Origin: Dehalococcoidia bacterium
GTDB lineage: Bacteria > Chloroflexota > Dehalococcoidia > SZUA-161 > SpSt-899
Assembly (NCBI GenBank): GCA_028711995.1
Contig: JAQTRE010000009.1
Span: 1-46,237 of the forward strand
Reading direction: 5' to 3'
Length of the DNA stretch: 46,237 nt
Shown here: one piece after another, positions 1-46,237 of the stretch
Numbering within the stretch: the stretch's first letter is position 1
How the letters are laid out: every line of letters starts with the position of its first letter
Notes under the pieces: generated by a model
Seen by the model: the letters and a program-made list of their open reading frames with translations, nothing else
What the model was told of the DNA's origin: nothing
Databases searched by the model: none
Program-made: the position numbers and the translations under genes

Positions 1-128
1 TTTGCTGATGATTAGGGGGTAGTCTGCCCAAGCAGACAGGATTTCCCCTGAAAAGGGGGTTGTTCAGAGGGCGAAACCACGGAAAAACCACACTTCGACG
101 TTATTTTATTGAGGGAATTCCGCTGAAC

Positions 129-443
129 TTATTCTTTGACCGACTTGATCAGAGGTTCCCATACAGCTCTAGCCCCGATTCGGATAGCCTCCTCCACGAT
201 GGGAATCACTTCTTCCGAGCGGCGAAAGATATCCACCACATCGATTGTCTCCGGAACGGACGAAAGGTCAGGATAGCTCTTTTCGCCTATTACCTCGGCG
301 ACGGCTGGATTTACCGGAATAACTCTGTATCCGTGTTCCTTCAAATAGGTTCCAACTGCAAAGCTCGGCCGATCTTCCTTTGGAGATATCCCCACAATAG
401 CAATGGTTTTACTTGATTGGAGTATCTTTTGCTCTAAATTCAC
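129..443 (-). pseudogene. CoA-binding domain protein, C-terminally truncated
   Basis: This 104-residue product matches the CoA_binding_2 (YccU-like) Rossmann family: AIVGISPKEDRPSF near residues 15-28 is the nucleotide loop, followed by the GYRVIPVNP strand and the PETIDVVDIFRR segment. Family members usually run to about 130-140 residues and continue after GAKAVW with a conserved segment ending in a cysteine-containing strand. Here the reading frame breaks off as ARAVWEPLIKSVKE, so roughly the last 30 residues are missing and I find no continuation downstream. The start is GTG, with GGAGG six bases upstream. It follows a decayed AlkD-type gene by 34 bases. It could still yield a stable short protein, but decay is the simpler reading. 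Confidence 0.7.
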
Positions 444-477
444 CTGGGGCCTCCGAAGCAGCTTCTCTCCCTGCTTA

Positions 478-672
478 TCAACCCTGAAGCCTTCCTAAAA
501 CCGCCTGGCTGGAAAGCGCATGATCATGCCCCGCTTCTCTGGCAATTTCTCTCAACCTTGGGATTGACACGCCATACGTATTGCGGGGATTGATCCCATA
601 CCTCGCCATCCCTTTTGCGGCCTCGAGGTTGGCCAGAGATCTCAATTGTCCGAGGATTTCCTCGCAACTCAT
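478..672 (-). pseudogene. AlkD-type DNA alkylation repair protein, N-terminal remnant
   Basis: The 64-residue product resembles the N-terminus of the DNA alkylation repair (AlkD, HEAT-like) family: the segments GMARYGINPRNTYGVSIPRL and REIAREAGHDHAL are typical of it. Complete members have about 220-240 residues, so about three quarters of the gene is gone and the frame ends in an unrelated tail (AVLGRLQG). No continuation was recognised in either direction. Together with the truncated CoA-binding gene beside it, this marks a decaying stretch at the window's left edge. Confidence 0.65.
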
Positions 673-819
673 CTCTTTTGTTTCAACGGCGCGGAAGCAT
701 GAGGTTTTTGGACTGTATTTCTATGGCTTGAAATTCACCTGTGCTCCGAAATGGAGACTTACGAAAGGTTATTTCCAAACCAACGACCCTTGGGGATGTT
801 TAATGAGGAACGCCCAGGT

Positions 820-1518
820 TTACGACTGACCCGGTTTGGTAAGTTTGTATCCTACTCCCCTTTCTGAGACTATTAACCGCGGTTCGTGAGGCTCATCGCT
901 CAGCTTTGCTCGAAGGCGCTGAATATATACCTTGAGGTAGTCGGTAGCATCGCTATAATCTGATCCCCAAACCCTTTCCAGGAGGACCCGATGCGGCATT
1001 ACCCTTCCCGCATTTCTTGCCAGGAGATAAAGCAGATTGTACTCTGTGGGAGTCAGCTTGACTTCTTCCCCATTCACACGCACTTCGTGGGCGGCGAAGT
1101 CTATCCGCAGTTTCCCTATAGTCAGAGGCTCCTCACTCTTTTCAAGGTCCGGCATAGTTGAGCGGCGCAGAACCGCTTTCACCCGCGCCAAAAGCTCTAC
1201 ATGGCTAAACGGCTTGGTGATATAATCATCAGCGCCCAGCTCCAAGCCCTTGACCTTATCAAACTCCTGGTCTTTCACAGTGAGCATCACGATGGGCACA
1301 TCAGAGAAAAGGCGAATCCGACGGCATACCTCAAATCCATCGATATCCGGCAGGCCGATATCAAGAATGACAATATCAGGAGATTCACTCTCGATCAGAT
1401 CAACACCGTTCAAACCTTCGTTGGCTGAGGCCACTTCAACATCCGGCCAACGGAGATCAAAACAGAGGGAAACGGCCTCCACTATCTCGGGATCGTCTTC
1501 GATAACTACTACTTTCAT
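820..1518 (-). CDS. OmpR-family response regulator (receiver + winged helix)
   Basis: A two-component transcription regulator of 232 residues. The receiver domain (about 1-120) has the acidic pair D8/D9, the phosphoacceptor D53 in ILDIGLPD, T80 and K102 (ITKPF). The C-terminal domain (about 130-228) is an OmpR/PhoB winged helix with LTPTEYNLLYLLARNAG and the terminal SERGVGYKL signature. The start has a strong Shine-Dalgarno (AAGGAAGG). It lies 86 bases after the 866-residue histidine kinase on the same strand, so the two are the likely cognate pair in one transcript. OmpR/PhoB regulators typically bind direct repeats of about 11 bp, and such repeats occur twice in this window. Confidence 0.95.
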   Translation of the reverse strand: MKVVVIEDDPEIVEAVSLCFDLRWPDVEVASANEGLNGVDLIESESPDIVILDIGLPDIDGFEVCRRIRLFSDVPIVMLTVKDQEFDKVKGLELGADDYITKPFSHVELLARVKAVLRRSTMPDLEKSEEPLTIGKLRIDFAAHEVRVNGEEVKLTPTEYNLLYLLARNAGRVMPHRVLLERVWGSDYSDATDYLKVYIQRLRAKLSDEPHEPRLIVSERGVGYKLTKPGQS

Positions 1519-1604
1519 AGCCTTCCTTGCGCCTATTCTACACTAACCAGCCCGGTTTGGCCAGCCCTTTCTTAAACTCGTCGTTCTTCAACAGCATCGG
1601 GTTG

Positions 1605-4205
1605 CTAGGGCAACGGCAGGGAAATGGTAAAGGTACTTCCTTCTCCGACCTTGCTCTGGACCTGGACTGTCCCCCCATGCAGCTTCACCACCTGTTTAAC
1701 CGTGGCCAATCCCACACCGATTCCCTTAATCCGCTCCCCGCTGAATTTGCCACGATAGAAAGGCTCGAATATCAAATCCTTCTCTTCGTCTGGAATCCCC
1801 TGGCCTGTATCCTGAACTGCAATCTTCACTTTGGTGTCTTCGACCCAGGCCGAGAGTTTTATTTTCCCACCTTCAGGCGTATATTTGTTGGCATTGCCGA
1901 GCAGGTTTGTGATCATGTATTCGAACCGTTTCTGGTCAGCCATAACCTGAGGGATATTCTCAGAGACATCAACGGTCAGCTTCTGATACCGCTGCCGGAT
2001 GGGTGGAGAGCAAAGGTCCACCGCACGCCCGATCGATGCACGAACATCCACAGGCTCAACATGCAATTCCAGCGGCATTGCTCTTGCCTTGGCCATATCC
2101 AGCAAATCGTTCAACATCACCTCCAGCCGATCAGTGCTACGCCTTATGTTATCGATCAACCTCTTCAACGGGACCTGTGTTTCACCTGCTAACTCTTCAC
2201 TGAGCAATTCGCCGGAAGATTTGATGGCGGTAAGAGGTGTCTTCAACTCATGAGAGATGGCCCTGAAAAACTCCTCTCGCTGCTCGTTCAGGAGTTCCAG
2301 CCGGGCCCTCTCTCCTCTCTCTCTGGCATACAATCGGGAATTTTGCATACTGAGGGATAACTGACTGGCAGCCTGTTCCAGAAAGGAAACCTCTCTCTCA
2401 CCGTAGACATCCGGGGTGAAACTACCCACAATAAAGGTGCCCGTCACCTCTCCCTGAGAGATAAGAGGCAGGTTGATCAATGACCTTATCCCGTGTTTAA
2501 GGTAGCTCTCCTCGGTCGGAAAACGCTTCTGCTTTGCCAGATCGTTTTTGATGATGGGCATCTTGTTCATGGCAATCCACTCAGTAGCGGTTCCCCGCAT
2601 CGGAAGTTCAGTCCCCGGTTTCTGCCATGATGCTTCCAGTTCGGTAGATAGAGCGTAAAAGCGCTGCACATCCCCTTCGATCATCACCACACAGGCCAAA
2701 TCCACCGGGATGACCTTCTTCAGTTCGCTGGCAAAAACTTCATAGGTCGATTGGATATCTAGACTTGAATTGATTGCCTTGTTCACGCAACTGAGTGCGG
2801 AAAGCTGCCTTTCTCTCTCCAGGCTGGCCTGATAGAGATGGATGTTTTCGATATTCAGAGCCATCTGCCCCGCGATCCTCTTCATCAGCCGCTCATCTTC
2901 CCAGGAGTATGGCTGATGATCGATCCTGGCTCCCATCACCAGCAAGCCGACCTGCCTCCCGCTTGATTTTAGCGAGATATACATCTCTCCATCCAGTCGC
3001 TCAACGGCCTCTTTTTCCCGCATGGTCATTGCCTGCAATTTGGCATTGGCCTCCACATCTTCCCGATGAAGGAGCCCCTGCTCGCCTTCCAGGATTTCCA
3101 CCAGAGGGCACTTCTTGCTCAAACTGATTTGAGCATCCTGGCTATCGAAACCCACAGATGAAGTAAGGTTGAGTTCTCCCCTGGAATGCGAGAGCGTCAT
3201 CAGGCAGACATGTGAGGACTGCATCGCCTGTCTGATCAAAACCGGATAGGCTGAAGTGATACTGGAGGGATCAATAATGCTCTGAGCTTCTTCCTGCAGG
3301 CGCTCCAACGCCTGAAGATGTTCATATCTATCCCGATAGAAGAACCTGTTGGTCCAGTCTTGCACCCTCCCCCACAGGAGAGGAATGCCAACAACTATCG
3401 CGGCGACAAAAACCAGGTGCAGCCATACGGGTGCCCGATCATTCTGCCAGAAGTGATAGAGGGCGAAGTATATGCCCAAATACGGGCCAGCCACCAGAGC
3501 TCCCATCACTGCATAGGGCGCTACCTTGTGGGTGGCCACCTGGATATCAAAGAGGTGGTATTTCAAGATGGCAAAGGAGGTAAGGAGACAAAAGGCGAGG
3601 TTGCCGATGATGGTACCGGGATAGATGTTTAACCCAAGGGCAGGTAATACGTCAACCACTCCTCCGGCGATAGCGGCTGAACCGCCAACGACAAAATAGA
3701 CGAGCCGGTTTCTGTCCTCATACGATGTTGCTGCTTTGTGAGCGCTACGTAGATGGTATACAGCCAGAAACATCAACAAATATCCGGGAATAATCAAAGG
3801 AGCGAACAGTGGCCCCCATACTGGAGCATTGCCATACATATCTATTGTCATGCCCTCCACGATTAGACCAGTTGGAGACAGAGAAATCACTACAGCCAAG
3901 TAAAGGTACATGCCAAACAACCAGAGAGAGGAAACTCCAGCATTCGAATAGCGGAGAGCAAAATGGTAGAACAACACAGGGGTAGCAACTATAAAAACCA
4001 AAGCTCCTCGCTCCCACCAGATAGCCCGACCGAGATCGGCGCTTACACGCATGCCGAAAATCAGAAAACCCCATAAGGTCAAACTGAAGAGAAAAGCAGC
4101 AAACAAACTGTTAGCCGGACTTCTCCGGCTCATCCAAACGACCATGATGGCCAGAATGCCCGAAAGACACCCTTGCAGCAATGGCAAAATCAAGTATAAA
4201 CTCAT
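1605..4205 (-). CDS. Membrane sensor histidine kinase (7TM-like, two GAF, HisKA, HATPase)
   Basis: An 866-residue sensor kinase. Residues about 1-290 hold eight or nine hydrophobic helices, resembling the histidine kinase N-terminal 7TM region. They are followed by a coiled linker and two GAF-type domains (about 315-455 and 470-625; the second contains the NLPLISQGEVTGTFIVGS core). HisKA follows with phosphoacceptor H652 in ISHELKTPL. The HATPase_c domain (about 755-866) has the N box (NLLGNANKYTPEGG), DTGQGIP and GIGVGLATVK. A Shine-Dalgarno-like AGTAAGGG lies about 10 bases before the ATG. It is transcribed ahead of the OmpR-type regulator. Signal and target genes are unknown; the GAF domains suggest an intracellular ligand as well as a membrane input. 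Confidence 0.93.
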   Translation of the reverse strand: MSLYLILPLLQGCLSGILAIMVVWMSRRSPANSLFAAFLFSLTLWGFLIFGMRVSADLGRAIWWERGALVFIVATPVLFYHFALRYSNAGVSSLWLFGMYLYLAVVISLSPTGLIVEGMTIDMYGNAPVWGPLFAPLIIPGYLLMFLAVYHLRSAHKAATSYEDRNRLVYFVVGGSAAIAGGVVDVLPALGLNIYPGTIIGNLAFCLLTSFAILKYHLFDIQVATHKVAPYAVMGALVAGPYLGIYFALYHFWQNDRAPVWLHLVFVAAIVVGIPLLWGRVQDWTNRFFYRDRYEHLQALERLQEEAQSIIDPSSITSAYPVLIRQAMQSSHVCLMTLSHSRGELNLTSSVGFDSQDAQISLSKKCPLVEILEGEQGLLHREDVEANAKLQAMTMREKEAVERLDGEMYISLKSSGRQVGLLVMGARIDHQPYSWEDERLMKRIAGQMALNIENIHLYQASLERERQLSALSCVNKAINSSLDIQSTYEVFASELKKVIPVDLACVVMIEGDVQRFYALSTELEASWQKPGTELPMRGTATEWIAMNKMPIIKNDLAKQKRFPTEESYLKHGIRSLINLPLISQGEVTGTFIVGSFTPDVYGEREVSFLEQAASQLSLSMQNSRLYARERGERARLELLNEQREEFFRAISHELKTPLTAIKSSGELLSEELAGETQVPLKRLIDNIRRSTDRLEVMLNDLLDMAKARAMPLELHVEPVDVRASIGRAVDLCSPPIRQRYQKLTVDVSENIPQVMADQKRFEYMITNLLGNANKYTPEGGKIKLSAWVEDTKVKIAVQDTGQGIPDEEKDLIFEPFYRGKFSGERIKGIGVGLATVKQVVKLHGGTVQVQSKVGEGSTFTISLPLP

Positions 4206-4289
4206 CTGACTTACACCCTTACTACCTGTGCACCTTGTATAAATTCCACACAGTACAAATACTCACAGGCGTACCGTACTTTACCCGTC

Positions 4290-4310
4290 ATTGAGCCTTA
4301 CAAGCTCAAT
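4290..4310. repeat. Perfect 7-bp hairpin between radical SAM gene and kinase gene
   Basis: ATTGAGC and GCTCAAT flank a 7-base loop in the 289-base gap between the radical SAM gene and the kinase. No T-tract follows on either strand, so it is not a convincing intrinsic terminator. It could be an attenuator or a processing site. The rest of the gap holds nothing I recognise. Confidence 0.4.
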
Positions 4311-4494
4311 CGCTGATTGTATCTGCAAAAAACTCGGTAACGAAACTACCTCCGCCCCAATCCATAGATCAAGTCCAGACAAACCTTATTCTCTCAACTG
4401 AATGGAGCCGAAAACTTGAAGAGACAGGAAAAGCCTAATTCTACTTGTGTGGAGTTCCCTGCAACGGTGCGGACTTTTTCAAGCGATTCATTAT

Positions 4495-5997
4495 TCATCT
4501 GCCAGAGATGCCATTACTGGATACGTGCTGTTCACAGACCCTGCGAAAATGATACCCTTGAATCGCAAACGCCACTACTAAGGGAATCATGTTGGGCCGA
4601 TGAAACAGCGTCCATATCAAAAGCCTCCAAAATTGGAACCGGCCTTTGTCTAAGAAACCAAAGAAAAACAGTGAACGCAAGAAGATATTAACATCTTTCA
4701 ATCGCTGAGGCTCTTTTACCTTTGGCGTCTTATACTCCTTTAAAAGCGTCCTGACGCGTTGGTAGTAGTTCTTTGACGTGTAAAGATATCTTAAAGTGTT
4801 CTTGTATCCCTCGTATAGCGTATCAAAGTCCATTTTGGTAGCAATGTTTGTCGTGCCGCCTACGTTGTCTCCAAATGACGGCCCAAGGAGCCGATTCTCT
4901 CGCGCCATGCGTTCATAAAGTTTTGTTCCTGGCATAGCCTGAAGCAAACCAACTGTCGCAGTGGGAATTCCACTTTTCTGAATGAAGTCAGTTTGCCTCT
5001 TGAAGATAGAAGGCGTATCACTGTCAAAGCCAATAATGAAACCACCTTGCACTTGCATCCCAGCTCTCTGGATACGCCTTACATCGCCAACAAGGTCACG
5101 ATTCCTATTTTGCACCTTGTTGCATTCCGTCAGGCCATCCTCATCAGGCGTCTCAATACCTATAAAAATAATGTCAAACCCTGCCTCATACATCATCCGC
5201 AGTAATTGTTCATCATCAGCCATATTGATTGAGGCTTCGACGGCGAAAGGAATACCGCACTTGTCTTTTTGCCAATCGATAAGTGCGGGCAACAGTTCTG
5301 ACTTGAGATAGTTCTTGTTTCCGATAAAGTTGTCATCCGCCAGAAAAATGCCTTCTCTCAAGCCATGGCTATGATAAAGATCGTCTAACTCAGCAATGAT
5401 TTGTTGGGTTGTTTTCATGCGTGGCCGATGCCCAAACAATACCGTCACATTGCAGAACTCACAATCAAAGGGGCAGCCTCTAGAAAACTGGATGCTTACG
5501 TAGAGATATTGCTTTAGATCGACCAATTCCCATAGTGGAATCGGCGTTTTGGTGAGATCTGCAAACTCCGATGTTTCATAGACGCGCTGGGCGCATCCGC
5601 GCGCCAGATCTGCCAGAAACGGAGGGAGCGTCAACTCGGCCTCATTCAGCACAAAGTGATCGACCTCCTCAAAATGCTCGTGCTCGCTGGTAAACAAAGG
5701 CCCTCCGGCGACGACCTTGACGCCTGCCCTTTTGCATTCGGCAATTGCCCTGCGCGCTGATTCTCTCTGCACAATCATGCCGCTGATAAAGGCATAATCA
5801 GCCCATTCCATGTCTTCTGCGGTGACTTTTTTGGTATTCTTATCCACAAGGCGCTTTGACCACTCTGGCGGAAGCATGGCTGCAACCGTTAGCAAGCCCA
5901 ATGGTGGCGAAACGGCTTTGTGTCCAGTGAATTTGAGGACATGTTTGAAGCTCCAGAATGTATCGGGGAATTCAGGGTAGATCAATAAAATATTCAT
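4495..5997 (-). CDS. B12-binding radical SAM protein with DUF4070 C-terminus
   Basis: A 500-residue radical SAM enzyme. Residues about 1-150 form a cobalamin-binding-like domain (MNILLIYPEFPDTFW, PPLGLLTVAAMLP). The radical SAM core carries the CxxxCxxC cluster motif at C175, C179 and C182 (GCPFDCEFC). The region VQGGFIIGFDSDT and the following 150 residues match DUF4070. The family includes methyltransferases and other modifying enzymes acting on unactivated carbons, among them HpnP-type hopanoid methylases, but the substrate cannot be told here. No clear Shine-Dalgarno precedes the ATG. The gene follows the GH3-like gene by 140 bases on the same strand, so co-transcription is plausible. Confidence 0.9.
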   Translation of the reverse strand: MNILLIYPEFPDTFWSFKHVLKFTGHKAVSPPLGLLTVAAMLPPEWSKRLVDKNTKKVTAEDMEWADYAFISGMIVQRESARRAIAECKRAGVKVVAGGPLFTSEHEHFEEVDHFVLNEAELTLPPFLADLARGCAQRVYETSEFADLTKTPIPLWELVDLKQYLYVSIQFSRGCPFDCEFCNVTVLFGHRPRMKTTQQIIAELDDLYHSHGLREGIFLADDNFIGNKNYLKSELLPALIDWQKDKCGIPFAVEASINMADDEQLLRMMYEAGFDIIFIGIETPDEDGLTECNKVQNRNRDLVGDVRRIQRAGMQVQGGFIIGFDSDTPSIFKRQTDFIQKSGIPTATVGLLQAMPGTKLYERMARENRLLGPSFGDNVGGTTNIATKMDFDTLYEGYKNTLRYLYTSKNYYQRVRTLLKEYKTPKVKEPQRLKDVNIFLRSLFFFGFLDKGRFQFWRLLIWTLFHRPNMIPLVVAFAIQGYHFRRVCEQHVSSNGISGR

Positions 5998-6137
5998 AGG
6001 GTTCGTTTTCTCATGGTTTTACAGCGACAGCTGAACATGTGCAGCTTTTATACCCGGTGTACTCGGACGAAAGTCATTTCTTTTTCAAACATTCAATCGA
6101 TCCCACACGTCTGCCCGTCTGATCCATGCGCAAATGC

Positions 6138-7724
6138 CTACATTTCAACACGCAGCAAATCACTGATCACCGCATCGGAAAGATTCATCTGCGGCAATTT
6201 CTGCAGCTCCGGGCCATGCCCATTTTTCCCCTTGCCCTTAGAATACCGCTCAAAAGCCCCCCTGGCCAATGGGATTATCCTTACCGGATTGTAGGCCATA
6301 ATCAGGACGGCTTCTCGATAATGCCCATCCACCTCTTTCAATTTCCGGTGAATGCGCCGCTCCAGGTCTTTCTCCCAAATATCCTCATCCAGTTCGATAT
6401 AGAAACTCAGAACAATCTTCCCCATCTCAAATTCTTTGCGCGCCGACCAATGTCCCATCGGTATGCCGGTGAGTACCAAAGCTTCCGACACGGTTTTGGT
6501 GTTGAGCCTGGATATGCCAAAGAGGTCAATAATATCATCCGCCCGGTCATGAAAGACCATCTGGGGAAGTCCATCTTTCACTCCATCACCGCGGGAGACA
6601 ATCCTGATCAGATCCCCCTGCCGATACCTCAGCAAAGGCATTCCATAAAAGCTGGTGATGACCGGCTCATAGACCTTTCCGTCCTCGAGATCGTTGATGA
6701 GCAGGGTGGACGCTCCCTCTTTCTTATGGACATCTTCCTCCGGAATGAACTCCAGAAAAACGCTATCGTGCAGGAAATTCATTCTGTCCTTCTGCCAGTC
6801 CTGCATGGCTATAAGCCCGGACTCACTGGACCCGTAGAACTGAAACAACGGTTTGCCCCACTGCCTCATGGCATGATCCTGAAAGACATTGCTATCGGCC
6901 CCCCAGGCCACTATCCCCTTCACGGACCACAGGTCTTTGGGCAATAACCTCTTCTTTCGTCCAAAAAACCTGGAGGGTTTATCCTTGAGCACACGCAAAA
7001 GCACCATCGGGTGTATTTTGGGCAACATGGAGAAAAATCCCCGGCTCTCCATCAGGTATTGAAACCTGCGCTCCATAGGTAGAAGAGAACTGGTCATGGT
7101 GATAATGTAGTCTATGTCGGCAGATATTGCCATTCTCAATGCGGCATCCATCTTGTCTCTGAACCGCAAGCCATCACTTTCATCAAGGGGGAGTATGGAT
7201 TTGGCAGAGAATTGCTCCAGGAGACCATGCGCCAGATGTGCGGACACAAAGGGCTTCTCCGGCAAGATGGCCAGGATGCGGCATCCGGGCGCCAACTGAA
7301 TATCGCCCTTATCCGTAGCCGAAGAAAGAATCAGAGTTGCAATGATGTTCCGAAGTTGCGCCTTTACGAATTGCTCAGTCCATGGCACTCGCTTGAAAGC
7401 GCCTTTGGTATATGACGTATGCACCCAATAGTGCGGCTTTCCCGCCAGAAACTCTTCCTGCCCATCGCCAATGTAGGGAGCATAGTCTTTGTAGGTGGTC
7501 AGCGGAACGACCCGGCGGAATTCCTCAACGCCAATGGGCCTTTGATTTTTCATCAGAATCCGGCCCAGAGGGCTATCGACAACCAGCCCGATTTGCTCCA
7601 GAAGCAATCTCTCCTGAAGCTTCATGAACTCATCTTTGGAGAGATCAAGAAAGCCGCAATACCGGTTCCATATCCGGGTCTTGTCATGACCTTGGAAGAA
7701 TCGATCTTCAGGGCGCATGATCAC
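6138..7724 (-). CDS. GH3-like adenylate-forming protein
   Basis: A 528-residue protein resembling the GH3 (auxin-responsive promoter) branch of the adenylate-forming superfamily, whose members activate a carboxylate with ATP and may conjugate it to an amine or thiol. Supporting segments are YWVHTSYTKGAFKRVPWT (the ATP-binding P-loop position, around residue 100), QFYGSSESGLIAMQ (the YGSSE motif, about 295) and LLRYRQGDLIRIV (about 365), followed by a small C-terminal lid domain. The P-loop is unusual, with SYTKG where SGTTG is typical. Bacterial GH3-like proteins have no general assigned substrate. An ATG two codons downstream is an alternative start. Upstream lie a strong promoter and an 11-bp direct-repeat array. 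Confidence 0.8.
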   Translation of the reverse strand: MIMRPEDRFFQGHDKTRIWNRYCGFLDLSKDEFMKLQERLLLEQIGLVVDSPLGRILMKNQRPIGVEEFRRVVPLTTYKDYAPYIGDGQEEFLAGKPHYWVHTSYTKGAFKRVPWTEQFVKAQLRNIIATLILSSATDKGDIQLAPGCRILAILPEKPFVSAHLAHGLLEQFSAKSILPLDESDGLRFRDKMDAALRMAISADIDYIITMTSSLLPMERRFQYLMESRGFFSMLPKIHPMVLLRVLKDKPSRFFGRKKRLLPKDLWSVKGIVAWGADSNVFQDHAMRQWGKPLFQFYGSSESGLIAMQDWQKDRMNFLHDSVFLEFIPEEDVHKKEGASTLLINDLEDGKVYEPVITSFYGMPLLRYRQGDLIRIVSRGDGVKDGLPQMVFHDRADDIIDLFGISRLNTKTVSEALVLTGIPMGHWSARKEFEMGKIVLSFYIELDEDIWEKDLERRIHRKLKEVDGHYREAVLIMAYNPVRIIPLARGAFERYSKGKGKNGHGPELQKLPQMNLSDAVISDLLRVEM

Positions 7725-7829
7725 CTCTTAGAACAATTGAACCCAGTGCCGCCATATCGCTTTCTGCAGCAAGCCACTGCTTCCGACAGTTAAGTGACTG
7801 GCTGAGATCAATGCCACGGACCTCTAAAA

Positions 7830-7857
7830 GTAAACATTGCGTAAATATATGGTAAAC
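7830..7857 (-). promoter_or_regulatory. Three 11-bp-period TTTAC direct repeats (Pho-box-like)
   Basis: On the plus strand GTAAAC, GTAAAT and GTAAAC begin at 7830, 7841 and 7852, exactly 11 bp apart. On the minus strand they read GTTTAC/ATTTAC toward the GH3-like gene. A period of one helical turn is what OmpR/PhoB-type dimers or tetramers recognise. The same unit recurs before the InlB/GH99 gene. The array ends about 105 bp before the GH3-like start. The regulator is not identified. Confidence 0.55.
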
Positions 7858-7875
7858 GCGCTTTTAAGTGAATCT

Positions 7876-7904
7876 ACTCTACTATAGATTTTGGCGTTTG
7901 TCAA
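7876..7904 (-). promoter_or_regulatory. Sigma70-type promoter TTGACA-17-TAGAGT
   Basis: On the minus strand a perfect -35 (7904-7899) is followed by a 17-base spacer and TAGAGT (7881-7876), predicting a start near 7869 and a leader of about 145 bases before the GH3-like gene. The 11-bp repeats then fall at about +12 to +39, which would suit a repressor or roadblock, unless a second promoter lies nearer the gene. The remainder of 7725-8122 holds no gene I can support. Confidence 0.6.
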
Positions 7905-8090
7905 AGATGAGTTTACTTCGTAATCCGTGGGCTCGCTGCAAGCACCGGACGGGCAAACTAAACGCCGCGTAAAAGAGGGTCGCCGATACCAATCACGGTA
8001 CCCAAGCGCGAAAAAGAAGATGCGCGCCAAAAGTAGCAGCGCATGGAACAAAAAAGCAACAAAGACCATCTATACACAAAGGCCGTGATT

Positions 8091-8118
8091 TAAAATGGGA
8101 GAACAACTGGTCTCCCAT
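8091..8118 (-). terminator. Hairpin terminator after pyruvate kinase
   Basis: Immediately after the stop codon on the minus strand, ATGGGAGA pairs with TCTCCCAT around an 8-base loop and is followed by TTTTAAAT. The stem is perfect; the T-tract is short, so termination may be only moderately efficient. Confidence 0.65.
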
Positions 8119-8122
8119 AACC

Positions 8123-9565
8123 CTAATCCACCTTGGCAATCCTGAGCGAGTCGGCGCTTCCGAACTGCCCCAGAGATGATCCCTCCGTCAATACCACCGT
8201 GTCACCCTTCTTGGCCAGCCCGGAATACCGAATGAACTCAATCATAGAGTCGTGCCAGCGACCCTGCGCGTCCTCCATCAGGATCGGGTAGACCCCATAG
8301 GAGAAGTTGGCAAAGCGGCAGGTGGGCTCGTTGCTGCTGAAGGCCAGAATCCAGCAGTTCGGCTTGAAGCGGGAGATGCGACGCGGGGTGCTGCCCGTGA
8401 AGGTCGGCGTCAGCACAAACCGAATGTTCAGCCCATGCAGCGCGTCGATTACATTCAGGGAGACCACATCTTCTATGGTGATGTTCTTGCGGCCATGAGT
8501 ATTGCGAAAATAGTCTTCCACAGGAGACGAAAAGGTTATAGCGCTCCGCTGCCGCTCGACGGAGATGGCAATCTGGGCCATCATCTTCACCGTTTCTACC
8601 GGATATTTGCCCATTGCGGTTTCTTCTGAGAGCATGACAGCATCCGTGCCATCCAGAATGGCATTGGCCACATCGGTTGCCTCAGCCCGGGTGGGACGGA
8701 CGTTCTCCACCATGGATTCCAGCATCTGCGTAGCCGTGATCACCGGCCTGCCCCGGAGGTTTGCCTTGCGGATGAGCTTCTTCTGGACCATGGGAACGTC
8801 CTGAATCGAGATTTGCACTCCCAGGTCTCCCCGCGCCACCATGATGGCATCGGCCACCTCCATAATCCCATCAATATTCTTGACCGCCTCTTCTCGTTCG
8901 ATCTTGGCAACCACATAAATGTACTTGCCCTTCTCGCGAGCGAAGGATTTGACCTGCACGATATCCTTGGCTCTTTCCACAAAGGACATGCCAAAGATAT
9001 CCACCCCTTCTTCCAACCCGAAGGTCACAAATTCGAGATCCTTCTCTGTTAGGGGATCGGGAATCACCCTGGCGCGGGGAAGATTCAAGCCCTTATGCGA
9101 GAACAACTGCCCGCCAACGAGCACCTTGCAGCTCACGTCCTGACCCGAAATATCCAGAACTTTCAGTTGAAGGAAGCCGTCATTGAGGAAAATGATACCG
9201 CCTTTGGAAACGGCGTGAGGAAGCTCCTCAAATTCCACGGGAAGGAGTGCGATGGTGCCGATTACATTCCGAGTAGTGAGCACGACATCGCTGCCTTGAG
9301 TAAGGAAAAGGGGTTCGTTTTCAAGCTTGCCGATGCGAATCTTTGGTCCGGGGAGATCGAGCATAATGCTAACCGGGTGGTTCAGCTCAGAAGCGATCGA
9401 CCGAATGCGCCGGATGTCCTCTCGATGCTGCTCAAGATCACCGTGGGCCAGGTTCAGGCGAGCTATACTCATACCGCTCTTCATCAATCGAGTGAGAACC
9501 TCGGCGGACCGCGAAGCCGGACCGATGGTGCAGATGATCTTTGTTTTGTGTCCCGGTAATTTCAC
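8123..9565 (-). CDS. pyk: Pyruvate kinase
   Basis: Converts phosphoenolpyruvate and ADP to pyruvate and ATP in the cytoplasm. The 480 residues cover the TIM barrel with its inserted B domain (about 70-165) and a C-terminal domain. Diagnostic segments are KIICTIGPAS at the N-terminus, the active-site signature IYVVAKIEREEAV with its catalytic lysine, VARGDLGVQI, and ATQMLESM...RPTRAEATDVANA. The C-terminal regulatory domain looks divergent and there is no PEP-utiliser extension. Translation starts at GTG, with AGGAGGG nine bases upstream. It is monocistronic: a hairpin terminator follows and an intergenic repeat lies upstream. Confidence 0.97.
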   Translation of the reverse strand: MKLPGHKTKIICTIGPASRSAEVLTRLMKSGMSIARLNLAHGDLEQHREDIRRIRSIASELNHPVSIMLDLPGPKIRIGKLENEPLFLTQGSDVVLTTRNVIGTIALLPVEFEELPHAVSKGGIIFLNDGFLQLKVLDISGQDVSCKVLVGGQLFSHKGLNLPRARVIPDPLTEKDLEFVTFGLEEGVDIFGMSFVERAKDIVQVKSFAREKGKYIYVVAKIEREEAVKNIDGIMEVADAIMVARGDLGVQISIQDVPMVQKKLIRKANLRGRPVITATQMLESMVENVRPTRAEATDVANAILDGTDAVMLSEETAMGKYPVETVKMMAQIAISVERQRSAITFSSPVEDYFRNTHGRKNITIEDVVSLNVIDALHGLNIRFVLTPTFTGSTPRRISRFKPNCWILAFSSNEPTCRFANFSYGVYPILMEDAQGRWHDSMIEFIRYSGLAKKGDTVVLTEGSSLGQFGSADSLRIAKVD

Positions 9566-9599
9566 AGTGAAAGCCCTCCTCTGAAAAAGCCCTTAAGCC

Positions 9600-9735
9600 G
9601 GATCCACCCAATTCCCCCAACAGTAGTGGGAATTCTCCCTCACCCCCTCGATCCCCCTCTCCCGTGATCGGAAGAGGAAAAAACAATCCATAGGGGACAC
9701 CCCTAAAACCCCGGCAGAGGGAAAACCCTCTGCAC
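9600..9735 (+). repeat. Dispersed intergenic repeat, copy A
   Basis: Copy A of a repeat family seen five times in this window. It has a pyrimidine-rich part (CCCCCTCGATCCCCCTCTCCC), then GGGGACACCCCTAAAACCCC, then a perfect hairpin GCAGAGGG-AAAA-CCCTCTGC at 9714-9733. It lies in the divergent gap between pyk and the activase gene. No transposase is present. The 332-base gap otherwise holds only the activase promoter. Confidence 0.75.
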
Positions 9736-9861
9736 ACCCTAACAACTCAAATGATAACCGATAGCTGACTACTGGATTCATGATGCCCCGGATGTCAAGG
9801 CAATGGTACCATCCACTCAAAACGAAATCAATATCTTTTTTACGAGAGGTGGATTCAGCGG

Positions 9862-9890
9862 GGGACAAAACCCTTCTCTTGTGATAAAAT
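9862..9890 (+). promoter_or_regulatory. Promoter GGGACA-17-TAAAAT, possibly leaderless
   Basis: A -10 box TAAAAT (9885-9890) lies 17 bases after GGGACA (9862-9867, 4 of 6 to TTGACA). The -10 ends 7 bases before the GTG start at 9898, so transcription should begin at or next to the start codon. No Shine-Dalgarno is visible, consistent with a leaderless mRNA. Confidence 0.5.
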
Positions 9891-9897
9891 TACACCC

Positions 9898-12800
9898 GTG
9901 AATATAAAGTACTTCTTAGGATTAGATGTCGGATCAGTCAACGCCAAACTCGTCTTGGTGGATGAAAGATGTACCCCCATCCATGAGGACACCGAAAGGG
10001 TAACGATTGGACCGAAAGCAGCGATTAGCACGCTTTTATCCCGCCTCTCAAAGAGGGTTCCCCTGGAACAAATCGCGGCGGCGGGTGTTTCCGGATCGGG
10101 CAAGAGCGTCATCCCTGAGGACTTGAACTGGACTCAATACAGCAGCCCGCTGGCAATCATCTCCGGCATCCTCAATTCTTATCCCGATGCCAAGACGATC
10201 ATTCAAATCGGCGGGCAAAGCTCTCTGGTGATCGAACTGGAGGACGGCCTCAAAAAACCGTGGAAGGTCAACTCCAATCCCCTGTGCGCTGCTGGCACGG
10301 GCCGATTCCTGGAACAGCAGGCATACCGGCTGGGGATCAGTCTGGAAGATTTCTCACGACTGGCACTCAGCGCCGACGATAACGCTCCTCGAATCGCTGC
10401 CCGGTGCAGCGTTTTTGCCAAGAGCGACCTCATTCACCTGCAGCAAAAAGGTGTTTCCGTGGAATCCATCCTGCGCGCCCTTTCCGATAGCGTTGCCCGA
10501 ATGGTGGCCTCATTCAAAAAGGGGCCATTCGCCGATCCGATCTATTTTGTTGGCGGTGTGGCAGAAAATGACGCCGTTCTGAAATCCCTCAACGAGGTGA
10601 TCTCAGCCAGAAACGGGTCTCCCTCACAAGTGAATGTACCGGAAAGATATCATTTCGTAGAGGCCCTCGGGTCTGCCCTGCTTGCCCTGAACTCAGGCAA
10701 AGAATCCAGGGTTATTCCGCTTGAGGAAGGCGACGCCAAACAAGACTATTATGTCATGTCCAAACTGGAGAAGGTCTCTCAGCAAAGCAGCTGGCAGCCC
10801 TCGAAAATCGATAAGCCGTTCGTGGGGTATCTGGGAGTGGACGTCGGTTCCACCAGCACCAAAGCCGTTATCATCGACCAGTCCGGCAAAACAGTGCTGG
10901 CCAAACACTATCTGATGACGGCAGGCAGGCCTCTGGAAGCCGTTAAAGAGGTTTTTCGCCATCTCTATGATGAGTGGGTAGGAGACAACGCCACCATCGC
11001 AGGGGTTGGCGTTACCGGTTCCGGCCGATATCTGGTGGGCAGCTTCATCGGGGCCGACATGATCAAGAACGAGATCACTGCCCAGACCAGGGCCGGTGAG
11101 GAACTGGAGCCCGAAGCCGACATCATCGAGATCGGCGGGCAGGATTCCAAGCTGGTCATCAAACGAAATGGGGTGGTGGTCGATTATCAAATGAACAAAG
11201 CCTGCGCTGCCGGGACGGGGAGTTTTATCGATGAACTGGCAGAGATGCTCGATGTCTCGGTCAAGGACGGGCAATTCGCCAACCTCGCTTTCGAAGCGCC
11301 GCACACCATCGACCTGGGATCGCGCTGCGCCGCCTTCATGGGTCAGGCAGTCTCCACAGCCCAGCAGGAAGGCGTACCCATCGAAATCATCACCGCCAGC
11401 CTTTCCAACTCAATTGCGCGGAACTATCTTTCCAAAGTAGTGGAGATGCGCCGGCTGGGAGACAAGGTCATCCTCACTGGTGCAGTGTTCTACAACCAGG
11501 CAGTGGTCTCGGCCTTTAAGCAATTGCTCCCGGACAAGCAATTGATCGTCCCCGAACACAATGAGGTCTCCGGCGCTATCGGGGCCGCTCTTTTGGCCAA
11601 AGAAGAAATGACGGACGCCGGCTCGAAATTCAAAGGCTTCCGAAAGGTAGCCGATGAGGAATATGCCCTCAAAACGTTCGTCTGCAATCGATGCGACAAC
11701 AACTGCACCATCAGCCGTCTGCAACTGGAGGGAGAACCTCCCACCTTCTATGGCAGCCGCTGCGATTATTATGATAGCACCGTCAGCCACGAAAAGAAGG
11801 AAACGGCCTTCGACGAGCGTGAGAGGTTGCTGTTCAAGGAGTACGATGAAAATCGCGCCGGCGAGTTGACGGTCGGACTCCCCCGTGCGCTGCTGATGTA
11901 TGACTACGCCCCGATGTTCATCGGCTTTCTGAATGACCTGGGCGTGAAGACGGTCCTATCCCGCAAGACCAACCGACAGACAATCGAGCATGCTGTGGAA
12001 CTAAGCTACACCGATAGCTGCTTCCCCATCAAGCTGTTGCACGGCCATGCGGCTGGTCTCAAAGACTGCGATTTCATTCTCTTCCCCAGCGCCATCCGCC
12101 TGGGCGAAAAAGAGGGGGATGAGAACCAGAAATACGCCTGCCCGCTGGTGCAGGCTTCTCCCTTCCTGGTGCGAGAGGCTCTCCATCTGGAAAAGAGAAT
12201 GCTCATTCCGTTTATCGATTTCAGCCTCGGCGATGAGGAGGTCATCGAAAGCCTGGCGCAGATCGCCCGGAAGATGGGGTTCAGTAAAAAGAAGGGCAAG
12301 GCCGCCGCCGTGAAAGGGCTGGCATCCCAGCGGGCGTTTGAAAAGGCCAGAGAGCTAAGCGGGCAGGCGCTGCTCAAGCAAATTCGCGATAACAACCAGA
12401 TCGGCGTGGTTCTCCTCTCCCGCGCTTACATGTATCAGGATGCCGGGGCAAATCTCGGCATCGCAGAGCAGTTGGCCCGGCTGGGCGTAGTGCCGATCCC
12501 GCTCGATTTCCTGCCGCTTTCTTCCATCGACGTCCATCAATACTCGGATCGGCCTTACTGGATGTACGAGAGCAAGCTGATCGCTGGTGCAGCAATAACA
12601 GCATCAGAACCCCATCTCTACGGGCTGATATTGACCAACTTCGGCTGCGGGCCGAACTCATTCATTCTCAACATCGTCGAGGATATCATCGGGGGCAAGC
12701 CGCTGGGCCAGCTGGAGATCGATGAACATGCCGCTGAGGCAGGAATCATCACCCGACTGGAAGCGTTCGTCGACACCATCAAGGGATTCGACCGCTCCGG

Positions 12801-14040
12801 CAAGCGCCGTCCGGCGAGCAAGAATATCTACAGGGCGGCATCCACGCTCAACAACTCCAAAGGACTTCTGCTGTTCCCCCGGATGGCGCCTCATGCAGAG
12901 GTTTTGGCCGCTGCCATGCGAGCCTTTGGTGTCGATGCCAGAGCCCTGCCACCCGCCAACGAAAGCAATCTTCTTTACAGCAACAAAGTGACCACCGGTA
13001 AAGAATGCCTGCCCTACCGGGTGACCCTGGGCGATTTCATGCGATTCTACTATGAAAACGGCCACGGCAATCTCGATCTGGGCACGGTTGAGGGCTTCAT
13101 GGCCGGGGCTTTTGGCCCGTGCCGTCTGGGGAAATATGCCCTGGAGCAGGGCCTGATTCTCAACAAACTCGGTTTCGATCTTCCCATACGGACCAGCGTT
13201 TCCAACAACGCCTACCGCGATTGGGGACTGGGCATGGCCTTTGAGCGCCTGGCATGGAAGGGCATCGTGGCATACGACCATCTGCAAAAGCTGCTCTGGC
13301 ATACCCGGCCCTATGAGAAGATCAAAGGGTCTACAGATCAACTTTTCGATGAAATGGCCGCCACGGTTGCCGATCGATTGTCTCACCGGGAGTCCTTCGA
13401 TAGCATTCTGGCCGAAGCGGTACCGAAGTTCAAAGCACTGATCGATCCCGATCAGCCCCGGCGGCCTCTGGTGGGAATCAACGGAGAGATATTTCTGCGG
13501 ATGAACACCTTCAGCAACAGCGATCTGGCGCGAACTTGCGAAGATGCCGGCCTTGAGGTGGTCGTTTCTCCCTTCAGCGAATGGATGAACTACCTCGCAC
13601 ACCGGAATATCGAGGACGGCATCAAGGATCGGGATATCCGGAAAACCACCCGCGGATACATCAAGAGTATGGTTCAGCGCTACGATGAGAAAACGGTGGT
13701 GAACAAATTCGCACCTTATATCGAGGTGGAAGACCCCAAGATAAAGGACCTCCTCCGTTTCACCAAATCGCACCTCTCCCCCAGATGCGGCAGTGAGGCC
13801 GTGCTCAGCATCGGGACCGGGATTGAGTGGCTGGAGAACCCGTCCTTTGCCGGGGTGATCTCGGTGATGCCACATGGCTGCATGCCTGGCGGCATCGTGG
13901 CCGCCATGTCCGAGGAACTCAGCTCCAAGTATGGGAAACCGTGGATATCCCTCACCTATGATGGGACGCGGGAGAGCAACAACCTCACCAAGATCAACAA
14001 CTTCGCTGAAATTCTGCGGTTCTCCGGCGACGGGGGTTGA
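9898..14040 (+). CDS. Giant acyl-CoA dehydratase activase fusion (two BadF/HgdC modules + DUF2229/HgdB-like region)
   Basis: A 1380-residue cytoplasmic iron-sulfur protein. It has two tandem ASKHA-fold BadF/BadG/BcrA/BcrD modules: residues about 5-270 (GLDVGSVNAK; C130 in LCAAGTG; C170 in RCSVFAKS) and about 310-570 (GVDVGSTSTK; C436 in ACAAGTG; C477 in RCAAF). The cysteines match those that bridge a [4Fe-4S] cluster between activase subunits in HgdC. A Cys-rich linker follows (CNRCDNNC, about 600), then a DUF2229/HgdB-like region with conserved cysteines (NFGCGPNS, KECLPYR, GPCRLGK, PHGCMPGG). HgdC-type proteins use ATP hydrolysis to deliver a low-potential electron to a partner dehydratase or reductase. 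Here activator and acceptor-like regions are fused. The substrate is unknown, and no separate dehydratase subunits flank it. Confidence 0.88.
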   Translation: MNIKYFLGLDVGSVNAKLVLVDERCTPIHEDTERVTIGPKAAISTLLSRLSKRVPLEQIAAAGVSGSGKSVIPEDLNWTQYSSPLAIISGILNSYPDAKTIIQIGGQSSLVIELEDGLKKPWKVNSNPLCAAGTGRFLEQQAYRLGISLEDFSRLALSADDNAPRIAARCSVFAKSDLIHLQQKGVSVESILRALSDSVARMVASFKKGPFADPIYFVGGVAENDAVLKSLNEVISARNGSPSQVNVPERYHFVEALGSALLALNSGKESRVIPLEEGDAKQDYYVMSKLEKVSQQSSWQPSKIDKPFVGYLGVDVGSTSTKAVIIDQSGKTVLAKHYLMTAGRPLEAVKEVFRHLYDEWVGDNATIAGVGVTGSGRYLVGSFIGADMIKNEITAQTRAGEELEPEADIIEIGGQDSKLVIKRNGVVVDYQMNKACAAGTGSFIDELAEMLDVSVKDGQFANLAFEAPHTIDLGSRCAAFMGQAVSTAQQEGVPIEIITASLSNSIARNYLSKVVEMRRLGDKVILTGAVFYNQAVVSAFKQLLPDKQLIVPEHNEVSGAIGAALLAKEEMTDAGSKFKGFRKVADEEYALKTFVCNRCDNNCTISRLQLEGEPPTFYGSRCDYYDSTVSHEKKETAFDERERLLFKEYDENRAGELTVGLPRALLMYDYAPMFIGFLNDLGVKTVLSRKTNRQTIEHAVELSYTDSCFPIKLLHGHAAGLKDCDFILFPSAIRLGEKEGDENQKYACPLVQASPFLVREALHLEKRMLIPFIDFSLGDEEVIESLAQIARKMGFSKKKGKAAAVKGLASQRAFEKARELSGQALLKQIRDNNQIGVVLLSRAYMYQDAGANLGIAEQLARLGVVPIPLDFLPLSSIDVHQYSDRPYWMYESKLIAGAAITASEPHLYGLILTNFGCGPNSFILNIVEDIIGGKPLGQLEIDEHAAEAGIITRLEAFVDTIKGFDRSGKRRPASKNIYRAASTLNNSKGLLLFPRMAPHAEVLAAAMRAFGVDARALPPANESNLLYSNKVTTGKECLPYRVTLGDFMRFYYENGHGNLDLGTVEGFMAGAFGPCRLGKYALEQGLILNKLGFDLPIRTSVSNNAYRDWGLGMAFERLAWKGIVAYDHLQKLLWHTRPYEKIKGSTDQLFDEMAATVADRLSHRESFDSILAEAVPKFKALIDPDQPRRPLVGINGEIFLRMNTFSNSDLARTCEDAGLEVVVSPFSEWMNYLAHRNIEDGIKDRDIRKTTRGYIKSMVQRYDEKTVVNKFAPYIEVEDPKIKDLLRFTKSHLSPRCGSEAVLSIGTGIEWLENPSFAGVISVMPHGCMPGGIVAAMSEELSSKYGKPWISLTYDGTRESNNLTKINNFAEILRFSGDGG

Positions 14041-14066
14041 ATGACGGTCACTGGGGAAAGTTCTAG

Positions 14067-14116
14067 GTTCAACGTTCCAACCGATCTTTCACAACCCAGA
14101 ACATAGAACGCTGAAC
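14067..14116. repeat. Imperfect inverted repeat between convergent genes
   Basis: GTTCAACGTTC (14067-14077) and GAACGCTGAAC (14106-14116) pair at 10 of 11 positions. The element lies between the convergent ends of the activase (+) and a response regulator (-), where a bidirectional terminator would be expected, but there is no T-tract. A related sequence occurs at the exosortase 3' end (26665-26690). Confidence 0.45.
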
Positions 14117-14121
14117 ATCCC

Positions 14122-14841
14122 TCATCTCTTTTCAAACTCCGCAAACCGGTAGCCGATTCCCCGTTCGCTCAGGATATACTTCGGATGCTTGGGATCCTTC
14201 TCGATCTTCTGCCGCAGGTAGGTGATATAAAGCCACAAGTAATGATCTTCATCGCGATACTCATGTCCCCAGACCATTCGGAGCAGCTGCTCATGGGTGA
14301 GAACACGGCCCGCATTGCTCACCAGATGATAAAGCATCCGGTATTCGGTGGGCCGGAGACGAACCTCTTTACCTCTCACCACCACCCTGCGTTTACTGAA
14401 GTCGATAGTCAGATCGTCATCCACCTGAATCTCAGTCCTGGGTGCCGCAGTCGGCATCTCGGCCCTTCGAAGCATGGCCTTCACTCTGGAAACCAATTCT
14501 TTTGGGCTGAAGGGCTTGGCCATGTAGTCATCGGCGCCCAGCTCAAGGCCCTTGATCTTATCGGCTTCTTCCCCCTTAACCGACAGCATGATCACCGGTA
14601 TGGTGGAAACCTGGCGAATCTCCTTGAGGGTCTCAAATCCATCCAGTTCCGGCATCATCGCGTCGAGGATGGCGAGGTCGGGGAGTTCCTGGGTAAGCTT
14701 TTTCAATGCCTCTCGGCCGTTGGCAGCGCCGACCACTCGAAAGCCTTCCAACTCCAGATTCATGCTGAGGACCTCGATGATTCGGGGTTCATCATCCACA
14801 ACCAGTATAATATTGCCTGAGTTCTTCTTGCCGGATTCCAT
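14122..14841 (-). CDS. OmpR-family response regulator (second pair)
   Basis: From the ATG at 14841 the protein has 239 residues. An upstream in-frame extension to 14922 runs towards the intergenic repeat and lacks family similarity, so the inner start is preferred. The receiver has D16/D17, phosphoacceptor D60 (ILDAMMPELDG) and the MAKPFSPKEL lysine. The winged helix (about 135-236) has LRPTEYRMLYHLVSNAG and ends SERGIGYRF. It lies downstream of the soluble sensor kinase on the same strand, separated by about 195 bases holding repeat copy B. The regulated genes are unknown. Confidence 0.94.
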   Translation of the reverse strand: MESGKKNSGNIILVVDDEPRIIEVLSMNLELEGFRVVGAANGREALKKLTQELPDLAILDAMMPELDGFETLKEIRQVSTIPVIMLSVKGEEADKIKGLELGADDYMAKPFSPKELVSRVKAMLRRAEMPTAAPRTEIQVDDDLTIDFSKRRVVVRGKEVRLRPTEYRMLYHLVSNAGRVLTHEQLLRMVWGHEYRDEDHYLWLYITYLRQKIEKDPKHPKYILSERGIGYRFAEFEKR

Positions 14842-14904
14842 TTCCAAAAACCAGTCCTTGCTTAGTGGGAATTCGACCAGGAAAGTTCCGAAATGAGCGT
14901 TGAT

Positions 14905-14985
14905 CAACCCCCTGACCCCCACTCTTGGGGGAAACGAAGGAAAATGGGGGACACCCCCAAATCCCCGGCAGAGAGTATCTCTGCA
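14905..14985 (+). repeat. Dispersed intergenic repeat, copy B
   Basis: It contains GGGGGACACCCCCAAATCCC followed by the hairpin GCAGAGA-GTA-TCTCTGC at 14968-14984. It separates a histidine kinase from its response regulator, both on the minus strand, so it would be transcribed in the inter-cistronic mRNA as the reverse complement and could affect relative expression. Confidence 0.7.
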
Positions 14986-15035
14986 CTCTCAACGGGCGCC
15001 CCCCTACTGACAACTGATAACCGAACCAGTGTTCC

Positions 15036-16577
15036 TCAGTCCTCTTCCACGATCGGCAGGCTGAAGATGAAACGGGATCCAATACCGGGCTGGCTTTCCA
15101 CCCAAATTCGGCCGCCATGCGCTTCGATAAGGGTTTTACAGATATAAAGCCCCAACCCTGTCCCCTGAGACCGGGTGACCGAGCTATCTTTCCCCCGGTA
15201 GAACCGCTCGAATACCCTCTCCTGCTCATCGACCGGAATGCCGATTCCCCGGTCAACCACGGCAACCAAAGCGTTCTTCCCGGAAACCTCGCCAGTGATA
15301 GTGACGGTTCCCCCTCCAGGTGAAAACTTGATGGCATTCTCCACCAGATTGGTGAGCACCTCATTCACCTTTTCGGGATCGGCAGACACCGGCGGGAAAT
15401 CGGGAGGAAATCCAACCCTCACGCCGCAGTTCTCTCTGACCCCGGCAAAACGCTTGGCAACCCGGTTGGCCTCGTTCTCCAGATTGAGCAAAAGCTTGTC
15501 CAATCCAACGCCTTCTTCCTCCAAGCGAGACGTATAGAGCAGCTTGCTCACCACGCCGCTGAGGCGATCGCTTTCCTCTTCAATGGCCTTCAGCTTTTCC
15601 ATAATGGTTTCCTGCCCCCATCTGGCATCGGGACGAGTAAGCGTGCTGGCATAGGCCTTGATGATGGAAATTGGGGTTTGGAGTTCATGGGAAACCGTAG
15701 CCAGAAGAGCAGACCTTCGATGCTCAAGTTGCCGAAGGTGACGAACATCATGGATATCGATCACAGCAGAAAGAAGATGCCCCTCCGGTGATCGCGCAAT
15801 GGAATAACTCAGGCTTACATCGATATCCCGTCCAGTCCGAGGAGACAGGACTCCATCCAGAGCAATGAAGCCCCCGCCACCTTCAAGAATAGGACATCCT
15901 GTCTGGCAGAAATCGGCCCCCTCACCATTTTTCACCTTCAAGACCTGAAAACAATACCGTCCAACTGCTTCTTCCCTCTTCCAACCTGTAATCCTCTCCA
16001 TCCCCGCATTGAAATAGGTGATGCGCCGATCAGTATCGATGGCCATAATCCCGTCGGCGCTGTTTTCCAGGATGGATTCGATCCTGAATCTCTCTTCGGC
16101 CAGATGAGCTGCCAACCGGGCATTCTGGAGTGCAATGGCTGCAATGTCGACAAAAAAAGAGCGCACGTGAGGTTCGCTATTACTGAAAGACCGGGGCAAA
16201 TAAGGGCATGACACACAGATCAATCCGATCGTTTTTCCATCGATCACAAGGGGCCGGGTGATAATGAGGTCCTGTGTGCCTTCCCGTGTGATCGTCAGTA
16301 CACCCGATTCCTGAGCGGCCTGGGTATTCCCATCATCAACCAACCTGCCGGCAGTGAGATTGGGGAGCGTCTCGTTGATAAAAAGACGCAGGGCTGCGCC
16401 AGCCTCAGAATCAAGCCCGAGGGTCGCCCCTTCCACAAATCGCATCTCCCTCTCATTCCACAGCGCAGCAATGCCGACATTGCCATTTAAGGCATCCACT
16501 TCTTTGCGCAGGATTACTGCGAGTTTGGATGGAAAATCCACATCTGCTCCCGGGTCGGCCAAACACCCTTTGGCCAT
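15036..16577 (-). CDS. Soluble sensor histidine kinase (GAF-PAS-HisKA-HATPase)
   Basis: A 513-residue kinase without membrane segments. Residues about 10-160 form a GAF-like domain. About 165-285 is a PAS domain (ILENSADGIMAIDTDRRI) with cysteines in the pattern YCFQVLKV...FCQTGCP, seen in some PAS families and possibly redox or metal responsive. HisKA has H297 in VSHELQTPI. HATPase_c has NLVENAIKFSPGGG, DRGIGIP and GTGLGLYICK. The ATG at 16577 is the first start after an in-frame TGA two codons upstream, and both lie at the edge of an intergenic palindromic repeat. The N-terminus may therefore have been shortened or redefined by the repeat. Confidence 0.92.
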   Translation of the reverse strand: MAKGCLADPGADVDFPSKLAVILRKEVDALNGNVGIAALWNEREMRFVEGATLGLDSEAGAALRLFINETLPNLTAGRLVDDGNTQAAQESGVLTITREGTQDLIITRPLVIDGKTIGLICVSCPYLPRSFSNSEPHVRSFFVDIAAIALQNARLAAHLAEERFRIESILENSADGIMAIDTDRRITYFNAGMERITGWKREEAVGRYCFQVLKVKNGEGADFCQTGCPILEGGGGFIALDGVLSPRTGRDIDVSLSYSIARSPEGHLLSAVIDIHDVRHLRQLEHRRSALLATVSHELQTPISIIKAYASTLTRPDARWGQETIMEKLKAIEEESDRLSGVVSKLLYTSRLEEEGVGLDKLLLNLENEANRVAKRFAGVRENCGVRVGFPPDFPPVSADPEKVNEVLTNLVENAIKFSPGGGTVTITGEVSGKNALVAVVDRGIGIPVDEQERVFERFYRGKDSSVTRSQGTGLGLYICKTLIEAHGGRIWVESQPGIGSRFIFSLPIVEED

Positions 16578-16653
16578 GTCACGTCATCCCGGACTTGATC
16601 CGGGATCTCCCAACCCCAACACCCCGGCTTCCCGATCAGAGTCGGGAATGACA
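16577..16653. repeat. Palindromic intergenic repeat (GTCATCCCGG type)
   Basis: A compact unit with two internal hairpins: ATCCCGGA-CTTGA-TCCGGGAT, and TTCCCGA-TCAGAG-TCGGGAA. It is bounded by TGTCACGTCATCCC on the left and GGGAATGACA on the right, which are roughly inverted. It looks like a short non-autonomous mobile or REP-like unit. The stretch to 16787 has no supported gene. Confidence 0.65.
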
Positions 16654-16787
16654 TATCGCTGTCTTCTTTCTTCTTGCGTACCGCCGGCAGTATCTCTTTC
16701 TCGCAATGACAGCTACGGGTGTCTTTGAGAGGAGCCATCGGCAACGAAGCAAACTCAAGGCACACACCGTACAGTGACCCTCTCCCC

Positions 16788-19076
16788 TCATTTGCTCTTC
16801 TTCTTCTTGACCAGCCCCTTCATGCCAACGCTCTCATACATCCTTAGCAGCGCAATGAGCCAGGAAAGTGTTGATTCTGCGCCCTGGTTCTGATTAACGC
16901 CGTAGTGCTCAAGGCCATCACAGCACCCGCCAGTCTCGAAATTGTATATGTTCGTATTGACATCATTTTGCCCCATGAACCAGCCAAAGCAGTGTTCCGC
17001 TTCCTCGTGCCATTTCTTATCGCCCGTTATGAGGTAGGCATCCACACAGGCATCAATGAGATTCATCGCCTCGGCGGGTTGCTGACCGAAATTGGCTTTT
17101 TCACCGTTGCGCCGATACCATCCGGCATTGCCGATGATGCTCAGGTGGCCATCTTTGTGAGTCTGTATCTGTAGCAGCCACTCAAGAATCCTGAGCCCTG
17201 CCTCCAGCATTTTGGGGTCCGGTATCGCCTGTCCGGCAACTATCAGTGCGTGGGGGAGTTTTGCATTGGCGTAAGTGATGATGTCCTCGCACCATAACCA
17301 TCCGTCATCGCCATTGTTGCTGAAGAGTGCAAACAACTTCTGAGCCAACTGGGCTCTGAGCTTTCTGGCATAGGAATCCCCCCCGTATTTTCTAAGGTAG
17401 GATTGCAGGCCGAGGATGGCAAATGCCCATGCCCGTGGCGATCTGAAATTCTCCATCACCTGCAGTCCATCGAGAAAACAAGACATGGCTGCATTTCTCA
17501 CGCTATCGTTCGGGGCATACTTGATGGCTACACCCAGAGACCACAGCGCCCGGGCATGCGAATCTTCACTCCCGCGCAGATCCAACCACCGCCTGTCATA
17601 CGACATGAAGTTTCGGAAAAAGTTATTCTCCCGATTGAAGGCATAACACAGAAAAGCCAGATATCTTTCCAACAGGGGCACGATTGTCTTATCTTTCTGA
17701 AGCGAGTAGTGGAGACACGCTGCCAGAAGCGCGCGGGCATTATCATCCACACAATAGCCGCTATCCAGATCCGGTATGTTGTATTTGGCATGCTGGATTA
17801 TCCCTGTGTCGTCCGTCATGGCTCTGAGATGGGAAAGGTTGATTTCCGGGAGTTCATTCAGCAGCTTATAGCTCTGCCGCGCAACTACAAGGTCTTTGGG
17901 GATAGGTTTCGAGCGGGCCAGGATATCGGTCATAAGGCTCAAGTACTGCCTGGCCACTTCCTTCCATGTCATTGACCTCCCGTGCTGGTATGCCGTAAAC
18001 CGCATCATGTTCCGCTCCTGGTCATTCTCCAGAAGTTCGATGATTCCCTCTGCCATCGCCTCCGGGTCGTTGAATGGCACAATCCTCCCGCGGCCTTCAG
18101 CAAGAAGCTCCTCTGCATGCCAGAAAGGCGTCGAGACCACCGGTGCACCCACCCCTACCGCATAGGACAACGTGCCGGAAGTGATCTGCTCCTTATTGGG
18201 ATAAGGGGCCACATAAACTTTTGCCGTCTGAAGATACTGCACCAGGGTATCAAGCGGCACAAAGTAGTTATGAAATAACACGTGCTCCCTCAAGCCTAGC
18301 CTGTTCACCAGTTGCTGCAGCCCATAGTGATAGGCATCACCATCGACCTCCCGGACATGCGGATGGGTCTGCCCGAGAATCACATAAACGGCCTCGGGAT
18401 GTTTGCTGATGATGGCAGGCATGGTCTCGATCATGGTTTCTATTCCCTTACCTGGACCCAGGAGCCCAAAGGTAAGAATGATATCCTTACCTTTCAGCCC
18501 GAACAGATCGTTGTATATGCCCGGTTGTTTAAAGGATACATCGGGGATTCCGTGAGGGATCAGAGCGATGCGAGAGGCTGGGATGCCGTAGACCTCAGTC
18601 AGGAAATCGATCGCCTTGTGAGTCATCACTACCAGGCGATCGGAATAATCAGCTATCTCCTCAATAATTACCCTTTGCTCAACGCTGGGTTGCTGAAGCA
18701 CCGTATGGAGGGTAGTGATGATCGGCATGTGGAGGGCCTTAAGTGCATGGAGAATATGAGACCCGGCGGGACCGCCGAATATCCCATATTCATGCTGGAG
18801 AACCGTTACCTCATACTGATTGACGTTGATATAGTCGGCCGCCCGGAAGTAATCCGCCTGGACATTTGCCCGAACGCTGAATTTCACCCGCTCCGGATAG
18901 TCGTACCCACCCGGTATATCGTTCATGGCAACCGCAACCACGTCCTGGTCATTTTTGAGCTCCATGGCCAGAGCATTGCAGATATCTGTGGTGAACGTGG
19001 CGATCCCGCACTGGCGCGGTAAATAGTTGCCGATCACTGCAATCTTGGAGATACTGCTGATTCTCTTGTGATTCAT
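16788..19076 (-). CDS. GT4 glycosyltransferase with C-terminal alpha-helical domain
   Basis: A protein of about 762 residues. Residues about 10-390 are a GT-B fold, family 4 glycosyltransferase: the N-terminal IAVIGNYLPRQCGIATFT loop, HEYGIFGG, the inter-domain IPHGIPD, ILTFGLLGPGKGIETM, and the nucleotide-sugar site SGTLSYAVGVGAPVVSTPF. Residues about 410-750 form a separate helical region (GYCVDDNARALLAACLHY, FFRNFMSYDRRW) resembling (alpha/alpha)6-barrel glycosidase-like domains; its activity is not assigned. ATG at 19076 with TAGGAG upstream is preferred, although a GTG one codon earlier is also possible. It probably builds a surface or storage glycan; donor and acceptor are unknown. Confidence 0.88.
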   Translation of the reverse strand: MNHKRISSISKIAVIGNYLPRQCGIATFTTDICNALAMELKNDQDVVAVAMNDIPGGYDYPERVKFSVRANVQADYFRAADYINVNQYEVTVLQHEYGIFGGPAGSHILHALKALHMPIITTLHTVLQQPSVEQRVIIEEIADYSDRLVVMTHKAIDFLTEVYGIPASRIALIPHGIPDVSFKQPGIYNDLFGLKGKDIILTFGLLGPGKGIETMIETMPAIISKHPEAVYVILGQTHPHVREVDGDAYHYGLQQLVNRLGLREHVLFHNYFVPLDTLVQYLQTAKVYVAPYPNKEQITSGTLSYAVGVGAPVVSTPFWHAEELLAEGRGRIVPFNDPEAMAEGIIELLENDQERNMMRFTAYQHGRSMTWKEVARQYLSLMTDILARSKPIPKDLVVARQSYKLLNELPEINLSHLRAMTDDTGIIQHAKYNIPDLDSGYCVDDNARALLAACLHYSLQKDKTIVPLLERYLAFLCYAFNRENNFFRNFMSYDRRWLDLRGSEDSHARALWSLGVAIKYAPNDSVRNAAMSCFLDGLQVMENFRSPRAWAFAILGLQSYLRKYGGDSYARKLRAQLAQKLFALFSNNGDDGWLWCEDIITYANAKLPHALIVAGQAIPDPKMLEAGLRILEWLLQIQTHKDGHLSIIGNAGWYRRNGEKANFGQQPAEAMNLIDACVDAYLITGDKKWHEEAEHCFGWFMGQNDVNTNIYNFETGGCCDGLEHYGVNQNQGAESTLSWLIALLRMYESVGMKGLVKKKKSK

Positions 19077-19109
19077 CACGCATCAGACTCCTACACCTGA
19101 AATCTATCC

Positions 19110-19275
19110 CCTCCCTTCGCAGAGCGATCAAATAGTCTCCCTCGCCCCCTCGATCCCCCTCTCCCGTCAACGGAAAAGGGGGAAGAGAAAGACATTTGGG
19201 GGACACCCCCAAACCCCCGGAAGGAAAGTATCCCTTCACCCTCTTTCACGGAGGGCGATCACAGAGGATCGCCCC
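19110..19275 (+). repeat. Dispersed intergenic repeat, copy C, with adjoining palindrome
   Basis: The copy contains CGCCCCCTCGATCCCCCTC and GGGGGACACCCCCAAACCCC followed by an imperfect GAAGG/CCTTC hairpin. Immediately after it lies a perfect 8-bp palindrome, GGGCGATC-ACAGAG-GATCGCCC (19253-19274); a degenerate relative sits at 26703-26725. It occupies the region upstream of the GT4 gene and may hold its leader. Confidence 0.7.
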
Positions 19276-19338
19276 TACGGATAACTGATCACTGAATTCA
19301 GATCTCTGCCGTCACCAAACTCGCGACAGGCCTTTGAG

Positions 19339-19839
19339 ATGCGCCGGAATTACAAAACAAGGCCCATTTATAAACAGAGTTTACAACTGCAAGGTGTGAA
19401 TGGTCAAGCTGATGAAACCCAACCTCCCAACCACACAATATCTGGGCGCTTTCCCCACAGGCCCTCCGAGCCCACAGGTGAAACGCTGAAAGGCACTGTG
19501 CAATTTCTCAAAGAGAAGGGCGCTGATCTTGCCGTATGCTTTGACGGGGATGCGGATCGCGTTGTCTTCTGCGATCGGGACGGATTCCTGGGATTCAATG
19601 AAATGGTTTCCTTTATCTCATGGCTCATGGCCAGAGAGGCGGCAAAAAGACTGTGGCCGCGACCATTGAAGTGGGAAGCATTCTCGATCTCGCGCTCGCA
19701 GAACTGGGCGCAAAGGTGGTGCGGGAAAAAGTTGGGGATGTGCGTCATAACCGAGTCCACTCAGGAATCGATGTCAAAAGCGCTTCTGGATAAGGGTGTA
19801 CAACTTGTGGAAGAGATGGTAAATGGGATGACGCTATAG
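19339..19839 (+). pseudogene. Phosphohexosamine/phosphomannose mutase remnant
   Basis: An internal fragment of an alpha-D-phosphohexomutase (GlmM/ManB type). GRFPHRPSEPTGETL is the end of domain 1, and CFDGDADRVVF contains the magnesium-binding DGDADR loop. After about 19640 the match continues in another frame (KKTVAATIEVGSILDLALAEL), proving a frameshift, and stops soon afterwards. About 150 of about 450 residues remain; the catalytic serine domain and the C-terminal domain are lost. It lies convergent to glmS, as if an old glm cluster partner had decayed. The first ~65 bases have no family match. Confidence 0.8.
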
Positions 19840-19866
19840 ATCTCCGAATTCGGACGTATTGCTCCC

Positions 19867-21666
19867 CTACGGCACCGTCACGCTCTTGGCCAGATTGGCA
19901 GGCAGGTCAATGGGGCAGCCTCTCTCTTTGGCGGCATAATAGGCCAGAAGCTGCAGCGCCACCGAGTTCACAAACGGCGAAAACAGGGGATCGACCTTGG
20001 GGACTCGGATAACGGCATCCACAAACGGGTCGATATCTCTATCCCCCTCCTCGGCCAGGGCAATGACCTGCGGTCCTCTGGCTTTGATCTCCCTGATGCT
20101 GGTCAGCATAGGCTGATAGGTGTCATCCCTGGCGGTAATGGCAACCACCGGCGTATTGGCACGAAGGAGCGCAAAGGGCCCATGTTTGAGTTCCCCGGCA
20201 GCATAGGCTTCGGCATGGATATAGGAAATCTCTTTCAATTTCAGCGCCCCTTCCATGGCTACCGGATAATTGATCCCCCGGCCAACATAGAAGGCGTTAT
20301 CATACCGGGATAGCTCTTTGCCATACCGGGCAATCACTTCCTCGTTGTCCAGCACTCGCTGTACTTTGGAAGGCAAGAACTTCAGTTCCTCGATCAGCCT
20401 TCTATAATCCTTGATATCCAGAACACTGGTCGGGGCAAAGGATAGGGCTAATAAGTACAGTGTAGTCAATTGAGTCAAGAAGGTTTTGGTGGCAGCCACT
20501 CCGATCTCCGGCCCCGAGTAAGTGTAGAATACCTGATCGGCAATACGAGTAACGCTGCTTCCCTGAACGTTGGTGATTCCCGTAGTTAAACATCCAAGCC
20601 CCTTTGCTTTTTGAAGGGCTCGCAGCGTATCGGTGGTTTCTCCCGATTGGGTGATCCCCAATACCCACGTCTTGTTCAGCGCCATCTCACAATGATTGAA
20701 TTCGGAAGCGATCTTCGCCCTCACAGGAATCTTACAGAGTTTCTCGAAAATGTATTCTCCAATCAATCCGGCATGGTAAGAGGTTCCGCAAGCCACTATG
20801 AGGGCGTCTTTCAGACTTCCTTTTTGCCTCTTGGCCATTTCCAGTTTCACCACAGGCTCGATGAATGAGATGTGGCCCTTGAGAGTACTTTCAATGGCCT
20901 TGGGCTGTTCGTGGATCTCTTTGAGCATGAAATGCTCATACCCGGACTTCTGCGCTTCCTCCACACTCCAGGGAACCGTCTGTTCATCCCGCCGCACCTT
21001 TTTGCCGTTATTGGTAATGATAATATTCCTGTCTGATATAACGCCGAGATCGCCATCTTCCAGATAGATCACCTTGTTGGTATAATCCAGCAAGGCCGCC
21101 ACATCGGAAGCCACAAAATTCTCCTTGTCTCCCACCCCAATGACCAATGGGCTCTCTCTCTTGGCTAACACAAGCTCCTTGTGCCCTTCTGCCAGCACTA
21201 CAATGGCATAGGTGCCCGTTACGCACATCAAAGCCATGGATACTGCTTCTTCCAGATTACCCTGGTAATACTTCTCTATCAGGTGAGCAATGACCTCAGT
21301 ATCGGTATCCGAACTAAACTTGTGCCCTTCCCCGATCAACTCTTCTCTGAGTTTCTGAAAATTCTCGATAACCCCATTGTGAACCACAGCAATCTTGCCG
21401 CTGCAATCGACGTGAGGATGAGCATTGGCAACAGTTACTCCCCCATGAGTGGCCCACCGAGTATGACCGATTCCTATATTTCCCTGGCCGATGGAGATAT
21501 TCTTCTCGAAATCCACCACCCGTCCCACATCCTTTTGCAGAATGAGTCTATTGCCCAGAGTAGCGATACCGCAGGAATCATAGCCTCGATACTCCAGTCT
21601 CTTGAGGGATTCCAGCAGGACCGGCTGGGCTTCCCTGTAGCCGGCGTATCCAACAATACCACACAT
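19867..21666 (-). CDS. glmS: Glutamine-fructose-6-phosphate aminotransferase (isomerising)
   Basis: Makes glucosamine-6-phosphate from fructose-6-phosphate and glutamine, the first step to UDP-GlcNAc. The 599 residues are full length. The N-terminal Ntn glutaminase domain begins MCGIVGYAG with catalytic Cys2 and has GHTRWATHG. Two SIS domains (about 280-420 and 450-590) bind the sugar phosphate (ACGTSYHAG, LGITQSGETTDT). The C-terminus ends DLPANLAKSVTVP, typical of the family, with the active-site lysine. The start lies one base after the stop of the upstream nucleotidyltransferase gene, so they are translationally coupled. I saw no glmS ribozyme sequence between them. Confidence 0.98.
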   Translation of the reverse strand: MCGIVGYAGYREAQPVLLESLKRLEYRGYDSCGIATLGNRLILQKDVGRVVDFEKNISIGQGNIGIGHTRWATHGGVTVANAHPHVDCSGKIAVVHNGVIENFQKLREELIGEGHKFSSDTDTEVIAHLIEKYYQGNLEEAVSMALMCVTGTYAIVVLAEGHKELVLAKRESPLVIGVGDKENFVASDVAALLDYTNKVIYLEDGDLGVISDRNIIITNNGKKVRRDEQTVPWSVEEAQKSGYEHFMLKEIHEQPKAIESTLKGHISFIEPVVKLEMAKRQKGSLKDALIVACGTSYHAGLIGEYIFEKLCKIPVRAKIASEFNHCEMALNKTWVLGITQSGETTDTLRALQKAKGLGCLTTGITNVQGSSVTRIADQVFYTYSGPEIGVAATKTFLTQLTTLYLLALSFAPTSVLDIKDYRRLIEELKFLPSKVQRVLDNEEVIARYGKELSRYDNAFYVGRGINYPVAMEGALKLKEISYIHAEAYAAGELKHGPFALLRANTPVVAITARDDTYQPMLTSIREIKARGPQVIALAEEGDRDIDPFVDAVIRVPKVDPLFSPFVNSVALQLLAYYAAKERGCPIDLPANLAKSVTVP

Positions 21667-21667
21667 G

Positions 21668-22855
21668 CTATATCACCAAACTTCCATCAGGAATATTCTG
21701 ACGGATTACCTTCATTGACTTGATCCGGCAGTGATTGCCGACGACGACTCCGGGTTCGACAACAACGTTATCCCCCAGATCGGAGTAGCCCCCGATGATG
21801 GCTCCCATTTTGACTCGCTGATGTTCATCCTCAACGAGCACGCTGGTTTCTCTACTGCAGGCTGAGAAATGGTTCCTGATGATGACTCCGGGGGCAATTA
21901 CCGTATCCTGCAATGATGAGTTTGCCCCTATGGTCACATTGTCCCCAATAGCGCTATTCCCCACGATGCTGAAGGGCGAAATGAAGACATTCTTTCCGAT
22001 GCTGGTAGAGGGGAAAATGCACACTCCGGGTCCAATCTCACACCCCTCACCAATCACCACCGGCCCCACGATGTAACTGTTCGATCTGATAACCGTTCGA
22101 TCTCCAACAGAGACCAGTCCCTTTACCGTTACGCCATCCTCTATAACGCCACCCAGGCTGGGAGAAATCCCGCCCAGAATCAGATTGTTCAACTCCAATA
22201 TATCCCAGGGATAGACTGCATCCAGCCACGTCCCTCGTGTTTCCTGGGCCATGATATCGCACCCCTGGTTTATCATTTTCTGAAGAACGGCGGGTAAGTT
22301 TACCTCATCCCCGATAAAACTGAAAACCTCCTTGTTAAGGGCATATGTCCCGGTGTTTACCAGGCTGCTGACCTTTTTAGAAGGCTCTTCGATAATCTCT
22401 TTCACCCTGCCGTCACGCACCATTACCACCCCATATTTCGATATATCATCCTGGGCCCTTATAAGCACCGTGTTCGACTGAGCATTGACCAGCGGTGCAA
22501 TGGAGTCCGGACTGATGATATTATCGCCGGCAACGACAAGGAATCGATCATCGGCTACACCCCTGGCTTGCTCCAAGGCATGCGCCGTGCCTAACTGATG
22601 AGGCTGAATGACATACTCGATGTCCACGCCGAATTCTTTTCCGGAGGCAAAATAGTCCTGTACATGTTCCTTGCGATACCCCACAACCATCACAACACGG
22701 CGAACACCGTTCTGGGCAAGAGCCTCGACAACATATTGGAGGATGGGTTTTCCGGCTATAGGCAACATCACCTTGGGCATCAGTTTAGTGAATGGCTTCA
22801 ACCTCTGCCCTTCACCGGCGGCAAGAATGATGGCCTGAGTTATCCTTTTTTCCAT
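21668..22855 (-). CDS. Sugar-1-phosphate nucleotidyltransferase / left-handed beta-helix acyltransferase (GlmU-like)
   Basis: A 395-residue bifunctional-type protein. Residues about 5-230 are a nucleotidyltransferase with the signature LAAGEGQRLKPFTKLMPK and a VVAGDN metal-binding turn. Residues about 250-395 are hexapeptide repeats (VGDRTVIRSNSYIVGPV and onwards) forming a left-handed beta helix. This layout matches archaeal-type GlmU (glucosamine-1-phosphate acetyltransferase plus UTP uridylyltransferase). It is immediately upstream of glmS and downstream of a paralogue. Whether both paralogues use glucosamine-1-phosphate, or this one makes another NDP-sugar, cannot be decided from sequence. 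Confidence 0.88.
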   Translation of the reverse strand: MEKRITQAIILAAGEGQRLKPFTKLMPKVMLPIAGKPILQYVVEALAQNGVRRVVMVVGYRKEHVQDYFASGKEFGVDIEYVIQPHQLGTAHALEQARGVADDRFLVVAGDNIISPDSIAPLVNAQSNTVLIRAQDDISKYGVVMVRDGRVKEIIEEPSKKVSSLVNTGTYALNKEVFSFIGDEVNLPAVLQKMINQGCDIMAQETRGTWLDAVYPWDILELNNLILGGISPSLGGVIEDGVTVKGLVSVGDRTVIRSNSYIVGPVVIGEGCEIGPGVCIFPSTSIGKNVFISPFSIVGNSAIGDNVTIGANSSLQDTVIAPGVIIRNHFSACSRETSVLVEDEHQRVKMGAIIGGYSDLGDNVVVEPGVVVGNHCRIKSMKVIRQNIPDGSLVI

Positions 22856-22969
22856 GTATCACATCTCCGTTAGACGAATTGGTGAGCCATCGAGGTTCCT
22901 TGGCAGGGCATGTAAAAGTCTGACTCAACCCCCGATCCAGGTAGAAGGAAGGCCCACTGCGCGCACTCG

Positions 22970-23035
22970 TTGGGGAAACTTTTGCGAAGGGACACCCCCA
23001 GGCACCCGGAAGGAGGATTATTTCTCCTTTTTTCA
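22970..23035 (+). repeat. Dispersed intergenic repeat, copy D
   Basis: A divergent copy: GGGACACCCCCAGGCACCCGG followed by the hairpin AAGGAG-GATTATTT-CTCCTT (23010-23029) and a T-run. It separates the two minus-strand GlmU-like genes. On the plus strand it looks like a terminator; on the minus strand the same hairpin would be in the inter-cistronic mRNA. Confidence 0.6.
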
Positions 23036-23043
23036 ACAGCCTG

Positions 23044-24246
23044 CTAGAAAATCCTTGCCCTGGGACGAATCATCCCTCTAGCTACCATTCCCGGACCGAC
23101 AATGGTATCATTTCCGATGCTGCATCCGACATTCAAAGAGCAATTGATGCCGGTCTGCACCCCATCTCCAAGGATGGCTCCCAGTTTGCGCCGGCCGGTA
23201 TCGATGCCGCCCACTTGTACGTTGCGCTTATTCAATTTCAAGTTGGCTACTTTGGTGCCGGCGCCAAGATTGCAATTCTCCCCGATGATACTGTCCCCGA
23301 CGTAGCTCAGATGGGGGATCTTGGTATTGTTCATGATGATGGAGTTTTTCACTTCAACCGCCGCACCGATATGACACCGATCTCCGATTGCCGTGCTGGG
23401 GCGAATGTAGCAATTCGGTCCGATATCGCAGCCTTCACCGATGATTACCGGTCCCACAATATATGACCCTGATCTGATCACTGAGCCTTTGCCAACAGAT
23501 ACAAATCCTTTGAGGACGACGTTCTCTTCCACATCTCCCTCACTTCGCGATTCCAGTTCAGCCAGCAGCTCTTCATTAGCCTGGAGCAAGTCCCACGGGT
23601 AGCTGATATTGATCCATGAGCCGATCATCTGATAGGCAACCGGCACGCCTCTGTCAATCAATAACTGGAGGGAATCGGTCAGTTCGTATTCGCCTCTTGT
23701 CGATTTTGGCGTTTCGGAAATGGCTTCAAAAATTTCCGGGGTGAACCGGTAGAGGCCCGCGTTCACCAAATTCGAGGGGGGATTCTGAACCTTTTCGTGA
23801 ATTCGCCGCACTCTTTGTTCATCCACTTCCACCACACCCATATCGGCGGTATCTTTCAATTCGATGAGGCTCATCTTGTTCGCATCTCCGGCGATGGCCT
23901 CGCGGATGAATTCACTCTTGATGACGGCATCGCCGTTGGCCAGCAGAAAATGGGGGCCCACCAGGTTCTTGATGGTGGCCACTGCATCGGCAGTCCCCGT
24001 TTGCTTTCGCTGTGTGGCATATTCGATCTTCAGACCCCACCGCTCGCCGTCTCCAAAATAGTCTCGTATAGCCTGATCGAAGTAGCCCACCACAAACACG
24101 ATTTCTGTTATACCGGACTGCTTGATCTCCAAAATCACGTGTTCCAGTATCGGCTTGCCTGCGATAGGCACCATGACCTTGGGCCTGGTATAAGTGAGGG
24201 GATGCATCCGTTTCCCTTCACCAGCGGCCAGGATGACTGCTTTCAT
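23044..24246 (-). CDS. Bifunctional GlmU-like nucleotidyltransferase/acetyltransferase
   Basis: A 400-residue paralogue of the next gene downstream. The nucleotidyltransferase domain (about 1-235) begins MKAVILAAGEGKRMHPLTY and has LLANGDAV. The left-handed beta helix (about 245-400) includes IGAAVEVKNSIIM, HLSYVGDSIIGENCNLGAGT and KLGAILGDGVQTGIN, close to the GlmU acetyltransferase active-site region (the KNS and HLSYVGDS motifs). Of the two paralogues this is the better candidate for authentic GlmU activity making UDP-GlcNAc. It heads the operon with the second paralogue and glmS. An extended -10 promoter and a possible 9-codon leader ORF precede it. Confidence 0.9.
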   Translation of the reverse strand: MKAVILAAGEGKRMHPLTYTRPKVMVPIAGKPILEHVILEIKQSGITEIVFVVGYFDQAIRDYFGDGERWGLKIEYATQRKQTGTADAVATIKNLVGPHFLLANGDAVIKSEFIREAIAGDANKMSLIELKDTADMGVVEVDEQRVRRIHEKVQNPPSNLVNAGLYRFTPEIFEAISETPKSTRGEYELTDSLQLLIDRGVPVAYQMIGSWINISYPWDLLQANEELLAELESRSEGDVEENVVLKGFVSVGKGSVIRSGSYIVGPVIIGEGCDIGPNCYIRPSTAIGDRCHIGAAVEVKNSIIMNNTKIPHLSYVGDSIIGENCNLGAGTKVANLKLNKRNVQVGGIDTGRRKLGAILGDGVQTGINCSLNVGCSIGNDTIVGPGMVARGMIRPRARIF

Positions 24247-24272
24247 TGCTGCTTTGCCCCGGATACTTTCAA
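24243..24272 (-). promoter_or_regulatory. Possible 9-codon leader ORF overlapping the GlmU-like start
   Basis: AAAGGAG lies seven bases before a TTG that opens a 9-codon frame (MKVSGAKQQ) whose TGA overlaps the ATG of the 400-residue gene (ATGA). The downstream ATG itself lacks a close Shine-Dalgarno, so coupling through the leader would explain its translation. It is too short to judge by composition. Confidence 0.35.
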
Positions 24273-24313
24273 TCGGATTCTCCTTTGGCGTGAATTCATG
24301 CTGTTTGAGCTAT

Positions 24314-24322
24314 TATAGCAGG
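24314..24322 (-). promoter_or_regulatory. Extended -10 promoter (TGCTATAAT) for the glm block
   Basis: On the minus strand TGCTATAAT is a perfect TATAAT with an extended-10 TG. No good -35 is present, which is usual for extended -10 promoters. A start near 24307 would give about 60 bases of leader. Confidence 0.55.
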
Positions 24323-24378
24323 GAATGGGCATTTCGACTACTGAACCAACGATCAGGCCAAAAGGACTATCCGGTCAC

Positions 24379-24406
24379 TTGACAAACAGGAGCATTAGGA
24401 TATCAT
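24379..24406 (+). promoter_or_regulatory. Sigma70-type promoter TTGACA-16-TATCAT for the exosortase operon
   Basis: A perfect -35 TTGACA (24379-24384), a 16-base spacer and TATCAT (24401-24406) point toward the exosortase genes. The predicted leader of about 190 bases passes through repeat copy E. It lies back to back with the glm promoter. Confidence 0.6.
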
Positions 24407-24437
24407 TGTAGCTAGGGAATCTCTCAATAAGTGTTAT

Positions 24438-24570
24438 CAACCCCCCTTCCCCCATTCTTGGAGGAAGGGAAGAGAATCTGGGGGACATCCTTCGACAAGC
24501 TCAGGACAGGCTCCCCAGCCCCCCGATCGCAGTCGAGGGTAGGCCCCCGGCAGGAGGCGTCCTGCGCCAC
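24438..24570 (+). repeat. Dispersed intergenic repeat, copy E, with a nested second repeat
   Basis: The family core (CCCCCTTCCCCCATTCTTGG, GGGGGACAT) is split by an inserted block containing CTTCGACAAGCTCAGGACAG, itself a typical dispersed intergenic sequence. The core resumes with CCCCCGG and the hairpin GCAGGA-GGCG-TCCTGC (24550-24565). It lies between the exosortase-operon promoter and the first gene. Confidence 0.65.
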
Positions 24571-24602
24571 AAGTGACGATTCGGCTAGAGTAAATTGATC
24601 TT

Positions 24603-25460
24603 ATGGATTTTCTGAGACGCTATTCCCTGATTCTGGGGCTCAGTACACTGATTGCCGTCATTGTGCTGTTGTTCTCCTCCTCCGATCTCTTCTTCTCCTC
24701 CGGGGCCACCTTCATCAGCACCGAGTTGAATAAGTCTTCCGGGAATGAGACTTTTGTAAAAACCCGGCTGGATATCGGCGACCCGGAGCACACCGCCCAA
24801 TTTCCGCTGCAGATGGGAGATTGGAGAGGCTACGATTACGATACCTCCCAATGGGAGGACTTACTGGGAACGAAAGTGATGCTGATGCGCGGATATACTC
24901 GCCCCGGCGTATACCAGCCCATCTTTTTCCTCATCTCACAATCGGCAACATCCACCAGCTTCCATCCGCCACGGGTATGCTATACGGCTCAGGGGTACAA
25001 CGTGCGAGAGCAGACCAAAGACCAGGTGATCGTCCCCGGGACGGATCTACTCGGCAAATCCGATGACATGATCATACCGGTTGAGAGGATGATCGTCACC
25101 AAAGACGATAAGGATGGGAACATCACCGAGCGACGGGTGGTCCTGCATTTCTTTGTGAAAGGCAACCAGTTCAAGACCAACACCATCACCTGGATCCGCA
25201 TGGAGGCGCTGTCGCCGCGAGAGGGATCTTACGAAGGCCAGCTCACCCTGGAAAAAGAGTTCCTCAGCCAGGCGATCCCGCTGATGTTTGCCTCTGCTCA
25301 GAAGGAGGATTGGAACCCGGTAATCGCCGATCTGGCCGATTGGGGAGTTGGCGGATACATCATCATCGTTCTTTTGCTTTCCATACCGCTTGCCCTTATC
25401 ATCTTCCCCAAAACCCCCTGGGGAAAACGCCCGGCCATCAAGCCCGAGCCTGAGCTATGA
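24603..25460 (+). CDS. EpsI-family exosortase-associated protein (DUF3485)
   Basis: A 285-residue protein with an N-terminal membrane anchor (about 8-28), a DUF3485/EpsI domain (about 55-235) and a second membrane helix near the C-terminus (about 244-265). The family hallmark is the His/Cys motif, here H121-PPRV-C126-Y. GDWRGYDY and MLMRGY also fit. EpsI-type proteins accompany or are fused to exosortases; their biochemical role is not settled, and the conserved His and Cys suggest catalysis. The extra C-terminal helix is atypical. The stop overlaps the exosortase ATG by four bases (ATGA), indicating coupled translation. No Shine-Dalgarno is obvious before the ATG. Confidence 0.85.
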   Translation: MDFLRRYSLILGLSTLIAVIVLLFSSSDLFFSSGATFISTELNKSSGNETFVKTRLDIGDPEHTAQFPLQMGDWRGYDYDTSQWEDLLGTKVMLMRGYTRPGVYQPIFFLISQSATSTSFHPPRVCYTAQGYNVREQTKDQVIVPGTDLLGKSDDMIIPVERMIVTKDDKDGNITERRVVLHFFVKGNQFKTNTITWIRMEALSPREGSYEGQLTLEKEFLSQAIPLMFASAQKEDWNPVIADLADWGVGGYIIIVLLLSIPLALIIFPKTPWGKRPAIKPEPEL

Positions 25461-26692
25461 AGATAAACCGCAAAACTGTGGCCGGGATGGCGATCACGCT
25501 GGGTATACTGACGCTCTTCTTCTGGCCCACGTTCCGCTGGCTGTATGATTCGTGGGTCGCCGGGGGTTTTCTCAATCGCGATAATCCCTACAGTCACGGA
25601 TTCCTGATCCCCTTGATCTCCGCATTCATCGTCTGGGCCAGGCGGGATCAGATGGAAGAGACGAAACCTGCAATTCTGGGGATTTTTGTCCTGGCGCTCG
25701 GAGCAGCGCTCTACCTGGTAAGCTTCAACCAGGATATGAGAAGCCTCGGGGCGCTTTCACTACTGATCGTTCTCACCGGGCTGGTCATTGCTTTTCTGGG
25801 CATCCGCACCACCAGAGCCATGGCATTCCCGCTCTTTTTCCTGCTGTTCATGATCCCTCCTCCATTCATTCAAGATCTCACTTATGACCTGCAAACGATC
25901 TCCAGCGATTCCTCCGTCTGGATTGCGCAAAAAGTAGGGGTTGATGTGACCACCCAGGGGAACCTGATCTTCCTGGGCGATGCTGCCGACCCTTCCGCCA
26001 CGCTTGATGTTGGCCCCGCTTGCAGCGGCATCAACACGCTGGTAGCCATGGTAGCTCTGGCGGCGCTTTGCGCCTTTGTTCTCCGCGGCGCCATGTATAA
26101 ACGAGTGTTCCTGTTTGCCCTGGCCTTTCCCCTGGCCATCGCTGCCAATACGTTGAGGCTGGCCGCCATCGTGGTCAGAGCCGATAGCCGCGGACTGGAT
26201 TCGGCCATCACGTTGCACGATTGGTCCGATCCCCTGTTCTTCGGCATTGCCGGGCTGCTGTTAGTCCTTTTTGCCCTGATGTTTAGCTTGACTCTCGCCT
26301 ACCAGAAACCTCCGCCAATTAACGCTAAGGTTATCCTGATGAGAGTGTGGGTGCTGATAATGATTCTGGCTAATGTGGCTGCTGCCATGTTCAGCCTGGC
26401 GGGCAGCACCATCGATGGGGGAATGCTGGAGCACACCGCGGTATGGATACTGGGATTGCTGTTTGCACTGGCTGTTTTCAACATTGCCTGTGGAATTGCC
26501 CTGCTCGAATGGAAACGGTGGGGGCTTTACGGATTGGCTGCCGCAAGCGTTGTGGTTTTGATTATCAGCCTTGCTATCGGCGAAGGCATTATTGGGTCAC
26601 TTGTCAGCCTGTTAGGCGTTGCCGTCCTGTATGGATTGCTTCACATCAGTAGTCAAGAGTCAGTTCAAGGTTCGAAGTTCAACGTTCAATAG
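25457..26692 (+). CDS. Exosortase (membrane transpeptidase)
   Basis: A polytopic membrane cysteine protease/transpeptidase that recognises C-terminal sorting signals of secreted proteins. Family marks over about 270 residues are NPYSHGFLIPLISAF at the N-terminus, catalytic C189 in GPACSGINT, R234 in AANTLRL and H254 in TLHDWSD. Together these give the Cys-Arg-His triad. Residues about 290-400 add four further hydrophobic helices not found in minimal exosortases. The last dozen residues (ESVQGSKFNVQ) are encoded by a GTTCAAGG-type intergenic repeat and are probably not functional. It is coupled to the EpsI-like gene. No PEP-CTERM-like substrate is seen in the window. Confidence 0.9.
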   Translation: MKINRKTVAGMAITLGILTLFFWPTFRWLYDSWVAGGFLNRDNPYSHGFLIPLISAFIVWARRDQMEETKPAILGIFVLALGAALYLVSFNQDMRSLGALSLLIVLTGLVIAFLGIRTTRAMAFPLFFLLFMIPPPFIQDLTYDLQTISSDSSVWIAQKVGVDVTTQGNLIFLGDAADPSATLDVGPACSGINTLVAMVALAALCAFVLRGAMYKRVFLFALAFPLAIAANTLRLAAIVVRADSRGLDSAITLHDWSDPLFFGIAGLLLVLFALMFSLTLAYQKPPPINAKVILMRVWVLIMILANVAAAMFSLAGSTIDGGMLEHTAVWILGLLFALAVFNIACGIALLEWKRWGLYGLAAASVVVLIISLAIGEGIIGSLVSLLGVAVLYGLLHISSQESVQGSKFNVQ

Positions 26693-26755
26693 AGAGGTTT
26701 GTAGCGACGATCCTTTGTGATCGCCCAAGACCGGAAGTCCGAATGAACCCCCTCA

Positions 26756-26781
26756 CCCCTTTTTCACAAAGGGGGAGTTTT
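26756..26781 (+). terminator. Possible terminator after the exosortase gene
   Basis: CCCCTTT-TTCAC-AAAGGGG followed by GAGTTTT. The T-run starts three bases late, so termination may be partial and allow read-through to the CPBP-like gene. Confidence 0.45.
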
Positions 26782-26844
26782 GCATGATTTTTGGAAAGGA
26801 AGGTTAGGAAGGATTCCCAGCCGGGATTGATCAGAGCTTTCCCC

Positions 26845-26871
26845 AATGATATTAATGATATTAATGATATT
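26845..26871. repeat. Three tandem copies of a 9-bp unit
   Basis: AATGATATT is repeated three times without interruption, about 80 bases before the CPBP-like start. It is an AT-rich slippage-prone tract and could tune expression, or it may be neutral. Confidence 0.7.
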
Positions 26872-26948
26872 GTTGAGTCTATCGGACATTTCATGAAAAA
26901 AAAAAAAGAGGCCGAACACTCTGATATTAAGAGGATGAAGTAAAGCAC

Positions 26949-27740
26949 GTGGAACGTACCGACGCTACATCGCTAATACGCCCGGTCTGGTGGAAAACCA
27001 ATCCCTTCCCGTTATGCTACGGGTATTTCACGGCCATCGTCACCATAGAAGTTGAAACTGTTGTGCGGGGTCCTGAATGGGGGGTGGGCCTCTATTTTGC
27101 CCTGCTCTTCGGACTGGCCCTTGGCGCCACAGCGCTTGATCCCCATCCCTTTCATCGGATATACACAGCGCTGGAGCTGATTCCCTTGATGAGAATCGCA
27201 GCCCTTGCCCTCCCACTTCCGGAGTTCACGGAGGCCTCTCGATACGCCATCGTAGCAGTCCCGGTGTTCGCAGGCATCATCGGTGTCTCTCGAATATTGC
27301 GCCTGCGTGCCGATGAGATCGGGCTTACTGCGCGTGCGATGCCCGAGCAGATATTGGTAGCACTTACGGGGGTAGCATTCGGAGCAGTAGCCTATCTCAT
27401 CCTGAAGCCAGAATCACAGATCGCCCAGTTGACCGTTGCTCAAGCGATGTTTCCGTCCCTGGTGTTCGTGGCATTTCTTGGCTTTGGACAAGAGCTGGCC
27501 TATCGCGGCGTGATGCAGCATGTGGCTCGGTCTTTTGGCTCCTGGGGATGGGTCTATATTGCTGGTATTTTTGCAGCAGTCCAGATACAGTATGAATCAG
27601 CCCTTTACTGCCTTTTGATGCTTCCGATGGCCCTTTGGTTCGGATGGATAGTGAAGCGGACAGAATCAATCATGGGGGTGAGCATCGGCAGCGGTTTGTT
27701 CTATATCAGCTTGTATCTATTGTTCCCGAACATATGGTGA
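26949..27740 (+). CDS. CPBP-family membrane protein with degenerate protease motifs
   Basis: A 263-residue polytopic protein of the CPBP (CAAX protease/bacteriocin-processing) family. The core GQELAYRGVMQHV aligns with the EExxxR motif, but the first glutamate is Q181; E182 and R186 remain. The FxxxH motif reads FAAVQ, and the last histidine/asparagine motif is replaced by a Gly/Ser-rich helix (GVSIGSGLF). Three active-site positions are therefore lost and it is probably not a protease. It starts at GTG with a weak upstream AGAGG. It sits between the exosortase and DUF1616 genes; CPBP-type domains are known partners of exosortases, so a binding or scaffold role is possible. Confidence 0.75.
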   Translation: MERTDATSLIRPVWWKTNPFPLCYGYFTAIVTIEVETVVRGPEWGVGLYFALLFGLALGATALDPHPFHRIYTALELIPLMRIAALALPLPEFTEASRYAIVAVPVFAGIIGVSRILRLRADEIGLTARAMPEQILVALTGVAFGAVAYLILKPESQIAQLTVAQAMFPSLVFVAFLGFGQELAYRGVMQHVARSFGSWGWVYIAGIFAAVQIQYESALYCLLMLPMALWFGWIVKRTESIMGVSIGSGLFYISLYLLFPNIW

Positions 27741-27837
27741 AAACAGGATCCGACAAGACACAGCGGCAAACAGGGAAGGCTGATCTGAGGATTGAGACAA
27801 TCATATCCGTACCAGACACCCTATTGAGTGCAGAGCA

Positions 27838-28014
27838 ATGCTTGAAGAAATAGCAGTCATCGGACTGATTGTATTCTTGATCACCAAAGAGCTGGCTGAT
27901 GCCAGCGATTCCCCCTTTCTCCGCCGCTTGGGACGAACCTTGAATGTATCGATCACACCACTGGCCATCGTTTTTGCCATTATTGTTGTTATGAGAGTGA
28001 ATAGTCTCCTCTAG
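27838..28014 (+). CDS. Small membrane protein, 58 residues, not recognised
   Basis: The frame begins MLEEIAVIGLIVFLI and contains two hydrophobic segments (about 4-16 and 38-53) separated by a charged loop (KELADASDSPFLRRLGR). It ends RVNSLL. The hydrophobic-loop-hydrophobic pattern and correct strand support it as real; the Shine-Dalgarno is weak. It lies 97 bases after the CPBP-like gene and before DUF1616. I do not recognise the family. It may be a subunit of the exosortase-linked membrane complex. Confidence 0.6.
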   Translation: MLEEIAVIGLIVFLITKELADASDSPFLRRLGRTLNVSITPLAIVFAIIVVMRVNSLL

Positions 28015-28024
28015 AGATGGAGAA

Positions 28025-28144
28025 ATGGACCGAGTGTTGCAGCAGCTGGCTAATGAGATGATTGAACTGACAGGACAACCTGAACCCATGATGATATATT
28101 CGCCCGCCCAAAGAAGAACACTATCGAGGACGCAGGTATCATGA
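28025..28144 (+). CDS. Possible 39-residue ORF coupled to the DUF1616 gene
   Basis: The frame MDRVLQQLANEMIELTG ... TLSRTQVS ends with a TGA that overlaps the ATG of the DUF1616 gene (ATGA). GGAG lies only two bases before its ATG. The product is soluble, with an amphipathic N-terminal helix. Position and overlap suggest translation, but the length makes it uncertain. Confidence 0.4.
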   Translation: MDRVLQQLANEMIELTGQPEPMMIYSPAQRRTLSRTQVS

Positions 28145-28896
28145 AGAACTGGGGAGGCAGTGGTCTGGACAGGGTTTTTACGGCTATCCTTGCGGTTGCC
28201 ATTCTCGCGGGCATTGGCGCCATCTCATACACAATCGCCAACCCGGGAACGCAAGAGGTTTTCACCGAATTCTACCTCCTCGGGCCGGACGGAAAGGCTT
28301 ACGGCTATCCCAGTGAGCTGAAGGTGGGTGAGGAAGGCAGTTCAATCCTGGGGATTGTGAACCAGGAACACCGCTCCATGAGCTACCAGGTGGAACTGAT
28401 TTCGGGCGGAGACCTCTATGAAGAAATGTCCCCGATCACGCTGACACACGGAGAGACATGGCAGCAAGAAGTCAGGTTCGCCCTCCAGAAACCGGGAAAA
28501 GCTCAGATGATTCAGTTTCTCTTGTATAAAATACGCACTCTGGGAAATGAACAAAACAAGCATACTTCGCTTTCTCTCTGGCTGGGGCGAGAGAATTTAA
28601 AAGCTGTTACTATTAACACCGGAAGCGCTGAAGCAGCTTACGAAATCAGAGTAAGAATTGATGCCCGGCTGACTGAAAACGACAAGTCTCTGACCGAACT
28701 CAGGTCGCTCGGTTCCGCCGTTGTGGCTCCCGGAGAAGAGTGGAAGCTTGCACCCGAATACGTCTACCCGGAGGCGGTCTGGCAAAACGCCGAGTTCCTG
28801 CTTTACCGCGATGGAAAGCTCATCTATCGAGAGAAATCACTTGGCGGATATCCGGAACTTCACCTGCTGATCAACGTGACCGGCTCAACAGGATAG
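28141..28896 (+). CDS. DUF1616-domain membrane-anchored protein
   Basis: A 251-residue protein with one N-terminal membrane helix (about 13-33) and an extracytoplasmic region. The segment FTEFYLLGPDGKAYGYPSEL ... VGEEGSSILGIVNQEHRSM matches the DUF1616 signature. The second half (about 155-245) repeats a beta-rich layout with alternating hydrophobic strands. DUF1616 proteins are often found near archaeosortase or exosortase and surface-glycosylation genes in archaea and Chloroflexota; their function is not known. It ends without a sorting signal. It is the last gene of the exosortase-linked group. Confidence 0.75.
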   Translation: MKNWGGSGLDRVFTAILAVAILAGIGAISYTIANPGTQEVFTEFYLLGPDGKAYGYPSELKVGEEGSSILGIVNQEHRSMSYQVELISGGDLYEEMSPITLTHGETWQQEVRFALQKPGKAQMIQFLLYKIRTLGNEQNKHTSLSLWLGRENLKAVTINTGSAEAAYEIRVRIDARLTENDKSLTELRSLGSAVVAPGEEWKLAPEYVYPEAVWQNAEFLLYRDGKLIYREKSLGGYPELHLLINVTGSTG

Positions 28897-29576
28897 TCAG
28901 CCTTGCTCCAAGGAAGCCGGGCCACTCTGATCAAACGCCTTCTCCCATTCATCTCGCCGGAAAGGTTCTGCCCCAAACACTGGCATCCGCTCATCCCTGC
29001 TGTTACAATAACACGGTTGGGAAAACCGGTCAGATTCCGGCAATAGTCCTCTTTAGTGAAGATCATCGTGCCGCAATCCAGATCACAGAGAGCCCGACCA
29101 CCGGGAGACTCGCTATCTCAGGCCTGATTTTTGCTATCATGACAGACTACTGCCTCACACCCGGTACCATGCTGTTCGGGATTCTCTCTGATCTCTCTGC
29201 CTGCCGGGGAATGGTGATCAGTGTAGCGGGAACTGAGTCAACTACCCTATACTCCCTGGTCCATCGCAACCCTCCTGCTGGGCCTTGGGATGGCAACCTC
29301 CTTTTCCTTGCTCAGCAAAGGTGCTCGTCATCACAAGGCATTGGCAAGGCAGACCAAAAAACGCTCTACTTGTCGCCGGCCTCAATGATCCCCGCTATCC
29401 TCCTCAGACTCCTCGGCGGTGTAAGAATCAACGCCCCTCCTTCTCGCCTATCCTGGCACTCCGGACTGCCCACCGAAACAATGCACCTATTATCATTCCT
29501 AGTGTCACAGGCCTAATAGGTACTAATGGGCTATTTACCGTGGCTCTCTCGGTGGGTAACATGTAGTCACTCCCAG
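28897..29576. other. Gene-poor gap with possible decayed coding traces
   Basis: About 680 bases without a convincing gene. A long plus-strand frame crosses it (28740-29516), but it overlaps DUF1616 out of frame and shows no family pattern. A shorter start-less frame at 29227-29388 reads LPYTPWSIATLLLGL followed by an Arg/Lys-rich tail, resembling a membrane anchor end. A single TATTTACC at 29532-29539 resembles the repeat array that follows. I regard this as eroded sequence. Confidence 0.5.
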
Positions 29577-29616
29577 TATTTACCAGATATTTACCTTGCA
29601 TTTACTTTTGTTAACC
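29577..29616 (+). promoter_or_regulatory. TTTACC direct repeats with 11-bp period (Pho-box-like)
   Basis: TATTTACC at 29577, TATTTACC at 29588 and CATTTACT at 29599 are exactly 11 bp apart; GTTAACC follows at 29610. They point toward the InlB/GH99 gene and lie about 40-75 bases before its ATG. A weak -10 (TATTAC, 29618-29623) is just downstream, the arrangement expected if a PhoB-type activator replaces the -35. The unit is shared with the GH3-like gene upstream region. Confidence 0.6.
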
Positions 29617-29652
29617 TTATTACTACCAACATGGGATTGAGGGGGCAGGCAG

Positions 29653-32600
29653 ATGAAGCGATCAAAATACCGCAAGACGTCATTTGGCGGAGAAGTGGTA
29701 ACCGGCAAAAAGACCAAACTTTTCCTGCAATTGCTGATGGTAATGCTGGTGATGGCAAGCACCGCGGGTGTGGTCTTCTACAAAAACGCTGATTCGGCAT
29801 CTCACCCTCTCCTCGATAAAGCGACCTCAGCGGCAATCGCTCATGCCGATCTCCCGGGGAATAGCCCGTCCGGGCTGGAACCACTCACAGCTGCTATTTC
29901 CATACCCGCAAGCACGCTGGAAACAGCCTCCCATATGGGTGCTCCCGCTAATCAGGTTTCAGGTGGCGAGGTGCCCAATATAAGTACAGCAAGTGCCAAC
30001 GTCACTCTGACGATGGCCAGGGAGGGAAGCGGCATCATCTATCCGACCACAGGCAATCATGACTATGCCCAGGGAACAGTGGTCATAGTCATGGCCACAC
30101 CGGAAAGCGGATGGCGATTTGACGGCTGGACGGGTGACGTGGTCAATCCGAATTCCGCCACTACCCCGGTCAAGATGGACTCGAACAAAACTGTCACTGC
30201 AAACTTCTCCAGGATTTCAGGAAGTGGCGGTGCCGACAGCTCCTATACACTTACCATGGCAATAAGCGGAACCGGCACCACAAATCCGGCCGCTGGGACC
30301 TCTACTTATTCCGGCGGGACAGTCGTCAATATCTCAGCCACTGCAGCAACAGGCTGGCGATTCACCGGATGGACGGGTGATGTGGGCAATAGTAATTCTC
30401 CCTCCACCACCATCACCATGAGCGCCAACAAGAGCGTGACCGCCACATTCGCCAGGGTTCAAGTTCAATATGCTCTATCTACCAGTGTGAGTCCCTCTCA
30501 GAGCGGCACGATCAGCCCGGCGAGCGGAAGCTATGCAGCAGGGAGTTGGGTGATACTTACCGCCACCCCCGCCACGGGTTACAATTTCCTTGCCTGGAGC
30601 GGAGATGTCACTGGGAGCCAGAATCCAGCAACGGTTACCATGGATGCTGCTAAGAATGTAACCGCCATGTTCACCAAAAACCTGAATATTTTATCAACGA
30701 GCATCAGCCCAACCGGTAGCGGCGCCATCAGCCCAAACAGCGGAATTTATGCTGCCGGGAGCCAGATCACCCTCACCGCCACACCTGCCTCCGGCTATTT
30801 CTTCAGCGGTTGGGGAGGAGCCGTCAGCGGAAGCCAGAATCCCCTTACTCTGACGATGGGCTCCGATATGAACATCACAGCCACTTTCACCAAAGTGCAG
30901 AATACCTTATCTACGAGCATCAGCCCGGCCGGTAGCGGCAGAGTCAGCCCAAGCAGCGGGAGCTATGCCGCCGGGAGCCAGATCACCCTTACCGCCACAC
31001 CTGCCTCCGGCTATTTCTTCAGCGGTTGGGGAGGAGCCGCCAGCGGAAGCCAGAATCCCTTTACCCTGACAATGGACTCTTCCAAGGCCGTCACTGCCAC
31101 TTTCACCAAGAGTCAATACACCTTATCCACAAGCATCAGTCCTTCAGGGAGTGGCAGCATCAGCCCGGGCAGCGGCAGCTACGGTGCCGGAAACCAGGTA
31201 ACTCTTACCGCCATACCCGCCTCTGGATACACCTTTAGCGGATGGAGTGGGGCAACCACCGGCACGCAAAACCCGGCCACCGTTACTATGGATGCCAACA
31301 AGAGCGTCACCGCAACCTTCACCAAAGTCCAATACACCCTTTCCAGCAGCATCAGTCCCGCCGGTGGCGGCGTCATCAGCCCGAGCAGCGGCACATACGG
31401 CGCCAGAAGCCAGGCGACTCTCACCGCCACACCCGCTTCCGGCTACACCTTCACCGCCTGGGGAGGATCGGCCAGCGGGAATCAGAATCCTTTGACCATC
31501 ACCATGGACGGGAACAAGAGCATCACCGCGACTTTTACGAGGATTCAATACGCCCTCTCCACCACTGTCAGTCCTGCCGCCAGCGGTACGGTGAGCCCGG
31601 CCAGCGGCAGCTATGAATCCGGGAGTTCAGTGACATTAACCGCCACTCCCTCGGCGGGATACAGCTTTAGCGCCTGGAGCGGAGCCATCACCGGCAGCCA
31701 GAACCCGGTAACCATTACCATGAATGCTGCCAGGAACGTCACCGCGACTTTCACCAAAGACGTCACCTATACTCTCACTGCCAGCCTCAGCCCTGCCGGA
31801 AGCGGAACCATCAGCCCGAACAGCGGAACCTATGCCGCCGGGAGCAGGGTAATTCTTACCGCAACAGCCGCATCCGGTTATACCTTCACTGGATGGAGTG
31901 GGGCAATTGCCAGCACCCAGAACCCGGTTACCATTACTATGAATGCTGCCAAGAGCGTGACCGCCACCTTCACCAAGCTTCAATATGCCCTGTCCACCAG
32001 TGTCAGTCCCACGGCCAGCGGTACGATCAGCCCAGCGAGTGGAAGCTATGCAGCCGGCAGTTCAGTAGTCTTGACCGCCACACCTGCCGCGGGATACAGC
32101 TTCAGCGCCTGGAGCGGAGCTGTCACCGGCAGCCAGAACCCGGTAACCGTTACCATGGATGCCGCCAAGAGTGTAGTTGCCACGTTCACCAATGTTCAGT
32201 ATACTTTATCCACGAGCCTTAGTCCTTCGGGCAGCGGCAGTATCAGCCCGAGCAGCGGGAGCTATGCGGCTGGAAGCCAGGTAACCCTCACCGCCACACC
32301 TGTTTCCGGATACAGCTTCAGCAGTTGGGGCGGTGATGCCTTCGGCAGTCAAAATCCCCTGACCATCACAATGGATTCCAATAAGAGTATCTCTGCTACC
32401 TTCTCCACCACCAACAGTGCTCCCTTCTCTTCGGGATTCTATCGCCTGAGGTTTGAGTTATCAACTACTTCGGATTGGGTAAGCCTCCAATTTGTGAATC
32501 CGGAATTCGTTCTGGCATCAAGGTTTGTTGCCAAGTCTGGAGTTTCTGTCAACGCCGACATATCGAAGATGGACACCGGTCATATGATCTTAACCCAACC

Positions 32601-33762
32601 TCTTGCGAATGCCACGGCAAAACAGAACGTCAGTATGACAGTAGACTATGCGCTGCCTGCGAGTATCCTGAACAGCCCTCCCAACTTCGTCCTTAAGAAA
32701 GGCAATCTCAATCAGGTCACTTTGCGCGTCTATAGTGTTTCAGAGAATCAACTCACTCTCATCCATGAAGTCCAAGTTGGCCAAACCACCCTTCAATTTG
32801 CACTTCAATTTCCACTAAATGTAACCGAGCTGATGAGCATAACACCTGATCCGCTGCCAAACAGTTCAACACAAAAACTCCTGTTGGCATTCTATTACCC
32901 CTGGTATGACACTAGTTCATGGAATAGTCCCAACTTGAGTGATCATCCCCTGCTTCGGTTGCCTTCCAGCTCACCTGCACTAATGGAGGCCCATATCACA
33001 CAAGCCAAGAATGCTGGCATTGATGGATTCATATCCTCTTGGCCAGCACCTGGCTACTATGAAGATTTGAACTTCAAGAAACTACTTGATATTGCACAGA
33101 ATCACGAATTTCAGATCACAGCTTATTTCGAAGCGTTGGCAATGAACGGAACTCTTACCAGGGATGAAATTGCTGGCCGACTTGCATATCTGATATCCAC
33201 TTACGGCAATCATCCGGCATTTGTCAAACATTGTGGAAAACCAGTGATCATCATCTACGCTTCCAGTCATCTTTCCACTAACGTATGGGGAGGAATTTTT
33301 GATGAACTTCGCGCCAAAGGGCTTGACGCTGTCTTTATTGGTGCGGGTTACACGGAAGAAAATCTCACAGTTTTTAATGGCATCCATCAATATAATACTG
33401 TCATTGATCCGAACTTCGGAAAGGCAGCGGAAAACGGGTCTCGATTGGTACGTTCTTACGAGATGCTAAATGATCCTCATGCCCAGCGCATATGGGCGGC
33501 AACAGTTCAGCCGGGTTGCGATGATCGATTACTCGGGAAGACCCCTAGCCATTATGTTGATCGCAGAAATGGCGATACCTATCGGCAGACTTTTGAGGCA
33601 GCACTGCAAAGCAATCCTAACTGGATATTCATCACCTCGTGGAACGAGTGGCCAGAGAATTCACATATTGAGCCAGGCGAGAAATATGGTGACCAGTATT
33701 TGCAGATCACTAAAGAGTATGCCGACAAATGGAAGAATGGCTCTAAAGCCAATGAAACATGA
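29653..33762 (+). CDS. Secreted InlB-repeat protein with C-terminal GH99-like glycosidase domain
   Basis: A 1369-residue exported protein. A basic N-terminus and one hydrophobic helix (about 25-43) form a signal or anchor. Residues about 117-920 are 11 tandem repeats of about 70 residues, each with a GxISPxSGxYxxGxxVxLTATP core, a SGYxFxxWSG turn and an end in TMDxNKxVTATF (divergent InlB B-repeat/Flg_new type). Residues about 925-1065 are a beta-rich linker domain. Residues about 1075-1365 resemble GH99/GH71-type glycosidase folds: LLLAFYYPWYD at the start and FITSWNEWPENSHIEPGEKYG at the end. It probably binds and cleaves a mannose-like or other extracellular glycan. It has a strong Shine-Dalgarno (GAGGGGG) and no C-terminal sorting signal. 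Confidence 0.85.
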   Translation: MKRSKYRKTSFGGEVVTGKKTKLFLQLLMVMLVMASTAGVVFYKNADSASHPLLDKATSAAIAHADLPGNSPSGLEPLTAAISIPASTLETASHMGAPANQVSGGEVPNISTASANVTLTMAREGSGIIYPTTGNHDYAQGTVVIVMATPESGWRFDGWTGDVVNPNSATTPVKMDSNKTVTANFSRISGSGGADSSYTLTMAISGTGTTNPAAGTSTYSGGTVVNISATAATGWRFTGWTGDVGNSNSPSTTITMSANKSVTATFARVQVQYALSTSVSPSQSGTISPASGSYAAGSWVILTATPATGYNFLAWSGDVTGSQNPATVTMDAAKNVTAMFTKNLNILSTSISPTGSGAISPNSGIYAAGSQITLTATPASGYFFSGWGGAVSGSQNPLTLTMGSDMNITATFTKVQNTLSTSISPAGSGRVSPSSGSYAAGSQITLTATPASGYFFSGWGGAASGSQNPFTLTMDSSKAVTATFTKSQYTLSTSISPSGSGSISPGSGSYGAGNQVTLTAIPASGYTFSGWSGATTGTQNPATVTMDANKSVTATFTKVQYTLSSSISPAGGGVISPSSGTYGARSQATLTATPASGYTFTAWGGSASGNQNPLTITMDGNKSITATFTRIQYALSTTVSPAASGTVSPASGSYESGSSVTLTATPSAGYSFSAWSGAITGSQNPVTITMNAARNVTATFTKDVTYTLTASLSPAGSGTISPNSGTYAAGSRVILTATAASGYTFTGWSGAIASTQNPVTITMNAAKSVTATFTKLQYALSTSVSPTASGTISPASGSYAAGSSVVLTATPAAGYSFSAWSGAVTGSQNPVTVTMDAAKSVVATFTNVQYTLSTSLSPSGSGSISPSSGSYAAGSQVTLTATPVSGYSFSSWGGDAFGSQNPLTITMDSNKSISATFSTTNSAPFSSGFYRLRFELSTTSDWVSLQFVNPEFVLASRFVAKSGVSVNADISKMDTGHMILTQPLANATAKQNVSMTVDYALPASILNSPPNFVLKKGNLNQVTLRVYSVSENQLTLIHEVQVGQTTLQFALQFPLNVTELMSITPDPLPNSSTQKLLLAFYYPWYDTSSWNSPNLSDHPLLRLPSSSPALMEAHITQAKNAGIDGFISSWPAPGYYEDLNFKKLLDIAQNHEFQITAYFEALAMNGTLTRDEIAGRLAYLISTYGNHPAFVKHCGKPVIIIYASSHLSTNVWGGIFDELRAKGLDAVFIGAGYTEENLTVFNGIHQYNTVIDPNFGKAAENGSRLVRSYEMLNDPHAQRIWAATVQPGCDDRLLGKTPSHYVDRRNGDTYRQTFEAALQSNPNWIFITSWNEWPENSHIEPGEKYGDQYLQITKEYADKWKNGSKANET
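30001..32412 (+). repeat. Eleven coding tandem repeats (InlB-type)
   Basis: Units of about 210-225 bases encode about 70-residue repeats. The first two are divergent (TMA..GSG..YP). The next nine are similar at DNA level; units 4 and 5 are nearly identical across CTTACCGCCACACCTGCCTC-type stretches. This suggests recent internal duplication and a locus prone to copy-number change. Confidence 0.9.
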
Positions 33763-33840
33763 TAGCCTTATGACATATGGATGATTCATTGGCTTTAGAG
33801 TTAGTTAGGCGGCTTCACAGAAGAATCCAAGCCCATGGAT

Positions 33841-33988
33841 ACCACGGGAAAACGCGTGGTGTCCAGTTCACTTCAATTGAATGCCTTGATAAACTTCCCA
33901 CGACCTTACGGTCGGGGTATTACTTCAGGTCAAACTTCGTTTGCCCTGCTTTCGCAGGGAGAACTTCCTCCCTCGACCACAATGGTCG
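33841..33988 (+). repeat. Hairpin array X (possible IS200/IS605-type remnant or structured RNA)
   Basis: Five consecutive stem-loops: ACCACG/CGTGGT (33841-33860), CGACC-TTAC-GGTCG (33901-33914), CAAAC-TTC-GTTTG (33931-33943), CCCTGC-TTTC-GCAGGG (33944-33959) and CGACCA-CAA-TGGTCG (33974-33988), the last followed by GGGGAA. The order and several motifs match array Y at 36901-36992. There is no coding capacity. It lies in the gap between the GH99-like protein and the epimerase. Confidence 0.65.
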
Positions 33989-34059
33989 GGGAATCAAGTT
34001 TCGTAAGTTGAATCTGGGTGCGAGCCTGAAGTCTTTTCTAATCCAAAACATGAGCCTAA

Positions 34060-34088
34060 TTGTTTATCGCGGGCTTATTGCTTATAAT
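34060..34088 (+). promoter_or_regulatory. Promoter TTGTTT-17-TATAAT, possibly leaderless
   Basis: A perfect TATAAT (34083-34088) lies 17 bases after TTGTTT. It ends 7 bases before the ATG at 34096, the same spacing as at the activase gene. AGGGG lies only two bases before the ATG, too close for a normal Shine-Dalgarno. Confidence 0.5.
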
Positions 34089-34095
34089 AGGGGTC

Positions 34096-35022
34096 ATGAA
34101 GAAAAGAGTGGTTGTCACAGGAGGAGCCGGTTTTATCGGATCCCACCTCGCTGTCGAATTGGCACGCCGGGGCTGCTATATCACTATCATCGATGATCTC
34201 TCCACCGGGAAGAAAGAAAACATCGAGGGACTGCTGTCAAAGGGTAATGTCCAATTTGTGCATGATAGCATCACTAATCTCCCCCTGCTTCAGCAGCTTT
34301 CTAGGAACGCTGACTGGATATTTCATCAAGCAGCCATCGCCAGTGTGCCCAGCAGTATTGATAATCCCTTGGCATCCCACGAGGTCAATGTAACGGGGAC
34401 CCTGAATGTGCTCCTAGCGGCTAGGGACAATGGCGTCAGAAAAGTCGTTGTTGCATCTTCCTGTGCGATTTATGGCGATCCTGTTGTACTGCCGGTGTGC
34501 GAGCACATGCCCTCCGATCTCCAATCACCCTATGCTGCAACCAAATTGGCTATGGAGCACTACTGCGATGTTTTTCAGCGCGTCTATAACCTCCCAAGTA
34601 TTTGCTTGAGATATTTCAACGTCTATGGCCCCGGCCAGAGCCCTGATTCGCAGTATGCAGCAGTTGTCCCCAAGTTCATTCAACACGTGCGAGAAGGAAA
34701 TTCTCCTGCTGTCTTTGGAGATGGGGAACAGACTAGGGATTTTGTCTTTGTACGTGATGTGGTGGAGGCGAACATTCTTGCGGCTGAAAGTGATGTCACC
34801 GGCATTTTCAACATCGGAAGCGGAGAACACATCTCTCTGAATACGTTGGCAGAAAAGATTATCCGACTCATGAACAAGGATGTCAGAACAATTCACAAGG
34901 AGCCCAGACTGGGCGATATTCGCCATAGCCTGGCTGACATTTCCAAAGCTCAAATATTTGGCTACAGGCCAAAATATGATTTGGAATCCGGGCTGAGAGA
35001 AATCTTGGGGAGACTGAATTGA
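34096..35022 (+). CDS. NAD-dependent sugar-nucleotide epimerase/dehydratase (extended SDR)
   Basis: A cytoplasmic NDP-sugar epimerase or dehydratase of 308 residues. The Rossmann motif TGGAGFIGSHLA lies at the N-terminus. Further marks are the catalytic SS-x(n)-YxxxK set (ASSCAIYGDP, SPYAATKLAMEHY) and LRYFNVYGPGQ, which is typical of UDP-GlcNAc/UDP-glucose 4-epimerases (WbpP/GalE type). The in-frame TTG at 34060 would add 12 hydrophobic residues unlike the family, so ATG at 34096 is chosen. It is followed by the flippase gene about 260 bases later on the same strand. It probably makes a sugar precursor for the surface glycan. Confidence 0.92.
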   Translation: MKKRVVVTGGAGFIGSHLAVELARRGCYITIIDDLSTGKKENIEGLLSKGNVQFVHDSITNLPLLQQLSRNADWIFHQAAIASVPSSIDNPLASHEVNVTGTLNVLLAARDNGVRKVVVASSCAIYGDPVVLPVCEHMPSDLQSPYAATKLAMEHYCDVFQRVYNLPSICLRYFNVYGPGQSPDSQYAAVVPKFIQHVREGNSPAVFGDGEQTRDFVFVRDVVEANILAAESDVTGIFNIGSGEHISLNTLAEKIIRLMNKDVRTIHKEPRLGDIRHSLADISKAQIFGYRPKYDLESGLREILGRLN

Positions 35023-35285
35023 ATTCCCGGGACTGACCTATGATGACTTTACCCCCTTCATTCTGGGCCTATAGGGCCTATTTAACGCTGATGGATTCTG
35101 TATTGTGGTTCCTCTGGACTGGTTGTGGAATTTGCCGTTCTCATCTGAGCCTTCAGTTTATCCGCGCTGATGAAGGGCGCGAATGACACTAACAATTATA
35201 ACATCCAACCGCTCTGAAACCACACACCCTACACTATTTGAGATGTTATGCCCCACAGCAAAAACACTTGTTTTCATGCTCCACA

Positions 35286-36794
35286 ATGACGGACGGTAAA
35301 CACAACGAAGAGGCCTCTTCTCAATCTGTTGGCGAGCCGCAGAGATTTGCTCTCGATATCATCTGGGTGGCCATAGCACAGGTATTCACCTCAGCAATAG
35401 CCATCTTTACCTTACCCGCTCTGACTAAGTCTTATTCCTCAGAAACTTTCGGTATATGGGTCCAGGTCAGTATGACAGTCAGCTTACTGACCCCGCTTTT
35501 CGTTCTACAACTAGGGACTGCACTGGTCAGATTTCTGACTGCCAGCGCAGCCAAGGAGAAAAAACGTCAGATCTTCGGCGCAATGCTCATCCCCATCCTC
35601 GTTTTCTCAGGCCTTGTCGCGGTGGCTGCAATGCTGCTGGCGCAACACCTCTCCTCGGTTATTTTCGCTAGCCCTGCTCATGCCACTTTTGTTCGTTTGG
35701 CTGTCCTCTGGACCATTGTTGAGGCGCTCTTCTTTTTTGGTATTTCCTACCTGCGCGCTGATGGTAAGATCAAGACGTTGTCAACTGTTTCGGCAGGTGT
35801 CGCTGTGGCTAAGATGGTGCTGATAGTAACACTGGCCAAATCGGGGTTTGGATTGCAATGGGTGATTATCAGCGTGATAGTGGCAGAGCTAGGGTTTACA
35901 TTAGTGGTTTTCGGTCTCATTATTAGGGAGATCGGATTTCCCAAGCCAAATACCATGGGTCTAGGGGAATTCCTTGCTTTCAGTATCCCTCAACTGCCCA
36001 GTAGCCTTTTATTGTGGATAGTCAGTTCCAGCGACCGGTATTTCATTACTCATCTGATCAGTATATCACAAGCCGGGGTCTACTCATCATCCAATACCTT
36101 AGCCAGTTTGATGGCTCTGTTTTATGCCCCAATCGGCTTTGTCCTTTACCCTACCCTGTCAAAAGCCTGGGAGCAAAATCGGCTGGTAGAAGTAAGAAAC
36201 TATCTTGAGTACTCAACCAAGCTTTTTCTGACTCTGGCTATCCCCGCTACTGCCGGGCTAGCCATCTTGTCGCAGGCCCTCTTGAATCTCCTGACTACCC
36301 CGGAATTTTTGGTCGGAGGGAGATTGGTGCTACTGGTTGCAATTGGGGCCGTATTTCTAGGAATATACCAGATGAATCTCTATATTGTCCTTCTGGTACG
36401 GAAGACCAAATGGTTGCCTTTGTTCGTAGGGGCCGCGGCAGCAATCAGTGTTGGCACTAACGTTGCTTTGATCCCCCGAATCGGGATCATGGGAGCTGCG
36501 GTTTCTAACATTGCTTCGTATTTTCTCTTGGCCTCAATTGTGTCTTTGTGGGCAAGAGAGACCGTTCACTATAGCATCGATCTGCTGTATCTAGGCAAAG
36601 TCATTGTAGCGACTTTGGTTATGGGCTTGTGTCTATGGGTGATGGACCTTAATGGTCCTTTCGGGATTATTCTGGGAGCATTTTCGGGAATGGTCATATT
36701 TGGCATCGGACTTCTCTTGATGAGAGCCTTTTCAGAGCAAGATAAACAGCTTGTCAGGGAGACCGTTAGGGCTCTGATGCCATCAAAGCGTTAG
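35286..36794 (+). CDS. Polysaccharide flippase (Wzx/MATE-like)
   Basis: A polytopic membrane protein of about 502 residues with 12-14 hydrophobic helices. It resembles the polysaccharide transporter/Wzx branch of the MOP exporter superfamily: the N-terminal helix ALDIIWVAIAQVFTSAIAIF, conserved SYSSETFGIWVQ, and the central SSDRYFITHLISISQAGVYS. It would flip lipid-linked glycan units across the membrane. The frame is open back to a TTG at 35238; ATG at 35286 is preferred because the extra residues are not family-like, but neither start has a clear Shine-Dalgarno. The upstream gap (35023-35285) has a short GGGCC palindrome and no supported promoter. Confidence 0.88.
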   Translation: MTDGKHNEEASSQSVGEPQRFALDIIWVAIAQVFTSAIAIFTLPALTKSYSSETFGIWVQVSMTVSLLTPLFVLQLGTALVRFLTASAAKEKKRQIFGAMLIPILVFSGLVAVAAMLLAQHLSSVIFASPAHATFVRLAVLWTIVEALFFFGISYLRADGKIKTLSTVSAGVAVAKMVLIVTLAKSGFGLQWVIISVIVAELGFTLVVFGLIIREIGFPKPNTMGLGEFLAFSIPQLPSSLLLWIVSSSDRYFITHLISISQAGVYSSSNTLASLMALFYAPIGFVLYPTLSKAWEQNRLVEVRNYLEYSTKLFLTLAIPATAGLAILSQALLNLLTTPEFLVGGRLVLLVAIGAVFLGIYQMNLYIVLLVRKTKWLPLFVGAAAAISVGTNVALIPRIGIMGAAVSNIASYFLLASIVSLWARETVHYSIDLLYLGKVIVATLVMGLCLWVMDLNGPFGIILGAFSGMVIFGIGLLLMRAFSEQDKQLVRETVRALMPSKR

Positions 36795-36900
36795 CGTGGG
36801 AAGTTAATCCCATAGTAAGCGATGCGGCTTTTGCACCAAATGAGGTACATAATTGCAGTGGTGTAATGAAAACATGCACCTGGAAAAGAGTAGTAGATAC

Positions 36901-36992
36901 CCACGCCTTTACAGGCGTGGCACTTGCGGGTTCAAGCGGAGCTTGTCCTGCTCGGCTCTCACGCCCCGTCTTCACAGGCGGGGAACTCCCGC
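36901..36992 (+). repeat. Hairpin array Y (same architecture as array X)
   Basis: Stem-loops CCACGCC-TTTACA-GGCGTGG (36901-36920), CAAGC-GGA-GCTTG (36933-36945) and a 7-bp stem starting CCCCG and ending CGGGG (36964-36983). GCGGG/CCCGC (36926-36930 with 36988-36992) encloses the last two and forms a multibranch. A GATACCCACG start and a CGGGGAA end are shared with array X. It lies between the convergent flippase and FemAB-like genes. The layout resembles the structured right ends or omega-RNA regions of IS200/IS605 elements, without any TnpA/TnpB gene. Confidence 0.65.
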
Positions 36993-37063
36993 TTGATTAG
37001 AAAGGTGTTCTAGTGCAATTCCCTCTGTCTATCTTGCATGACTTCGATGTCCGTTTTTCCATC

Positions 37064-38122
37064 CTATTTCAATGCGGATTCAATGATGCTCTGTCTTATC
37101 CGTTCAGGCAGCTTTGGCACGACAAACCTCCCCATCCTGAACGCGTATTCGCGCAAAAGGAAGGCTCTTCTATTCAATGGCAGCATAACCGAGTAATCTT
37201 GGCCAAAAGTCAGCCCAAACTTAGCTTTCTGCTTATGGTGAACTTCTTGCGGGTCGGAACTATTGGATCCCATATTCAGACGGCGATAGCCGTGGCCCTG
37301 GGTCCATTTAAGAAGTTCCCAGATCAGACTGTAGTTTATAGTGTCATAACGGGCTGTCCTGTCAAGCCCCATGTATGGCACATGAACGGTCTTGCTGGGC
37401 TCATGAACAAAGAAGCCCATTCCACCGATGGCCCTATCCTGATTTGTGAGCAAGATTATGTGAAAATTCGTCGGGTGAAGTGATTGGAAAAGCTCCTGGA
37501 AAAAGGATTCAACATATGGGATAGCGCCGATATGCAGAATGTTTTGGCGATATAATTCATAGAATATTCCCATATCCTCAGCAGTGGTTACTTCCGTACT
37601 CAGATAGCCACCTTTGCGAATTCGATTGATTCGTTTTCGCTCCTCCGCCCTGAGAATATCATTCCAGATAATCTCCGGCGGCTTATCCTCAAGATCGATC
37701 TTCATCACCCCGTGACTGGTGTCCAGGCGTGATCCTGGAATGGCCGCTGCCTTACTCATCTCTTCGTCTGAAAAGTGTACAATAGCATACGTAATTCCCA
37801 TTCTTTTGGCTGAACTCTGCAAATGTTGAACCAGTGCTTGCACCACTGGCTTGGCCAAGCCTTCTGCGCACAATGGGCCTCCATAATCGGAATAACTTAA
37901 CGAATCCAAAACCCTGATGAGCGCAAGTTCTTTCCGTATCACAAAAGGGCAGAGCCCGATCATTTCACGATTTGAGTCCCGAACCACTAGGTAGTGAGGC
38001 TTAACATTGAAACACTTCTCTAGGATGTTCCTCCATGCCAGTGTGTGGTAGAAGGTTCCCTGTGGGGATTTGGCCACAAAATCCTCCCACTCTTTCTCGT
38101 CGCTCAGAGGTTCAACAATCAT
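37064..38122 (-). CDS. FemAB-like GNAT-fold transferase
   Basis: A 352-residue cytoplasmic protein of the FemAB/FemX-like acyltransferase group, with two GNAT-like halves. SPQGTFYHTLAWRNIL near residue 20 and YSDYGGPLC are typical of the family, as is the C-terminal half with GGMGFFVHEPSKTVHVPYMGL and INYSLIWELLKWTQGHGYRRLNMG. Such proteins use aminoacyl-tRNA to extend peptidoglycan peptides, and related forms occur in exosortase and exopolysaccharide gene clusters with unknown substrates. The Shine-Dalgarno is strong (AAGGGGGG). It lies 22 bases after the GNAT gene, in one operon. Confidence 0.85.
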   Translation of the reverse strand: MIVEPLSDEKEWEDFVAKSPQGTFYHTLAWRNILEKCFNVKPHYLVVRDSNREMIGLCPFVIRKELALIRVLDSLSYSDYGGPLCAEGLAKPVVQALVQHLQSSAKRMGITYAIVHFSDEEMSKAAAIPGSRLDTSHGVMKIDLEDKPPEIIWNDILRAEERKRINRIRKGGYLSTEVTTAEDMGIFYELYRQNILHIGAIPYVESFFQELFQSLHPTNFHIILLTNQDRAIGGMGFFVHEPSKTVHVPYMGLDRTARYDTINYSLIWELLKWTQGHGYRRLNMGSNSSDPQEVHHKQKAKFGLTFGQDYSVMLPLNRRAFLLREYAFRMGRFVVPKLPERIRQSIIESALK

Positions 38123-38144
38123 TTGTGATTTCCCCCCTTAATGA

Positions 38145-38789
38145 TTAATCCCGCGTGCTGATGGGTTTCTCAAATACCTTTCGCAATGAGAATAACCTCA
38201 TGCAGCTGACGGATTTCGTTTTGCGAAAACCCAACGCTTCAATCGATTTCACCGAAGGAACATTATCGATTTCAACATACGCGAGCATCTTCTTAAATCC
38301 CATTGATTGAGCTAATCGCAACCTTTCCTCATTGATCTTTTCCCCTAAGCCCATCCGGCGGAATTCCGGAAATACCAACCGGTCATACATCAATGACTCC
38401 GAATCGGCGAGACGAATCTCTGCCTCGAAGAGTTCTTCATACTTCACTTTCTGCGTGTAAATCCAGCCAAATCCAGCGGGCTTGTTATTCACGCTCACCA
38501 CAAGACAGATATCTCCCTCACTGATTTTTCGCAGAGCTTCTTGGTGAGAATAACCATCATCATCTGAGGTAAGAATAACTCCCTGGAACAATTCGCTGCT
38601 AATGTCTTCTTTGGAAAGGACTTTAATTTCAGCAGGAACTTTGGTGATCACCGTTGGTATTTCTGAATCGAGCGAGCGTTCGTAGACAATCATTGTGACG
38701 TATTTGAATCCAAGACGGTTCACTATCAGTCTCCTGAATGCTAAAGCATAGCGCGACCGGCCCCATAGTTTTAATCTCTGTTTAAGCAT
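38145..38789 (-). CDS. GNAT-family N-acetyltransferase
   Basis: A 214-residue protein. The acetyl-CoA-binding region is YDRLVFPEFRRMGLGEKINEE (about 145-165; the RxxGxG/A loop as RRMGLG), followed by AYVEIDNVPSVKSIEALGF, the usual last strand and helix of GNAT enzymes. The N-terminal 60 residues are not diagnostic. It is first in a two-gene operon with the FemAB-like gene; together they may acylate an amino sugar or peptide of the surface polymer. Confidence 0.85.
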   Translation of the reverse strand: MLKQRLKLWGRSRYALAFRRLIVNRLGFKYVTMIVYERSLDSEIPTVITKVPAEIKVLSKEDISSELFQGVILTSDDDGYSHQEALRKISEGDICLVVSVNNKPAGFGWIYTQKVKYEELFEAEIRLADSESLMYDRLVFPEFRRMGLGEKINEERLRLAQSMGFKKMLAYVEIDNVPSVKSIEALGFRKTKSVSCMRLFSLRKVFEKPISTRD

Positions 38790-39093
38790 AATAAAAACCT
38801 ATTCTCCTCCCAACCGAATCAATAATCAGTTCAACTGGATGATCGAATTTGAGAATGCCACATCTTGTGCGTGGTCCTCAAGAACATACGAGGCAATCAT
38901 CCCATGTGACCAAACGTTCGCTTTAGGGTCCTCACATGGCACAAAAGGGTCGCCACGTAATAAGCACTGCTCAGAACGCGTAGACATTCGCACTTCCGGT
39001 GTAAATGCCCATCGATGTGACCAATTGCATCGTTGCCAGAGTAAATTGATTTAGCTTCCTTCTGCGAGTGTTTTCCCAGTGGGATATCCATGC
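38790..39093. other. Intergenic segment, no gene seen
   Basis: About 300 bases between the GNAT gene and the IS630-type element. GGGAGGAG just upstream of the GNAT start may be its Shine-Dalgarno region. Before the insertion this segment adjoined the 3' end of the deacetylase gene. I see no terminator or coding frame. Confidence 0.5.
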
Positions 39094-39095
39094 TA

Positions 39096-40341
39096 GTATA
39101 TCGTTTCATTAAAGTATATCCATTAAAAAGCAGGGGCAAAATCAAATTTCTTCCATCGATGTACCCCGGGAGAATCGTTGATTTCCTTGACCCCTAACAG
39201 GATTCTTTCCTTGAGTTCCTGTTTGGAATTGACGCGAATGTGCTTCAGAAATGTTCTGGCCATTTTCCCGAAAAGCGTTTCGACCAGATTTAGCCAGGAG
39301 CCGTGTGTAGGCGTATGAATATAAACGAATCGTCCCGGTCTTCCGGCAAGGTATTTCATCGTCTCCTTGGAGATGTGGGCCGAATGGTTATCCAGGATGA
39401 TACGGATGGTAGATTCCGCCGGGTAGTAAGCATCCAGATCCTTAAGCAGCGATATGAACTCCCGGCTGCGATGCCTGTCATGAACCTGGGCAGTCACATG
39501 ACCGTTATGCAAATCCAGGGCCGCCAAGATCGACAATGTCCCGAGGCGCTTGTACTCATAGTCCCGCATCACTCGGGATTGCTGTCCTGGTTCAGGCATG
39601 ATATCGGGGGCGACATTCTTGATGGCCTGAAGCCCCGGTTTTTCATCTACAGATACGGTGATGACCGGCGGTGCGCCACTCATTTCCTCCGCTTCGTTTT
39701 GAAGATTGACCTCCTTGTACACGCACAAAACATTCGCCATTTTCTGCTCAAACTCAGGATCGCGTTTCTCCAGGTAATAGGCCATCTTATGAGGGCGTAT
39801 CGGATGTCCTTCAAGTATCCTCTGTATCGTAGCCTTGGCCGCTTTCTGCAAACAATCGTGTCCCGCTTCCGGTCCATATCTCCTGGCATGAGCCGCCAGA
39901 GCGCTCCGCGTCCATATCTCAGCGGCATAGCCATACTCGGTCGGTTTCTTGCAGGCCAGATTAATGACCCAAGCCTTCGCTGCTTCGGTAATCACCGGTT
40001 CCTTGGGACGATGATACTTGTCTTTCAGCCCTTCTTCGATACCCACGGCCAGCGCCTTGTCTACCCACTTGTAAATGGTCGGCCTGCTGACGTGAGTCAC
40101 TCTTTCAATCTCGGTGATTGGCATGCCTTCTGAGTATCGTAACAAGATGTTAGCCCGCTGCGCTTCTCTGACCGGCGCCTTTCGTGAACCGGCCAGTTGC
40201 TGTAGCTGTTCTTTCTTGTCCTGCCCGAGGACCAGTGTTGGCCTGCGAGTCTTGCGTGGCATATGGATTCCCTCCTATCCTTTCTGCAACCAATATACCA
40301 CGAATTGCTTTATATGTAAATATTATGATGAAACATTATAC
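39096..40341. mobile_element. IS630-family insertion sequence, complete (1246 bp)
   Basis: The ends read GTATATCGTTTCAT on the left and, reverse-complemented, GTATAATGTTTCAT on the right; over 28 bases the inverted repeats match at 21. Both ends abut a TA dinucleotide (39094-39095 and 40342-40343), the target duplication expected for IS630/Tc1-type elements. One transposase gene fills it. Confidence 0.85.
39123..40262 (-). CDS. IS630-family transposase
   Basis: A 379-residue transposase with an N-terminal helix-turn-helix (ITEIERVTHVSRPTIYKWV, about 52-70), a second DNA-binding segment and a DDE_3 catalytic domain. The triad is D206 (VSVDEKPG), D291 (ILDNHSAH) and E328 (NLVETLFG). The frame is intact, so the element may still be active. 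It reads in the same direction as the neighbouring deacetylase and acyltransferase genes. Confidence 0.93.
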   Translation of the reverse strand: MPRKTRRPTLVLGQDKKEQLQQLAGSRKAPVREAQRANILLRYSEGMPITEIERVTHVSRPTIYKWVDKALAVGIEEGLKDKYHRPKEPVITEAAKAWVINLACKKPTEYGYAAEIWTRSALAAHARRYGPEAGHDCLQKAAKATIQRILEGHPIRPHKMAYYLEKRDPEFEQKMANVLCVYKEVNLQNEAEEMSGAPPVITVSVDEKPGLQAIKNVAPDIMPEPGQQSRVMRDYEYKRLGTLSILAALDLHNGHVTAQVHDRHRSREFISLLKDLDAYYPAESTIRIILDNHSAHISKETMKYLAGRPGRFVYIHTPTHGSWLNLVETLFGKMARTFLKHIRVNSKQELKERILLGVKEINDSPGVHRWKKFDFAPAF

Positions 40342-41357
40342 TAGTCCTCCCATCTCCTCTGCATTGCAGAATGCAGATCTCCCCATAACCCACAAAACAT
40401 AACCTTGAATTTACTGCTATCTTCAAGTATTGGGATTCTACCCAGACGGAAAATATCATCCTTTGAGCTAATCAGTTTGTTGGGTAATACAGAAACAGCA
40501 CAGTTGAATCCACATCCCTTGACAAAGTCAGCCAATTGGGGGCTAAGATTCCCATTGGGATAGGAAAAGGTAGCAGTCTCCTTGCCAAGCTTCTCCTCAA
40601 GATCTTTCTTGGATTGAAGAATCTCATATTTGGCCTGCTCTAATGGCAAATTGGTCAGAATAGGGTGATTGACTGTGTGAGCACCAAACACGACGCCGTG
40701 GTTGCTCATTTCTCCGATCTCATCCCAAGACAAAATAAGCTCTTTACCTAAGTCCATAGGGATATCTACGCCAGAAATAGTGAGCAGTTTTTCTATCAAA
40801 ACAAGCTTTCTCTCTTCAGATAACGTCTTTAATCTCTCAACAATTAAAGACCCAGCATGAGCTTTAGCGAGAGCAGCATGAGTGGAATAAATTCCAAGTT
40901 CGTCCAAATTAAGTTGATTGGCAATGCTGTGATGAATAACATAGTTTACCTTATCCCACCAGAATAAGTTGCCAGTGCCGATATGCCCAGTAGCAGGGAA
41001 AATAGTGGCCGGGATGTGGTATTTTCTGAGAATTGGATAGGCGTAGATATAATTATCTTTGTAGCCATCATCAAATGTGATTACCACCGCTTTTTGTGGA
41101 AGGCCATTTCCTTGCTCGATATCTTCTGCCAGCCTCGCAAGTGGAAGAATCTCATAATTTCGACATAAATATTCGATTTGCTTTTCGAAACGCTCAGGAC
41201 TCTCTGGTTCAAGAGACCAGCTATCCCTTTTGGGGCAGACCCGATGATACATTAGCACAGCCACCTGAGATTTGGTGAGCTTTCTTCGAAGAAAGGCGTA
41301 AGCACCTAATACCCCAAGATTATCAGCTGTTGTCGTTACTAATGCCTTCATCTCCAT
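40341..41357 (-). CDS. Polysaccharide deacetylase (NodB homology, CE4)
   Basis: A 338-residue carbohydrate esterase family 4 protein that would remove N- or O-acetyl groups from a glycan. VITFDDGYKDN (about 92-102) holds the catalytic and metal aspartates, and GAHTVNHP (about 225) the metal histidines. TATFSYPNGN follows as a later motif. Residues 1-60 include LMYHRV, common in this group. There is no clear signal peptide, so it may act on the cytoplasmic face. The Shine-Dalgarno is AAAGGG. The stop codon TAG lies on the target TA of the neighbouring IS630 element. Confidence 0.9.
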   Translation of the reverse strand: MEMKALVTTTADNLGVLGAYAFLRRKLTKSQVAVLMYHRVCPKRDSWSLEPESPERFEKQIEYLCRNYEILPLARLAEDIEQGNGLPQKAVVITFDDGYKDNYIYAYPILRKYHIPATIFPATGHIGTGNLFWWDKVNYVIHHSIANQLNLDELGIYSTHAALAKAHAGSLIVERLKTLSEERKLVLIEKLLTISGVDIPMDLGKELILSWDEIGEMSNHGVVFGAHTVNHPILTNLPLEQAKYEILQSKKDLEEKLGKETATFSYPNGNLSPQLADFVKGCGFNCAVSVLPNKLISSKDDIFRLGRIPILEDSSKFKVMFCGLWGDLHSAMQRRWED

Positions 41358-41754
41358 TTTATAACCCTTTATTGATAGAGCAACCTGCCATTGCTATTTT
41401 TATATCTGGCCTCTCTGTTGAGTGCTCTTTATTTTTCTCTGCTTCCAGTAGATACCCACGGACATAGCCCGCGGAACTCTGCAGTTCGGTTTCTTTACCC
41501 CTTTTTGTGTCCCATTTTAACTGACGGTCTACACGCTATCAAGCTCCATCTCCTCCTGGACATGATGGTTATCTGCCGGATTTCGCGGTGATCACCGATG
41601 GCAAGGCGGCCGATGTTACCACCGCTCGTCATTTCACCCTTCCCACCGGCAGCATCGTCGCCGTGGATCGCGGCTACTATGATTTCGATCTTTTCGCTCA
41701 ATGGAATAGCTCCAGTGTTTTCTTCGTTACCCGGCTCAAAAGCAACGCCGCTTA

Positions 41755-42869
41755 CTAATAAGTTCATAAGTAACTAGACTTTTCCCTGGGTTTCTGGTAC
41801 GATATAGTTGTGCGAGATAATGATGCCAGAAAGCTTGACCATCAGACCCTTGAGCAGATACGAATGCGCGCGGTACAACAGATCGAGCAAGGCGAGCATC
41901 CGGATGATCTGGCTCGTACGTTGGGCCTGGCGCGCTCCACAGTATTTGGTTGGATGGCCCGATATAGGGAAGGTGGCTTGGATGCGCTCAAAGCGCAGCC
42001 CGTGCCGGGTCGGCCACCGAAGCTGGTGGGAAGTCAGTTGAATCGGCTGTATGACTTGGTTGTCGGTAAAGACCCACGTCAGTTGCGCTTCGAATTCGCA
42101 TTGTGGACCCGGGAGATGGTGCGAGAGTTGATTCACCGAGAGTTCAACATCAGGCTGTCCGCGGTAAGTGTAGGACGGTTGTTGCATAAGATGGGGCTTT
42201 CGCCACAGCGTCCTCTCTGGAGGGCATATCAGCAGAATCCGGCGGCCGTGGAGCGGTGGAAGAACGAAACATATCCGGCCATCCGTGCACAGGCAGCGGC
42301 CGAAGGAGCGACCATCTACTTTGGGGATGAGGCTGGAGTTCGAAGCGATTACCATGCTGGCACCACCTGGGCTCCGGTCGGGCAGACCCCGATGGTGCGT
42401 ACGACCGGAACACGCACATCGTTGAACCTTATCTCCGCTATCACCACGAAGGGCGCATTGCACTTTTCCACCTTTGAAGGTAATCTGGACTCCCCCAAGT
42501 TTATCGACTTCTGCAGCCGACTGATGCAGGACACCATGGGACCGGTATTTCTCATAGTAGACGGCCATCCGGTGCATCGCTCCAAGGCGGTAAAAGAGTT
42601 TGTGGATTCCACCCAGGGTCGGTTGCGTCTTTTTCGTTTTCCGTCGTACTCTCCTGAACTCAATCCTGACGAATGGGTTTGGAAGAACGTCAAGGCAGAC
42701 CGTGTCGGCCGAGCTGGCATAACCACCATCAAAGGAGACCTTGCCACCAAGGTGATTGCCGCATTGGACCGTCTCAAAGAACTTCCCCATCTGATCCGCG
42801 GATTCTTCGCAGACCATAACCTGCGCTATGTCACTGCCTGATCTGTCCATATATTTATGCACGTATTAG
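41755..42869. mobile_element. Second IS630-type insertion sequence, complete (1115 bp)
   Basis: The left end, CTAATAAGTTCATAA, and the reverse-complemented right end, CTAATACGTGCATAA, are inverted repeats. TA flanks both ends (41753-41754 and 42870-42871). Removing the element rejoins the IS4 reading frame (NAAY followed by an open frame), which proves insertion into that gene. Confidence 0.85.
41810..42841 (+). CDS. IS630-family transposase (second type)
   Basis: 343 residues, starting at GTG. An N-terminal helix-turn-helix (LARTLGLARSTVFGWMARY, about 35-53) precedes a winged-helix region and a DDE_3 domain with D173 (YFGDEAGV), D251 (LIVDGHPVH) and E288 (LNPDEWVWK). It shares the fold but little sequence with the transposase at 39123, so it is a different element. 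The frame is intact. Confidence 0.93.
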   Translation: MRDNDARKLDHQTLEQIRMRAVQQIEQGEHPDDLARTLGLARSTVFGWMARYREGGLDALKAQPVPGRPPKLVGSQLNRLYDLVVGKDPRQLRFEFALWTREMVRELIHREFNIRLSAVSVGRLLHKMGLSPQRPLWRAYQQNPAAVERWKNETYPAIRAQAAAEGATIYFGDEAGVRSDYHAGTTWAPVGQTPMVRTTGTRTSLNLISAITTKGALHFSTFEGNLDSPKFIDFCSRLMQDTMGPVFLIVDGHPVHRSKAVKEFVDSTQGRLRLFRFPSYSPELNPDEWVWKNVKADRVGRAGITTIKGDLATKVIAALDRLKELPHLIRGFFADHNLRYVTA

Positions 42870-43366
42870 TATATCCGTAGAGAACCGTCCTTTGCCCCAG
42901 CGATCCAATATCCTTGCCGACCAGATGATTCGCTTCACGGGCCCAATTGCCCGTCTGCAGTACCCTTGGCCGTTGCGCCGGGTAGTGTGGTATGGGATGC
43001 CCAAAACCAGAAGGAGATCGAGCTTCTCACCAATCACCTTCGCTTTGGATCCACCACTATCGGGAATATCTACCGGGACCGCTGGGAGATCGAACTGTTC
43101 TTCAAGGTACTCAAGCAGCATCTGAAGATCAAGACCTTCGTCGGCACCAGCCCCAACGCTCTCAAAACCCAGATTTGGACAGCATTGATTGCGCTGCTGA
43201 TTCTCAAGTATCTCCAGTTCCGCTCTCAATGTAACTTGCCCTCTGGCACTTGGTGGCTCTCCTTCAGCTGAACCTGTTCTCCTATCGCGATCTCTGGAGT
43301 TGGCTCGATGATTCCTTCGAAACTCCACCCCAACTGCCGGACCCCCAGCTCAGGCTGGTATTTTAG

Positions 43367-43670
43367 ACAACATCTCTAGTCTTGGTCCATCTACACTTCG
43401 AAAATGGGGAGGGAATTCATTACGCAGACCTACTCTTCAGACGCGAAAAACTCATCCAATACGTGATCAGAAAAGTATTTTGGACAGCAGTGTTGTTAGA
43501 TAGTTAACTACAGTGTTTTCCCTACTTCTAAGCCCCATCGCTGTAGATCAAATCAGCGCCATCAAATTGCTGCCGTACGCAGTGAAATCGTGCAACTGTT
43601 TACCGTTCTTCCATCTTACTCCAATGTCTTGACATCTAATCATCGCGGGTTGGCCTCTTCTCTTTATCTC
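43367..43670. other. Intergenic segment after the IS4 remnant, no gene seen
   Basis: About 300 bases. TATTTTAGACAACA (43359-43372) and TATTTTGGACAGCA (43476-43489) are imperfect direct repeats and may mark the old IS4 end. The rest, up to the DUF2206-like stop codon, has no frame, hairpin terminator or promoter I can support. Confidence 0.45.
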
Positions 43671-45932
43671 TTATCTCCAAACCTCGGACCCGCCGTTGTC
43701 ATAAATGAGAATTCTTTTAGCAAATGATGATTGGTAGTTTGTTAGATTCTGCTCTTTGACATTGTGGTCTAACAAGACGCCAGTTGTGACGTCAAAATAA
43801 CGGAGATAAATATAACCATAATTAACTTCCCTGTGCAGATCAATCATTATAGTATAATAAACTGGGGAGGGGATTTCACCCTGGCTTATCAATCTCGTTC
43901 CCCCGAGATAGTCTGTGAATATCAAGTCAGTCGGGCTACTTTCGGCCTTTAACCAGTGAGCAGCAGAGGATTCTTGTTCATGAATATATTTAATGTTGTA
44001 GTCTTGCCCAGCTGAGTTAAGAATCATTGATCTGGGAAAATTAAATATCTGGTATATCATACCAGTCGTGCTCATGAAGTAAGGAATAAGAGCTATTAAT
44101 ACCACTATATATCTCCATTTGATGCGGAGGAACCCGGCGGTTCGCATGGCTCCAATGACAAAGAATGATGCTAGGACAGTCAACACTTGGCAGTAGGTTC
44201 TGTCCTCGGCATAGTTTTGAAAAACGTAAGGAAAAACTACACCGGTTGCAAGAACTGCAGAGCAGGCTAGAATGAGAGTAAGAAATTGAACATCCAGTTT
44301 CTTCGATGAGGTTCCGGAAGAACTGGGATTGGGTGAAGCGCTGAAACCGTTTGCCTTGCGGTAGTTAATACAGCTGATCAAGACCCCAATGACAAGCAAA
44401 GCAATGGTCAACCATGAGAAGACAAACTCGAGAATCTGCGGCGCGTCCTTGGACCCTATACCTATCCCAAGGGCTGCTGCTGTTCCATAGCCTCTGGATT
44501 GCGCATCTGCGAACTCGACCACGCTTTTCTGCGTATTGTGAATCTGGTCTATGCCGACTTTAAACACTACTTCGTTGATTTGTGCATACCAAAAGAAAAG
44601 AAGGGCTAAAACTACCAGCAATGTAGATAACGTTACTTTTTTTAAAACATAAGTTGGCAGAAGGCTCTGACGGGTAATAGTCTCGAGGGCATCAGTATCG
44701 TCCTTAAGAGAGTCCAAATTATGATCCAAGTTCAAATCCGGTTGTATTGAACCAGAGGTTTTTGTTCTGAATAGGATGATTCTTGAGACGACGCTTATTC
44801 CAAGCCACGTAAGTAACAGAACGGCGAGGAGGATATAAGAGGTTGAATAGTGAGACACAAGACAAGAGGCAACAAAGATAATAAAAAGAAGCTTTTTGGC
44901 GAAATCGGACAAACCCTCATGAAACAAAACCATGACGGAAAGAGCGAAGAAAAGAATGGCTATGGTGGTGCGTGAGCTGGCGGACGTCATTAGAAAGACG
45001 TTTTGAGCCATGAAGAAAAGGGACGCCAGGGAGGCGTAAAAACTGCTGAGATATTTTTTGGCGATGAGGTAAACCACCAGAGGAGAAAAGGAAAAGATAA
45101 GAGGATAAAATATCTTAAAGAGGTATTCAGAGTCCATATGCATGAATGCCTGGTAGACTGTCGGAAGTATTGAAATACTCAAACAAGAATCAAAAGGATG
45201 GTCCATTATAGATTGCCAGTGGCCATTGTGGAAGGTCTGCTGAAAAAAGTAATATTCAGTGTTGGTATCGATGCCGATGATATGGGTTGACCTTAATGCC
45301 AACAGTAAGGTAAGGCAAACGGCGGTTGACAGGATCATTGGAGGATAAACGCTTTCAGAAACCTGTTTGTGCTTGATGCTGATGAATGTGAAGTAGGCAG
45401 GAATCACAACAAATAATGCCATCAGTACTATGTTGTTATCGGTGGCGTTCATCAGGCGCATGCCCATGATACCCAGAAATGGAAACGAAAAGGGGATAAT
45501 CAAGAAGGATTTCTCCCTTAGATCGAGTTTGAAATCGGAAGATTGAATGAATGGATAGGGTTGATTTCTTAGGTAAGCAATGGCCGTCAATAACAGGGTG
45601 AGAATGCTTATGGAGACTAACAATGAGTTGGTGGCCAGTGGCGTATCATAACCGAATAGGGGGTATAGCCAATTGATGAAGAGCCCAAAGAACATCACAA
45701 CTGAAACGCTCAGCCCAACCGATAGCACCAGTTTTTCGGTCAATACTAGTCTACTTAGATGCAAACAGTGAAGAATAAGGATACCAGGAACAAGTGTCAA
45801 AAAGGCGAATCCTAGCACTTGTCTAAGAAGAGGTATGTTCGCGAGAGTTGAGAAATCTGTTGCTACCAAGAAGATCATAATGAATAGCAGGAATGGGCTC
45901 GCGCTGGGGGATCGAAGGGATTTATGCATCAT
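43671..45932 (-). CDS. DUF2206-like polytopic membrane protein (possible GT-C type)
   Basis: A 753-residue membrane protein with about 14-16 hydrophobic helices in two blocks (about 10-420 and 450-640) and a soluble C-terminal part (about 660-753). The N-terminus LRQVLGFAFLTLVPGILIL resembles the start of DUF1616/DUF2206 proteins. The acidic IGIDTNTEYYFF loop after helix 7 recalls the catalytic acidic loop of GT-C glycosyltransferases. Proteins of this type occur in surface-glycan clusters of archaea and Chloroflexota; activity is unproven. The DNA is visibly richer in A/T than its neighbours, and it is bordered by insertion sequences on both sides, suggesting acquisition. MMHKS offers two adjacent starts. 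Confidence 0.7.
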   Translation of the reverse strand: MMHKSLRSPSASPFLLFIMIFLVATDFSTLANIPLLRQVLGFAFLTLVPGILILHCLHLSRLVLTEKLVLSVGLSVSVVMFFGLFINWLYPLFGYDTPLATNSLLVSISILTLLLTAIAYLRNQPYPFIQSSDFKLDLREKSFLIIPFSFPFLGIMGMRLMNATDNNIVLMALFVVIPAYFTFISIKHKQVSESVYPPMILSTAVCLTLLLALRSTHIIGIDTNTEYYFFQQTFHNGHWQSIMDHPFDSCLSISILPTVYQAFMHMDSEYLFKIFYPLIFSFSPLVVYLIAKKYLSSFYASLASLFFMAQNVFLMTSASSRTTIAILFFALSVMVLFHEGLSDFAKKLLFIIFVASCLVSHYSTSYILLAVLLLTWLGISVVSRIILFRTKTSGSIQPDLNLDHNLDSLKDDTDALETITRQSLLPTYVLKKVTLSTLLVVLALLFFWYAQINEVVFKVGIDQIHNTQKSVVEFADAQSRGYGTAAALGIGIGSKDAPQILEFVFSWLTIALLVIGVLISCINYRKANGFSASPNPSSSGTSSKKLDVQFLTLILACSAVLATGVVFPYVFQNYAEDRTYCQVLTVLASFFVIGAMRTAGFLRIKWRYIVVLIALIPYFMSTTGMIYQIFNFPRSMILNSAGQDYNIKYIHEQESSAAHWLKAESSPTDLIFTDYLGGTRLISQGEIPSPVYYTIMIDLHREVNYGYIYLRYFDVTTGVLLDHNVKEQNLTNYQSSFAKRILIYDNGGSEVWR

Positions 45933-45961
45933 GGCACTTCTGAAAATAGCTACTTATTCTA

Positions 45962-46237
45962 GTATCATGTAACATTTAAATAAATTGATAAATTAGGTAT
46001 AATCATGGTAAATCTTGAAGGAGGGATTTGCCATGAAGCCACGATACCGGGTGACATTGACAATGGAAGAACGCCAGGAACTTGAAGCCATGACTAGAAC
46101 GGTCAAAACTAATGCAAGGCGATTTGTGCGTGCCCGGGCATTGCTTCTGTGTGATGCAGGAGAACATGGGCTGGCCTGGAGCGTGGCCGATACAGCCGAG
46201 GCGTTGGGAGTAAAGCGCAGCATGATAGAACACCTGA
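45962..46237 (+). mobile_element. Third IS630-type element, left part only
   Basis: GTATCATGTAACAT follows a TA at 45960-45961 and resembles the termini of the element at 39096. A TATAAT box lies at 45998-46003. The transposase gene follows and the window ends inside it. Confidence 0.6.
46033..46237 (+). CDS. IS630-family transposase, 5' part (cut by window end)
   Basis: The frame starts at ATG with a strong Shine-Dalgarno (GAAGGAGGG, seven bases upstream). It reads MKPRYRVTLTMEERQELEAM, then ARRFVRARALLLCDAGEHG and the helix-turn-helix WSVADTAEALGVKRSMIEHL. This is the standard N-terminus of an IS630 transposase group. The catalytic domain lies beyond the window. Confidence 0.85.
   Translation, partial: MKPRYRVTLTMEERQELEAMTRTVKTNARRFVRARALLLCDAGEHGLAWSVADTAEALGVKRSMIEHL

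Follow-up and report, generated by a model that had tools for sequence, protein, structure and literature searches.

In the insertion sequence IS608 of Helicobacter pylori, guide and cleavage sequence are joined by three base pairs, the third of which connects position 4 with position 4 and fits the published IS608 sequences. The other two, A+16:T-3 and A+17:T-4, are part of the same pairing between the cleavage tetranucleotide and the four bases 5' of the hairpin foot (PMC5934647). IS608 and ISDra2 encode TnpA transposases of the Y1 HUH type, carry tnpB in addition and use their own tetra- or pentanucleotides (TTAC, TTGAT). The palindrome-associated transposable elements (PATEs) of Haloquadratum walsbyi are short and transposase-free; palindromes near their termini resemble those of IS605-type transposons, and both terminal inverted repeats and target duplications are lacking. 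They occur as near-identical copies and also as terminal-only versions with a single palindrome, for which deletion between palindromes has been described (PMC3119063). Small hairpins with a GTAG-like tetranucleotide are likewise spread by a Y1 enzyme in REP/BIME-RAYT systems.

Two elements of the 46,237-nt stretch of Dehalococcoidia DNA analysed here (the window), named A and B, share all these PATE features, including the subterminal imperfect palindromes at both ends; they have no transposase gene, and a Y1 TnpA of the IS200 type is encoded elsewhere in the genome. We are highly confident that A and B are two related non-autonomous transposable elements of the IS200/IS605 type (PATE/MITE type), and that they join a known kind, the PATEs and the archaeal IS200/IS605 MITEs, is well supported (Table 1). 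Unlike the PATEs, whose partners are mostly tnpB elements, A and B have a partner of the IS200 type (tnpA only), their guide/cleavage pairs are directly readable and their genome is a different one; with 104-119 bp they are also shorter than the IS200/605 MITEs of 341-570 bp that PMC3852290 gives for archaea. No published description of the A or B families was found in limited libraries.

Table 1. Features of the predicted elements A and B and of a single-hairpin relic (window coordinates; left and right in the sense of tnpA)
Feature	Position	Strand	Remarks
Element A	36893..36996	-	104-bp window copy of a 113-bp non-autonomous IS200-type element; boundaries are the end of conservation
Ends of A	left end 36996, right end 36893	-	
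CL of A, target/left cleavage tetranucleotide CTAA (TTAG on +)	36997..37000	-	outside the element; predicted by guide AGTT
GL of A, left guide AGTT	36984..36987	-	foot of left hairpin; pairs c1:g2, c2:g1, c4:g4 with CTAA
IPL of A, left-end hairpin CCCCGCC-TGTGAA-GACGGGG	36964..36983	-	one C-A mismatch here, perfect in sisters
Internal hairpin 3 of A, remaining arm GCAGGA	36946..36951	-	other 10 nt deleted; from alignment to six intact copies
Middle hairpin of A, CAAGC-TCC-GCTTG	36933..36945	-	relic of tnpA 3' codons (GQAPLEP vs GQAKLEL*)
GR of A, right guide AGTG (AGTA in six sisters)	36921..36924	-	covaries with CR
IPR of A, right-end hairpin CCACGCC-TGTAAA-GGCGTGG	36901..36920	-	
CR of A, right cleavage tetranucleotide CTAC (GTAG on +)	36893..36896	-	4 nt past the stem; pairs with GR
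Element B	33889..34007	-	119-bp non-autonomous IS200-type element; second copy has unrelated flanks
CL of B, TCAA (TTGA on +)	34008..34011	-	predicted by guide GATT; conservation boundary between both copies
IPL of B, hairpin CCCCGACCATTGTGGTCGAGGG	33970..33991	-	one bulge; guide GATT at 33992-33995
Internal hairpin 3 of B, CCCTGCGAAAGCAGGG	33944..33959	-	
tnpA 3' end relic in B, GQTKFDLK-stop	33920..33946	-	compared with GQAKLEL* of intact TnpA genes
Middle hairpin of B, CAAAC-GAA-GTTTG	33931-33943	-	inside the tnpA relic
IPR of B, CCCCGACC-GTAA-GGTCG(T)GGG	33897..33917	-	hairpin
Right guide of B, AATA	33918-33921	-	
CR of B, TTAT	33889-33892	-	
Degenerate single-hairpin relic	41448..41495	-	left-type guide AGTT and right-end tail GTATCTAC; GTAGATACCCACG pattern match; 3' limit approximate

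A search of the host genome (G000, a 3.32 Mb draft in 240 contigs, 96% complete with 4.5% contamination) identified six further copies of A with 86-89% identity to the window copy; five of these sisters have the same sequence throughout ~117 bp, between flanks that are unrelated. The window copy is slightly damaged: it has one mismatch in IPL and is missing 10 nt (TTCGCAGGAA) that are present in all six sisters. A second copy of B, 98% identical over 127 bp, lies at C25:20312-20438. The copies of both elements are placed at unrelated loci in either orientation. Family A is absent from the 98 relatives that were searched and found in the host genome only, and for family B the same relatives had single-hairpin matches only, in two genomes. 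A can be aligned to B with about 60 invariant columns and the two look like related families with one module order. The near-identical copies suggest recent activity of both elements, which may well continue. A short stretch adjoining B (34025-34057, CTAATCCAAAACATGAGCC...) recurs at several sites in the host and in the relatives G002 and G003, often near contig ends, and is perhaps the end of another IS.

Several Y1 TnpA genes with similar ends are present in the host genome (PF01797 matches). TnpA scores 118.9 bits against the NCBIfam IS200/IS605 transposase model (cut-off 55) and aligns to solved IS200/IS605-type TnpA chains in the PDB, among them the ISHp608 transposase. Two of the tnpA genes, on contigs C23 and C57, end in ...GGTCAAGCGAAGCTTGAACTGTAA AAGTG-CCACGGGCTTGCCCGTGG-GTATCTAC or a close variant, and this ending is the reverse complement of the + strand start (GTAGATACCCACG...) of the array at the A site (array 2); the arrays are therefore to be read on the minus strand. 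Read this way, each has a left end (CL, guide, hairpin), an internal hairpin, a tnpA relic and a right end (guide, hairpin, CR). The original prediction had described hairpin arrays at both sites and, since A and B are both on the minus strand, its hairpin order was inverted: what it gave as the first hairpin is the right end of the transposon and its last hairpin the left end.

The tnpA genes L029 and L031 sit in elements of 535 and 499 bp, whose right end consists of CAAGC-NNN-GCTTG ... hairpin-GTATCTAC, as in A. With the IS200-group elements of C23 and C57 (tnpA only), A and B have in common the end architecture, the guide code, the right-end hairpin, the GTATCTAC tail and the last tnpA codons; unlike these, A and B lack the rest of tnpA, target CTAA and TCAA rather than CCAA and have an extra internal hairpin, CCTGC-GAA-GCAGG. 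Neither an autonomous element with the exact ends of A or B nor, in the host, the exact parent carrying the hairpin-3 module was found; given the former, the mobilising enzyme is one that we infer, and A and B are probably moved in trans by a TnpA of this genome. L031 (C57) is a tnpA copy with an internal deletion and L041 (C25:20195) a 5' tnpA fragment that adjoins a single-hairpin element and the second B copy; the two may represent decay stages of the autonomous element.

The shared hairpin architecture proposed for the two sites, clusters of hairpins in one module order, is present at both, but the start of array 1 (the B site) was misplaced: the hairpin at 33836-33865 lies outside the repeated unit and has no match elsewhere in the genome, and the true counterpart of the first hairpin in array 1 is CCCACGACCTTACGGTCGGGG at 33897-33917. 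The 'CCTGCT' module exists too, but is actually the 5' arm of another hairpin that is intact in array 1 (CCCTGCTTTCGCAGGG, 33944-33959); only 'CCTGCT' is visible in array 2 because the window copy of A lacks 10 nt of this hairpin.

The sequences also have the reported difference in the middle stem, CAAAC/GTTTG versus CAAGC/GCTTG, which had been taken as a compensatory change, but it separates two different families and is for this reason weak evidence by itself. Better compensatory changes were found inside family A: in the copy on contig C88, the stems of both IPL and IPR are changed from GCC/GGC to GTC/GAC. Furthermore, the middle stem (CAARC-NNN-GYTTG) coincides with the last tnpA codons, which read GQAKLEL-stop in the intact genes; A has GQAPLEP in their place and B has GQTKFDLK-stop. 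In IS200 relatives at a greater distance, the position is taken by GQLRLQL or GQFRMEL and there is no such stem; the stem is thus at least partly a by-product of the coding sequence, and the change between A and B says little about selection on an RNA.

On contig C88, a copy of A is located close to the beginning of a reading frame that is Lrp/AsnC-like, as named from its sequence; this copy interrupts the 5' end of the gene, while the paralogues are intact. Removal of 113 bp, with CTAA kept, results in gap-free alignments to four paralogous genes of the same genome (149, 133, 110 and 110 bp), which is direct sequence evidence for a precise insertion 3' of CTAA without target duplication. The Lrp/AsnC-like, regulator-like family is unusually expanded in this host, with 33 matches to one such domain, often two per reading frame (C178, C13, C102, C88). 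For the window copy of A, the two flanks correspond to the end of an IS3-like element in the relative G003, with the left junction at CTAA and about 8 nt missing at the right junction: this alignment is consistent with an empty site but not clean. The flanks, 36853-36892 and about 37043-37075, resemble ends of an IS3-like IS that is multicopy in G003 and G014, and A seems to be nested in a short IS3-like remnant. No empty site was found for B, which is known from two copies, and joining the flanks of the other A copies and of the tnpA elements restored no convincing gene except at C88.

CTAA is the sole tetranucleotide common to the left flanks of all seven A copies. All three base pairs of the IS608 rule can form at every end of A and B: the guide/cleavage pairs are AGTT/CTAA (left) and AGTG/CTAC (right) in the window copy of A, and GATT/TCAA (left) and AATA/TTAT (right) in B. 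The six sisters of A have AGTA/CTAT at the right end, so that the window copy differs from them in both members of one pair, a compensatory guide/cleavage change. In a set of 24 right ends, from the host genome and from loci with related TnpA genes, one fixed offset (4 nt past the stem) gives Watson-Crick pairing for 69 of the 72 pairs predicted, and when the unique guide/cleavage pairs were permuted 100,000 times, the observed value was never reached; as some of the ends are homologous to one another and part of the set had already served to recognise the rule and the offset, the numbers show covariation rather than 24 independent events. Other offsets resulted in 8-46% pairing. At 16 left ends all 48 pairs fit (45 of 100,000 permutations of unique pairs), a weaker result, as the site positions were read by eye.

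Folding is strong at both sites, with z-scores of about -4.5 and -4.0 for the arrays as RNA; on minus-strand DNA they are -5.96 (B), -2.72 (window copy of A) and -5.79 (an intact copy of A). The original prediction had suggested a structured RNA or a single-stranded DNA element, possibly the guide-RNA/right-end portion of a lost IS200/IS605 element; a single-stranded DNA element of this family is right, but the tnpB and guide-RNA part is not. In this transposon family, the omega-RNAs of TnpB overlap the right ends, where hairpins are present, as they would be in a remnant right end with guide-RNA scaffold from a lost tnpB element (IS605/IS1341). It is highly improbable that A and B are such remnants: the host genome has no match to the TnpB/OrfB models PF01385 and PF07282, with the same searches being positive in control genomes, left and right ends are both present, the active strand is the minus strand, and the relic of coding sequence derives from the 3' end of a tnpA rather than a tnpB gene. 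No copy is linked to tnpB, but the same kind of ends is linked to tnpA; the partner gene is tnpA of the IS200 type. An Rfam scan of the window had no match and a tRNA scan returned nothing.

An alternative in which the arrays are REP/BIME-type palindromes, mobilised by a domesticated transposase of the RAYT (TnpA-REP) type, would be in line with the single-hairpin copies and with the + strand start GTAG near the hairpin foot, as in REPs (PMC3733652), but GTAG here is the CTAC cleavage site read on the opposite strand and not a guide at the foot. Moreover, the left and right ends of A and B differ from each other, and an empty site shows insertion at a specific site. The TnpA, itself multicopy, is part of a complete element whose two ends are different; the one TnpA scanned is, with 25.6 bits, far below the cut-off of 80 of the REP-associated model (REP_Tyr_transpos) and, with 118.9 bits, far above the IS200 cut-off of 55. 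We therefore regard an origin from such a system as very unlikely. A structured RNA maintained and duplicated by the host, such as a regulator or a terminator cassette, would explain the strong folding and the compensatory stem changes; it hardly comes into consideration, as the copies are scattered over unrelated places and in either orientation, one of them interrupts the 5' end of a gene with intact paralogues, conservation stops exactly at the cleavage tetranucleotides and none of the 98 relatives has a family A copy.

A and B have each kept a left end (CL, GL, IPL), a right end (GR, IPR, CR) and the last few tnpA codons, while the remainder of tnpA is gone. In the mechanism that we propose, the hairpins would fold once the minus strand is in single-stranded form and could be bound by an IS200-type TnpA (HUH, Y1) that is supplied in trans, and the guide tetranucleotides would position CL and CR for cleavage via base pairing. 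The element would probably leave as a single-stranded circle, with the donor being resealed, and the circle would enter a new site, 3' of CTAA in the case of A and of TCAA in the case of B, as selected by GL; the target would not be duplicated.

The window site near 41451 that had been proposed to resemble the arrays is indeed related to them: it is a single-hairpin end near 41448. Together with C25:20195, C62:13431 and C35:5800 it belongs to a group of single-hairpin copies that combine left-end sequence with a right-type tail, and these look like deletion products between the similar left and right palindromes, as for the terminal-only PATEs. The surrounding region is rich in mobile elements: the ORFs at 39123-40262 (-) and 41810-42841 (+) look like IS630-type transposases and a transposase-like fragment is found at 42966-43271. 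A 1369-aa ORF (29653-33762) resembles a surface protein rich in repeats, as it contains about ten tandem copies of the pattern YTLSTSISPSGSGSISP...GYTFSGWSG ahead of a C-terminal domain. Its 3' end is overlapped by a strong inverted repeat at 33741-33800 with 20-nt arms that are 95% complementary, likely a terminator or another small repeat.

The different targets of A and B (CTAA and TCAA, versus CCAA of the autonomous element) raise the possibility, which we put forward tentatively and consider somewhat doubtful, that several non-autonomous families of a single genome borrow the same TnpA and have been re-aimed through changes in the guide tetranucleotides only; guide and cleavage site would then change in step, even from one sister copy to another in the same family. 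Such re-aiming by guide change would be the natural counterpart of the guide reprogramming done in IS608. An odd-looking structured repeat is explained by known single-strand transposition, with the caution that stems like CAARC-NNN-GYTTG, where they adjoin such hairpins, can be remnants of a coding sequence and not RNA structure under selection. The 24 right ends, the 16 left ends and the one window copy with a paired change make up a natural data set in which a rule of three base pairs, applied to the DNA of a transposon, tells which target it chooses.
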